A DNA stretch of 43,484 nucleotides. It comes from a virus. The DNA lies in the IMG/VR virus record IMGVR_UViG_3300046507_000882, positions 1 through 43,484 of that record; one strand, 5' to 3'. A model generated the notes under the pieces. It ran no database searches, was not told where the DNA came from, and saw nothing but the letters and a program-made list of their open reading frames with translations. The first letter of the stretch is position 1. Each line of letters begins with the position of its first letter. The position numbers and the translations under genes were made by a program. Of this stretch, positions 1 through 43,484 are shown piece by piece.

Positions 1-321
1 ATGGCAACCGACGAGCTGAGCTGTGTATTTTTTGCACGATTGCCGAGGGCTTCTATAGTTGATCTGACACGAATCAGCTGCGGTGACGCCATGGAAGACA
101 TTTTCGTCGTGAAGCGTTGCAACAAGATCATTATTCACGGTCGACGTGCCGGAGACAGTCAGCATGATCCAGCCGAGGCGCATAGCTGGTTTCGCATCTG
201 CGACACACGTACTGACGGTTTCATCGGCGATGGCTATGACGCGGAGGAAGACGCACAGCGCGAATGCAAGCGTCTCAACGCAGCGAGTTCCCCACTACCG
301 GCCCGCGAGTCATCCGGCTGA
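1..321 (+). CDS. Small hypothetical protein, possibly cut by window edge
   Basis: The frame is open from the first base and reads 106 codons. I do not recognise the product. An internal ATG at 91 begins MEDIFVVKRC and is a plausible alternative start, since the upstream context of base 1 is outside the window. The C-terminal half is acidic and aromatic (HSWFRICD, GDGYDAEEDAQREC). It has no membrane segment or signal peptide. It lies in the chromosomal flank, before the tRNA genes, and a weak terminator-like hairpin follows it. Coding status is likely but not certain. Confidence 0.5.
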   Translation: MATDELSCVFFARLPRASIVDLTRISCGDAMEDIFVVKRCNKIIIHGRRAGDSQHDPAEAHSWFRICDTRTDGFIGDGYDAEEDAQRECKRLNAASSPLPARESSG

Positions 322-381
322 TGCCGATCAGAAGCGGGTCTATACTGAAACCAGCTGAAGGAGCAGCACCCCACGGCAGAA

Positions 382-405
382 GGCTCGCAACACGCGGGCT
401 TTTTG
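382..405 (+). terminator. Weak intrinsic terminator after the first small gene
   Basis: A 6-bp stem, GCTCGC (383-388) with GCGGGC (394-399), has one G-U pair and is followed by a T-rich run at 400-404. It sits about 60 bases after the stop at 319-321 and before the next ribosome site, so it probably ends that transcript. Confidence 0.4.
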
Positions 406-439
406 CTGCAGCTCAGGTTTCATAGAACGGAGGTGTTCC

Positions 440-670
440 ATGTCCGAAAAAGAGTCCATCACCACCCTCCTCACCTTGCTCGACGCTCGGCAAGCCCGCC
501 TCGCGGCTGCCTGCAAAGAGATCGCCGACTGGGTCGATCACCAAGGCGGACACCCTACCGCCCTGCGCATCCGTGACCGGCTGAACGACATCGAGAAGGA
601 TGCTCCGCTGATTCGCAATACGCTGTCGGCGCTCAAGCCTGTCGATCGGCCACTGCCACGGTTCAGATGA
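440..670 (+). CDS. Small hypothetical helical protein
   Basis: A 76-residue protein with a good ribosome-binding site (GGAGG, 8 bases before ATG 440). The sequence is charged and predicted all-helical (LLTLLDARQARLAAACKEIADWV, seen as heptad-like spacing of L, A and I) with a proline-rich tail. It resembles small conserved Pseudomonas proteins without known function. I do not assign a role. It belongs to the chromosomal flank, not the phage. Confidence 0.65.
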   Translation: MSEKESITTLLTLLDARQARLAAACKEIADWVDHQGGHPTALRIRDRLNDIEKDAPLIRNTLSALKPVDRPLPRFR

Positions 671-836
671 CAGCGACCTCGCCAAGGTCTCAGGAATTCG
701 CCTCAGAAGCGGTGACACACAGGTCACCGCGTATTTGTCTGTCCGAGATGTTTATTCTTCCCGCGATTGCATTTTTCACGTAACGATCACATCTGCACGT
801 CTACAGTGAAATCACTCCTTTGCAAAACACCCCTCT

Positions 837-863
837 CACCCGCCCGCATGCGGGTGTTTTTTT
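837..863 (+). terminator. Intrinsic terminator, GC stem plus T7
   Basis: CACCCGC (837-843) pairs with GCGGGTG (850-856) around a 6-base loop and is followed by seven T (857-863). This is a textbook Rho-independent terminator on the plus strand. It lies 170 bases after the 440-670 gene. The sequence between holds no gene I can support, so the terminator may end a longer transcript of that gene. Confidence 0.8.
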
Positions 864-936
864 GCCTGCGCCGCATTGCCGAACGGCATAGGACGTGAGT
901 TGTCAAAAGCAATACACGTCGCAAAGGAGACAGTTC

Positions 937-1221
937 ATGGTTATCCATTTCAACGTTGACGGGCATCTGGCCTGTGGCCATAAAGGTAAACAACTGTCGG
1001 CAAGCAGAGAGCTCAATCGAGTGAAATGCCGCAGTTGCCGCAATACCGATGCCTACAAACAGGCACGAAAAGATCAACGCAATGCCGCCCGAAGAATGGC
1101 CCGCCAGACCAATGCCACGCACAGCGAGGCAAACTGGCGCACAGAATGGGTCGAACGGCTGACAGCAATGGCCGGACTTCAGCGCTTGACTCGGGGCTTT
1201 AGCGGGCAAGCATTCGTCTAG
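937..1221 (+). CDS. Small basic protein with a Cys/His zinc-like motif
   Basis: A 94-residue protein. I chose ATG 937 because AAAGGAGA lies 8-14 bases upstream; the frame also extends to a GTG at 895 without such a site. The N-terminal half has H-x-A-C-G-H (LACGHKGKQ) and C-R-S-C, a spacing that could bind one zinc ion. The middle is strongly basic (KQARKDQRNAARRMARQ). Function is unknown; a nucleic-acid-binding role is only a guess from charge and the Cys/His pattern. It converges on the tRNA-Leu gene. Confidence 0.65.
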   Translation: MVIHFNVDGHLACGHKGKQLSASRELNRVKCRSCRNTDAYKQARKDQRNAARRMARQTNATHSEANWRTEWVERLTAMAGLQRLTRGFSGQAFV

Positions 1222-1240
1222 CAGTGCGTATTTGCAGGGC

Positions 1241-1280
1241 ACAAAAAAAGGCCTGCATGAGAAAACTCATGCAGGCCTTT
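1241..1280 (-). terminator. Terminator of the tRNA-Leu transcript
   Basis: A perfect 15-bp stem (1247-1261 with 1266-1280) has a 4-base loop. On the minus strand it is followed by a T run (complement of the A run at 1243-1249). It lies 8 bases downstream of the tRNA-Leu 3' end. It may also work in reverse for the plus-strand gene ending at 1221, because the plus strand has TTT after the stem. Confidence 0.85.
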
Positions 1281-1288
1281 GATATTCA

Positions 1289-1375
1289 TGGTGCCCGAAG
1301 CCGGAATCGAACCGGCACGCCCTTACGAGCGGGGGATTTTAAGTCCCATGCGTCTACCAGTTTCGCCATTCGGGC
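1289..1375 (-). tRNA. tRNA-Leu(TAA)
   Basis: An 87-base class II tRNA on the minus strand. The acceptor stem GCCCGAA pairs with TTCGGGC and the CCA end is encoded (complement of TGG at 1289-1291). The anticodon loop reads ACTTAAAAT with anticodon TAA. A long variable arm and the T arm GCCGGTTCGATTCCGGC follow. All stems are intact. In Pseudomonas this gene usually follows tRNA-Gly and tRNA-Cys downstream of pgsA, which fits the tRNA-Cys fragment found just upstream on the same strand. Confidence 0.95.
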
Positions 1376-1520
1376 GGTAGCGCGGTGTTGCTTTCTGCGG
1401 CAAAGTCGCGATCCTGACAGGATCAACCTTGAACAGCAGAGCGGGGAATATATACATCAGTTCCCGGTGAAGCAAGCTTGCAGTGGCCGTATTTCAAGAC
1501 TAAATCTTGCAGCGCAGTGC

Positions 1521-1559
1521 AAATAAAAAAGCTCCGTAAATCATGGATCTACGGAGCTT
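1521..1559 (-). terminator. Terminator after the tRNA-Cys remnant
   Basis: A 10-bp stem, AAGCTCCGTA (1529-1538) with TACGGAGCTT (1550-1559), is followed on the minus strand by TTTTTTATTT (complement of 1521-1530). It lies just downstream of the truncated tRNA-Cys. In an intact locus it would end the tRNA-Cys transcript ahead of tRNA-Leu. Confidence 0.8.
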
Positions 1560-1567
1560 GTTTATAG

Positions 1568-1618
1568 TGGAGGCCGAGGTCGGAATCGAACCGGCGTAGG
1601 TGGATTTGCAATCCACGC
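1568..1618 (-). pseudogene. 3' half of tRNA-Cys(GCA); probable left attachment scar
   Basis: Reading the minus strand, an intact anticodon arm (GTGGA TTGCAAA TCCAC, anticodon GCA) is followed by a short variable region, a T arm and the acceptor 3' strand CTCGGCC with an encoded TCCA end. The matching 5' acceptor strand and the D arm are missing: the sequence at 1619-1650 is unrelated. The T stem has one C-A mismatch. Cutting a tRNA gene at the anticodon region is the usual trace left by a tyrosine integrase. The host 5' half should then lie at the other end of the element, joined to a phage-supplied 3' half, outside this window. Confidence 0.8.
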
Positions 1619-1784
1619 TACAAAGCTAAGTAGATCAATAGGTTAGCACACAATGCGTTCCGCAAGCTACTGATTTTCAATGCCCTAAAAGCGCCCACCA
1701 TCAAGGGGGCATGATGGGGTTGCGGAACGGCTTCTTGCTCCTCCCCACTCCAAAACACAATCAGTCGTTGCCGCAGCAAGACGT

Positions 1785-2807
1785 TTATCTGACAAGCTTC
1801 GCTTCAGCTTCCGACTGCTCACGATCCCATCCCTCCCAAGCTCTCCGCTCCGCCATGAACTGCTTGGCGCATGCTGTCCTAGGACGAATTAAGTGCTCGT
1901 CACTCGGTTCTGTAGAAAATACGTAGCGGTCTGCATGCTCAATGATGATCCGTCGCATGAACTTGGCAGTATCATGATCCAAAGTGGTGCCACGAATCAT
2001 CGGACGGTTCCCAACACACGTGTAAAGCAGGTGTGTGGGACTTAATGGTAGAAGAATATCTCCATTCTGAACCTTCCAACCGCCCTTGAAATCGTACTGC
2101 TCGCGTCCATGATAATTCAGCCTAACAAGTGGATTGTCACTCGTTGGCCAGCTCAAACCTGGAGGCGCCTTTAGAATTGTCCAGCCTTTCATCGGTATTT
2201 TTTTGATAGTGTCGGTCAGCAAGCGTCGAGCGTTCCAGACCCACAAACGCCGCCCAACAATTGTATTTGCCTGCAATAATCCACTTCCATCGGATTGACG
2301 ATCGATAACCAAACTTATCGGAAAATTCTCTGCCTCCGTATTTTCCACATGCTTTAGAGGACGGTTCTCTGAAACCGCGAGCTCTAAATCAGCAACTGTT
2401 CGCTCTATGGTTTCGCTCAAAAGTGATTGCAGCGATTCAGACTGCCGAGCAACGAACTCTCTATAACGCGCTGGTGTTCTCACGTCCTGGGCCATTGCGA
2501 AACGGATTAATGTCCGCCAATGCTCCGGGTGAAGCTTTTGTTCAGAAACCACACGATTGATTACGTCTTCAGCAGGCGCCTCAAACTCACTGTCAAGCCA
2601 TCGTTCAAACTCATCCGTCTGCTCACCAGCTACAACGTAGTTATAAAGGTGCTCTTGATAGGCTATCCCCTTCAAGGAGTGCATCTTCCAAAGGGGAATT
2701 TTCTCATTCGGAACCAGCAGGCGATACGTAGAAATAACCCCTTTTTTGGCCCACTGCTTCAGGTAAAGTTTAGGCACATAGTGATTGTCCTTATGGATCT
2801 GATGCAT
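1785..2807 (-). CDS. DUF4238 protein, cargo gene at the left prophage end
   Basis: A 340-residue soluble protein. The N-terminal DNHYVPKLYLKQWA (about residues 8-20) is the family signature of DUF4238. Later blocks (TSDNPLVRLNYHG, LLPLSPTHLLYTC) also fit the usual D-N-P and L-P-L-S-P positions. A ribosome site (AAGGGA) lies about 10 bases before ATG 2807. The biochemical role of the family is not established; members often occur in prophages and mobile elements. The gene stands alone next to the attachment scar, on the minus strand, and is less GC-rich than the phage structural genes. A second, divergent DUF4238-like protein occurs at 29146-30132. Confidence 0.85.
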   Translation of the reverse strand: MHQIHKDNHYVPKLYLKQWAKKGVISTYRLLVPNEKIPLWKMHSLKGIAYQEHLYNYVVAGEQTDEFERWLDSEFEAPAEDVINRVVSEQKLHPEHWRTLIRFAMAQDVRTPARYREFVARQSESLQSLLSETIERTVADLELAVSENRPLKHVENTEAENFPISLVIDRQSDGSGLLQANTIVGRRLWVWNARRLLTDTIKKIPMKGWTILKAPPGLSWPTSDNPLVRLNYHGREQYDFKGGWKVQNGDILLPLSPTHLLYTCVGNRPMIRGTTLDHDTAKFMRRIIIEHADRYVFSTEPSDEHLIRPRTACAKQFMAERRAWEGWDREQSEAEAKLVR

Positions 2808-2948
2808 CGTTTAGTCCCTTACAAATTCTCTCTATTCTAGCAGCCCGCTTAGCACAAGTTTTTTACCGCTGGCTAGGCAATATAATCCACTCTTCATTCC
2901 GCCAAATGATAGATTGGATTAGCTGACTCTGTAGACCTTGAAACATAA

Positions 2949-3209
2949 GGCCTTCAGCGCCACCGAAAAATCCTCGTACCACTTTCGTACCACCCTTCTT
3001 CTGTCTCACCACGCGGCGCGCCGAAATTCCTCGTTGGCGCGCGTGCCTATCGCTCCAATCCACAGCACTCCCTACAAGCGTTCCTGCGCAAGCAAGATAC
3101 CTGGGCGAGAGTGTGCCTGCGTTGTCTGAATGAGTACGAGCGAGGCGAAGCGCAGCACCGCCGCACAGGCGATGTCGGATTTTTCGGGAAAGACATCGGA
3201 AAAAGGTAA
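2949..3209 (+). pseudogene. Degenerate or start-less coding fragment with CxxC
   Basis: One plus-strand frame is open for 86 codons and ends at TAA 3207-3209, but it has no ATG or GTG start with a ribosome site. The last 50 residues look protein-like: RAYRSNPQHSLQAFLRKQ, then WARVCLRCLNEYERGEAQ, with a C-L-R-C pair. It may be the 3' end of a lost early gene whose front was replaced when the DUF4238 gene was acquired. I do not recognise the family. The alternative is non-coding DNA that happens to stay open. Confidence 0.3.
3140..3158. other. Possible cos core (weak candidate)
   Basis: GCGAGGCGAAGCGCAGCAC resembles, from memory and with one indel, the 19-base cohesive end of P2/P4 phages (which also begins with GGCGAGGCG and ends with GCAC). 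In P2 the cos site lies at the portal end of the map. Here the position is also on the portal side, although about 2 kb of cargo separates it from Q. The match is short and rests on recollection. Confidence 0.25.
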
Positions 3210-3477
3210 TTTTGGTAAAGCGAACGTTTGACCCGGCTGAAAGCCTTTATTTCACCGGTCTGCAAAGGATTGGCACAAGGTAATTTTCAAGTAATGAATA
3301 GGTAAGGTAATTACCTTTCAAGGAAGTAATGTTCTTTTTCCTGCACTCCATATAAATCAATTACTTACGACAACATCACCTCTTTCATTACTTCAAATTA
3401 CCTTTTTATGTAATCCAGAAAACCCAATGAATACGGGGCTTTCAACGACCTACTCACGCCCGGATTACCACATTACT
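3205..3477. repeat. Cluster of GTAAT/ATTAC repeats around a 14-bp palindrome
   Basis: The 5-mer GTAAT or its complement ATTAC occurs 12 times: at 3206, 3280, 3291, 3307, 3310, 3326, 3360, 3387, 3397, 3410, 3464 and 3472. About 0.5 would be expected by chance in 271 bases. A perfect palindrome AAGGTAATTACCTT lies at 3304-3317. AAGGTAATTTT is repeated directly at about 3204 and 3278. The block is AT-rich and non-coding. It could be a replication origin for the phage primase-helicase or a packaging or partition site. Confidence 0.7.
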
Positions 3478-3891
3478 TTTTACCGAATGCGTTCCTGAAA
3501 ATCGCCCCGAAGCGCTGACCCACACCTGGCGAGCGACTGCTGCGACACATCATGTGATCCGACCGCCGCAGGGATTTGCAGGCTTTTTACCCAAGATGGT
3601 TACCAGGGCAACTCCCGGCCATAGTCGCGTTCAGCACCATGCAGGACTGCGGAAAAAAAGACCCATTTAGCCCGGAGGCGTGGTGGGGGGATGACGGCGC
3701 GCGCCAAGTTCGAGGCACGCGATTGCCACCGCGCCGACGCACCATCTTGGAGCGCAACCAGCAACCGAGGTCAGATCACGAGCCAATTCGTTTTTAGAAA
3801 ATTCGACGAGTAGTCGGGTTTGTGATCGAATGGCAACCATGCAGAAGCGACGTGTCAAGCGCGCGTCAATCGGAAATGAAGGGAAACCAAT
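3478..3891. other. About 400 bases with no gene I can support
   Basis: Open frames exist (for example 3576-3797 and 3695-3817 on the plus strand), but none has both a convincing ribosome site and a recognisable product. The stretch is GC-rich again after the AT-rich repeat block. It may be a remnant of phage DNA between the repeats and the cargo genes that begin at 3892, and may hold their promoter. Confidence 0.4.
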
Positions 3892-4170
3892 ATGATCGAA
3901 GTGAAAGACGCCGTACACACTGCTAAATGGGCGGCAAATGAATTTCTAGGCAGTGAAGTTGAGCTTAAAGACTTGCAACTAGAAGAAGTCGAATTTGATA
4001 AAGCAAAAAGAGCATGGGTTATTACTTTAGGCTTTAGCGTACCTGTTACAAACCGCTTTGAAAGGATAGGTGCGGCTATGGGAGGGCCATTACAAACAAG
4101 AAAATACAAAACCTTCATCATTGACTCGGAGACCGGTGATTTTCTGTCGATGAAGATTAGAGAAATATGA
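3892..4170 (+). CDS. Small hypothetical protein paired with a PIN protein
   Basis: A 92-residue soluble protein. The sequence starts helical (VKDAVHTAKWAANEFLG) and continues with beta-type blocks (AWVITLGFSVPV, KYKTFIIDSETGDFLSMKI). This is the layout of small alpha/beta folds such as PepSY-like or NTF2-like proteins, but I cannot name a family. Its TGA overlaps the ATG of the PIN gene by four bases (ATGA at 4167), so the two are translated together. That coupling suggests it could be an antitoxin or partner of the PIN protein. It is AT-richer than the phage core. Confidence 0.75.
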   Translation: MIEVKDAVHTAKWAANEFLGSEVELKDLQLEEVEFDKAKRAWVITLGFSVPVTNRFERIGAAMGGPLQTRKYKTFIIDSETGDFLSMKIREI

Positions 4171-4649
4171 TTGACAACTATGTAAACCAGTACCGCAAGA
4201 AAGGAGTAATAGTTGACACCAACCTCCTATTACTCCTATTAATCGGTAGCACACCGAGTATTGGTGAATTCAAACGCACCAGTGGGTATTCACAATCTGA
4301 TTTTCTCTTGCTTTTAAGCCTGGTCGATCAGTTCGAAAAATTAATTTCAACCCCGCATATTCTTGCTGAGGTGAGCAACCTTACAAACGGGCTATACGGA
4401 TCAAAACTCGGAGACTTCTACGAGACACTGAAGAGCTTGCTACCCACCATATTGGAAGTACACACGCCGGCGCTTACCATTTCTCAAGAATACGAACTTT
4501 CCCCTTACGGCGTAACTGATGTAGGAATTATGGCTACAGCTAAAGGCAATTTCTTGGTGCTAACCGATGACCTAAGGGTAGCGGGTTTCGCGCATCAACA
4601 TTGCGTTGACGTCATAAACTTCAACCATGTAAGAGAAGCCAACTGGTAA
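4167..4649 (+). CDS. PIN-domain protein (putative ribonuclease)
   Basis: A 160-residue protein with PIN-fold features. VIVDTN (Asp17) follows the first strand, TPHILAEVSNL gives Glu68, and YGVTDVGIMATA gives Asp118. VLTDD (Asp134/135) completes the acidic site expected to hold metal for RNA cleavage. Such proteins commonly act as toxins or defence effectors, but are usually partnered by DNA-binding antitoxins. Here the partner is an unrelated small upstream protein with a 4-base overlap. The spacing between the first Asp and the Glu is long because of an insert around residues 28-45. Function in this context is inferred. Confidence 0.8.
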   Translation: MIDNYVNQYRKKGVIVDTNLLLLLLIGSTPSIGEFKRTSGYSQSDFLLLLSLVDQFEKLISTPHILAEVSNLTNGLYGSKLGDFYETLKSLLPTILEVHTPALTISQEYELSPYGVTDVGIMATAKGNFLVLTDDLRVAGFAHQHCVDVINFNHVREANW

Positions 4650-4703
4650 TAAACACTCAACGTTAAATAACATCAACGCCTACGACCACAAGGATGTTAA
4701 CTG

Positions 4704-5276
4704 ATGAACAAACATGAAATCATTGCAGAACTGAAAGCAGCCATCGCAGAATTGCAATCCGCAGGGGAGACTGCTATAAATCTTACAAAACTCTCTAACT
4801 ATTTAGAAAGTAAAACTGTGATCGCACAACAAGATCTATCCCCTGAACAAATTGAAAGATTAAAAACTCACCTCCAAATTGTGCTTGAGTCCCACAAAAG
4901 CGATCACGCTGCAGATTTGGAAATGTTTAAATCAGTAATTCAGTCAGGACAAAATGCGGTTAAAACAGCGTTCCTAATGAATGGCGGAGCATCAGTAGCA
5001 GTCTTAGCTTTTATTGGCAAACTTACAGAAGCCAACAAGCAGAGCATCCCTGCCTTCGCTGGCACACTGTCTTTATTTGTGACTGGTGTTTTTTTAATCA
5101 CAACAACTTCAGGCCTAACATATCTTAGCCAATGGCTTTACGCTGACGATTCAGCAAAGCGCCAAAAAGTGGGATTTGGATTAAACCTCGTAGCTATATT
5201 CTTTGGTCTTGCTTCCTACGGAATGTTCATATGGGGAATGAAATCAGCTTATAGTGCTTTTTTAACCATCACTTAA
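4704..5276 (+). CDS. Three-TM membrane protein with helical cytoplasmic N-terminus
   Basis: A 190-residue protein. Residues 1-85 are charged and helical, with coiled-coil-like character. They are followed by three hydrophobic segments at about 88-106, 115-142 and 155-178. A ribosome site (AAGGATG) precedes ATG 4704. The gene starts 54 bases after the PIN gene on the same strand and could be the third member of that cassette. Effector plus membrane protein is a common layout in abortive-infection loci. A holin role is unlikely: there is no endolysin nearby and the size and N-terminus do not fit. No family recognised. Confidence 0.7.
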   Translation: MNKHEIIAELKAAIAELQSAGETAINLTKLSNYLESKTVIAQQDLSPEQIERLKTHLQIVLESHKSDHAADLEMFKSVIQSGQNAVKTAFLMNGGASVAVLAFIGKLTEANKQSIPAFAGTLSLFVTGVFLITTTSGLTYLSQWLYADDSAKRQKVGFGLNLVAIFFGLASYGMFIWGMKSAYSAFLTIT

Positions 5277-5284
5277 ATAAGAAG

Positions 5285-6307
5285 TTATAGAACCGCACCT
5301 AACTCATAGGGTATGAACCTAACGATTTCTTCACCCAACCAATCATTCAACTGAGTCATCCGCGCCTGAATCGGCTCCAACTCGTTGGCCGCGTATATCT
5401 GCGCCGCCTCCCGAATTGACCCGAACCCACCCGCGTTCTGCGGAACAATACCCATCAACTGCGGCGGAATCCGAAGGCTAGCCAACACATCATCCCGCGT
5501 CTGATTCTTGATTGAGTTAAATTCATCCTTCGCCGCCACTTCGCTCACAGGGATGAGCTGAATTCCGTCCTTCTTGCCGGTTGGCGAATAAACAAACAAA
5601 TTCCGGAAATTCCCCGGCCCCTTCGATTCCTTTAACGCCTTGCGCAACGCATCGATGTCCGCCTCCGTCTGCGCCGCATCGGTCATGTACAAGATGAACC
5701 CGGCATGACTCCCGTTCTCGTAGTACTTGCGACGAAACAGGGTTGCGGACTCGTTGAGTAACGCCGACTGCAATGCACTGATCCACTCTGGCAGTCCATA
5801 AATCTCCTGATGCAGATCTGCCTCACGCAGGTGAAAAATGCTGTCCGCCTCAAAGGCGTGTTCGTCCTTCCACCCACGCACCTGTTAGAACTGCCCATCC
5901 GGCCCGGCGCGCATGTACTTGGCCAACGGCGTCTCCAGCTTGCGCACCACACCCAACCGCGAACGCCGCCCCTCGAAATAGCCATTACCCAAGCACAAGA
6001 AGTCCAACGCAAACTGCTCAAACGAGGCCCGCGACAGCAGCGGATGCGGGATAAATGTCTTGCTCAACAAGTTGCGCTTGAACATCAACCCAGAATGCAA
6101 ATGCACGCTCGCCCCCACAGAACGAGCCAAGCCGTCCAATGACAGCGGCGGCTCATACCACCGCCCGTTAAACCAGCACTCCAGATAATCGAAAACTTCC
6201 CGACCACCCAGCACCGGCGTCGGCTCGCCGAAGGAAAACACCTGAGTTCCCGCGCCAGTGGCGGGTGTCGTCGCGGGCAATGTCTGGCTGGCGAGTTGTT
6301 CGGTCAT
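5285..6307 (-). pseudogene. Q: Portal protein gpQ, interrupted by an in-frame TAA
   Basis: Two same-frame pieces make up a P2-type portal of about 340 residues, the usual length. The N-terminal piece (6307-5885, 140 residues) has PTPVLGGREVFDYLECW and FALDFLCLGNGYFE. The C-terminal piece (from 5881) has READLHQEIYGLPEW, ALLNESATLFRRKYYENG and RIPPQLMGIVPQNAGGFG. They are separated only by TAA at 5885-5887, with CAG and then GTG in frame after it. The GTG at 5881 has no good ribosome site. Portal is the head vertex ring through which DNA is packaged, so without readthrough or suppression heads should not form. It starts one base inside the terminase stop. A sequencing error remains possible. 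Confidence 0.9.
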
Positions 6308-8064
6308 CAGTAAATCTCCATACGCCCAGTGTTGGCAGTGGTCTGCCCCTCAAGCGGTTCGTGGTGCAATCCGTGAAATAGCGCCCAGGCCAGGTCGGCG
6401 TGGCCGGTGTTGTCGTTACGGCCGGCGGTGTAGGTGTACTGGCGTCCGCCGGCGGTGATGGTCTTTCGGATTGCCATCAGCGACTGGGCCATGTCGGTCC
6501 AGCCGGCGTCGAATTCGAGCCGGCCCTTGTGGATTACGTCGTAGGCCTTGAGTACGAGGCGGGTTTTGACTTCGGGCGAGTAGCTGAAGGTAGTCACTGC
6601 TGGGAAGAACTGGCGCACCAGTTGGGCCACGCCGCTGCCCAGACCGGTCACGTCGATCCCGATGTAGGTCACCCAGTAGCGGTCGCAGACGCTCTTGATG
6701 AACGCGGCCTGCGCGGCGAAGTCCATGCCCCGGAACTGGTGACGCTCGAGGATGCGGAACTTGCCGCCCGGAACCAGTGGCGGCGCGACCACCACCATGC
6801 CGGAACAGTCGCCCGTCTCGGCCGGGTCATAGCCGATCCAAACCTGGCGGTCGCCGAACGGGCGCATGGCGAAGGGTTTGTAGTCCTCGGCCCACTCGAC
6901 CCAACTGTCCACCATGCACGACTGCAAAAGGGTCAGCGGAAAGATGCTCGCGCCATCGTCGACGAACTCGCACATCAGCAGGTTGGCGAACGCCTCGGGG
7001 CTGTACTCGCGGCGCAGTTCCTCAATATCGAACAGGTCACAACCGCCCCGCTCCGCATCCAGAATCGTGACGATCTGCCGCCACAACCGATCCTCACAGA
7101 ACCGGCCCTGCTGGAGCGCACCGTGGGACACGTCAACCTTCGTATGCTGTGCGGCGGGCTTGCCCTTGTTGAAGCGCTCGCCCGTCCAGAAGGTGTACGC
7201 CTCGTGGGCCATGCTCGACGGCGTAGAAAAGTAGGTCTTGCGCCACTTCTTGTGCATCGCCATGCCCGAGGCGACCTTATTCAGCTCTTCAAACTTGAAC
7301 GTCCAGAAGAACTCGTCGAAGTAGAAATTGCCGTGATAGCCCTGGGCAGTACGGGCGTTGGTACCGAGGAAAAACAGCTCTGCGCCGTTGGGCAAAACGA
7401 TGGGATCGCCAGTCAGTTCGACGCCGATAATCTCGCGGCAGAACGCCTGAATGTATCCCCGGAACAGGTAGGCCTGGTTCTTCGAAGCCGACAGGAAAAT
7501 CTGGTTGCGCCCAGTGTCCAGCGCATCGATGAACGCCTCACGGGCAAAGTAGTAAGTCGCCCCGATCTGCCGGCTCTTGAGGATGACGCGGGTGCGCTGA
7601 TTGCCGGCGCGATACCAGTCTTTCTGGTAGTCAAAACAGCCATCGATGAAGGCCTCGCGCAGCAGCTCGATCTGGTCTTCATCAATCTCGTTCTTGACGG
7701 CCTTCTTCTTCGGCTCGGCGTTGCGCTTGGCTAGATTAGGGTTGAGGTCAGTTTCAGTACCACCGCCCTGAAAACGCTGGATACGCGCCTGCCGCTCCAG
7801 CTGCCGGTGCAACAAATCAATCTCTTTGAAGTCGCCGCCGCTTTTCCCCTCCTTGAGGATCAGTTGCACTAACCGCGCTTCCAGCGCCCCGCCGATGCGT
7901 TCGACGTTGTCGGCCCGGTCCCACCCATCGCGGGCCTTCCAGCTGTGTAGCGTTTTTTCCTTTTCGCCCGTAGCCTCAGCGATCTCGCAGATGCGCCAAC
8001 CCATCCAGTAGAGAAACTTGGATTGGCGGCGTGGATCGATGGGCAGCACTGCAGTCGTAGTCAT
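6307..8064 (-). CDS. P: Terminase large subunit, ATPase gpP
   Basis: A 585-residue P2 gpP-type terminase. The N-terminus (residues 8-50) carries the typical DPRRQSKFLYWMGWRICEIA plus a helix-turn-helix-like segment (GEKEKTLHSW). The ATPase has a Walker A-like ILKSRQIGATY (161-171) and Walker B FYFDE (247-251). The nuclease region has WIGYDPAETGDCSG with its acidic residues. It pumps DNA through the portal and cuts at cos together with gpM. It forms a leftward operon with the portal gene. The promoter region at 8065-8215 holds a TGT-N13-ACA dyad. The gene looks intact. Confidence 0.95.
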   Translation of the reverse strand: MTTTAVLPIDPRRQSKFLYWMGWRICEIAEATGEKEKTLHSWKARDGWDRADNVERIGGALEARLVQLILKEGKSGGDFKEIDLLHRQLERQARIQRFQGGGTETDLNPNLAKRNAEPKKKAVKNEIDEDQIELLREAFIDGCFDYQKDWYRAGNQRTRVILKSRQIGATYYFAREAFIDALDTGRNQIFLSASKNQAYLFRGYIQAFCREIIGVELTGDPIVLPNGAELFFLGTNARTAQGYHGNFYFDEFFWTFKFEELNKVASGMAMHKKWRKTYFSTPSSMAHEAYTFWTGERFNKGKPAAQHTKVDVSHGALQQGRFCEDRLWRQIVTILDAERGGCDLFDIEELRREYSPEAFANLLMCEFVDDGASIFPLTLLQSCMVDSWVEWAEDYKPFAMRPFGDRQVWIGYDPAETGDCSGMVVVAPPLVPGGKFRILERHQFRGMDFAAQAAFIKSVCDRYWVTYIGIDVTGLGSGVAQLVRQFFPAVTTFSYSPEVKTRLVLKAYDVIHKGRLEFDAGWTDMAQSLMAIRKTITAGGRQYTYTAGRNDNTGHADLAWALFHGLHHEPLEGQTTANTGRMEIY

Positions 8065-8111
8065 GGCCGCGATGCTGCCGCCCGCACGCGCGAGGCAGTA
8101 TCGCTAATACT

Positions 8112-8130
8112 TGTAGTCTTTCAATTAACA
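8112..8130. promoter_or_regulatory. Late activator dyad upstream of P
   Basis: TGT (8112-8114), 13 bases, then ACA (8128-8130), centred 57 bases before the P start. This is the TGT...ACA type of site bound by Ogr/Delta activators at P2-family late promoters. The same spacing recurs upstream of O, V and FI. Confidence 0.7.
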
Positions 8131-8215
8131 ATTTTTATAGAAAGCGAAGCCGAACAGAATTCAACTGTTCGACTTCGTAAACATGACCTAAATCAAATTA
8201 AGCTTAAGGCCCTCA

Positions 8216-9406
8216 TCACTCATCATCCGCATAGATAATCCCCACATTCGCGGTATACGAACCGGTTCTACCCGAAACTTGACTCATAATTTCTTCAGGG
8301 GTGTCATCGCGAAAATTCACGATATGCCCTACAAGAACTCCGTCATCAGTATATTCCGCCTCTTCGCTTTCCATCCACTCCTCAAGATCTTCCACACTGA
8401 GGTCTGTTGCATGAGCTAATAGATCCTCAAATGTCTCTTGATGCCGCACTCCCTCTAGTGGATATAAAACCGAGTCGTATTTAGATGGTAGCAGTGCGAA
8501 TTCACCCCACCCTAGTCCGCTTATAGCAAGGCCGGTACCACTCTCAGAAACAGCACCGTACATCATCAACACCCTGCCTACTGCAGCCTCTGTAATACCA
8601 TGCTCAACAGAATCACGAACCGTCATTTTCAATGTAAAATCTTGGTACTCACTACCGTTTTCATACTCTATTCTGGTCATTTGAATATTCGAGGGGTTTC
8701 CTTCCCCCATTAGGCGTATCCTTTTTACGCGACCATAGTACAATTTTGGAACTTCATTAACTGCACTTACCCGAGAAACCTCCACTAAAGCATCACTCAA
8801 CAGCTGCGGATATTGAGCGCCTGGAAGAAAGTAATATTTATGGTAATTCTTATCAAATCTAATACATAGCCCTCGAACCGTAGTAATCCGACTAGGTAAT
8901 TTTACCTGCTCACCATTATGTCGCCGGATCGGAACGTCTGCTAAATCCCCATTAATATCTTCAACAACGGGGCCTGTATAAACCTGCCCCGGTAGTTGAG
9001 GCGCAGCGGGTTTTTCCTTCATGAAGCTTTTCACAACGACCAGCAATTCATCATCGACTGCTTGCTTGGCTTCTTCCTCATCGGTGAACCGCAAACCATC
9101 ACGTTTTTTTACTCGCAGTCCACAAAAAGGTCTGTGTTTTCGACTGTGGGCAAAGTAGGCGGCGCGACCATTGGAGTCTTTTTCACCTTCCTCCGGTGAA
9201 CGAAACAATCCGACACAGCATTCGGGACAAAAAATGGCCCCTTTCATACTCGGTTGGTATTCAGATGTGAGGATTGATCTAGCGGTCGCTCGAAGAGTCG
9301 TTTTATCTCCTACCCCATACACCCACCCAGGAAGAAAATAGGCAAATTTAATCCGATTACTTTCTGCTTTTCCTGATGTAGCCATCCCAAAATCCTTTTC
9401 TGACAA
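8216..9406 (-). CDS. Hypothetical protein with CoiA-like zinc motif, inserted between P and O
   Basis: A 396-residue soluble protein on the minus strand. Around residues 58-100 there is C-P-E-C, then RAAYFAHSRKHRPFCGLR. This recalls the N-terminal zinc site of CoiA-like proteins (C-x-x-C ... HFAH ... C), which precedes a nuclease domain in that family; I do not see a clear nuclease signature here. The C-terminal third is acidic (DLSVEDLEEWMESEEAEYTDD). P2 phages normally have only divergent promoters at this place, so this is an acquired cargo gene. Codon use is more AT-rich than that of its neighbours. Role unknown. Confidence 0.75.
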   Translation of the reverse strand: MSEKDFGMATSGKAESNRIKFAYFLPGWVYGVGDKTTLRATARSILTSEYQPSMKGAIFCPECCVGLFRSPEEGEKDSNGRAAYFAHSRKHRPFCGLRVKKRDGLRFTDEEEAKQAVDDELLVVVKSFMKEKPAAPQLPGQVYTGPVVEDINGDLADVPIRRHNGEQVKLPSRITTVRGLCIRFDKNYHKYYFLPGAQYPQLLSDALVEVSRVSAVNEVPKLYYGRVKRIRLMGEGNPSNIQMTRIEYENGSEYQDFTLKMTVRDSVEHGITEAAVGRVLMMYGAVSESGTGLAISGLGWGEFALLPSKYDSVLYPLEGVRHQETFEDLLAHATDLSVEDLEEWMESEEAEYTDDGVLVGHIVNFRDDTPEEIMSQVSGRTGSYTANVGIIYADDE

Positions 9407-9478
9407 TTCAATGCGTTGAGCCTAGATAATGGCACAAAAACATCACATCAAAATCCGTGTGCGTTTTTTCCGACTCCT

Positions 9479-9497
9479 TGTACCTCCTCCCCCTACA
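9479..9497. promoter_or_regulatory. Late activator dyad upstream of O
   Basis: TGT (9479-9481), 13 bases, then ACA (9495-9497), centred about 99 bases before the O start. It matches the dyads before P, V and FI and marks the promoter of the O-N-M-L-X-R-S unit. It lies only about 75 bases from the start of the leftward cargo gene at 9406, which it might also influence. Confidence 0.65.
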
Positions 9498-9586
9498 GTC
9501 CCGCCTCATTGCCGCAACTAGCGCGCGTCACGACCATGCCCCTCATCGCAGGCATTCAGCGCCCCCACAATTGAGGACTTCACGCC

Positions 9587-10417
9587 ATGAAGAAATTCCG
9601 CAGCAACTGGTTCCGCGTCGCCGTAGAGGGCGCTACCTCGGACAAGCGCACCATCAAACGCAACTGGCTGGAACAGGCGGCGAAGAACTTCAACCCATCC
9701 ACTTACGGCGCACGGATCTGGCTAGAGCATTTCCGCAGCTTGCTACCCGACAGCCCATTCAAGGCCTACGGCGATGTGCTGGCGGTGAAAACCGAAGAAG
9801 TAGACATCAACGGCCAAAAGAAACTGGCCCTGTTCGCCCAAGTCGAGCCGACGGCCGATCTGATCGCCATGAACAAAGCAAAACAGAAGATCTACACCTC
9901 AATCGAAATCGACGACAGCTTCGCCGATACCGGTGAGGCCTACATCGTGGGTCTTGGCGTGACCGATTCACCGGCCAGCCTTGGCACCGACGTCTTGTCG
10001 TTCTCGGCACAGAAACCGGACGTCAGTCCGTTCAAGGATCGCCACTACTCTGCGACTTCGATGTTCACCGAGGCGCTGGAAACAGAGCTGACGTTCGAGG
10101 AATTCGAAGAAAAGCCGAGCATCGGCGCTCATCTTCTCAGCACGGTGAGAAACCTGCTCGGCGGCAAGCAAAGCAAGGATGACACCGAGTTCGCTCAAAT
10201 CAGCCAAGCAGTCGAAACCGTCGCCGAACACGTCAAGGATCTGCCCGCGCAAATGGCAGCCGCGAAGAAGTTTTCGACAAGCCTGCAGACCCGACTGGAT
10301 CAACTGAGCAAAGACTTCACCGAACTGAAAACCCAACTTTCCACCACCCAGGATCCCAACCAGAAAACGCGCCCTCCGGTAACCGGCGGCGACAACTCGG
10401 TAGTGACTGACTGCTGA
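9587..10417 (+). CDS. O: Capsid scaffolding protein / prohead protease gpO
   Basis: A 276-residue gpO homologue. The N-terminal protease half keeps the expected triad: Asp19 (EGATSDK), His48 (WLEHF) and Ser105 (YTSIEI), almost the positions of P2 gpO (D19, H48, S107). The C-terminal third is a charged scaffold helix (TRLDQLSKDFTELKTQL). It guides gpN shell assembly and cleaves itself and the capsid proteins. It is first in the rightward head operon. ATG 9587 has a weak GAGGA site 8 bases upstream. Intact. Confidence 0.95.
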   Translation: MKKFRSNWFRVAVEGATSDKRTIKRNWLEQAAKNFNPSTYGARIWLEHFRSLLPDSPFKAYGDVLAVKTEEVDINGQKKLALFAQVEPTADLIAMNKAKQKIYTSIEIDDSFADTGEAYIVGLGVTDSPASLGTDVLSFSAQKPDVSPFKDRHYSATSMFTEALETELTFEEFEEKPSIGAHLLSTVRNLLGGKQSKDDTEFAQISQAVETVAEHVKDLPAQMAAAKKFSTSLQTRLDQLSKDFTELKTQLSTTQDPNQKTRPPVTGGDNSVVTDC

Positions 10418-10448
10418 AGTCAGCCCCGCATAACCAAGGACGACCATC

Positions 10449-11456
10449 ATGCGCAACGACACACGCGTTCTTTTTAACGCGTACCTGCAACAGCTCGCCC
10501 AACTGCACGGCGTGAGCGACGTCACCACCAAATTCACCGCCGCACCGAGCGTTGCCCAGACGCTGGAAACGCGCATTCAGGAATCCAGCGCGTTCCTCAG
10601 CTCGATCAACATCTACGGTGTATCCGAACAGTCCGGCGAGAAGATCGGCATCGGTATCGACGGCACTATTGCCAGCACCACCGATACCACCGTCAAGGAT
10701 CGCGAACCCCGCGACCCGAGCAGCCTGGACAACCGCGGGTACACCTGCACCCAAACCAACTTCGATACCGGCCTGCGTTACCAGAAGCTTGATCAGTGGG
10801 CGAAATTCAAAGACTTCCAGGCGCGCATCCGTGACGCAATCATCAAAGTTCAGGCGCTCAACCGGATCATGATCGGCTGGAACGGCACTAGCCGCGCCGC
10901 CACCTCAAACCCGGCCACCAATCCGCTGTTGCAGGACGTCAACATCGGCTGGCTGCAAAAAATGCGCTCAGAGAACGAAGCCCGCGTCATGGCCGAAGTT
11001 GTGGCAGGCAGTGGCAAGATCGAGATCGGCGCCGGCAAAGACTTCGAAAACATCGACGCCTTGGTTGTCAGCATGGTCAACGAGTTCATCGACCCTTGGT
11101 ATCAGGAAGACACCGATCTGGTGGTCATCTGCGGCCGTCAGCTGTTGGCCGACAAATACTTCCCGATCATCAACAAAACCCAGGCGCCGACCGAAATGCT
11201 GGCCGCCGACATCGTCACCAGCCAAAAGCGCCTAGGCAATCTGCCGGCTGTGCGCGTACCGCACTTCCCGGCCAACGGCCTGCTGGTGACTCGCCTCGAC
11301 AACCTGTCGATCTACTGGCAGGAAGGCACCCGCCGCCGCACCGTCGTCGACAACGCCAAACGCGACCGCATCGAGAACTTCGAGTCGGTCAACGAAAGCT
11401 ATGTGATCGAAGACCTAGGCTGCACGGCCATGGCCGAAAACATCACCCTGAGCTGA
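10449..11456 (+). CDS. N: Major capsid protein gpN
   Basis: A 335-residue P2 gpN-type capsid protein. It starts MRNDTRVLFNAYLQQLA and contains RDPSSLDNRGYTCTQTNFDT, IDPWYQEDTDLVVICGRQL and the C-terminal ENFESVNESYVIEDL. All are conserved blocks of this HK97-fold family. The N-terminal about 30 residues are the piece normally removed by gpO during maturation. It follows O after 31 bases with a ribosome site (AAGGAC). Length is as expected and no lesion is seen. Confidence 0.96.
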   Translation: MRNDTRVLFNAYLQQLAQLHGVSDVTTKFTAAPSVAQTLETRIQESSAFLSSINIYGVSEQSGEKIGIGIDGTIASTTDTTVKDREPRDPSSLDNRGYTCTQTNFDTGLRYQKLDQWAKFKDFQARIRDAIIKVQALNRIMIGWNGTSRAATSNPATNPLLQDVNIGWLQKMRSENEARVMAEVVAGSGKIEIGAGKDFENIDALVVSMVNEFIDPWYQEDTDLVVICGRQLLADKYFPIINKTQAPTEMLAADIVTSQKRLGNLPAVRVPHFPANGLLVTRLDNLSIYWQEGTRRRTVVDNAKRDRIENFESVNESYVIEDLGCTAMAENITLS

Positions 11457-11466
11457 GGCGGACACC

Positions 11467-12165
11467 ATGACCAATCCCTGCCGTCGCCATTTTGTTCGTG
11501 TCAGTGCCGCAATCGAAGCGGCAGCGGCTAACCCCACTCAAACCATGGCCGGCGCCACGGCCTATGAACATCAGCTCAATCAACTGCTGCAAGACCGCCT
11601 GCGCCTGAAGCAGGTGCAATCCAATCAGGGCAAAGCCGAACTCAAGCGTCAGTTGCTGCCCGATTACATCCCCTACGTGCAAGGCGTGCTTGAGGGCGGC
11701 AAAGGCGCACAAGATGAAGTGCTGACCACCATCATGGTCTGGCGCATCGACGCCGAAGACTTCAGCGGCGCCCTCGACATTGCCGACTACGTGCTCAAAC
11801 ACAAACTGATCATGCCTGACCGGTTCGAACGCACCACCGGCTGCCTAGTCGCGGAAGAAATCGCCACCGTCGCGCTCAAGGCGCTGAAAGTCGGCGAACC
11901 GTTTGAGCTGGCGATTCTGCAACGCACCGCTGAACTTACCGACGCCGAGGATATGCCCGATCAGGCACGCGCGAAACTGTTTCTCGCGATGGGCCGCGTA
12001 ACACTGGAAGGCATCACCGATGAGAAGCCCGGGCAACCCGGTCAGGTACAGGCCGGCATTGATCTGCTGAAAAAGGCCATCGACCTGCACGACGCCTGCG
12101 GTGGCAAAAAGGATCTGGAGCGGGCCGAACGCCTGCTCAACAAACTCGCTGCCGCTGGCAGCTAA
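11467..12165 (+). CDS. M: Terminase small subunit gpM
   Basis: A 232-residue P2 gpM-like protein. It begins MTNPCRRHFVRVSAAIEAAA and has NQLLQDRLRLKQVQSNQGKA and LPDYIPYVQGVLEGGKGAQD, typical of the family. It ends in helical TPR-like segments (GIDLLKKAIDLHDACG). It recognises cos DNA and recruits gpP. It starts 10 bases after the gpN stop, in the same operon. Intact. Confidence 0.95.
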   Translation: MTNPCRRHFVRVSAAIEAAAANPTQTMAGATAYEHQLNQLLQDRLRLKQVQSNQGKAELKRQLLPDYIPYVQGVLEGGKGAQDEVLTTIMVWRIDAEDFSGALDIADYVLKHKLIMPDRFERTTGCLVAEEIATVALKALKVGEPFELAILQRTAELTDAEDMPDQARAKLFLAMGRVTLEGITDEKPGQPGQVQAGIDLLKKAIDLHDACGGKKDLERAERLLNKLAAAGS

Positions 12166-12269
12166 CCGAGCGTCCCCACGCACCCCGCCGGCTCGGGGCG
12201 GATCGGCCAGGCCGCTCCTCCTGAACGTGAAGCCCCGACCACCGGCGACCTACAACAGAGCACAGACTC

Positions 12270-12740
12270 ATGAGCGGATTCGTAGCGGGCGGCAGCACTA
12301 CTCCGGCCCCCAGCGGCCACATCAACACCGACCCCTTCTGGCCATCGATCGACCTCGACGACGTGCGCGGCACTTTGCGCATCGACTCCAGCGTCACGCC
12401 GATCCGTCTGGAAACCGCGACCATCGCCGCCGCCATCAGCGTGAACCGCGAGTTCGCCACTTGGCGCCGCACCAAACAGGCCGAAGGCTACGCCACCCTC
12501 GCCGACGTACCGGCCGAGCAAATTGAGGAGAAATCTGAACTCGTCCACCTCTACCAGCGGGCGATCTACGCCGCGACCGGTGCGGAGATCTGCGAGCGCT
12601 ACCGCTCATACGACAGCACCAACAGCGGCAACCAAAACGCCGATGACCTGACCCCGAGCATCGACGAGTTACGCCGCGACCAGCGCTGGGCCGTGCGCGA
12701 CTTTCTCGGCCTAGGCCGTACCACCGTGGAGTTGATCTGA
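12270..12740 (+). CDS. L: Head completion/stabilisation protein gpL
   Basis: A 156-residue gpL homologue. It starts MSGFVAGGSTTPAPSGHINT and has DPFWPSIDLDDVRGTLRIDS, a strong signature of the family. It binds the portal vertex after packaging to prepare tail joining. Its TGA overlaps the start of gene X by one base. The gap of about 100 bases after M (12166-12269) holds no gene I can support. Confidence 0.93.
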   Translation: MSGFVAGGSTTPAPSGHINTDPFWPSIDLDDVRGTLRIDSSVTPIRLETATIAAAISVNREFATWRRTKQAEGYATLADVPAEQIEEKSELVHLYQRAIYAATGAEICERYRSYDSTNSGNQNADDLTPSIDELRRDQRWAVRDFLGLGRTTVELI

Positions 12741-12952
12741 TGGCCGTCAGCATCCGCGCCCAGCAGAACGAAACCGTCGATGCCCTCTGCTGGCGTCACT
12801 ACGGCCGCACCGCAGGTGTCACTGAAGCAGTACTTGAAGCCAACCCCGGCCTTGCCGACCACGGCCCGACCTTGCCGCAAGGCCTTTTGGTGCAAATGCC
12901 AGTAGCCCAAGCAGCCGCCACGCAACGGCAGATGGTGAACCTATGGGACTGA
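12740..12952 (+). CDS. X: Tail protein gpX (LysM-like)
   Basis: A 70-residue gpX homologue with a LysM-like fold (VSIRAQQNETVDALCWRHYG, then LPQGLLVQMP). P2 gpX is needed for tails and probably binds peptidoglycan or the baseplate hub. The start overlaps the L stop. In P2-like phages it is followed by holin and endolysin genes; here the next sequence is a broken spanin gene. Confidence 0.93.
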   Translation: MAVSIRAQQNETVDALCWRHYGRTAGVTEAVLEANPGLADHGPTLPQGLLVQMPVAQAAATQRQMVNLWD

Positions 12953-12962
12953 ACCGCCCGTG

Positions 12963-13220
12963 TTGCCCGACACCCTGCAATAGAAACGCGATGCCGAGAC
13001 CACCCTGCGCACGCAACAGGATCAGCTGCGCCAAGGGCTGGCAAAGCGCGAACTCACCATTGAGGCAAACGTCGACCTACGCACTTGGGCAACCCAGCTT
13101 TCGCCTGATACTGCTCGCTGGCTGCACGTGCGCTCCGCCCTCACCGGCACCGACGCTTCTCGTCAGTGGCTGTCCGGCCGTGGTGCCATGCACGCTGCCA
13201 GCGATCAGCCCGCGCAGTAA
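12963..13220 (+). pseudogene. lysB: C-terminal remnant of LysB/Rz inner-membrane spanin
   Basis: The frame from 12984 to TAA 13218-13220 reads as the C-terminal part of a LysB/Rz spanin: RDAETTLRTQQDQLRQGLAK (coiled coil), then NVDLRTWATQLSPDTARWLH. The N-terminal membrane anchor is absent. A TAG at 12981-12983 interrupts the frame where the coiled coil would continue (L-Q-stop-K-R). The remnant abuts gene X, so a deletion has removed holin, endolysin and the start of this gene. The overlapping Rz1 frame survives. Confidence 0.75.
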
Positions 13221-13320
13221 CGGCGATCAGCTCACCGATCAGGATCGCGTCGAGGCCGCTTGGGCAGACTGTGCGAGCCAGGTGGACATGCTTTACCAAC
13301 ACCAGCAGGCCCGACCATAA
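13060..13320 (+). CDS. lysC: Rz1-like outer-membrane spanin lipoprotein (LysC)
   Basis: An 86-residue frame nested in the LysB remnant. A short signal peptide ends in the lipobox LLAGC (about residues 20-24), followed by a proline-rich stretch (CAPPSPAPTLLV) and a C-terminal AAWADCASQVDMLYQHQ. This is the normal pattern of Rz1/LysC lipoproteins. The likely start is TTG 13060; an in-frame ATG further up (from 12943) would add an unlikely leader. Without its Rz partner it should be non-functional. The stop is TAA, where ATGA overlap with gene R would normally give TGA. Confidence 0.6.
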   Translation: MRQTSTYALGQPSFRLILLAGCTCAPPSPAPTLLVSGCPAVVPCTLPAISPRSNGDQLTDQDRVEAAWADCASQVDMLYQHQQARP

Positions 13321-13793
13321 ACAAGCCCGACAGCCTGAAAGCACACCTGCTCGCCACCGTGGCCGAACTCAAGCACAACCCCGACCGATTGTTGATCTTC
13401 ATCGACAACGGCAAGATTCGCTGCACCGCCGCGCAGACGCTGTCCTTTGAGTACAGCTTCGACCTGCAGGTCATCCTCACCGACTTCGCCGGCCACCCCG
13501 ACAGCGTCATGCTGCCGCTGCTCGGCTGGTTGAGCGTGCACCAGTCCGAACTGCTGGAGAATCTGAGCAAGGCCGCTGATGGCATTCAGTTTGAGGCTGA
13601 CATTCTCGACAACAGCAAAGTGGATATGAGCCTGACGCTGCCGCTGACTGAGCGTGTGGTATTGGGCAAGGATGACCAGGGCAACACCACCATTCGCCAT
13701 CCAGGTGAACCACAACGAGCGGCTGACTTTCTTGATCCGAACTGGATACCTGGTGTGCAGGGTACCGGGAGTGAATGGGTAGTGCCGAAGTGA
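13317..13793 (+). CDS. R: Tail completion protein gpR, with ATA in place of ATG
   Basis: The product from 13317 (NKPDSLKAHLLATVAELKHN, then LPLLGWLSVHQSELL and LPLTERVV) is a typical gpR of about 158 residues. The expected start, an ATGA overlapping the Rz1 stop, reads ATAA here. One G-to-A change has removed the start codon and turned the Rz1 TGA into TAA. The frame is open further up to ATG 13260, but that would add 19 unrelated residues. gpR caps the tail and joins it to the head, so low expression would block virion assembly. Confidence 0.85.
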   Translation: MNKPDSLKAHLLATVAELKHNPDRLLIFIDNGKIRCTAAQTLSFEYSFDLQVILTDFAGHPDSVMLPLLGWLSVHQSELLENLSKAADGIQFEADILDNSKVDMSLTLPLTERVVLGKDDQGNTTIRHPGEPQRAADFLDPNWIPGVQGTGSEWVVPK

Positions 13794-14257
13794 ACAATCG
13801 CCTGGAAGCGCTTGAGGACTGGGCGACGGGATTGCTTGCGCAACTCGAGCCGGCATCGCGCAACAAACTGGCGCAAAGCGTTGGCAAAGGATTGCGTCTA
13901 AACCAGCAGCAACGAATCATTGCTCAGCGAAACCCAGACGCTAGCAAGTACGCGCCGCGTAAGCGGCGGAACCTGCGTGGTAAAAAGGGCAGGGTTAAGC
14001 GGCGGGTTAAGATGTTTACAAAGCTCCGCTTAGCACGTTTCCTTAGAATTCAGGGCGATGAAAATTCAATTAGCGTAGGCTTCACGGGACGCGTAGCTCG
14101 TATAGCTCGAGTGCACCAACATGGTTTGAAGGATCGCGCTGTTAGAAGCGCGCCTGTTGTGAAGTACCATCAGCGCGAGAGCCTTGGTTACACTGACTTA
14201 GACTTAGCGATTGTCCGTGAACATTTAGTTAACCATTTAACTCTCGTAAGCTTGTGA
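13775..14257 (+). CDS. S: Tail completion protein gpS
   Basis: A 160-residue gpS-type protein. It has NRLEALEDWATGLLAQLEP at the start, a basic middle (PRKRRNLRGKKGRVKRRVKM) and FTGRVARIARVHQHGLKD, a conserved block of the family. P2 gpS acts with gpR in finishing the tail. It overlaps R by 19 bases. The last 200 bases are less GC-rich than the front, so the 3' end may have been exchanged with the neighbouring cargo. Length is normal. Confidence 0.9.
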   Translation: MGSAEVNNRLEALEDWATGLLAQLEPASRNKLAQSVGKGLRLNQQQRIIAQRNPDASKYAPRKRRNLRGKKGRVKRRVKMFTKLRLARFLRIQGDENSISVGFTGRVARIARVHQHGLKDRAVRSAPVVKYHQRESLGYTDLDLAIVREHLVNHLTLVSL

Positions 14258-14344
14258 AAAATCCATGTAAGAAGTAGCCAACCTGAATAACCGTCGCATT
14301 TGCGATGGTTAGCGTACAAAAGTCATACGGGCGCGGAGATAAAA

Positions 14345-15292
14345 TCATTCCTTGGAGCGTCTCAGCAGTGGCCGCTCCTTCAACTCTAAAGCCACCCCTT
14401 CATAACCAGGAAATAATTTTGCGGGCCCATACCCAAGCTTTCTCAGTTGACGCGCCAATTCTAGAGATTCTGAATTCGGCAAAACCAGTTTAACAAAAAA
14501 GGTCCCTACCTCATCCCCTTCGGTCATATTAAGGTATTCTTTTACTAATAAATCTAATGGACGTCGATCTACTGGTGGAAGCTCTCGAATATCACCGGTA
14601 GTAATCTTTCCTAGGCTTGGAACTCTACTTGCCCAATGCGAAAACAATCCACTTTGGGCAAAAAGATTAGGATTACCACTGTAGTGGGGCGTTACAAGTT
14701 TTAGGGGGAAATTATAACCTGCTATAGTTTTAATCGTATCAACAAACCCTGCATCCAACCCCCAAATGCAAAGATCACCCTCGATTCTCCCTGTAGGCTT
14801 TGAAGCAAAAAATGCGGCAACGAATGGATCATAGGACCAATCCAACAAACGTGTTGGTATTCCGTAATGTTGAGCCAATGCCGCCACTTCTAATAGATCA
14901 TCTGGCAGCCACATTTCACCGTCTATCCAAGATGACATAGTATGAAAATCAACTTTCCGATGAAGTTTAGCACGTAGCCGATCAGATATTGGCACATGGA
15001 GACCTCTGACATCTGACTCCCTATAAAAATCACGAATCAGTTGGTACTCGACGTAAGCTAACGAGTAATCATTATCTGTGCTCGAACCTTTTATACTCGC
15101 GTATGCTTGCGAACAATCCCATATATTTTCCTTGTTCTCCTCCCGCATTGAAACAGGAGAAAGCAAATAACTTGCATTTGAATGCCCCCTAAAAATATAG
15201 TTTTCTAAAGGCAATACCTCCGACCATGGAGATAATGCATTCAATAACTCTTTCGCCGTTTTAAAAAAATACTCTTGAACAAATTTACTCAT
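14345..15292 (-). CDS. FRG-domain protein (putative defence effector)
   Basis: A 315-residue soluble protein with an FRG domain. YIFRGHSNASYLLSPVSMR (about 32-50) gives the name-giving Phe-Arg-Gly, and QHYGIPTRLLDW (141-152) with PFVAAFFA is the second hallmark. The family is frequent in toxin and anti-phage loci, but its activity is not firmly known. The gene runs against the late operon and is clearly AT-rich, so it was acquired. It has a ribosome site (GGAGGAGAG) just before ATG 15292. It heads leftward next to two further minus-strand genes in the S-V interval. Confidence 0.85.
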   Translation of the reverse strand: MSKFVQEYFFKTAKELLNALSPWSEVLPLENYIFRGHSNASYLLSPVSMREENKENIWDCSQAYASIKGSSTDNDYSLAYVEYQLIRDFYRESDVRGLHVPISDRLRAKLHRKVDFHTMSSWIDGEMWLPDDLLEVAALAQHYGIPTRLLDWSYDPFVAAFFASKPTGRIEGDLCIWGLDAGFVDTIKTIAGYNFPLKLVTPHYSGNPNLFAQSGLFSHWASRVPSLGKITTGDIRELPPVDRRPLDLLVKEYLNMTEGDEVGTFFVKLVLPNSESLELARQLRKLGYGPAKLFPGYEGVALELKERPLLRRSKE

Positions 15293-15385
15293 CTCTCCTC
15301 CTTATCAAACACTTATCATTACACAAAGATCCAGTCAGCCGCCCTGAAAACAGACACATAAAAATATATTAGAATTAAATTCATT

Positions 15386-15976
15386 TCAATCTTCGCCCCA
15401 CTCTTCGAAATGATGAGAAAAGAATGTTCTCCCCTCCATCACTGACGTCTCGGTGGTCACATACCCATTATTTGTTCGAACTTCAAATAAGTATCTCCGC
15501 CTATCCGTCATCCCTGGCATGGAAACGTATATACTTCTAACATCTTTGACATATAACTGTTGGTACGCATCAGCAAGATATTTCGGTTCATTATCCGAGT
15601 CTTCCTGAATTGGCCACCATAAAGACTTTTCAACGCGCTGCCATTTCGATGTAAAAACCCTCCAAAACCAATTTTTATTTTTTGGCCTTTCAAAAACTGA
15701 ACAGCTTTGAATTACTGCAGCTACTGAGCCTGGATTAAAAATCACAAGCTTCATCAACACCGAATCTTCCAACTGCACAACATGAACCAACTTCAGTACA
15801 ATCGTGCCGCTACGGTAAGCAGCGCGGGACAGCTTATATGAAGAGACCTGTGTAAACCGGTTTTTTATTTGCAAAAAAAGCAACCATACTGATATCGCAA
15901 AACCGGACCATGAAATAAACACCTGCACAAAATCCTTGCTCATCACCAAATCCTGATACGAAATAACAGCAATCAA
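15386..15976 (-). CDS. Single-TM hypothetical protein
   Basis: A 196-residue protein. One hydrophobic segment (FVQVFISWSGFAISVWLLFL, about residues 17-36) is followed by a soluble part rich in beta-type segments (VLKLVHVVQLEDSVLMKLVI). I do not recognise a family. It is AT-rich and lies between the FRG and DUF2971 genes on the same strand, with gaps of about 90 and 150 bases. It might be the membrane component of a three-gene system. The start could also be MSKDFVQVF, 11 codons in. Confidence 0.65.
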   Translation of the reverse strand: MIAVISYQDLVMSKDFVQVFISWSGFAISVWLLFLQIKNRFTQVSSYKLSRAAYRSGTIVLKLVHVVQLEDSVLMKLVIFNPGSVAAVIQSCSVFERPKNKNWFWRVFTSKWQRVEKSLWWPIQEDSDNEPKYLADAYQQLYVKDVRSIYVSMPGMTDRRRYLFEVRTNNGYVTTETSVMEGRTFFSHHFEEWGED

Positions 15977-16128
15977 AGTACTTGCAATCTTAGCTCTCGG
16001 CTCATTCCCACTTCACGAACCACATAAAACCACTCATTGACGGGTTTATTCCATGATTGCCGGACCAAATATCATTGCAGTTACATCCACATTCACAAGC
16101 CTCGACGCCACTAAAAAGCTAAGTCCTT

Positions 16129-16839
16129 TCAAAGTTCATCAACACTAATCTCGTCGTATTCGACTTTGAGCTGTCTTGGGGCTTTATACAGCTGTGACCG
16201 CACAACCTCTCCCTGAAACTTTATTTTATTTTTAAAATAGAATTTAAAAGCATCAACTAATTCATCTGGCGCTCGCGGATCAAGCAGAATCCTATCAATA
16301 AAGGCATGCGGATCAATAGGTAACTTTATAGCTTTTGTTCCACCGACGTCCCTCTCGTTTGGGAAGAACAGTGTCGCACGCCACTCGCTTTCGTGACGAA
16401 ACGCATCTCGCTTTAGGTAAAGCATATCGACTGCGCGATGTATATCAAAACCTTGATTTAACTCTTCCGCTATCTTGGCAGCGTCGATCTCAAATTTTTT
16501 TTGACTTTTATAAACAACCTTTCTAACTCGATACTTGTAATTTTTTTCTTTTGCTAAGGACTTTAATGCAAGCTCCAACTTCTCCTTCGTAGTAGAAATC
16601 CTGACACCCATACCATTTTGGGAATAAATCCTCCACATGGCATCGGAGATCCCTAACTGGCACCAGCACTGGGCGAATAGCGCATGATTCTTCGAGTGTT
16701 TTATACGCTCTTCATAGGGATCGTCCCACACACTAGGATTTACAAAATATAGTTCTCTATTCTCGAAGATCTGAACAACGCGCGAAAAATCCATCGTGCG
16801 ATATAACATTGTAGGTCTAACACTGAGCATTACTTCCAT
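16129..16839 (-). CDS. DUF2971 protein
   Basis: A 236-residue protein. LYRTMDF (12-18), ELYFVNPSVWDDPYEER (29-45), FAQCWCQLGISDAMWRIYS (55-73) and GVRISTT (78-84) are the conserved blocks of DUF2971. The family is common in mobile elements and defence neighbourhoods; its activity is unknown. It is AT-rich and transcribed leftward, away from the V promoter. It probably is the first gene of the minus-strand trio that continues to the FRG gene. Confidence 0.85.
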   Translation of the reverse strand: MEVMLSVRPTMLYRTMDFSRVVQIFENRELYFVNPSVWDDPYEERIKHSKNHALFAQCWCQLGISDAMWRIYSQNGMGVRISTTKEKLELALKSLAKEKNYKYRVRKVVYKSQKKFEIDAAKIAEELNQGFDIHRAVDMLYLKRDAFRHESEWRATLFFPNERDVGGTKAIKLPIDPHAFIDRILLDPRAPDELVDAFKFYFKNKIKFQGEVVRSQLYKAPRQLKVEYDEISVDEL

Positions 16840-16886
16840 TTACCGCCCTCTTACCTATTCTTTCTAGCTGGCGAAAACAACCTAGT

Positions 16887-16905
16887 TGTGCGCGATAAGC
16901 ATACA
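16887..16905. promoter_or_regulatory. Late activator dyad upstream of V
   Basis: TGT (16887-16889), 13 bases, then ACA (16903-16905), centred 57 bases before the V start, the same distance as at P. TATAGG at 16934-16939 could serve as the -10. It marks the promoter of the V-W-J-I-H-G unit, as in P2. Confidence 0.7.
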
Positions 16906-16952
16906 AACTCTCTAAGCTGCACGCACGTATTTGTATAGGCACCATCGGCGCC

Positions 16953-17525
16953 ATGAATGACTTTGCCACCCTCGCCCGCCTGATCGAAAACCTCATCCGC
17001 CTCGGCACCATCTCTGCCGTCCAGATGAAGCCCCCGCGCGTGCAGGTCAAAACCGGAACGCTCACCACCGGCTGGCTCCCATGGATCGCCGCCCGTGCTG
17101 GCGTCGACCGCGAGTGGAATCCTCCCACTATCGACGAGCAAGTCATCCTGTTCAGCCCCTCCGGCCAGTTCGGCAATGGCATCGTCCTTACCGGCCTGTT
17201 CAGCGACAACATTCCAGCGAACGGCGACCGCGAAGGCCTGCACCGCTGCACCTACCGCGACGGCACCGTCATCGAGTACGACAGCATCGCGCACCACCTC
17301 AACGTCACGCTGGCCGAAGGCGGTACCACCAACCTGACCAGCACGGGCGGCATCCACATCGTCGGCCCGATCACCCACGAGGGCGACTACACCCAGACCG
17401 GCAAACAGAACGTCACGGGCACAGTCACCGTGTCCAAAGACGTCATCGCGGCGGGCATCAGTCTGGTGAAGCACCTGCACGGCGGTGTCCTACCTGGCAA
17501 CGCGAAAACGGGGAAACCGGAATGA
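16953..17525 (+). CDS. V: Baseplate assembly protein gpV (spike)
   Basis: A 190-residue gpV-type tail spike. It starts MNDFATLARLIENLIRLGTI, followed by an OB-fold (VQVKTGTLTTGWLPWI) and DEQVILFSPSGQFGNGIVLTG. The C-terminal part is repetitive and Gly/Thr-rich, as expected of a beta-helical spike (GGIHIVGPITHEGDYTQTGK). It pierces the outer membrane. It is first in the baseplate operon after the cargo genes. Its stop overlaps W by four bases. Intact. Confidence 0.94.
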   Translation: MNDFATLARLIENLIRLGTISAVQMKPPRVQVKTGTLTTGWLPWIAARAGVDREWNPPTIDEQVILFSPSGQFGNGIVLTGLFSDNIPANGDREGLHRCTYRDGTVIEYDSIAHHLNVTLAEGGTTNLTSTGGIHIVGPITHEGDYTQTGKQNVTGTVTVSKDVIAAGISLVKHLHGGVLPGNAKTGKPE

Positions 17526-17866
17526 ACCCAGAAACCGGTGCAGCCCTCGGCCTGGTCGAACACATCGCCCAGTCCATCACCGACATCCTGACCACTCGCA
17601 TCGGCACCCGCGTCATGCGCCGCGAATACGGCAGCCTGCTCCCCGAGCTGGTGGATCAGCCGTTCAACGACTTCACCCGCTTGCAGGTATACGCCGCCAC
17701 GGTCATGGCCCTGATGCGCTGGGAAACCCGCATCAGCCTCAGCCGTATCCAGTTCATCGGCGCGAACCTTCAGGGCCAGGCGTCGCTGGAGTTCGAAGGC
17801 ACCATCGTCGATAACAATCAGCCGCTGAGCCTGAGCGTGCCTCTGCAACTGGGGGGCAGCGTATGA
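17522..17866 (+). CDS. W: Baseplate wedge protein gpW
   Basis: A 114-residue gpW (T4 gp25-like) protein. ILTTRIGTRVMRREYGSLLP (about 24-43) is the characteristic block. I chose ATG 17522, which overlaps the V stop (ATGA) and gives the family length; the frame stays open further upstream inside V. It is part of the baseplate wedge with gpJ. Its stop overlaps J. Confidence 0.95.
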   Translation: MNPETGAALGLVEHIAQSITDILTTRIGTRVMRREYGSLLPELVDQPFNDFTRLQVYAATVMALMRWETRISLSRIQFIGANLQGQASLEFEGTIVDNNQPLSLSVPLQLGGSV

Positions 17867-18774
17867 ATACTTTTGTCGCCATCGACCTTGGTCAACTGCC
17901 GGCGCCGCAAATCGTCGAACAGATCGATTACGAACAAATCCTCGCCGAGCGCAAGGCCTACGCCGTCAGCCTCTGGCCGATCGAAGAACAACCCGAGATC
18001 GCCGCCCGGCTCAACATGGAATCGGAGCCGCTGACCAAATTACTCGAGGAAAACGCCTACCGGGAAACCGTCTGGCGTCAGCGGGTCAATGAAGCATCCG
18101 TTGCCAATATGCTCGCCCTGGCCAAGGGCACAGACCTCGAACAACTCGCCGCTAACTTCAACGTGAAGCGGCTGGTCATTCAAGCTGCAAACCCAGCTGC
18201 CGTGCCGCCCCTCCCCAAGCTGATGGAAAGCGACGACAGCTTGCGCGAACGCGCGCAAATGGCATGGGAAGGCCTGAGCACCGCTGGCCCGCGCAACAGC
18301 TACATCTTCCACGCCCGATCCGCTGACGGTCAGGTCGCCGACGCCACTGCCGAAAGCCCGGCACCGGCCGAAGCCGTGATCACCGTGCAATCGGTGTTGG
18401 GCGATGGCACTGCCTCGCCGGCGCTGCTCGACAAGGTCAAAACGTACCTCAGCGACGACGACCGCCGCCCTGTAACGGATCGGCTCACGGTCCAGGGCGC
18501 GGAGATCATCAATTACCAGATCAAAGCCAGGATCTACCCACTGAGCAACGGCCCTGAAACCGAATTGGTACTCGCAGCGGCCGAAGCGCAGTTGCTCCAG
18601 TTCGTGCATCAGCGTCGGCGCCTCGCATTGGAGGTTTCCGAATCCATCGTGCATGCCGCGCTGCACGTCGAGGGCGTGCGCAAAGTAGTGCTGGAAGACT
18701 GGGAAGACATCGTCGCCACCAAGTACCAGGCGCCGTATTGCACGAGCGTAGAACTAACACTGGGAGTCGAGTGA
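17863..18774 (+). CDS. J: Baseplate protein gpJ
   Basis: A 303-residue gpJ homologue of the baseplate J family. IDLGQLPAPQIVEQIDYE (about 7-24) at the N-terminus and SLRERAQMAWEGLSTAGPRN with YIFHARSADGQVADA in the middle are conserved blocks. It forms the baseplate periphery that carries the fibres. ATG 17863 overlaps the W stop and its own stop overlaps the I start by one base. Intact. Confidence 0.95.
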   Translation: MNTFVAIDLGQLPAPQIVEQIDYEQILAERKAYAVSLWPIEEQPEIAARLNMESEPLTKLLEENAYRETVWRQRVNEASVANMLALAKGTDLEQLAANFNVKRLVIQAANPAAVPPLPKLMESDDSLRERAQMAWEGLSTAGPRNSYIFHARSADGQVADATAESPAPAEAVITVQSVLGDGTASPALLDKVKTYLSDDDRRPVTDRLTVQGAEIINYQIKARIYPLSNGPETELVLAAAEAQLLQFVHQRRRLALEVSESIVHAALHVEGVRKVVLEDWEDIVATKYQAPYCTSVELTLGVE

Positions 18775-19397
18775 TGACTTACCAGCCACTGCTACCCGGC
18801 AACTCGACCCCACTGGAACGCCAAGCCGCGCAGGCCTTGGCAGAAATCCAGCGCGTGCCAATTCCGTTGCGCACACTCTACAACCCGGACAAATGCCCGC
18901 TGCCCTTGCTGCCGTACCTAGCTTGGGCTTTTTCTGTGGATCGCTGGGACAGCAAATGGCCCGAGTCGGCCAAGCGCGCAGCCTGCCGCGCGGCGTACTA
19001 CGTTCACTCGCACAAGGGCACAATCGGCGCCTTACGCCGTGTTGTCGAACCGCTGGGCTACCTGATCGAGATCGCTGAATGGTGGCAGACCATCCCACTC
19101 GGCACACCCGGCACCTTCACCTTACGCATCGGCGTACTCGACTCCGGCATCACCGAAGCCATGTACCAGGAACTGGTGTGGCTCATCGACGACGCCAAGC
19201 CCCTCACCCGGCACCTGACCGGCCTCGACATCATTCTTGAGTCCCGACTCGACGCATTCGCTGGCATCTCCGTTTTGGACGGGGACGATATTGACGTTTA
19301 CCCCTGGAACAACCCGGACATCGACATCCCAGTCCGGGGCTACAACGGCCTAAGCATCTACACACTCGACGAACTGGACCTGTACCCCCATGGTTGA
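18774..19397 (+). CDS. I: Tail protein gpI
   Basis: A 207-residue gpI family protein. I use ATG 18774, which shares its A with the J stop; the frame extends upstream only inside J. LLPGNSTPLERQAAQAL, then PYLAWAFSVDRWDSKWPE and YYVHSHKGTIGALRRVVEPL, are typical. The C-terminal 35 residues hold repeats of the type DIDVYPWNNPDIDIPV. It links the baseplate to the fibre gene H, which it overlaps by 8 bases. Confidence 0.94.
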   Translation: MTYQPLLPGNSTPLERQAAQALAEIQRVPIPLRTLYNPDKCPLPLLPYLAWAFSVDRWDSKWPESAKRAACRAAYYVHSHKGTIGALRRVVEPLGYLIEIAEWWQTIPLGTPGTFTLRIGVLDSGITEAMYQELVWLIDDAKPLTRHLTGLDIILESRLDAFAGISVLDGDDIDVYPWNNPDIDIPVRGYNGLSIYTLDELDLYPHG

Positions 19398-20889
19398 TCA
19401 CAACTCTATATTCGGCGGCATGCTGACCACGGCGGGCGCCGCCAAGAAAACCAACTGCGACGCCCTCGGCATCCCGTGGGAGCCGAGCCACATGCTCATC
19501 GGTGATGCCAACGGCACCGCCCCCACACCCGATTCATCACAAACTCAACTGATCAATCAGGTCCATCGCGCACCACTCAATCAGCTTCACGTCTCCCCTA
19601 CCGATCCAAACGTGCTGATTGCCGAACTGGTATTGCCCCCGGAAGTTGGCGGCTGGTGGATGAGGGAGTTGGCACTCGAAGATAACGACGGTGTGTTTTG
19701 TGCGGTTGCGAATCTCCCCCCCAGCTACAAGCCACTGCTCGTCCAAGGGTCGGGACGTAATCAGGTGGTACGGATGCACATCATCACAAACGGCACTGCC
19801 AACATTCAGCTCAAGATCGATCCAGCCGTTGTACTGGCGACCCGAGATTATGTGGATCGCTCCGTCATCGCACGCTCAGCGCTCACTAACGTGTCGTCAT
19901 CCAGAACCTTGAAACCTCAAGAAATGGGCATCGTTCTGATAGACGCCAGTGCCCGAGCCTTGAATATCCAGCTACCAGCATCTGACGCCAAACTCGGTAT
20001 GCGAGATGTGGTTGTTCACCGCAAAGACAACAGCATCAATCGGCTGGCCATCAAGGCAAACGGCAAAGACAGCCTGAAGTTTCATACGCACTTGAACCCA
20101 GAGGGTTACCCATTTCTCGTGCTGATGGGCGCCGGTGATTGGTGGCACTTGCGCAGTGATGGCGCCGGGAGTTGGTGGCCTATAGGCCGCTTTGACAGTA
20201 CGACATTGGGCCGACCAGTTTTCGAAACCACAACCGTATTCAGTCCTGGTGGCTACGGCGCCATGAGCGGGCAACTACTCAACAGAAATGAATGGCCATG
20301 GCTGTGGGATCACGCTCAACAATCGGGAATGCTCTACCCAGAAAAACATACATATCTGGAAGGCGCATGGACGTTCGGCGACTACAAAACAACCTTTCGG
20401 ATACCCGAAGCAAGGGGTGAATTTTTCCGGGTGCTTGATGAAGACCGGCGTGTCGATAAATCGACTCTGGCAGGTGTCACCAAACGAGGAAGCGCGGTTA
20501 TCAGCAATATCAGTGGCCGCACTCGCGTGAAGATCGGGATGATTTTGGAGGGTGGCGACTTTCCAAATGGCACCACTGTTGTTTCCGTCGACACTTCAGA
20601 GATTGTTGTCTCCAACAAGTCGCAGACGGATGGCGCTGGTGAGTGGCAGCTTATTGGTCGGATTGCCGGCTCATGGACACCCGACACTTTCGAGCGGCAC
20701 ACCCACCCTGTCTCGATTGGATCCGGCAAGGGGGACCGCGTAGCGCTCCTTTCCGCCCCTTCAACCTCTGCAGCTCATATCAAACATGTAGAGGCCTACA
20801 ACACATCCCCGCCTTTAATCGGACCGGTGGGAAAGGAAGAAACCCGGCCACGCAACATCGCCTACCCGGCTCGAATTAAATTGATCTGA
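19390..20889 (+). CDS. H: Tail fibre protein gpH
   Basis: A 499-residue fibre. The N-terminal part (HNSIFGGMLTTAGAAKKTNC, then LPPEVGGWWMRELALEDNDG) attaches to the baseplate and is the usual phage tail-collar/fibre N-domain. The central and C-terminal parts (SPGGYGAMSGQLLNRNEWPW, then a His-rich TFERHTHPVSIG, ending RPRNIAYPARIKLI) determine receptor binding. There is no invertase or inverted repeat nearby, so no sign of phase variation. It overlaps gpI and is followed after 7 bases by the assembly chaperone. Confidence 0.92.
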   Translation: MVDHNSIFGGMLTTAGAAKKTNCDALGIPWEPSHMLIGDANGTAPTPDSSQTQLINQVHRAPLNQLHVSPTDPNVLIAELVLPPEVGGWWMRELALEDNDGVFCAVANLPPSYKPLLVQGSGRNQVVRMHIITNGTANIQLKIDPAVVLATRDYVDRSVIARSALTNVSSSRTLKPQEMGIVLIDASARALNIQLPASDAKLGMRDVVVHRKDNSINRLAIKANGKDSLKFHTHLNPEGYPFLVLMGAGDWWHLRSDGAGSWWPIGRFDSTTLGRPVFETTTVFSPGGYGAMSGQLLNRNEWPWLWDHAQQSGMLYPEKHTYLEGAWTFGDYKTTFRIPEARGEFFRVLDEDRRVDKSTLAGVTKRGSAVISNISGRTRVKIGMILEGGDFPNGTTVVSVDTSEIVVSNKSQTDGAGEWQLIGRIAGSWTPDTFERHTHPVSIGSGKGDRVALLSAPSTSAAHIKHVEAYNTSPPLIGPVGKEETRPRNIAYPARIKLI

Positions 20890-20896
20890 GGCCTTC

Positions 20897-21463
20897 ATGA
20901 TTACCTATTTGATTGATGATGCCGGCGCCCTGAGCGGCCCGGTGACGTTCCCTGATATTCCCGGTTTCGGTCCGCAACTCCCTGGCAACGCGGTGCAGGT
21001 TCCGAAAGTCCTTACTCAGCCCGAAGCAGGCACGACATGGGCGCAACTTGATGGAGATATCCGGCAGGTGCGCGATGTGCGAGGCACCGTTTTCCGCACA
21101 GTTGATGGCACCAGCCAATCGTGGCAGCAATTAGGCGAACTGCCCGAAGGGCTAACGGCTCAACCATGGCCAGGCGAACACTTCCGATGGATCAACGAAC
21201 AATGGACACTCGACGAACCTTCCTTGCAAGCGGCCCAAAGTGCTCAGACCCTGCTGCACCGCGATGGCCTGTTGCGTAACGCGCAATTACGCATCGCACC
21301 GCTTCAGTACGCAGAAAAGCTGGGGACTGCGACACCTGAAGAACTGACCGCTCTAACGGACTGGATGCGCTACAGCGTAGAACTCAATCGCATCGAACAG
21401 CGAGATCCATTTCCCGAAATCGTCGATTGGCCGACACCTCCAGACCACAACGCTCGCCGTTGA
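20897..21463 (+). CDS. G: Tail fibre assembly chaperone (gpG-like)
   Basis: A 188-residue tail fibre assembly protein. The N-terminal part is Gly/Pro-rich and specific to its fibre. The C-terminal helical part (LRNAQLRIAPLQYAEKLGTA, then EELTALTDWMRYSVELNRIE) has the L-x-x-W-x-x-Y-x-x-x-L pattern of P2 gpG/lambda Tfa-type chaperones. It folds and attaches the gpH fibre. It is last in the V-W-J-I-H-G unit. Confidence 0.9.
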   Translation: MITYLIDDAGALSGPVTFPDIPGFGPQLPGNAVQVPKVLTQPEAGTTWAQLDGDIRQVRDVRGTVFRTVDGTSQSWQQLGELPEGLTAQPWPGEHFRWINEQWTLDEPSLQAAQSAQTLLHRDGLLRNAQLRIAPLQYAEKLGTATPEELTALTDWMRYSVELNRIEQRDPFPEIVDWPTPPDHNARR

Positions 21464-21471
21464 CGCTGGGT

Positions 21472-21490
21472 TGTAACCCGGCCACCTACA
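21472..21490. promoter_or_regulatory. Late activator dyad upstream of FI
   Basis: TGT (21472-21474), 13 bases, then ACA (21488-21490), centred about 87 bases before the FI start. It is the fourth dyad with identical spacing and lies in the only sizeable gap between G and FI. It marks the promoter of the FI-FII-E-T-U-D unit. Confidence 0.7.
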
Positions 21491-21567
21491 ACGCTCAAAG
21501 CACGACGTAATCATCCTCCAGCGGCAACCTGTGCCTCGACTTCATACTCACCGCACAGGCCGCTTCC

Positions 21568-22737
21568 ATGTCCGATTATCTTCACGGTGTCCGGGTCATC
21601 GAACTCAACGATGGCTCACGCCCGATCCGCACGATCCCGACCGCCGTCATCGGTATGGTTTGCACCGCTGATGATGCCGATGCAACGACCTTCCCACTGG
21701 ACACACCGGTACTGATCAGCAGCGTTCAGAGCGCCATCGGCAAGGCCGGTGAAAAGGGTACATTGGCGGTCAGCCTGCAAGCCATCGCCAATCAGACCAA
21801 ACCCTACGTCATCGTGGTGCGCGTGAAGGAAGGCCAGGACGAAGCGGAAACAGCCAGCGCCTTGATCGGCACCACCACCGAAACCGGCAAATACACGGGC
21901 ATGAAAGCGCTGCTTGCCGCTAAATCCCGACTGGGACTGGTACCGCGCATTCTGGGCGTGCCCGGACTCGACTCCTTGTCCGTAGCTACCGCCCTCACGG
22001 CACTTGCTCAACAACTGCGCGCATTCGCCTACATCAGCGCCTGGGACTGCCAGACCAAAGAAGAGGCAGTTACATACCGCCGCAACTTCGGCGCGCGGGA
22101 AGCCATGGTCATCTGGCCTGATTTCCTCAACTGGAACACCGCCACCAACAAGACTGCCAACGCGAGCGCGGTGGCCAATGCGCTAGGCCTGCGCGCCAAG
22201 ATCGATCAGCAAACCGGCTGGCACAAAACCTTATCCAACGTCGCCGTGAATGGCGTTACCGGCATCAACGCTGACGTGTTCTGGGATCTGCAAAACCCGG
22301 TGACCGATGCCAACTACCTCAACAGCCACGAAGTCACCACGCTGATCAACGAGGGCGGCTTTCGGTTCTGGGGTAGCCGCACCTGCAGCGACGATCCGCA
22401 GTTCGCTTTCGAGAACTACACCCGCACCGCGCAAGTGTTGGCCGACACCATGGCCGGCGCGCAAATGTGGGCGATGGACAAGCCCATGCACGCCTCATTG
22501 GTGCGCGACATGATCGAAGCGGTCAACGCCGAGTTTCGCACCAAGGTCGCGGCAGGGTATCTGGTCGGCGGGGGCTGCTGGTATCCCGAAGACATCAACA
22601 CCAAAGACACCCTCAAGGCCGGCAAGCTCTGGCTGGATTATGACTACACGCCGATCCCGCCGCTGGAAGACCTGACCCTGCGTCAACGCATCACCGACCG
22701 CTACCTCATCAACTTCGCCAGCCAGATCAACCGCTAA
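21568..22737 (+). CDS. FI: Tail sheath protein gpFI
   Basis: A 389-residue sheath protein of the P2 FI family. It has HGVRVIELNDGSRPIRTIPT at the N-terminus, LVPRILGVPGLDSLSVATAL in the middle and TLRQRITDRYLINFASQINR at the C-terminus. It polymerises around the tube and contracts to drive it into the cell. The start is the ATG after CCGCTTCC; the ribosome site is weak. Length is normal. Confidence 0.96.
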   Translation: MSDYLHGVRVIELNDGSRPIRTIPTAVIGMVCTADDADATTFPLDTPVLISSVQSAIGKAGEKGTLAVSLQAIANQTKPYVIVVRVKEGQDEAETASALIGTTTETGKYTGMKALLAAKSRLGLVPRILGVPGLDSLSVATALTALAQQLRAFAYISAWDCQTKEEAVTYRRNFGAREAMVIWPDFLNWNTATNKTANASAVANALGLRAKIDQQTGWHKTLSNVAVNGVTGINADVFWDLQNPVTDANYLNSHEVTTLINEGGFRFWGSRTCSDDPQFAFENYTRTAQVLADTMAGAQMWAMDKPMHASLVRDMIEAVNAEFRTKVAAGYLVGGGCWYPEDINTKDTLKAGKLWLDYDYTPIPPLEDLTLRQRITDRYLINFASQINR

Positions 22738-22752
22738 CCGGAGAACGGCGCC

Positions 22753-23268
22753 ATGGCCCTGCCGCGCAAACTGAAAAACCTCAACCTGTTCAACGACGCC
22801 TACAGCTACGTCGGCGTGGTCAAGAGCGTCACCCTGCCCCCACTCGGCCGCAAGATGGAGAGCTATCGCGGCGGCGGCATGAACGGCCCGGTCAAGGCTG
22901 ATCTGGGCTTCTCCGATGACGGCATCCAGTTCGAATGGAAGACCGGCGGGCTGGACCTGATCGCGCTGCGCCAGTTCGGCGCCGTGAACGCTTCGGGTAT
23001 CGCCCTGCGTTTCGCCGGCGCCTTCCAGCAGGACGACACCGGTGATGTAAGCGCCGTTGAAGTGGTCATGCGCGGCCGTCACGAGACCATCGAGATGGGC
23101 GACAACCAACCTGGCGAAGACACCGAACACAGCATCACCACGACCTGCTCCTACTACAAGCTCATCGTCGATAACGAAGAAATCATCGAGATCGATTTGC
23201 TCAATTTCATCGAGAACGTGAACGGCGTCGACATGCTCGAAAAGCAGCGTGCCGCGATCGGTCTCTGA
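22753..23268 (+). CDS. FII: Tail tube protein gpFII
   Basis: A 171-residue tail tube protein. MALPRKLKNLNLFNDAYSYV at the start and EYKTGGLD-like FEWKTGGLDLIALRQFG in the middle are family blocks, as is IENVNGVDMLEKQRAAIGL at the end. It forms the inner tube for DNA passage. It follows FI after 15 bases with a GGAGAA site. Intact. Confidence 0.96.
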   Translation: MALPRKLKNLNLFNDAYSYVGVVKSVTLPPLGRKMESYRGGGMNGPVKADLGFSDDGIQFEWKTGGLDLIALRQFGAVNASGIALRFAGAFQQDDTGDVSAVEVVMRGRHETIEMGDNQPGEDTEHSITTTCSYYKLIVDNEEIIEIDLLNFIENVNGVDMLEKQRAAIGL

Positions 23269-23293
23269 CCTTCCCCAACCTTTGGACACTCCC

Positions 23294-23623
23294 ATGCAGA
23301 CTACCGAAACACAAGAAACCACCCCTTCTGCCGATGACAACAGCGTCACCCTCGACACGCCCATCACTCGCGGTAAAACCACAATCGATACGCTCACTCT
23401 GCGCAAACCCCAATCGGGCGAACTGCGTGGCGTCCAGTTGATCGAGTTGCTGAACATGGACGTGGCAACCCTGATCAAGATCCTGCCGCGCATCACTTCA
23501 CCCAGCATTACCGCGCCGGAAGCCGCCGGCATGGACCCGGCGGATCTGCTGGCCTGCGGCAGCAAGATTTCCGCTTTTTTGTTGCAGAAGTCGGCGAAGA
23601 CGGATGTCTGCCTCGTTGCGTAG
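23294..23623 (+). CDS. E: Tail assembly protein gpE
   Basis: A 109-residue gpE-type protein (phage tail assembly chaperone). I use ATG 23294; the earlier in-frame ATG at 23249 lies inside FII. TLRKPQSGELRGVQLIELLN and LPRITSPSITAPEAAGMDPA are typical. Near the end the codons GCT TTT TTG carry a slippery heptamer that allows a -1 shift into the E' frame. The shifted product is the chaperone for the tape measure protein. Confidence 0.9.
   Translation: MQTTETQETTPSADDNSVTLDTPITRGKTTIDTLTLRKPQSGELRGVQLIELLNMDVATLIKILPRITSPSITAPEAAGMDPADLLACGSKISAFLLQKSAKTDVCLVA
23575..23581 (+). promoter_or_regulatory. -1 ribosomal frameshift site T-TTT-TTG in E
   Basis: The heptamer TTTTTTG is in the right phase (gcT TTT TTG). 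After a -1 shift the frame reads FFVAEVGEDGC and continues without a stop into the E' frame ending at 23751. P2 and many other tailed phages use such a shift to make the long form of the tail chaperone. Confidence 0.88.
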
Positions 23624-23631
23624 AGGACGCC

Positions 23632-23751
23632 ATGGCTGACTTGGCGGTGGTCTTTCATTGGGCGCCAGCGGACATGGATTCGCTGGGCCTGCAAGAGCTG
23701 ATGGAATGGCGCGAGCGCGCCAGGTTGCGGAGTGTCGTCGATGGCGAATGA
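23632..23751 (+). CDS. E': gpE' (GpE family), C-terminal part of the E frameshift product
   Basis: A 39-residue frame, too short for standard calling: MADLAVVFHWAPADMDSLGL, then a Q-E-L-M-E-W-R-E-R-A motif typical of the GpE family. It can be made as the extension of gpE by the -1 shift at 23575-23581; free translation from ATG 23632 is also possible. It overlaps the tape measure start by 11 bases. It acts as a chaperone around the tape measure protein. Confidence 0.88.
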   Translation: MADLAVVFHWAPADMDSLGLQELMEWRERARLRSVVDGE

Positions 23752-26299
23752 TCTGAAACTGCGGGTATTGCTGAGCGCCATCGATCAGGCCACTCGGCCA
23801 CTGAGGGCGATCAACAACAGCAGCATCGGCGCAGCCCGTGCCTTGAAGGACGCCCGCGACAAGCTCAAGGAACTCAACTCGCAGCAAAAAGATGTGAGCG
23901 CCTGGCGCTCGCAACGCGCGGCGGCCAAGATGACGGCACAGGCGCTGCAAGCAGCACGCAACAAAGTCCGAACGCTGAGTCAGCAAGTGGCTGCAACCGG
24001 CGCGCCGACCAAGGCCATGACACAAGATTTGCGCAATGCCGTCCGTGAAGCGCAGAAGCTCAAACAACAACACCAGCACAACAGCGAGCAGCTACAGCGG
24101 CTTCGTACTCGGCTACACGGTGCGGGCATCAGCACGCAAAACCTCAGCCAGCATGAGCGCCGCCTGCGTGAGCAAACCGATGCTACAAATCAAAGCATCA
24201 CTGAGCAGACCCGGCGTTTAGCGGCATTGGCGGCTCAACAGCGAAGGCTGGCAGCGGCCCGCGCCGCTCTACAAAGTCAGCGAGATGTTGCCAGCTCGAT
24301 GGCCGGGAAAGGTACGGCAGCGGCAGCGAGTGGAGGCGCGGCGCTGTATGCCGGCGCAAAGATGATCATGCCCGGAATAGACTTCAATGCCAGCATTAGC
24401 AAGGTGCAAGCGATCACCCGTCTCGATCAAAACGCTGTCGAGCTATCGGATCTGCGCAAGCAGGCGCGAGGGCTGGGCAGTTCCACACAATTCACCGCCG
24501 GCCAAGCCGCCGATGCTCAGGGCTTTTTGGGCATGGCCGGCTTCCAGCCGAAAGCGATCAAAGCCGCCATGCCCGGCATGCTCGACCTCGCCTCTGCCGG
24601 CGGTACTGAGTTGGCCCAGACCGCCGATATCGCTTCAAACATTCTCTCCGGACTCGGCATGGATGCCGAGCACATGAGCAAACTGGGCGACGTACTCGTC
24701 GGCACGTTTACCCGCTCCAACACCAATTTGCAGATGCTCGGCGAAACCATGAAATACGCCGCACCAATGGCCAAGACCTACGGCGTCGAGCTGGTAACCG
24801 CCGCCGCGATGGCGGGCAAATTGGGTGATGCTGGTTTGCAAGGCAGCATGGGCGGCACGGCCCTGAGTTCGATCATGAACCGCTTGGCAGCGCCGCCTAA
24901 AGCTGCAGAAAAAGCACTCGCACAATTGCAGATCCGCACTGCTGACGCTCACGGCAACTTGCGGAAAATGCCGGACATCCTCAAAGAGATTCACGACAAA
25001 ACCAAAGACTTGGGCACTGCGAAAAAAGGTGGGCTGTTCAAGGCCATTGCCGGTGAAGAAGCCGTCAAAGGCATGGCCCAATTGGTGGATCAGGCCGGCA
25101 ATGGCGAGCTGCAAAAACTGATTGCCAACCTGCGTGAAAGCCAGGGCGAAGCGGCTCGCACCGCCAAAGTCATGGCTGACAATTTGAAAGGCGACCTGAC
25201 GACGTTAAGCAGTGTCTGGCAGGATCTGGGCATTGAATTGCAGGATCAGCAGGACGGGCCTTTACGGTCGCTGATCCAATCCATCACTGAGGTTATTCGC
25301 GGTGTAAAAAGCTGGGCGGCCGAGCATCCGGAACTGGCGGCCACCATTGTAAAAACCGTAGCAATCATCGCGGGGTTAGTGGTGGTGCTCGGCGGCCTGA
25401 TGGTGACGGTTGCCGGTGTTATGCTGCCCTTCGTGGCGCTGCGGCTCATGCTCCTGAGCTTGGGGATTCGCCTGCCCAGCCTGATCAGCCTGTTGTGGAG
25501 CCTTGGTCGCAAGGTGTTGCCGTTCGTGGGTAAAGCGCTGCTGCTCCTCGGGCGCGCGCTGATGTTGAACCCCATCGGCTTGGCCATCACCGCTATCGCC
25601 GGCGCCGCCTATCTGCTCTATGAAAACTGGGACGCGGTAAAGCTCTACTTCACCGATGCCTGGAAAGAGATCAAAGCAGGTTTCAACGGTGGCACGACCG
25701 GCATCCTCAAGACCCTGATCAACTTCAGCCCCGTGGGTTTGCTTTATCAGGCCTTCGCGGCCGTCATGAAATACCTCGGCATTGAGCTGCCCGGCCGGTT
25801 TACCGAGTTCGGCGGGATGATTATCGACGGGCTGGTTAAAGGGCTGAAGGCCGGGATCAGCGAGCTGAAAAATGTCATGGGCGATATCGGCGACTCCACC
25901 ATTGGATGGTTCAAGGAGAAGCTCGGTATCAACAGCCCTTCCCGCGTCTTCGCCGAGTTGGGCGGTTTCACCATGGCCGGCCTCGCTCAAGGACTGGAGC
26001 GTCATCAACGTCAACCGATCGGCGTGCTAAGCGGGTTGACTCAGCGACTCAACGACACAACCAAAGCGATCAGCTTTACGCCGGGCGCGAGAAACCATTC
26101 GCTGACCGTTGACAACCGATCTCCGCTTAAACCTACATCGCCATCGATTCGCGACAGCCACGACACTTACGAGATCAACATCCACGCTGCCCCGGGCATG
26201 GATCCGTTGGCGATTGGTCGTGCGGTACGCGCCGAGATGACCCGCATCCAGTACGAGAAAGAAGCCCGTCAACGCAGCCGTTTGGCCGATTTGGAGTAA
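23741..26299 (+). CDS. T: Tail tape measure protein gpT
   Basis: An 852-residue tape measure protein. I use ATG 23741 (MANDLKLRVLLSAIDQATRP), overlapping E'. A long coiled coil covers about 30-190. The phage tail TP901-type core follows (SKVQAITRLDQN, then QFTAGQAADAQGFLGMAGF). Hydrophobic membrane-active segments lie near 540-640 (VKTVAIIAGLVVVLGGLMVT). Its length sets the tail length. The frame is uninterrupted, in contrast to the portal gene. Confidence 0.96.
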   Translation: MANDLKLRVLLSAIDQATRPLRAINNSSIGAARALKDARDKLKELNSQQKDVSAWRSQRAAAKMTAQALQAARNKVRTLSQQVAATGAPTKAMTQDLRNAVREAQKLKQQHQHNSEQLQRLRTRLHGAGISTQNLSQHERRLREQTDATNQSITEQTRRLAALAAQQRRLAAARAALQSQRDVASSMAGKGTAAAASGGAALYAGAKMIMPGIDFNASISKVQAITRLDQNAVELSDLRKQARGLGSSTQFTAGQAADAQGFLGMAGFQPKAIKAAMPGMLDLASAGGTELAQTADIASNILSGLGMDAEHMSKLGDVLVGTFTRSNTNLQMLGETMKYAAPMAKTYGVELVTAAAMAGKLGDAGLQGSMGGTALSSIMNRLAAPPKAAEKALAQLQIRTADAHGNLRKMPDILKEIHDKTKDLGTAKKGGLFKAIAGEEAVKGMAQLVDQAGNGELQKLIANLRESQGEAARTAKVMADNLKGDLTTLSSVWQDLGIELQDQQDGPLRSLIQSITEVIRGVKSWAAEHPELAATIVKTVAIIAGLVVVLGGLMVTVAGVMLPFVALRLMLLSLGIRLPSLISLLWSLGRKVLPFVGKALLLLGRALMLNPIGLAITAIAGAAYLLYENWDAVKLYFTDAWKEIKAGFNGGTTGILKTLINFSPVGLLYQAFAAVMKYLGIELPGRFTEFGGMIIDGLVKGLKAGISELKNVMGDIGDSTIGWFKEKLGINSPSRVFAELGGFTMAGLAQGLERHQRQPIGVLSGLTQRLNDTTKAISFTPGARNHSLTVDNRSPLKPTSPSIRDSHDTYEINIHAAPGMDPLAIGRAVRAEMTRIQYEKEARQRSRLADLE

Positions 26300-26304
26300 C
26301 GCCC

Positions 26305-26745
26305 ATGATGCTTGCCTTGGGCATGTTCGTCTTCAGTCTCTCCACCGCTGCCTACCAAGCCCTGCAACGCCAGACCGAATGGCGCCACACGAGCAGCAAC
26401 CGTGTCGGCTCGGCACCGGCTCGGCAGTTTTTGGGCCGGGGTGACGACTCGATCACCCTGCCCGGCGTCATCCTGCCGGAACTGGCCGGCAGCGCGCTCA
26501 GCCTCGATGCACTGCGGCTGATGGCCAACACCGGTAAAGCCTGGCCGATGGTCGAAGGCACCGGCCGGATCTACGGCTTGTGGATCATCGAGAGCCTGAG
26601 CGAAACCAAGACCCTGTTTTTCCGTGACGGCACACCCCGGCGTATTGAATTCACAGTGAGCCTCAAGCGCATCGATGACGACCGTATCGATCTGATCGGC
26701 ACCGGGACCAGCGTGGGCATCAGCATCATGAGGGCACTGCTGTGA
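26305..26745 (+). CDS. U: Tail protein gpU
   Basis: A 146-residue gpU homologue. MFVFSLSTAAYQALQRQTEW at the N-terminus and LFFRDGTPRRIEFTVSLKRI toward the C-terminus are conserved. It is a baseplate/tail tip component that contacts the tape measure and gpD. It starts 5 bases after the T stop and overlaps the GTG start of D. Intact. Confidence 0.95.
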   Translation: MMLALGMFVFSLSTAAYQALQRQTEWRHTSSNRVGSAPARQFLGRGDDSITLPGVILPELAGSALSLDALRLMANTGKAWPMVEGTGRIYGLWIIESLSETKTLFFRDGTPRRIEFTVSLKRIDDDRIDLIGTGTSVGISIMRALL

Positions 26746-28010
26746 CCGACGTCGCCCTCTCCCGCGTCACCGGTTATCTGGACAAGGCACTTTCACGTTA
26801 CCAGAGCGAAGCCGCGAATCCAGTGCCGGCGTTCCGCATCACTGTAGACGGCAACGACATCGCCCAGATGATCAGCCCGCGCCTGATGAGCCTGGACCTC
26901 ACCGACAATCGCGGCATCGAAGCCGATCAGCTCAGCATCACCCTCACCGATCATGACGGGCTGCTGGCCATCCCTCCCACAGGCGCGCTAATTCGGCTGT
27001 GGCTGGGCTGGAGCGACACCGGCCTGATCGACAAAGGCACCTACACCGTCGATGAAGCCGAACACTCCGGCACACCCGATGTGCTGACCATTCGCGCTCG
27101 ATCCGCCGATCTACGTAAGAGTCTGAAGACCAAGCGCGAACGCAGCTGGAGCAACACCACCCTCGGCGACGTGCTCGGAGACATCGCGTTGGGCAACGGC
27201 CTGACCGCCACCATCGCCGGTACTCTCGGCGGTTTACCCATCCTGCAACTCGACCAGGCCAATGAATCCGACGCCAATCTGATCAGCCGCCTCGGCGAAG
27301 AATTCGATGCCGTCGTCACCGTCAAGGCTGGCTGCCTGTTGTGTCTCCCGGCCGGCGGCGGAAAGACCGCCAGCGGCGCCGAACTGCCCCACATCACCCT
27401 GACTCGCGTCGACGGCGACCAACACCGCTACCTGCAAGCCGACCGCGATAGTTACGACGGAGTGCGCGCCTATTTCTACGACGTGAACAACGCCGAAAAG
27501 CAGCACGCAATCGCGGGTGGCGGCGAAAACCTCAAGGATTTGCGCCACACCTATAGCGATCGGCAATCGGCCCTACGCGCCGCCCGCGCCGAATTCAACC
27601 GACTGCAACGCGGCAGCGCGACGCTCAGTTACGTCTTGGCTGTGGGTAGACCGGAACTGATCCCGGAGCTGACTTACACGCTGGAAGGTGTGAAACCTGA
27701 GATCGACGAAATCATCTGGTATGGCGGCAACGTGCAGCACTCCCTCAGCGCAGACAGCGGCTACATCGTCAGTCTGGAACTTGAGAGCAAATTACCGGAG
27801 GACACAATCGAGGCATTGGCTGAGGAGAACAAAGACGAATTCACAGGCGTCATCGCGTACTACCGAGACAAGAAAACCGGAGCGCAGAAGCCGGTAACGA
27901 CTGGCGAACAGCGCAAGCCAAAACGCTTACGTTGGCTGTACGCCACTGAGAGCAACGCCAAACGTGCGGCAGATCGCGAGTGGAAAAAGCTGCAACGAGA
28001 AAAACCATGA
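26742..28010 (+). CDS. D: Late tail protein gpD (baseplate hub)
   Basis: A 422-residue gpD family protein (T4 gp27-like hub). GTG 26742 overlaps the U stop. PAFRITVDGNDIAQMISPRL, the LSITLTDHDGLLAIPPTG region and GLPILQLDQANESDANLISR are typical. It sits at the centre of the baseplate under the spike gpV. The last 40 residues are basic. It is the last structural gene; Com and a methyltransferase follow, where related phages can carry other cargo. Confidence 0.95.
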   Translation: MTDVALSRVTGYLDKALSRYQSEAANPVPAFRITVDGNDIAQMISPRLMSLDLTDNRGIEADQLSITLTDHDGLLAIPPTGALIRLWLGWSDTGLIDKGTYTVDEAEHSGTPDVLTIRARSADLRKSLKTKRERSWSNTTLGDVLGDIALGNGLTATIAGTLGGLPILQLDQANESDANLISRLGEEFDAVVTVKAGCLLCLPAGGGKTASGAELPHITLTRVDGDQHRYLQADRDSYDGVRAYFYDVNNAEKQHAIAGGGENLKDLRHTYSDRQSALRAARAEFNRLQRGSATLSYVLAVGRPELIPELTYTLEGVKPEIDEIIWYGGNVQHSLSADSGYIVSLELESKLPEDTIEALAEENKDEFTGVIAYYRDKKTGAQKPVTTGEQRKPKRLRWLYATESNAKRAADREWKKLQREKP

Positions 28011-28028
28011 CCCATCAAGGACGATTTC

Positions 28029-28229
28029 ATGCAGGACATACGCTGCGGCCATTGCTGCCGCAAACTCGCCGCCGCCAGCGGCTTCACTGAATTACAGATC
28101 AAGTGCCCGCGCTGCCGGACACTCAACCACCTGAAGGCCCCGAGCCTCCCCCCAGCGTGCCGCGAGCATCCAGAACAACGAGTTCCTGAATGCCCCAACC
28201 CACCCTTGGCAGCCTGTTCGCAGGCATAG
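28029..28229 (+). CDS. com: Com-like zinc-finger translational regulator
   Basis: A 66-residue protein. RCGHCCRKL and KCPRCRTLNHLKA form a four-cysteine zinc site, as in phage Mu Com, which binds mRNA and opens translation of the mom modification gene. Here it overlaps the start of a C5-cytosine methyltransferase by 40 bases, an arrangement parallel to com-mom. The C-terminal third is Pro/Cys-rich. By analogy it would control translation of the methyltransferase; this is inference. Confidence 0.8.
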   Translation: MQDIRCGHCCRKLAAASGFTELQIKCPRCRTLNHLKAPSLPPACREHPEQRVPECPNPPLAACSQA

Positions 28230-29050
28230 GAGGCTTTGATGTCGGATTTGAAAACGCGGGATACCGCAGCGCCTGGCAAGTTGAACTCAATCCCATCAAC
28301 CGGGCTGTGCTTGCCGATCGATTTCCCCACGCACAGCAATTTGAAGACGTGCGCCACTGCGGCGCCCACAACCTCTGTTCGGTCGATGTCCTCACTGCAG
28401 GATTCCCCTGTCAGGACATCAGCATCGCCGGCGCCCGAGAAAGCAACCGAGATACCCGAGGACTACGCGGCGAGCGCAGCGGATTGTTTTGGGAAGTCAT
28501 ACGAATCCTCAAGGAAATTCAACCTCGCTGGGTGGTGCTTGAGAACGTCGTTAACCTGCTCGCTGTCAACGATAGCCACGACTTTGAAACAGTCATCCGG
28601 GCCCTTGCGGACTGCGGGTATGTGGGATTTTGGCGAGTGCTTAATGCTCAATATTTCGGAGTCCCCCAGCAACGTCGCCGCATATTCCTGGTCGCCGGTT
28701 ATCGACAAATGCCCCCCTTCGAGTTCCTGGCTGACGCCGCGCCAGTGGACGCAATACCTCCAGCGTCTCTATCGCAGCACTGGCCACGCCCAGCGGATGC
28801 CTGGGCTGCCAATACTCTACTCGCGGACAGAGCCGCCTCTCAGATCGCTATGGGCTGTACCACTCTCGTCGCTCACGCGAACGGATGGAATCAGATGGCT
28901 GAGCGGCAGCGAGCGGCTGAGGATGATGGGTTTTGCCTCGGACTGGATGCGGCCAACCTTGCAGAGGCTTTCGGTGCCGGAAATGCCGTTGTTACGCAGG
29001 TGGCGGAGTGGATCGCGAATACGTTGACTCGGGGAGGATGGGTTAGATAA
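28190..29050 (+). CDS. DNA (cytosine-5) methyltransferase
   Basis: A 286-residue orphan methyltransferase. Motif I is FAGIGGF (10-16). Motif IV GFPCQDIS carries the catalytic Cys74. Motif VI is ENV (118-120), motif VIII QRRRIFLV (161-168), and motif X lies near the end (GAGNAVV). The target-recognition region between VIII and IX is short, so the enzyme is compact. No restriction enzyme gene is adjacent, so it probably protects phage DNA from host restriction rather than forming a restriction system. The start overlaps the Com-like gene in another frame. Confidence 0.93.
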   Translation: MPQPTLGSLFAGIGGFDVGFENAGYRSAWQVELNPINRAVLADRFPHAQQFEDVRHCGAHNLCSVDVLTAGFPCQDISIAGARESNRDTRGLRGERSGLFWEVIRILKEIQPRWVVLENVVNLLAVNDSHDFETVIRALADCGYVGFWRVLNAQYFGVPQQRRRIFLVAGYRQMPPFEFLADAAPVDAIPPASLSQHWPRPADAWAANTLLADRAASQIAMGCTTLVAHANGWNQMAERQRAAEDDGFCLGLDAANLAEAFGAGNAVVTQVAEWIANTLTRGGWVR

Positions 29051-29145
29051 ACAACGCGTTGCGAGTAATACTCGCACGCTCAAAAAAATAATGTATTTAA
29101 TCGAACCTTTAGAGAACCGGCAACCGCCTACCTGACAAGGTTCCT

Positions 29146-30132
29146 CTAAGCCTTCCAAGAACTGCGAAAATGAGGTTTAAACTCTCTTATTGACTTTTCA
29201 GAATTTGAATAGATAGTAAGATGAGCGTTGTTCGCGATGGCTATATTAAACTGACGCACTTCATCCTCGCACACACCAAGAGACATATGCTCATAATTAC
29301 TGCTATCTGCAATAATATACGCAAATTTTGGCGAAATCGGATAATATAAATCTAACGACTCCGAAGTACTCAACCTATTTAAAGGGTCAGCCGATGCTTG
29401 CAAGTTTATTACAGGGCAATCACTAGTGATAAATGGAATATTTGTATCGTTTCTGATAAAAACCTTTTTTGAATTTGGCCACCCCAAAACAAGCCCATAA
29501 CCAAAACCACTACCATTCATAAAGCTTAGGAGCCACCAATTCTTCTTAAAAAGCCGCTTATATTTTTCCTCTGCGGCGCTTTTCGACTCTACCTTTTGAT
29601 GTTCATCGAAAATACGATCTCTAATCTTTCGTGTACGAAAAAGCTGATGTGCTAAAAAATTGCAAAAGTTCGTACTATTTTGGCGATCATCCAGGCAAGC
29701 GACACTCCCCAAGACCAACTGATCGAGTATAGGTCGCGCTAAAAGCTCAATAGCCGTATGCGTCTCCTCAAAAAAATTCGCTTCAGCTTCTCTTGATATT
29801 CTGCATAGCTTTTCATAATCCGAACTATTCTCGCGACCACGGTGGCAATTTATCAATGCAGAGACAACTTCAAAATAGGCAATCTGTCGCTTGTGAAAAT
29901 CCTTCAAAACCGTAGAGTCATGAGTTGGCCATCGCTTAAGAAAATCGACATCCTCATGAGTTAAAGCAACTACATCATTGTATCCTTCTTCCTTAGAAAG
30001 CCCTTTAACACTATTACACGAAACCGCTCCACTTGGCCCTAGATGCCATATGTCATTTCCCGAAGCCCAGGCTCTCAGGTAGTGAGCCCAAACATAGTGG
30101 TGATTCCGCTTTATTTCTCCTGCCTTACCCAC
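29146..30132 (-). CDS. DUF4238-like protein, second copy of the family
   Basis: A 328-residue soluble protein. RNHHYVWAHYLRAWASGN (about 9-26) matches the DUF4238 entry motif, with Trp in place of the usual Pro. ITSDCPVINLQA and LYYPISPKFAYI fit the later blocks. It is very AT-rich compared with the phage genes and runs leftward. It starts 58 bases after a membrane-protein gene on the same strand, so they may form a pair. Identity with the 1785-2807 protein seems low. Function unknown. Confidence 0.75.
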   Translation of the reverse strand: MGKAGEIKRNHHYVWAHYLRAWASGNDIWHLGPSGAVSCNSVKGLSKEEGYNDVVALTHEDVDFLKRWPTHDSTVLKDFHKRQIAYFEVVSALINCHRGRENSSDYEKLCRISREAEANFFEETHTAIELLARPILDQLVLGSVACLDDRQNSTNFCNFLAHQLFRTRKIRDRIFDEHQKVESKSAAEEKYKRLFKKNWWLLSFMNGSGFGYGLVLGWPNSKKVFIRNDTNIPFITSDCPVINLQASADPLNRLSTSESLDLYYPISPKFAYIIADSSNYEHMSLGVCEDEVRQFNIAIANNAHLTIYSNSEKSIREFKPHFRSSWKA

Positions 30133-30190
30133 TACGTCATGCTCCTATTGTTCTGAGAATTAAAACATCACGTACAACTGGATATAATTG

Positions 30191-31183
30191 CTAGCCAATA
30201 AAAACCTTAAAATCCGAACAGTAATTTACAGGCGATCTAAACGATTTAATTTTATCAACATCACCCTGTGGATATTTCATATGCGTATGTGTATTAAAAA
30301 ACAGCGCCACAATTATGCTAAAAGCGAGACTTACGATCCCAAGCAAGTAACCTTTGAATGAAAAAATATTATAACTCAATATTGCTATTGAAAAACCGAG
30401 GTTCGGCTCGCCGTTAGCTGGCAAAAAGCTCAAAGGGTAAATCACACCTATGAAAAAAATACACAACACAAGCGCAAGAGCATAGGAGATTTGTTTTGGA
30501 GACTCTGGATCACCATCAATCGACTCTAAAAATTCCGTCACCAGCCTACAATGGTGCTTGGTTTCCAAAAAACTTTGTTTGAAACCACTGCTTATTTTTT
30601 TCATATCTTCCCAAGGTATCGGCGTCCGGGAAATATAATCAAGCGAATGGGATTGCGGCATACTGATATACCCTGCACCAATACCCGCAGGCATACCGAA
30701 GATATTTCTTTTCGGAACATCACTCTTCTGAGATCTTGCATATGCCTCAGCCTCGGCTTGACGCTCCTCTCGTTTCTTAACATTATCCGAGCAAAATTTA
30801 TGAGCAATTTCAGTCAAACTCCTTCTCACATCCTTACTGTCAGAGTAGGGAGAAAACTGTTTTTGATCAATGAACTCATTCAAAACCTCTTCTGTAATTT
30901 TATCCAACGACTCTTCACCCCTATGAGACTCTTCGAGAAGAATCAAAAAATCATCAAACTCGTACTTATTATACTGCTCGTTATACCATTCAATATTATG
31001 ACTATTAGCAACATCAGAAATCTTCCTAGCCTGAACCAATAAATCTTTCAGCTTAGTGTTTTTATCACGAAACACCGTTTGATTAGAAAAAATCTTAGTA
31101 ATAATAAAGGCCCCGAAGATACCCACTATGGCTGCAGCCGACTGCGACAGCGAACTAAAAAACCAATTCCAATCTAGAGCCAT
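30191..31183 (-). CDS. Membrane protein with large cytoplasmic middle region
   Basis: A 330-residue protein. I chose ATG 31183 because AAAAAGGA lies upstream; the frame extends nine codons further. An N-terminal hydrophobic segment (about 10-28, SAAAIVGIFGAFIITKIF) is followed by a charged helical region, and two C-terminal segments (about 233-253 and 275-300) follow. The middle has acidic and KREERQAEAEAYARSQ parts. I do not recognise a family. It is AT-rich and upstream of the DUF4238-like gene on the same strand. The layout (effector-like protein plus membrane protein) suggests a defence pair. Confidence 0.65.
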   Translation of the reverse strand: MALDWNWFFSSLSQSAAAIVGIFGAFIITKIFSNQTVFRDKNTKLKDLLVQARKISDVANSHNIEWYNEQYNKYEFDDFLILLEESHRGEESLDKITEEVLNEFIDQKQFSPYSDSKDVRRSLTEIAHKFCSDNVKKREERQAEAEAYARSQKSDVPKRNIFGMPAGIGAGYISMPQSHSLDYISRTPIPWEDMKKISSGFKQSFLETKHHCRLVTEFLESIDGDPESPKQISYALALVLCIFFIGVIYPLSFLPANGEPNLGFSIAILSYNIFSFKGYLLGIVSLAFSIIVALFFNTHTHMKYPQGDVDKIKSFRSPVNYCSDFKVFIG

Positions 31184-31275
31184 AACCAAAATCCTTTTTA
31201 AAAACCACAAAGATCTACGTAAATTAAGGCATTAATCATCCCAAACCAAGTGCTAAATGTGTAGTGCCCCGCCTC

Positions 31276-32556
31276 CTAAGTGCACTTCACAACCCACAAC
31301 TGATCAAGCCTTGTAGTAAAGCTCTGACTCATCATCTCCCGCCGCATCCCCCAATCAGGCGCTGACGGCACACTGCCGGCGCGCAGCGTTCCGCTACCCC
31401 ATCGTTGATTGATCTCATCCAAAACCCCCATAACTTTTTCGGCGGCTAGCGGTTGTGATTGCGCGAACAGATCATCCGTAAACTCTCCGGGCTGTCGCAG
31501 GTCCATCAGCAAAACTTCAGCTTTGCTGTATCTGAAGCCCGGCCGAAACAGACGGTTGATTGCATCAGTCGCGGCCTTGGTCAGCAGCCGCACATCATTC
31601 GTAGGGTAAGGCAGTTCAACCAGCGCCCCATTGGCGTACTTGGCCTCCTCCGGACTGAACATACCGGTTCGAATGCTGACGCGGATCTTCTTACACAACG
31701 AATCCTGCGCTCTCAATTTTTCCGCAGCCCGGTGTACGTAGGTGGCCACCGCTTCCTTGATCGGCTCTATGGTGGTCAGCCTCTTCCCAAACATTCGGCT
31801 GCTGCAGATCTCCTGTTTGACGGGTTCGGCTTCGGTGAGCTCCAGACACGACGTCCCGGTCAGTTCACGAGCAGTCTTCTCGATCACTACGCTGAACTTC
31901 TGCCGTAGCGTCCAGGGGTCGGCTTTCGCCAGGTCCATTGCTGTTCTGATCTGCATGCTTTCGAAATGGGCTTTCATTCGGCGCCCAACTCCCCACACTT
32001 CACCGACGTCTGTATTTCGCAACACCCAGTCGCGCTTGACGGGGTCGCAGATATCCACCACTCCGCCGGTATGCGCTTGCAAGCGCTTTGCTGTGTGGTT
32101 GGCAAGTTTGGCTAGGGTCTTGGTGGGCGCAATACCGACGCCAACAGGGATGCCTGTTCCTTTGTAGACGGCGGCGCGAATGGTTCGGCCGAAGGTGGTC
32201 AGGTCACCCGGAATGCCGGTGAGATCGGCGAAGGCTTCATCAATGCTGTACACCTCCACCGCCGGAACCATGGACTCGATGATTGTCATCACGCGTTCGC
32301 TCATGTCGCCGTACAACGCGTAGTTGCTGCTGAAGACCTGCACGCCGTGTTGGCGCAACACGTCTTTGATTTGAAAGTACGGCGCGCCCATTTTCACAAA
32401 GGGTTTTGCATCGTAGCTGCGGGCGATGACGCAGCCATCGTTGTTGCTCAAAACAACGATCGGAGTCTTGGCAAGGTCAGGGCGAAAGACTCGCTCACAG
32501 CTTGCGTAGAAGCTGTTGCAGTCAATGAGGGCAAAGACCCGCTCACGACCTGCCAT
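31276..32556 (-). CDS. umuC: DNA polymerase V catalytic subunit UmuC
   Basis: A 426-residue Y-family polymerase. FALIDCNSFYASCERVF (8-24) carries the first metal-binding Asp and the steric-gate region. YSIDEAFADLTG holds the catalytic Asp-Glu pair. A helix-hairpin-helix region and little-finger domain follow (WGVGRRMKAHFESM). It carries out error-prone synthesis across damaged DNA when joined by cleaved UmuD. It overlaps umuD by 14 bases. Full length for the family. Prophage-borne umuDC is common in Pseudomonas. Confidence 0.95.
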   Translation of the reverse strand: MAGRERVFALIDCNSFYASCERVFRPDLAKTPIVVLSNNDGCVIARSYDAKPFVKMGAPYFQIKDVLRQHGVQVFSSNYALYGDMSERVMTIIESMVPAVEVYSIDEAFADLTGIPGDLTTFGRTIRAAVYKGTGIPVGVGIAPTKTLAKLANHTAKRLQAHTGGVVDICDPVKRDWVLRNTDVGEVWGVGRRMKAHFESMQIRTAMDLAKADPWTLRQKFSVVIEKTARELTGTSCLELTEAEPVKQEICSSRMFGKRLTTIEPIKEAVATYVHRAAEKLRAQDSLCKKIRVSIRTGMFSPEEAKYANGALVELPYPTNDVRLLTKAATDAINRLFRPGFRYSKAEVLLMDLRQPGEFTDDLFAQSQPLAAEKVMGVLDEINQRWGSGTLRAGSVPSAPDWGMRREMMSQSFTTRLDQLWVVKCT

Positions 32557-32974
32557 GGTCGCGCACGCTATAGGTCACTACGCCCCAAATCACCAATTCA
32601 TCACCCTCCATTACGTAACGCGGCGGGTATTTGCTATTTGCTGAGAGCAGCATGACAACGTTATCGCGACGGTGCAGTCGCTTGCAGATGGGTTCGGCGT
32701 TAAGACCGGCAATGACGATATCGCCGTGCTCGGCATTCAGGCTCCGATTGACGACGACCAGGTCCCCACAAAAAATCCCTTCGCCTTCCATGCTGTCGCC
32801 CTCGATTTTGGCCAGGTATACATGGGGAGCGCGGATCTCAAAAATCTCGTCCAATGAGATGTGCTTCTCGATGTGATCGGCCGCCGGAGAAGGAAAACCC
32901 GCCGGAATTTGAAAGGAATAGAGCGGGAGCTTTTCGCCCCCCTCCGACAGCGGGCCGAGGATGGTGACACTCAT
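32543..32974 (-). CDS. umuD: UmuD-type SOS mutagenesis protein
   Basis: A 143-residue S24 peptidase-like protein. I use ATG 32974; the ATG at 33010 lies inside the LexA box. Ser61 (EGDSMEGEG) and Lys98 (PICKRL) form the catalytic pair. The self-cleavage site is Ala25-Gly26 (IPAGFPSPAAD). RecA-stimulated cleavage makes UmuD', which activates UmuC. It is the first gene of the umuDC operon, controlled by the LexA box at 32999-33014. Confidence 0.94.
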   Translation of the reverse strand: MSVTILGPLSEGGEKLPLYSFQIPAGFPSPAADHIEKHISLDEIFEIRAPHVYLAKIEGDSMEGEGIFCGDLVVVNRSLNAEHGDIVIAGLNAEPICKRLHRRDNVVMLLSANSKYPPRYVMEGDELVIWGVVTYSVRDHGRS

Positions 32975-32998
32975 GATGCGAACCTGATGAGGAATTGA

Positions 32999-33014
32999 CT
33001 GTATGCACATACAG
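32999..33014. promoter_or_regulatory. LexA (SOS) box between umuDC and SRAP gene
   Basis: CTGTATGCACATACAG is a perfect 16-base palindrome matching the LexA consensus CTGTAT-N4-ATACAG. It lies 24 bases before the umuD start and 60 bases before the divergent SRAP gene. It should repress umuDC and may also repress the SRAP gene until DNA damage. Confidence 0.93.
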
Positions 33015-33074
33015 TAAACTCGTGGAGCTTCACGCGGTCAATGAGGGATGTAGGACATTTCGACGGGTGACACC

Positions 33075-33761
33075 ATGTGCGGACGTTATTCTATTTACGA
33101 GTCGATGGATCACTACCTGAAAGAACTGTCTCCTCAGCAGTTGGTCATCAATGGGTACGATCTCTGGGCCATCGACCGCTACAACGTAGCTCCCACTACT
33201 CGAGTCGAGATTATTCGATCAGTGGATGCTAGTTTAAGCGTCGACAAGGTGCGCTGGGAGTGGTCACCGTTTTGGGCGAAGGGTAAGCGACCAGACCCGA
33301 TCAACGCGCGTGTGGAAACATTAACTACTGGCAAGTTTTTCAAACAGCTTTGGCCAAACGGCCGAGTGATCGCACCTGCCAATGGTTGGTTTGAATGGGT
33401 GAAAGATCCGGATGATCCGAAGAAGACGCAGCCCTACTTCATTCGTTTGAAAAGCCAGGCGCCGATGTTTTTTGGCGCACTAGCTCAGGTGACACCAGGG
33501 CTGGAACCGAACGACGAGGACGGGTACGTCATCATCACCGCAGCCAGCGATCAGGGCATGGTCGACATTCATGATCGCCGGCCATTGGTATTGGTGCCCG
33601 CTGCGGCTCGGGAATGGTTAGAACCGGGACTGGATCCACAAAGGGCTGCGGAAATAGCTATGACAATGTGCAGACCTACGGAAGACTTTGAATGGTTTGC
33701 TGTGGACCGAGCAGTTGGGAATGTACGCAATCAGGGACCACGGTTAATTCTTCCTATCTGA
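33075..33761 (+). CDS. SRAP (YedK/HMCES) abasic-site protection protein
   Basis: A 228-residue SRAP protein. Cys2 (MCGRY) is the residue that links to abasic sites after removal of Met. RYNVAPTTRVEII, NARVETLT, ANGWFEW and DIHDRRPLVL hold the remaining active-site residues, including the Glu and His of the family. It shields abasic sites in single-stranded DNA by forming a stable crosslink. It diverges from umuDC across one LexA box, which suggests SOS induction and a joint role in damage tolerance. Confidence 0.94.
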   Translation: MCGRYSIYESMDHYLKELSPQQLVINGYDLWAIDRYNVAPTTRVEIIRSVDASLSVDKVRWEWSPFWAKGKRPDPINARVETLTTGKFFKQLWPNGRVIAPANGWFEWVKDPDDPKKTQPYFIRLKSQAPMFFGALAQVTPGLEPNDEDGYVIITAASDQGMVDIHDRRPLVLVPAAAREWLEPGLDPQRAAEIAMTMCRPTEDFEWFAVDRAVGNVRNQGPRLILPI

Positions 33762-33928
33762 CCACATCCCTTTTCTTTCGCCGCGGACTTTGAGCCCGAT
33801 GCTCTGGTAAGCAATAGGCGGCCTGTTCACGGTATCCTTTAGCGCAAGCCTATGCTCGCGGCCACAAATTTTAGTCACGGCCATGATCGGCCGTCGACCT
33901 ACGCTTACCAACTGGAAGGTTAAAATAA

Positions 33929-34675
33929 ATGCGTACATCTATCTCTTGGATATTCAAAATACTTTGGCTCATCGCCGCTGCTTTCACCTGGTTTTATCTA
34001 CCGCTTTACTACACTGCGTCCGGAGAACCAATCGCTGCGGAGTTTTCATTGGTAACGGGTGGTTTGGCTTTATTCATTCTGATCATCTTCGCACCGATAG
34101 AACCGATGCCAAAAGGAATAGCCTTGCTAGGGTTAGCCGTGATTACTGCTTTAATTAGTAAGATCACGATTGAACCTATGTTGGCTGACCTAAGTTCGGA
34201 GAGTAACAAGGAAATGGTGAAGAAGGCGATTGACTCTTTCTGGCTTAGTACTTTGGTCAGTGAGCATATCGGACTGCCCCCCATCCAATCCTTTCGCGCC
34301 ATCACCAAATGGCTCGATGCCATTTTGTACTTCATCAACCTCGCTTGCTCTGGGGCGGGCGCCAGTTTGATCGCTGTGGCGGGTGATCGAAAGCAGAAGG
34401 ACGTCTCGCAAAATAACGTAGAGCCTACAGCCACCACGCCTTTAACCATCGCTGCACCTGACATCAGTCCATTTATTCGCGTTTTGGGGGAGAAGATAGA
34501 TAAACAATTCGAGAATGTTTCCGATCTCACTACCTTGATTGCAAAAGTCGAAGCCCAAGTTTCAACTCTGAATGCGAAACAGGTCCGGCTTAATAGGATT
34601 TTGCAAATCAGTGCAATCGCGGTAGCGTCGATGTTCATCATCGCTATAGGAGCTGTGATGTTTGGCCGATCCTAA
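33929..34675 (+). CDS. Multi-TM hypothetical protein with C-terminal coiled coil
   Basis: A 248-residue protein. N-terminal hydrophobic segments lie at about 8-27, 40-55 and 62-80, with one more near 128-148. An exposed region (about 155-220) with coiled-coil heptads (IAKVEAQVSTLNAKQVRLNR) leads to a final segment (about 226-243). GGAAGG lies about 12 bases before ATG 33929. I do not recognise a family. Its AT-rich composition and place between the SRAP and hicAB genes point to a moron. A superinfection-exclusion role is possible but not shown. Confidence 0.65.
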   Translation: MRTSISWIFKILWLIAAAFTWFYLPLYYTASGEPIAAEFSLVTGGLALFILIIFAPIEPMPKGIALLGLAVITALISKITIEPMLADLSSESNKEMVKKAIDSFWLSTLVSEHIGLPPIQSFRAITKWLDAILYFINLACSGAGASLIAVAGDRKQKDVSQNNVEPTATTPLTIAAPDISPFIRVLGEKIDKQFENVSDLTTLIAKVEAQVSTLNAKQVRLNRILQISAIAVASMFIIAIGAVMFGRS

Positions 34676-34761
34676 GGCGGTAGTGAGGGCTCTAATGCAG
34701 TGATATCCAATCGTTGCACGAGTCGGGTCGAATTTGTGGTGGCGAAAAAATGTGTTTAAAG

Positions 34762-34805
34762 ACCATGCGTGGAGTTTGCCGAGTACCGACAAGTCCACGC
34801 ATGGT
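34762..34805. repeat. 12-bp perfect inverted repeat between convergent genes
   Basis: ACCATGCGTGGA (34762-34773) and its exact complement (34794-34805) are separated by 20 bases. It lies between the ends of the membrane-protein gene and hicB. There is no clear T run on either side, so it may be a Rho-assisted terminator, an mRNA-end stabiliser or a protein-binding dyad. Confidence 0.6.
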
Positions 34806-34812
34806 GATGACT

Positions 34813-35145
34813 TCAGGCGTGCGCCTCACGATCAAGGACATCAGCCACCCATTGGTTGATGCTTTTGTGAGCTAGCTGTGCCTTCACGGCGACTGTCGCA
34901 TGGAGTGCCGGAGCCAGGCGCAGGCTGAGATTGCCCGAGTAGGGTTTTTGGGGGGCGCGACCGAGCTTGGCGCAGGTTTCAAGGTAGTCAGTTACGGCCT
35001 CTTGGAAAGCTTTGCGCAGTTCTGCGACCGACTCACCGTGGAAGCCAACGACATCTTTGATGCCCGCGATGTGGCCGACAAACAGGCCGTCTTCATCACT
35101 GTAATCAATTCGGGCGGCATAGCCGTTGTAGTTCATTACGTTCAC
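34813..35145 (-). CDS. hicB: HicB antitoxin
   Basis: A 110-residue HicB. The N-terminal partial RNase-H-like fold has YNGYAARIDYSDEDGLFVGH and a GFHGESVAELRKAFQEAVTD helix. The C-terminal ribbon-helix-helix-type segment (LSLRLAPALHATVAVKAQLA, NQWVADVLDREA) binds DNA. It neutralises HicA and represses the operon. It overlaps hicA by four bases, downstream of it as usual. Confidence 0.95.
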   Translation of the reverse strand: MNVMNYNGYAARIDYSDEDGLFVGHIAGIKDVVGFHGESVAELRKAFQEAVTDYLETCAKLGRAPQKPYSGNLSLRLAPALHATVAVKAQLAHKSINQWVADVLDREAHA

Positions 35146-35396
35146 GGGATGACTCCTGCTTGCTCAAGGAAAGCCCGCGCGTCACGCACTTGATAGGGCT
35201 TTGCTTCTTTGTCTGGGTGAGGTCGGTGAAAGGTGGCGACCACACCGTTCAATTCAAAACGCACTCGAGAGCCGTTGCCTTCGATGGTCCGAGCGCCCGC
35301 CGCACCGAAGAGGGCTTCGATTCGCGCCCATTCCAGCGTGTTCGGAACGGGCTTGGAGAATACGGCTTTGAGCGTACTGAGCTGTTTATTGTTCAT
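35142..35396 (-). CDS. hicA: HicA toxin (mRNA interferase)
   Basis: An 84-residue HicA. The double-stranded-RNA-binding-like fold contains EALFGAAGARTIEGNGSRVR, then VVATFHRPHPDKEAKPYQVR, the variant of the family where GSR replaces the GSH of classical HicA. It cuts mRNA unless bound by HicB. It is the first gene of the pair. The dyad just upstream is the likely operator. Confidence 0.93.
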   Translation of the reverse strand: MNNKQLSTLKAVFSKPVPNTLEWARIEALFGAAGARTIEGNGSRVRFELNGVVATFHRPHPDKEAKPYQVRDARAFLEQAGVIP

Positions 35397-35415
35397 GGTA
35401 TTATATCATGATACC
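35397..35415. promoter_or_regulatory. Putative hicAB operator
   Basis: GGTATTATATCATGATACC begins one base upstream of the hicA start. GGTAT and ATACC are exact complements around an AT-rich centre. Such dyads at the toxin start are the usual targets of HicB autorepression. Confidence 0.6.
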
Positions 35416-35468
35416 GCACAAAAATTTTGTACCCGCAGTTCGACCGCAGCTACGTGAAGCAAGCCTTC

Positions 35469-35517
35469 GATACAAAAAACGCCACTACCCTTATCGGGGA
35501 GTGGCGTTTTTTGTATC
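35469..35517. terminator. Strong bidirectional terminator
   Basis: A 22-bp stem (35469-35490 with 35496-35517) has one mismatch and a 5-base loop. Runs of A on the left arm and T on the right arm give the U tract in both directions. It separates the hicAB region from the leader and DUF3077 unit. The stretch 35518-35770 after it holds no gene I can support. Confidence 0.85.
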
Positions 35518-35775
35518 AAACCCACCGCCTGTTTGGCACGGCCATCAGAATATCGAGTGACTCAGGTCGAGGTTGTAGGCAAAATCCGCGAGTTGCGTAA
35601 GGAAGCACGACTTCTGTGCTCTCAGCAGGCAAGTGCCTTGCCGACCTTCAATTCGCCGGAATATTCTCCAGACATCGCTGCACATTCAGCGATCGGGCTT
35701 GGAAACCCGTCGAGTCACGCAACAGCGCTCCCCTCATAAGCGTCAGCGTACTTTTACGACTGTAGGTTTATGTTA

Positions 35776-35882
35776 TGGCGGCTGTGCGTGGGACGTCTTT
35801 AGGGCGTGCCGGTCTCCTTGACTCCCGGTTTCCAACCTGCGTACAGCTGCCACCCATTCGCTTGGAAACGACAGTGGCAGCT
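35776..35882 (+). ncRNA. Structured leader with two mutually exclusive hairpins
   Basis: TGGCGGCTGTGCGTGGG (35776-35792) can pair over all 17 bases, using G-U pairs, with CCTGCGTACAGCTGCCA (35836-35852). The loop holds two smaller hairpins, giving a three-way junction. AGCTGCCAC (35845-35853), within the same right arm, instead pairs perfectly with GTGGCAGCT (35874-35882). The two folds exclude each other. The second ends 8 bases before the AAGGAG of a 31-residue peptide gene. This is the layout of a cis-acting translational or attenuation switch. G-U pairs in the long stem suggest RNA-level conservation. I recall similar leaders before DUF3077 genes in Pseudomonas, but cannot verify that here. 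Confidence 0.6.
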
Positions 35883-35904
35883 CCTCATGTCAAGGAGTTA
35901 GACC

Positions 35905-36000
35905 ATGTACAGCGCTACCCTCATATATGCCCCGCCTCAGCCTCAACGCTTAATGTCATTCTCTTCCCAATTGCCCTCCATTAATGGAGGTGCCAAATGA
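35905..36000 (+). CDS. 31-residue peptide overlapping the DUF3077 gene
   Basis: A short frame with a strong ribosome site (AAGGAG, 8 bases before ATG 35905): MYSATLIYAPPQPQRLMSFS, followed by eleven residues ending GGAK. The TGA overlaps the ATG of the DUF3077 gene (ATGA at 35997), so the pair is translationally coupled. It could be a real small protein or a leader peptide for coupling. It is too short for automatic calling. Confidence 0.65.
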   Translation: MYSATLIYAPPQPQRLMSFSSQLPSINGGAK

Positions 36001-36290
36001 TCGAAGAAGCCGAAGAAAAAACCATCGGTCACACCCACTTCATCTATTGCGGGGACAAGCCACTGTTTCAGGTTTGTGCCGGCGTTCCGTTCAAAGACGC
36101 ATTGACGCAGGCATCAGATCTGCTGTGCCTGACCAAATCACTGGCAGAAGACGCCGCTTTCGCGAAGGAAACTGACCGATATGCCTGGGGCGCACACTTC
36201 CTGACGGTGTTCGCAAAGGCGGTGGTCGATGATGTCCTCAAAGCCATGTCACCACGCCCTGGCCCGGTGACTCTGAAATCCGCAAAATAG
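35997..36290 (+). CDS. DUF3077 protein
   Basis: A 97-residue DUF3077 protein, a Pseudomonas family of small helical proteins. THFIYCGDKPLFQVCAGVPF and KDALTQASDLLCLTKSLAED are the family core, and WGAHFLTVFAKAVVDDVLKA the C-terminal helix. Function unknown; many genomes carry several copies. It is coupled to the upstream peptide and preceded by the structured leader. A terminator follows at 36365-36387. Confidence 0.88.
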   Translation: MIEEAEEKTIGHTHFIYCGDKPLFQVCAGVPFKDALTQASDLLCLTKSLAEDAAFAKETDRYAWGAHFLTVFAKAVVDDVLKAMSPRPGPVTLKSAK

Positions 36291-36364
36291 CGAGCGGAGC
36301 CTCTGCGTTTGAGTGCTTCGACGGTGGTTGGGCGTGCTTTTCGCGCCCTCCCCCGAGCATCAAA

Positions 36365-36387
36365 AAGCCCGACGCAGGGCCGGGCTT
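36365..36387. terminator. Intrinsic terminator after the DUF3077 gene
   Basis: AAGCCCG (36365-36371) pairs with CGGGCTT (36381-36387) around a 9-base loop. The A run before it (36362-36366) gives a U tract on the minus strand, so it can also end the repressor transcript coming from the right. Confidence 0.65.
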
Positions 36388-36453
36388 CCTTTGGGCTTTC
36401 CATTTCTATCCAATTAATCACAAAAGTTATGGGTCGCTCGAACTGAACAAGTA

Positions 36454-36567
36454 TCACGGTTTGTGGATAAGCGCCTGTGATATGCGCTGTATGTATCCAC
36501 GATCCGCTTCAGACATCGCTCTATACCATGTAAGAAGATTCCGCTCTTCTTGCGTTAACTCGGACAT
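36454..36567 (-). CDS. 37-residue small protein downstream of the repressor
   Basis: A minus-strand frame too short for routine calling: MSELTQEERNLLTWYRAMSE, then ADRGYIQRISQALIHKP. It looks like the small Pseudomonas proteins with an L-L-x-W-Y-R core followed by DRxYI. The frame stays open up to a TTG at 36618, adding 17 charged residues; ATG 36567 has no strong ribosome site, so the start is uncertain. It lies downstream of the repressor on the same strand and ends before the terminator at 36365-36387. Confidence 0.6.
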   Translation of the reverse strand: MSELTQEERNLLTWYRAMSEADRGYIQRISQALIHKP

Positions 36568-36720
36568 TTCGCACTTTGGTTTATCCGTGCGTATGTTCTC
36601 TTTTTTGTCTTGATCCAAATGCCCACTACTCCATTAAGTGCATTGAGGGGCAACGTTACTCATGAGTGTGGAAAATCAAAACTGAAATCCGTCGTAACGA
36701 ATGTTTTAAATCTCGACGAG

Positions 36721-37095
36721 TTATTTCTTGGCAGCAGAAAGGTGGGTGACTTCGGCCATAGCGCCGACAATTCGATGCACAGCTTTTTGGTCATATTCAG
36801 ACAGCGTTCGAAGCTGTTGAATGAGTTGGTTTTCAGCAGCATCCAGCTCGTTGGCAGTTGGCGATAGACGTACACCGGTCAAGACGTAAAGGACGTCCGC
36901 ACCGGCTCTGGCCACGGCGATGAGGTAGGCAGAATCAGGATTACGCTCGCCTTTTTCATAGCTGCCCTGCGTGTTGCGAGTGATGCCGCCCTGCTGTGCA
37001 AAGGCATCTTGGTTAAGGCCCAGGCGCGTCCTTTCCTCGCGCAAGCGCTCACCTACTCCAACGTCCAAGTCTTCCTGAGATGCACAACTTTTCAA
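36721..37095 (-). CDS. XRE-family phage repressor (CI-like)
   Basis: A 124-residue protein. The N-terminal helix-turn-helix domain covers about 14-70 (ERLREERTRLGLNQDAFAQQ, then NTQGSYEKGERNPDSAYLIA). A short helical C-terminus replaces the S24 peptidase domain of lambda-type CI, so it is probably not cleaved by RecA. It faces the small Cro-like gene at 37162 across the promoter/operator at 37106-37133. This is the likely lysogeny switch. How SOS would induce the phage, if at all, is not evident. Confidence 0.88.
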   Translation of the reverse strand: MKSCASQEDLDVGVGERLREERTRLGLNQDAFAQQGGITRNTQGSYEKGERNPDSAYLIAVARAGADVLYVLTGVRLSPTANELDAAENQLIQQLRTLSEYDQKAVHRIVGAMAEVTHLSAAKK

Positions 37096-37105
37096 GCTTT
37101 CACCC

Positions 37106-37133
37106 TTTACAGGCCCAACTATTTGGGCATAAT
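37106..37133 (+). promoter_or_regulatory. Early promoter with operator dyad in its spacer
   Basis: TTTACA (37106-37111) and CATAAT (37128-37133) are spaced by 16 bases. GCCCAA-CTAT-TTGGGC (37113-37128), a perfect 6-bp dyad, fills the spacer. It lies between the repressor and the rightward early genes, where a CI/Cro operator is expected. Confidence 0.75.
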
Positions 37134-37161
37134 GAAATCAAACCAACACGAATGCACACGA

Positions 37162-37377
37162 ATGGACACTATGCCCGCCCCACTCACAACCGAGCAAGCC
37201 CGAGCGGAACTTGATCGGAAAGGCATCAGCCTTGCCGAGTTTTGTCGCCGTAATGACCTCAATAGCAACTTGGTCAGTGATTTGCTCAACGGCCGCAAGA
37301 AAGGACTTCGCGGCAAAGCTCATAACGCTGCGGTGTTGCTGGGCATCAAGGTCGGCACTGTTAGCGCCGGAGACTGA
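37162..37377 (+). CDS. Small Cro-like DNA-binding protein (BcepMu gp16 type)
   Basis: A 71-residue protein with a helix-turn-helix: ELDRKGISLAEFCRRNDLNS and LVSDLLNGRKKGLRGKAHNA, the pattern of BcepMu gp16-like phage regulators. I chose ATG 37162. The earlier in-frame ATG at 37132 lies inside the promoter -10. It is the first gene of the rightward early operon and is probably the Cro-like antagonist of the repressor. The zinc-finger activator follows after 27 bases. Confidence 0.8.
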   Translation: MDTMPAPLTTEQARAELDRKGISLAEFCRRNDLNSNLVSDLLNGRKKGLRGKAHNAAVLLGIKVGTVSAGD

Positions 37378-37404
37378 GATTCAAATCGTTCACTCAACGC
37401 AAGG

Positions 37405-37704
37405 ATGCCGCCATTGAGCACTTACAAACTTGTTTGCCCCCACTGCCATAACCGCATGCGAATACGCACCAGCGAAGGCACTCATATTTTTCTGCGTGTC
37501 GCTTATCTGCAATGCCTCAACGAAGCCTGCGGCTGGTCTGTCCGGGCTGAGTTTGAGATGACGCATGAGATGAGCCCCAGCGGTATGGCAAACCCTGCCG
37601 TGCAACTTCCCCTGGCTTGTGTGGCGCTGCGTCGAGCGGCCATGCAGCCCGATGACAATCAGATGTCGTTGATTCCGCCTCAGGCAATGGAGGCCGGACG
37701 ATGA
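37405..37704 (+). CDS. ogr: Ogr/Delta-type late gene activator
   Basis: A 99-residue protein. C-P-H-C (VCPHCHNRMRIRT) and, about 25 residues later, C-L-N-E-A-C form the C-x2-C...C-x4-C zinc finger of P2 Ogr and P4 Delta. LRVAYLQCLNEACGW is close to the Ogr consensus. It should bind the TGT-N13-ACA dyads before P, O, V and FI and recruit RNA polymerase. ATG 37405 has AAGG just upstream; TTG 37414 is an alternative. In P2 ogr follows gene D; here it sits in the early region. It overlaps the next gene by four bases. Confidence 0.9.
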   Translation: MPPLSTYKLVCPHCHNRMRIRTSEGTHIFLRVAYLQCLNEACGWSVRAEFEMTHEMSPSGMANPAVQLPLACVALRRAAMQPDDNQMSLIPPQAMEAGR

Positions 37705-37943
37705 ACACCATCCATTTCGCCCCTGACTATCGCACCTGCATGCAGGACGCAGCTCACGCCTACCTGTTGCGGCATCGAGCTGAGTACCTCGTCGACTCAG
37801 ATCGCTTGTTCAGCAGCGCCGAACACCATTTGATCGTAGCCCTTGAGGTTCCGGCCAACCTCGCAGAAAAACTGGTGTACCTGGCGTGGAATGACTTGCT
37901 GCAGGCCGAACGCGCGCCTAGCCAGGTCACCGACACGCTCTAA
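37701..37943 (+). CDS. Small phage protein of unknown function
   Basis: An 80-residue helical protein (CMQDAAHAYLLRHRAEYLVD, then HHLIVALEVPANLAEKLVYL). No family is recognised beyond similarity in style to early-region phage proteins. It overlaps the activator gene by four bases (ATGA), so it belongs to the same operon between the control genes and the primase. Confidence 0.75.
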   Translation: MNTIHFAPDYRTCMQDAAHAYLLRHRAEYLVDSDRLFSSAEHHLIVALEVPANLAEKLVYLAWNDLLQAERAPSQVTDTL

Positions 37944-38018
37944 CCCTTCTCATATCAGTACCCCGCATCCCTGATCCGCAGGGTGATGGGAATGCTTTGC
38001 CTAAAAATCGAGGATTTC

Positions 38019-38258
38019 ATGGAAGATTCCATCTGCATCAACCTGACACTGAGCCGTATCGAAGCGTGCAAGCTTCTGGATGACATTCGCGATCTGTATG
38101 CCGCACTTCATCAAAAGCACTGGGACGAAGAGCGGTTCAGCCTCATTCCCATCGAACACAGGCTCAACGCAATGCTGGCGGCCATTCCGTCGTTGAAAGT
38201 TAAGCAGCAGTTGATCACTGCGCTCTCTGAAGAAATCTGGAGAAGGCGTTCTTGGTGA
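38019..38258 (+). CDS. Small phage protein upstream of the primase
   Basis: A 79-residue protein. I use ATG 38019 (MEDSICINLTLSRIEACKLL); GAGGA lies about 9 bases upstream, and the ATG at 37983 lacks such a site. It is helical and amphipathic, ending EEIWRRRSW. No family recognised. It overlaps the primase GTG by four bases (GTGA), so it is co-translated with it and may assist replication. Confidence 0.75.
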   Translation: MEDSICINLTLSRIEACKLLDDIRDLYAALHQKHWDEERFSLIPIEHRLNAMLAAIPSLKVKQQLITALSEEIWRRRSW

Positions 38259-40978
38259 GTGCCTTTCCCAGCACTTTGCACGCCGATGTATTGCAGCGCC
38301 TCGCAGATGACTATGGACTCAAGCGCCGCTTGAGCACCGATTACCTGCGAGGCGGCAAATGCCCCGCGTGTGGAAAGAAAGAGCTCTACACGCGGTATGC
38401 CGAGCCTTGGTTGCTCATCTGCGGACGAGAAAGCAAATGCGCGCAGCAGTGGCACCTCAAAGATATCTACGAAGATTTGTTCGACGACTGGAGCAAGCGC
38501 GCGCCCTCCTCTGAGCAATTTCCCTTGGCGACCGCTCGGGCTTACCTTGAGTTTGCCCGAGGCTTTCGGTTTGATCTGATTCAGGGCTGGTTCTCTCAGG
38601 AAACGTATTTCTCTGAGGCGTTAAACGCCGGCAGCGCCACGGTGCGGTTCACGCTTGAAAAGGGAGGTTACTGGGAACGCCTGATCGATCGACCGCATCG
38701 CTTCGGCAAGATGAAAGCGCGCTTCAAGCCCGGCGACAGTCCGCGTGGTGTCTGGTGGTGCCCGCCCTCTATCGAGCTGCTGGAGGTCAAAGAGCTTTGG
38801 ATTGTCGAGGGTATTTTCGACGCGATCGCTTTGATGCATAACGGCATTTCGGCAGCGTCCGCGATGTCGTCCAACGCTTTCCCCGAGGATTCATTAAAGG
38901 AACTCGCACGCCAGCGCGGCGGCAAGCTGCCAAAGCTGGTTTGGGCACTGGACAACGAACCGGGCGCGCACAAGTACACCAAGCGCTGGGTGCGCCAGGC
39001 TCGAGCCTTAGGTTACGAATGCGAGGCCGCGCAGATCCCGCAGACGGACAGCCGCAAGGTCGACTGGAACGATCTACATCAGCGCTGGGCTTTCATCGAT
39101 GATGAAAATCAGCGCGCCGAGCAGATCAAAAAAGACGTGGCGACCGCCCGCTATCACGGCGCGTTACTGATCGCGGAAAGCGCCTCAGAGAAAGGCGTTT
39201 TGATGTACGACTGGCGTGAGCGCCATGAATTTCACTTCGGCTTCGACAGCCGTTTGTACTGGTTCAAGATGGACCTGGAGAAATTCAGCCGGGCGATGCA
39301 TGCGCTGGAAGCTTCCGACCTTCACGAAGACCAGCTACTCAGCGAAGGCCAGCGCCGGCAAAAAGCACTGCGGCAATGTGGTGGTGTTGTCGAGATTGCC
39401 AACTGCTACCCACAGGCACTGTATTTTCAGCGCAACGAAGTCACCGACGAATCCTGGTATTACTTTCGCGTCGACTTCCCCCACGACAGTGGCAGCGTAA
39501 AAAACACGTTCACCGGCGGCCAGGTTGCCGCCGCCAGTGAGTTCAAAAAACGGCTGTTGGGGATGGCTGCCGGCGCGGTGTTCACCGGTAGCAGCAAGCA
39601 GCTCGACAAGATCATGAAGGATCAGCTGTTCGGCTTGAAGACCGTTGAGACGGTGGATTTCATCGGGTACAGCAAGCAGCACAGTTGCTACGTGTTCGGC
39701 GATCTCGCAGTACGGGGCGGCATCGTCAGCTTGGTGAACAAGGAAGACTTTTTCGAGTTCGGCAAGCTGCGACTCAAGACACTGCAAAAGTCGATCACCA
39801 TACACATTCAGCGCGACGGGAAGCAGTACCGCACTGACTGGTTGCCGATGTTGTGGTTGTGCTTTGGCGCCAAGGGAATTGTCGCTCTCGCCTTTTGGTT
39901 TGGCTCGCTGTTCGCCGAACAGATCCGAGCGAAGTACAAGTCGTTTCCGTTCCTTGAGGTCACCGGTGAGGCCGGCGCCGGCAAGACCACGTTACTGACT
40001 TTTTTGTGGAAGTTGCTCGGCCGCGAGCATGAGGGTTTTGATCCTTCAAAATCGACCCGGGCCGGACGTCAGCGGGCGATGGGGCAAGTTTCCAATATGC
40101 CGGTGGTGCTGATCGAGGGCGATCGGAATGAACCAGACAAAGCCCACGCCAAAGGTTTCGACTGGGACGAGCTGAAGGACTATTACGGCGGCGGCACGCT
40201 CGGTACCAAAGGCATGAAAACCAGCGGGAACGAGACTTACGAGCCACCGTTCCGTGGGGCGATTGCGATCAGTCAGAACGCCGATGTCAGCGCTTCCGAA
40301 GCCATCCTTACGCGGATCATCAAATCGCATTTTGCGCGGCCGGAAGTCACAACTGAGAGTCGCGCGGCCGCTGACAATTTGAATCTGATTCCGGTTGAGC
40401 AGTTGAGCCATTTTCTTCTGCTGGCCGTGCGCGCTGAGACGCAGGTGATGACTCGGTTTGCCGAGCGCGTGCTTGTTCACGAACAGCAGTTACGCGAACT
40501 CAAAGACATTCGCGTGGAACGGATTATCAAGAACCACAGCCAGTTGATGGCTCTGGGGGATTGCCTGCGCCTGGTTTGCGCGCTCGATGACAACCAAGTA
40601 GCCACAACACAACAAGCGCTGATGGGCATGGCGCTGGAGCGACAAGCCGCGATCAGCGCAGATCATCCGCTCGTTGCCGAGTTTTGGGAGGTCTACGAAT
40701 ACCTCGAAAGTCTCGGGGAAGGCCCGCAGGTCAATCACAGCATCGACCCGAAACTGATCGCCATCAATCTCAACGAGTTCGCCGAGATGGCCAGCGTGCA
40801 CCGACAGAACCTGGGCGACCTCAAGACGTTGCGTGGACTGTTGGTGAACAGCCGCAGCCGTAAGTGGTTGGAAACCAATAAGCCTATTTACAGCGCGGTG
40901 CGTGCTGCGCAAGCCGTCAGCCATGCCATGCCCAAAAAGACCATGACGGTGCGCTGCTGGATTTTTCAGCGCGCCTAA
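38255..40978 (+). CDS. Phage primase-helicase (toprim and AAA/SF3-type, P4-alpha style)
   Basis: A 907-residue replication protein. A zinc finger lies near 36-63 (KCPACGKKEL, then LLICGRESKCA). The toprim domain at about 170-235 has LWIVEGIFDAIALM and LVWALDNEPG. A DUF927-like helicase part has Walker A VTGEAGAGKTT (about 569-579) and VVLIEGDRNE. GTG 38255 is preceded by GGAGAAGG. It should prime and unwind phage DNA, a replacement for P2 gpA rolling-circle initiation. It fits a P4-like bidirectional mode and would need an origin with repeats; see 3205-3477. Intact. Confidence 0.92.
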   Translation: MSAFPSTLHADVLQRLADDYGLKRRLSTDYLRGGKCPACGKKELYTRYAEPWLLICGRESKCAQQWHLKDIYEDLFDDWSKRAPSSEQFPLATARAYLEFARGFRFDLIQGWFSQETYFSEALNAGSATVRFTLEKGGYWERLIDRPHRFGKMKARFKPGDSPRGVWWCPPSIELLEVKELWIVEGIFDAIALMHNGISAASAMSSNAFPEDSLKELARQRGGKLPKLVWALDNEPGAHKYTKRWVRQARALGYECEAAQIPQTDSRKVDWNDLHQRWAFIDDENQRAEQIKKDVATARYHGALLIAESASEKGVLMYDWRERHEFHFGFDSRLYWFKMDLEKFSRAMHALEASDLHEDQLLSEGQRRQKALRQCGGVVEIANCYPQALYFQRNEVTDESWYYFRVDFPHDSGSVKNTFTGGQVAAASEFKKRLLGMAAGAVFTGSSKQLDKIMKDQLFGLKTVETVDFIGYSKQHSCYVFGDLAVRGGIVSLVNKEDFFEFGKLRLKTLQKSITIHIQRDGKQYRTDWLPMLWLCFGAKGIVALAFWFGSLFAEQIRAKYKSFPFLEVTGEAGAGKTTLLTFLWKLLGREHEGFDPSKSTRAGRQRAMGQVSNMPVVLIEGDRNEPDKAHAKGFDWDELKDYYGGGTLGTKGMKTSGNETYEPPFRGAIAISQNADVSASEAILTRIIKSHFARPEVTTESRAAADNLNLIPVEQLSHFLLLAVRAETQVMTRFAERVLVHEQQLRELKDIRVERIIKNHSQLMALGDCLRLVCALDDNQVATTQQALMGMALERQAAISADHPLVAEFWEVYEYLESLGEGPQVNHSIDPKLIAINLNEFAEMASVHRQNLGDLKTLRGLLVNSRSRKWLETNKPIYSAVRAAQAVSHAMPKKTMTVRCWIFQRA

Positions 40979-41040
40979 TCATTCTGCAATCAAAGGATCA
41001 CCCGGTGCTGTAGTGCCGGGATGCGTAAAGGAGAAACACC

Positions 41041-41229
41041 ATGCAAGCACAAAGACAAAGCGAAGGCGGTACAGAGATAGACAGCGCTATGGTTATCGTC
41101 CAGACCAGCGATAGCCGTGACAGTGTGCAGCCCCCAAGGCACTCAGCTAGTTACCTATTGGAAAGACTAAATGTGGCTTCCGGACAATATCAACAGCCAC
41201 GAGATCCGTTCTCTTTGGAACAAGCATGA
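41041..41229 (+). CDS. Small hypothetical phage protein
   Basis: A 62-residue protein with a clear ribosome site (AAAGGAGA, 7 bases before ATG 41041). It is polar (MQAQRQSEGGTEIDSAMVIV, then SYLLERLNVASGQ). No family recognised. It overlaps the next gene by four bases, so it is in one operon with the putative excisionase and the integrase. Confidence 0.7.
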   Translation: MQAQRQSEGGTEIDSAMVIVQTSDSRDSVQPPRHSASYLLERLNVASGQYQQPRDPFSLEQA

Positions 41230-41480
41230 GGCGAGAAAACCAGCCTCAGGTGGTGAGCGAGACGCTTTCGGAAAATGAATTGGCAACCATCACTGGCTAC
41301 AAGACACCATTTTTCCAGCGTCAGTGGCTAATCCGAAACGAATGGGAATACGTACTCACCGGCGCACAGCGCCCCATTGTGGGCCGAGTTTACGCTCGCT
41401 TAAAGCTTGCCGGAGTAAAGCCGTCAGCAACCAATGCTGTCGCTGAAACTTGGACCCTTGACCTATCCCGCGTGAGCTAA
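41226..41480 (+). CDS. DUF4224 protein, likely excisionase or integrase partner
   Basis: An 84-residue DUF4224 protein. VSETLSENELATITGYKTPF and QRQWLIRNEWEYVLTG match the family pattern (L-x-x-x-E-L-x-x-L-T-G-Y, then Q-x-x-W-L). These small proteins commonly sit next to phage integrases and are thought to direct excision. It ends three bases before the integrase and overlaps the upstream gene. Confidence 0.85.
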   Translation: MRRENQPQVVSETLSENELATITGYKTPFFQRQWLIRNEWEYVLTGAQRPIVGRVYARLKLAGVKPSATNAVAETWTLDLSRVS

Positions 41481-41482
41481 CA

Positions 41483-42550
41483 ATGCGCCAGAAGAAACCA
41501 GCAAACCGAGATCTGCCACCAAGGATGATCCGCCGCACCCGAAAAAGGAAAAACGGCGAGATCTGGGTGGGCTACTACTACAACGGCAGAGACGCCGACG
41601 GTAATCGCGTCGAGATCCCCTTGGGAGGGGATCTCGACGAAGCCAAGATCGAATGGGCACGACTTGATCGAAAAGCAACACCCAAACCGGCCCACTTGAT
41701 GGGCCGGCTGTTCAACGACTATGAGTCGAAGGTGATACCGACACTCAAGCCAGGTACACAAAGCGATTACCAAAAGGGCCTCAAGCAGCTCAGGAATGCA
41801 TTCGAATCAGCCCCAATCGAGGCAATCTCGCCACAAGTGATTGCACAGTATCGTGACGCCCGCACGGCGAAGGTACGGGCGAACCGGGAGATCGCCCTAC
41901 TCTCAACCATGTTCACCTTTGCTCGAGAGTGGGGCCTGACTGACAAAGCCAACCCCTGCTTTGGCTTGCGCCGTAACAAGGAAACGCCTCGGGATTATTA
42001 CGCCGGCGATATCGTTTGGAACTCAGTTTACAGCCAGGCACCGCAAGAACTGAAAGACGCAATGGATCTGGCATATCTGACAGGGCAACGTCCGGCCGAT
42101 GTACTCAAGGCATCGGCCACCGATATCAACAACGGTTTCCTGATGGTCGGTCAGGGAAAGACGGAGAAGCGCTTGCGCATCCGCCTGTACGACGGCAGCA
42201 AAGAGACCGACCTTTGCATCTTCATCAATGGCCTGCTCGATCGCCGGGCTCAGGCTGGCACCAGAACTTCGATCTTGATCACCAACCAGGCGGGTCTACG
42301 CATGAGCTACAATATGCTGCGCAACCGATGGGACGAGGCCAGGGAAAAAGCCGCTACAAAAGCAGCGGCCGCGGGCGACACAGAGCTGGCCACCACAATC
42401 AGGAAATTTCAGTTCAGAGACATTCGACCAAAAGCCGGCAGCGAAATCGAGGATATACGAGACGCTAGCCGTCTGCTCGGGCACTCAACAGAGGAAATGA
42501 CAAAGAAGGTGTACCGCCGAGTAGGGGAAATAGTCAAACCAACGAAATGA
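41483..42550 (+). CDS. int: Phage integrase (tyrosine recombinase)
   Basis: A 355-residue tyrosine recombinase. The N-terminal arm-binding part has GEIWVGYYYNGRDADGNRVE and a core-binding domain follows. In the catalytic domain TGQRPADVL has the first Arg, GKTEKRLRI the Lys, and FRDIRPKAGSE the second Arg, with Arg in place of the first His of the H-x-x-R box. LLGHSTEEMTKKVYRR has the His and the nucleophile Tyr. It integrates the phage, apparently at tRNA-Cys. The attachment site to the right is outside the window. It converges with the AbiTii gene, 16 bases apart. Confidence 0.95.
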   Translation: MRQKKPANRDLPPRMIRRTRKRKNGEIWVGYYYNGRDADGNRVEIPLGGDLDEAKIEWARLDRKATPKPAHLMGRLFNDYESKVIPTLKPGTQSDYQKGLKQLRNAFESAPIEAISPQVIAQYRDARTAKVRANREIALLSTMFTFAREWGLTDKANPCFGLRRNKETPRDYYAGDIVWNSVYSQAPQELKDAMDLAYLTGQRPADVLKASATDINNGFLMVGQGKTEKRLRIRLYDGSKETDLCIFINGLLDRRAQAGTRTSILITNQAGLRMSYNMLRNRWDEAREKAATKAAAAGDTELATTIRKFQFRDIRPKAGSEIEDIRDASRLLGHSTEEMTKKVYRRVGEIVKPTK

Positions 42551-42566
42551 CTGGCACGCCAGCTTA

Positions 42567-43484
42567 TTAGCTCAGCCCATAAAATTTTGAAAGCGCATTT
42601 GTTAACAACCCCGCGCCAACTTGAACTGGGATTTCCCAACCCGGGGTTCCTGCCTTGGCGACCATCAACCCGAGCCAAGTTCGAACCCTATCTCCAAAGC
42701 CTTGGCTGGTATCCGCACCCGCGCGGGCATCACTAGCGATTGCCTCCTTAAGCTCCGAGATATCAGCCTGCGACACTTTGCTTTGGATCAGCTCGCGAAC
42801 CAACGAGTCGATGTCGTTTACGACCACTGAATTGTTTTGGGACGCCTGATTATGTTCACCGATTGCGAAATTAATATTGGCACCATGACCGAATACCGCA
42901 CCCTTAAACATATCGTTGAGTCCCGCAATATTAGAAAGTAACTTGGGGTCATCCTGTTTCTCACTGCTTTGCACTAAATCGGCAAGATTGAGCAAGAAAT
43001 CAAGCAGCCGCGATCTGGCCTGATTCAAAATCTGAGTGAAGCATCCCGCTGGCGGCTTACCCCAAGCGTTGGTGATAGCATAGGAATCATCAATACCAGC
43101 CATTAAATATGGGGAAAGGCGGTGATCAAGATTGATCACAAGCTTCTCGCCATCCTGCTCAAACGCTTCAATCACAGCGATGCTCTGGTCGAACCTCGCA
43201 ACGAGATGACGATTTCTCATCTCCTCAGGCATATTCGCCGAAGAAAGTTTGAAGTCGTTATATCGGCGCGCCATATTTTCTAGATTGCCGAAAGGAACCA
43301 AATCGCAGACACGGTAATCAGGGACCGCGTCGCTATCATCGTATCCTTGAATTTCGTTTTTTACCCACTGCGCAAACTCTTCATCCTGAAGCTTGTGCGC
43401 GATGACCTGCGCCTTAAAAAACGCTCTAGACAGGGGTTCACTAGCATCCCCCAGCAGCTCAATTGCATCGTCTATCAGCTTCAT
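42567..43484 (-). CDS. AbiTii-domain abortive-infection protein
   Basis: A 305-residue protein. The N-terminal domain (about 3-60: LIDDAIELLGDASEPLSRAF, then FAQWVKNEIQGYDDSDAVPD and YRV) is the AbiTii domain. The middle is helical (LLDFLLNLADLVQ), and a GHGANINFAIG segment near 205-215 is followed by a helical C-terminus. AbiTii proteins are associated with abortive phage defence, but their mechanism is not well known. Its start codon is the last codon of the window (43482-43484), so the upstream region is not visible. It occupies the int-to-attachment-site position, a typical cargo slot. Confidence 0.85.
   Translation of the reverse strand: MKLIDDAIELLGDASEPLSRAFFKAQVIAHKLQDEEFAQWVKNEIQGYDDSDAVPDYRVCDLVPFGNLENMARRYNDFKLSSANMPEEMRNRHLVARFDQSIAVIEAFEQDGEKLVINLDHRLSPYLMAGIDDSYAITNAWGKPPAGCFTQILNQARSRLLDFLLNLADLVQSSEKQDDPKLLSNIAGLNDMFKGAVFGHGANINFAIGEHNQASQNNSVVVNDIDSLVRELIQSKVSQADISELKEAIASDARAGADTSQGFGDRVRTWLGLMVAKAGTPGWEIPVQVGAGLLTNALSKFYGLS

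Follow-up and report, generated by a model that had tools for sequence, protein, structure and literature searches.

The leader that precedes the DUF3077 gene in the window (the whole stretch of DNA analysed, 43,484 nucleotides of the IMG/VR virus record IMGVR_UViG_3300046507_000882) is best read, with a probability of roughly 0.87, as an antisense immunity module of the phage P1 immI type, carried by a temperate Pseudomonas phage and having DUF3077 as its effector. Sequence features support a C4 fold, a'/a2 pairing, b'/b2 pairing over the ribosome site, an upstream copy of the target and ATGA coupling of two reading frames, while we infer the antirepressor role of DUF3077 from its position by a helix-turn-helix gene and from a Bro-N protein in one sister cassette. 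The features are, in window coordinates:

35638-35667, + strand: probable sigma-70 promoter, -35 TTGCCG and -10 AATATT/TATTCT, matching a TTGNNN/TANNNT pair that recurs in relatives
35661-35713, + strand: c4-a1b1 upstream C4 target (RF03163), 50.6 bits, gathering threshold 46.7
35674-35756, + strand: IsrK-like short RNA region (RF01394, 31.1 bits), an a1 hairpin followed by a degenerate terminator
35699-35707, + strand: a1 site, TTGGAAACC, complementary to the a' side of C4 (35827-35835)
35771-35857, + strand: C4 antisense RNA (RF01695), full-length match, 71.5 bits, gathering threshold 45, E 4e-12
35776-35852, + strand: C4 stems from covariance model and covariation, namely P1 (35776-35792 with 35836-35852), hairpin P2 (35793-35807) and hairpin P3 (35808-35829)
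35814-35822, + strand: b', CTCCTTGAC, in the P3 loop, exact complement of b2
35828-35835, + strand: a', GTTTCCAA, after P3, exact complement of a2 and also complementary to a1
35845-35882, + strand: conserved second hairpin, C4 3' arm with spacer
35862-35869, + strand: a2 target, TTGGAAAC, complementary to a'
35889-35897, + strand: b2 target, GTCAAGGAG, complementary to b' and covering the leader ribosome-binding site AAGGAG (35892-35897)
35905-36000, + strand: leader ORF of 31 residues, equivalent of icd or orf45, with a 4-nt ATGA overlap with DUF3077
35997-36290, + strand: DUF3077 gene (PF11275, E 1.9e-27), in the antirepressor's position
36721-37095, - strand: helix-turn-helix gene, possible phage repressor (HTH_3, E 3e-8)

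C4 antisense RNA and its targets in the window

The three-stem C4 fold is backed by covariation in relatives, and the fold of the window copy is compatible with it. Among elements from 116 places, compared in two alignments (A3 and A4), 99% of stem cells are paired, and both partners vary in 12 out of 27 pairs in A3 and in 20 out of 27 in A4. None of 500 shuffles does as well, and with slid structures the paired share of cells is 33-43%. The covariation that the earlier note had proposed to look for in homologous leaders is, for the C4 stems, present. The two elements from which that note started are also there, the 17-bp stem being the C4 closing stem P1, made throughout of standard or G-U pairs, and the 9-bp perfect hairpin joining 35845-35853 to 35874-35882, that is, the C4 3' arm to the spacer between a2 and b2. 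Since both use 35845-35852, they are mutually exclusive in one molecule, as had been claimed. Of 93 distinct loci, 85 preserve the complementarity of the second hairpin, which, together with the covarying C4 stems, indicates that the paired structures are not due to chance. Positions 35776-35910 fold at -57.6 kcal/mol (z = -3.4 against dinucleotide shuffles), and for the full-length leader fold prediction favours a structure different from that of isolated C4.

Further complementarities of 8-9 nt lie in the same stretch, 35814-35822 with 35889-35897 and 35828-35835 with 35862-35869, and a fourth, 35699-35707 with 35827-35835, reaches the upstream site. Specificity is carried by three contacts that the first reading of the sequence had missed, b'/b2, a'/a2 and a'/a1. 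The cis-acting RNA switch proposed in that reading holds insofar as a conserved RNA regulator with alternative pairings and a coupled peptide is present, but its kind was mistaken, the regulator being a C4 antisense RNA with its targets; sensing of a ligand, a protein or ribosome movement finds no support. A riboswitch or ribosome-sensing attenuator, in which the hairpins would be states set by ligand, protein or translation, would accommodate the mutually exclusive folds, the conserved second hairpin and the preference of the full leader for a non-C4 fold. Nonetheless, the Rfam C4 model matches here at full length, and conservation tracks antisense/target matching that varies from locus to locus and includes the ribosome and upstream sites, not a constant pocket. 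With no Rfam aptamer family matched and no conserved leader peptide, both readings were set aside as highly improbable.

Upstream of C4, in the loci inspected, the -10 end of the TTGNNN/TANNNT pair usually lies 31-33 nt ahead of a1, and the mean best score of the pair is 6.6 out of 12 versus 4.6 for shuffled sequences (116 loci); a generic scan detected no promoter in the window. The b1 match of the window copy is short (GAGTCA, 6 nt), and its IsrK-like region scores below the gathering threshold of 50 for isrK. When longer loops are allowed, a hairpin followed by a T-run lies between a1/b1 and C4 in 66 of 116 relatives versus 0.85 expected; the same search finds none in the window copy, where the terminator is degenerate, and a strict short-loop search across relatives gave no clear excess. 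The order of a1/b1, terminator and C4 in relatives is the arrangement of an IsrK short RNA followed by C4; in Burkholderia cenocepacia, isrK and C4 are reported to belong to a single transcription unit (PMC4603805).

In the antisense immunity module proposed here, a single transcript starting near 35674 would carry a1/b1, C4, a2/b2, the leader ORF and DUF3077. By analogy with P1 and P7, RNase P would cut C4 out of this transcript, and C4 would then pair in trans with a2/b2, blocking leader translation and switching off the coupled DUF3077; the P1 precedent would add early termination to this repression. The mature 5' end is predicted near the GG at 35777, a GG at the stem edge being compatible with RNase P processing to a short trans-acting RNA and having a precedent as processing site in C4-like RNAs (PMC5320573). 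Repression may in turn be counteracted by a short a1/b1 RNA from upstream, as in Salmonella Gifsy-1, and the 9-bp hairpin might either lengthen the C4:target duplex or form in the uncut transcript. DUF3077 would antagonise the lysogenic repressor or otherwise favour lytic growth, in which case a resident C4 would confer superinfection immunity. Against this immunity module stand the degenerate a1/b1 terminator and short b1 of the window, the failure of DUF3077 to resemble any known antirepressor in sequence or fold, and the existence of some loci without leader or without C4.

A purely cis-acting version, in which the nascent transcript toggles between the C4 fold and C4-target pairing and no processed trans RNA takes part, appears quite unlikely. 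It draws on the facts that one transcript holds all complementary segments, that the hairpin between 3' arm and spacer is conserved, and that Gifsy-1 isrK-orf45 works by alternative cis structures; however, the stable C4 body and the GG at its 5' edge match the RNase P-processed C4 of P1/P7 and processed Acinetobacter RNAs (PMC5320573), and the loop-borne a' and b' correspond to a trans-antisense design.

Locus-specific matching of antisense and target

The pairing segments form codes that are matched within each locus. Over 67 loci with distinct a'/b' combinations, a' scores 17.6 with its own a2 versus 10.7 with those of other loci (z = 21.1), and b' scores 18.9 with its own b2 versus 11.9 (z = 21.3), the own-pair sum being reached by none of 20,000 permutations. 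Controls with swapped roles (a' with b2, b' with a2) or a reversed a' were null, with z from -0.7 to -0.1. Since relatedness within one lineage inflates z, single genomes were tested as well. P. fluorescens FW300-N2E3 has 25 C4s with 25 different a'/b' combinations, and for 22 of them the own target is the best of 25; a second Pseudomonas genome has 20 C4s with 20 combinations, the own target being best for 19 (z 12.7). Upstream a1/b1 sites also fit their own C4 better than the others do (z = 10.7 for a' plus b', 25 loci of one genome), while the third contact, the hairpin between 3' arm and spacer, is the least locus-specific, with an own-pair z of 2.7 in FW300-N2E3 and 6.3 over the 67 loci. 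The energy of long gapped C4-target duplexes was rejected as a specificity measure, being too blunt on account of bridging gaps (own target best in only 9 of 25); it was replaced by ungapped a'/b' scoring with permutations. This scoring was picked after the gapped result had been seen; its controls give zero signal, and the second genome replicated the outcome. As the codes are readable from sequence, cross-talk and phage-immunity groups become predictable and directly testable.

DUF3077, its phage and the chromosomal cassettes

The 31-residue peptide is coupled to DUF3077 by ATGA, as the earlier note had recognised, and leaders of 19-38 codons with the identical 4-nt overlap occur in 47 of the 50 loci having a gap; in 20 of 70 relatives the leader is absent and DUF3077 starts directly under the target. 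The leader peptide shows no sequence conservation and evolves near-neutrally, with DUF3077 having a dN/dS of 0.10-0.22 in the phage group; judged from these comparisons, purifying selection acts on DUF3077, not on the leader peptide. A DUF3077 model built from 46 sequences (pLDDT 86.5) predicts a two-helix hairpin plus two short strands, an earlier model from 11 sequences being poor. This fold gave no significant match among PDB and viral structures, neither sequence homology nor a fold match to Ant-type antirepressors was found, and a search for DUF3077 among annotated phages returned no match. DUF3077 (PF11275) and DUF6124 (PF19619) look distantly related (hhalign P 3.4e-4 over 66 columns, probability 38%).

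The window phage is contractile-tailed and temperate, with terminase, capsid, sheath, tape measure, Ogr, primase and integrase genes. The cassette keeps a fixed position near the helix-turn-helix gene, Ogr and primase in 10 viral contigs (L003 and L005-L013), and the fragment L004 holds DUF3077 and the genes after it. Comparison of window positions 35301-37100 with two of these contigs reveals a mosaic: relative to L003, DUF3077 and the helix-turn-helix gene are 95-100% identical (DUF3077 97%) and the C4/leader module 45-89%, while relative to L005 the C4 part is 96-100% identical and DUF3077 about 70-83%. As identities diverge in opposite parts, the specificity module appears to have been swapped separately from the gene. 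Directly 5' of the module lies a HicB/HicA toxin-antitoxin pair (34816-35393, - strand), and a UmuC-like polymerase, a UmuD-like S24 peptidase and a SRAP gene together make up a cargo block of SOS type at 31276-33758; UmuCD also adjoins the DUF3077 cassettes L016, L024 and L027. The IMG/VR contigs L014-L028, although classed as viral, share none of the window phage's early or replication genes, apart from UmuCD/SRAP in a few; they look like chromosomal cassettes.

The presence of C4 in Pseudomonas is already documented in Rfam and by Weinberg et al. 2010. A genome scan with a DUF3077 alignment yielded at least 102 loci, of which 80 were kept, all from Pseudomonas. By a simple pattern count C4 stands directly upstream of DUF3077 in at least 58 of these 80, and the RF01695 covariance model recovers a few more. 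The chromosomal loci lack the neighbour genes of the window phage, save that HicAB occurs at four of them and one has a weak integrase match; HicB lies near four chromosomal DUF3077 loci, with HicA also in two. RF01695 matches number 14, 27, 16, 38, 27, 33, 4 and 10 in eight genomes, and at least one C4 occurs in 185 of 200 Pseudomonas genomes (in this survey the scoring limited counts to 20 per genome), versus 5 of 113 other gammaproteobacteria (1-3 copies each).

In FW300-N2E3 a short gene follows each of the 25 C4s fetched (25 of 25) at about 50 nt, encoding DUF3077, DUF6124, unclassified relatives or, once, a Bro-N protein. Bro-N is a domain class present in phage antirepressors, and the cassette in question (L125, C1:1992000-1994400) has a 175-aa Bro-N protein as its target gene. 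Six close DUF6124 copies of this genome share 84-97% protein identity (dN/dS 0.05-0.13) and carry six different codes; nearly identical proteins with codes distinct within one genome suggest selection for switches that do not cross-talk.

Fourteen DUF3077 loci have no C4 body just 5' (L036, L039, L053, L055, L059, L063, L064, L067, L068, L078, L081, L083, L087 and L098); since most keep an a1-like and/or target-like leader, C4s encoded elsewhere in the genome might silence them in trans. Another cassette without C4, L148 (G005:C1:4125000-4128000), has an early in-frame stop in DUF3077; C4 could have been lost there by recombination between b1 and b2 (AGTAAACGAG), which are direct repeats. In Pseudomonas botevensis COW3 a cassette on a genome contig (L034) has a' and b' identical to those of the window phage, so that by their codes both are predicted to belong to the same C4 immunity group; it adjoins a HicAB pair 90-94% identical to that of the window.

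Such copies raise the question of whether the unit is toxin-antitoxin-like or a selfish addiction unit, with C4 as RNA antitoxin and DUF3077 or DUF6124 as harmful product, a reading that possibly applies above all to the chromosomal copies. The many chromosomal copies, their mutually distinct codes and the early stop in the C4-less L148 would fit it, but the window copy occupies a constant place in the phage, several C4-less chromosomal copies retain an intact DUF3077, and no matches to toxin families were obtained, so that we regard it as unlikely overall. Starting again from the phage immunity module, a tentative extension, less probable than not in our estimate, is that this device has given rise to a Pseudomonas-wide repertoire of C4 cassettes, up to dozens in a genome, with private two-part codes (a', b') and mostly with a DUF3077/DUF6124 protein under their control, in which code-matched residents could act as inherited antisense immunity; a resident cassette with a phage-matching code, such as the chromosomal L034, could silence the DUF3077 of the incoming phage. 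The cassettes may be linked to intergenic repeat families described in P. fluorescens (PMC2718517) and to Pit174, an sRNA of P. putida (PMC7324555).

Novelty and comparison with known systems

In the open-access literature searched (subscription papers outside scope), DUF3077 is named in passing by one paper and DUF6124 by none, nothing links C4 to DUF3077 or DUF6124, and no matched, diversified C4/target sets are described in Pseudomonas chromosomes. Thus, the module itself is of a known kind, while its link to DUF3077/DUF6124 and the diversified chromosomal repertoire are apparently unreported, as far as this literature goes. The uncharacterised family DUF3077 is thereby placed in a regulatory setting and given a role open to testing, P1-type antisense immunity would be extended to a new effector, and the Pseudomonas cassettes may rank among the largest matched antisense/target sets within single bacterial chromosomes.

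The closest likeness is to the immI operon of P1 and P7 (c4-icd-ant), where C4 serves in P1 to hold the antirepressor in check, in the order a1, b1, C4, a2, b2, short ORF and gene, in the location of b2 near the ribosome site, and in the loop-borne a' and b'. In the P1 record AF234172, a1 lies at 48255-48261, b1 at 48269-48276, c4 at 48343-48419, a2 at 48423-48429, b2 at 48452-48459 and icd at 48470-48691, with ant1 starting at 48688 and hence a 4-nt icd/ant1 overlap. After C4, a2 follows at 4 nt in P1 and at 5 nt in the window, b2 at 33 and 32 nt, respectively, and the ORF overlap is 4 nt in both. P1/P7 heteroimmunity resides in c4 and its targets (PMC12197685), and similarly the window and L003 share DUF3077 but differ in the C4/target module. 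On the contrary, the downstream gene of the window is DUF3077 instead of ant1/ant2, its leader has 31 aa of unconserved sequence as opposed to the 73 aa of icd, and its phage is contractile-tailed and integrating, with a cassette that has many chromosomal siblings.

Salmonella Gifsy-1 isrK-orf45-anrP, which shows AUGA coupling, required orf45 translation and a variable peptide (PMC4825925), shares with the window the upstream a1-type RNA, the AUGA overlap of a short ORF with the effector and the variability of the peptide. The model published for it is a cis structure of isrK and orf45 that IsrK opens in trans, and C4 is not named in that paper (PMC4825925); the window differs in having an isrK match that falls below threshold and a weak terminator. 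Finally, Acinetobacter baumannii Group 1 comprises many C4-like sRNAs, variable in a', within a single chromosome (PMC5320573). They are reported as sRNAs without matched downstream targets and ORFs, whereas the Pseudomonas cassettes have both.
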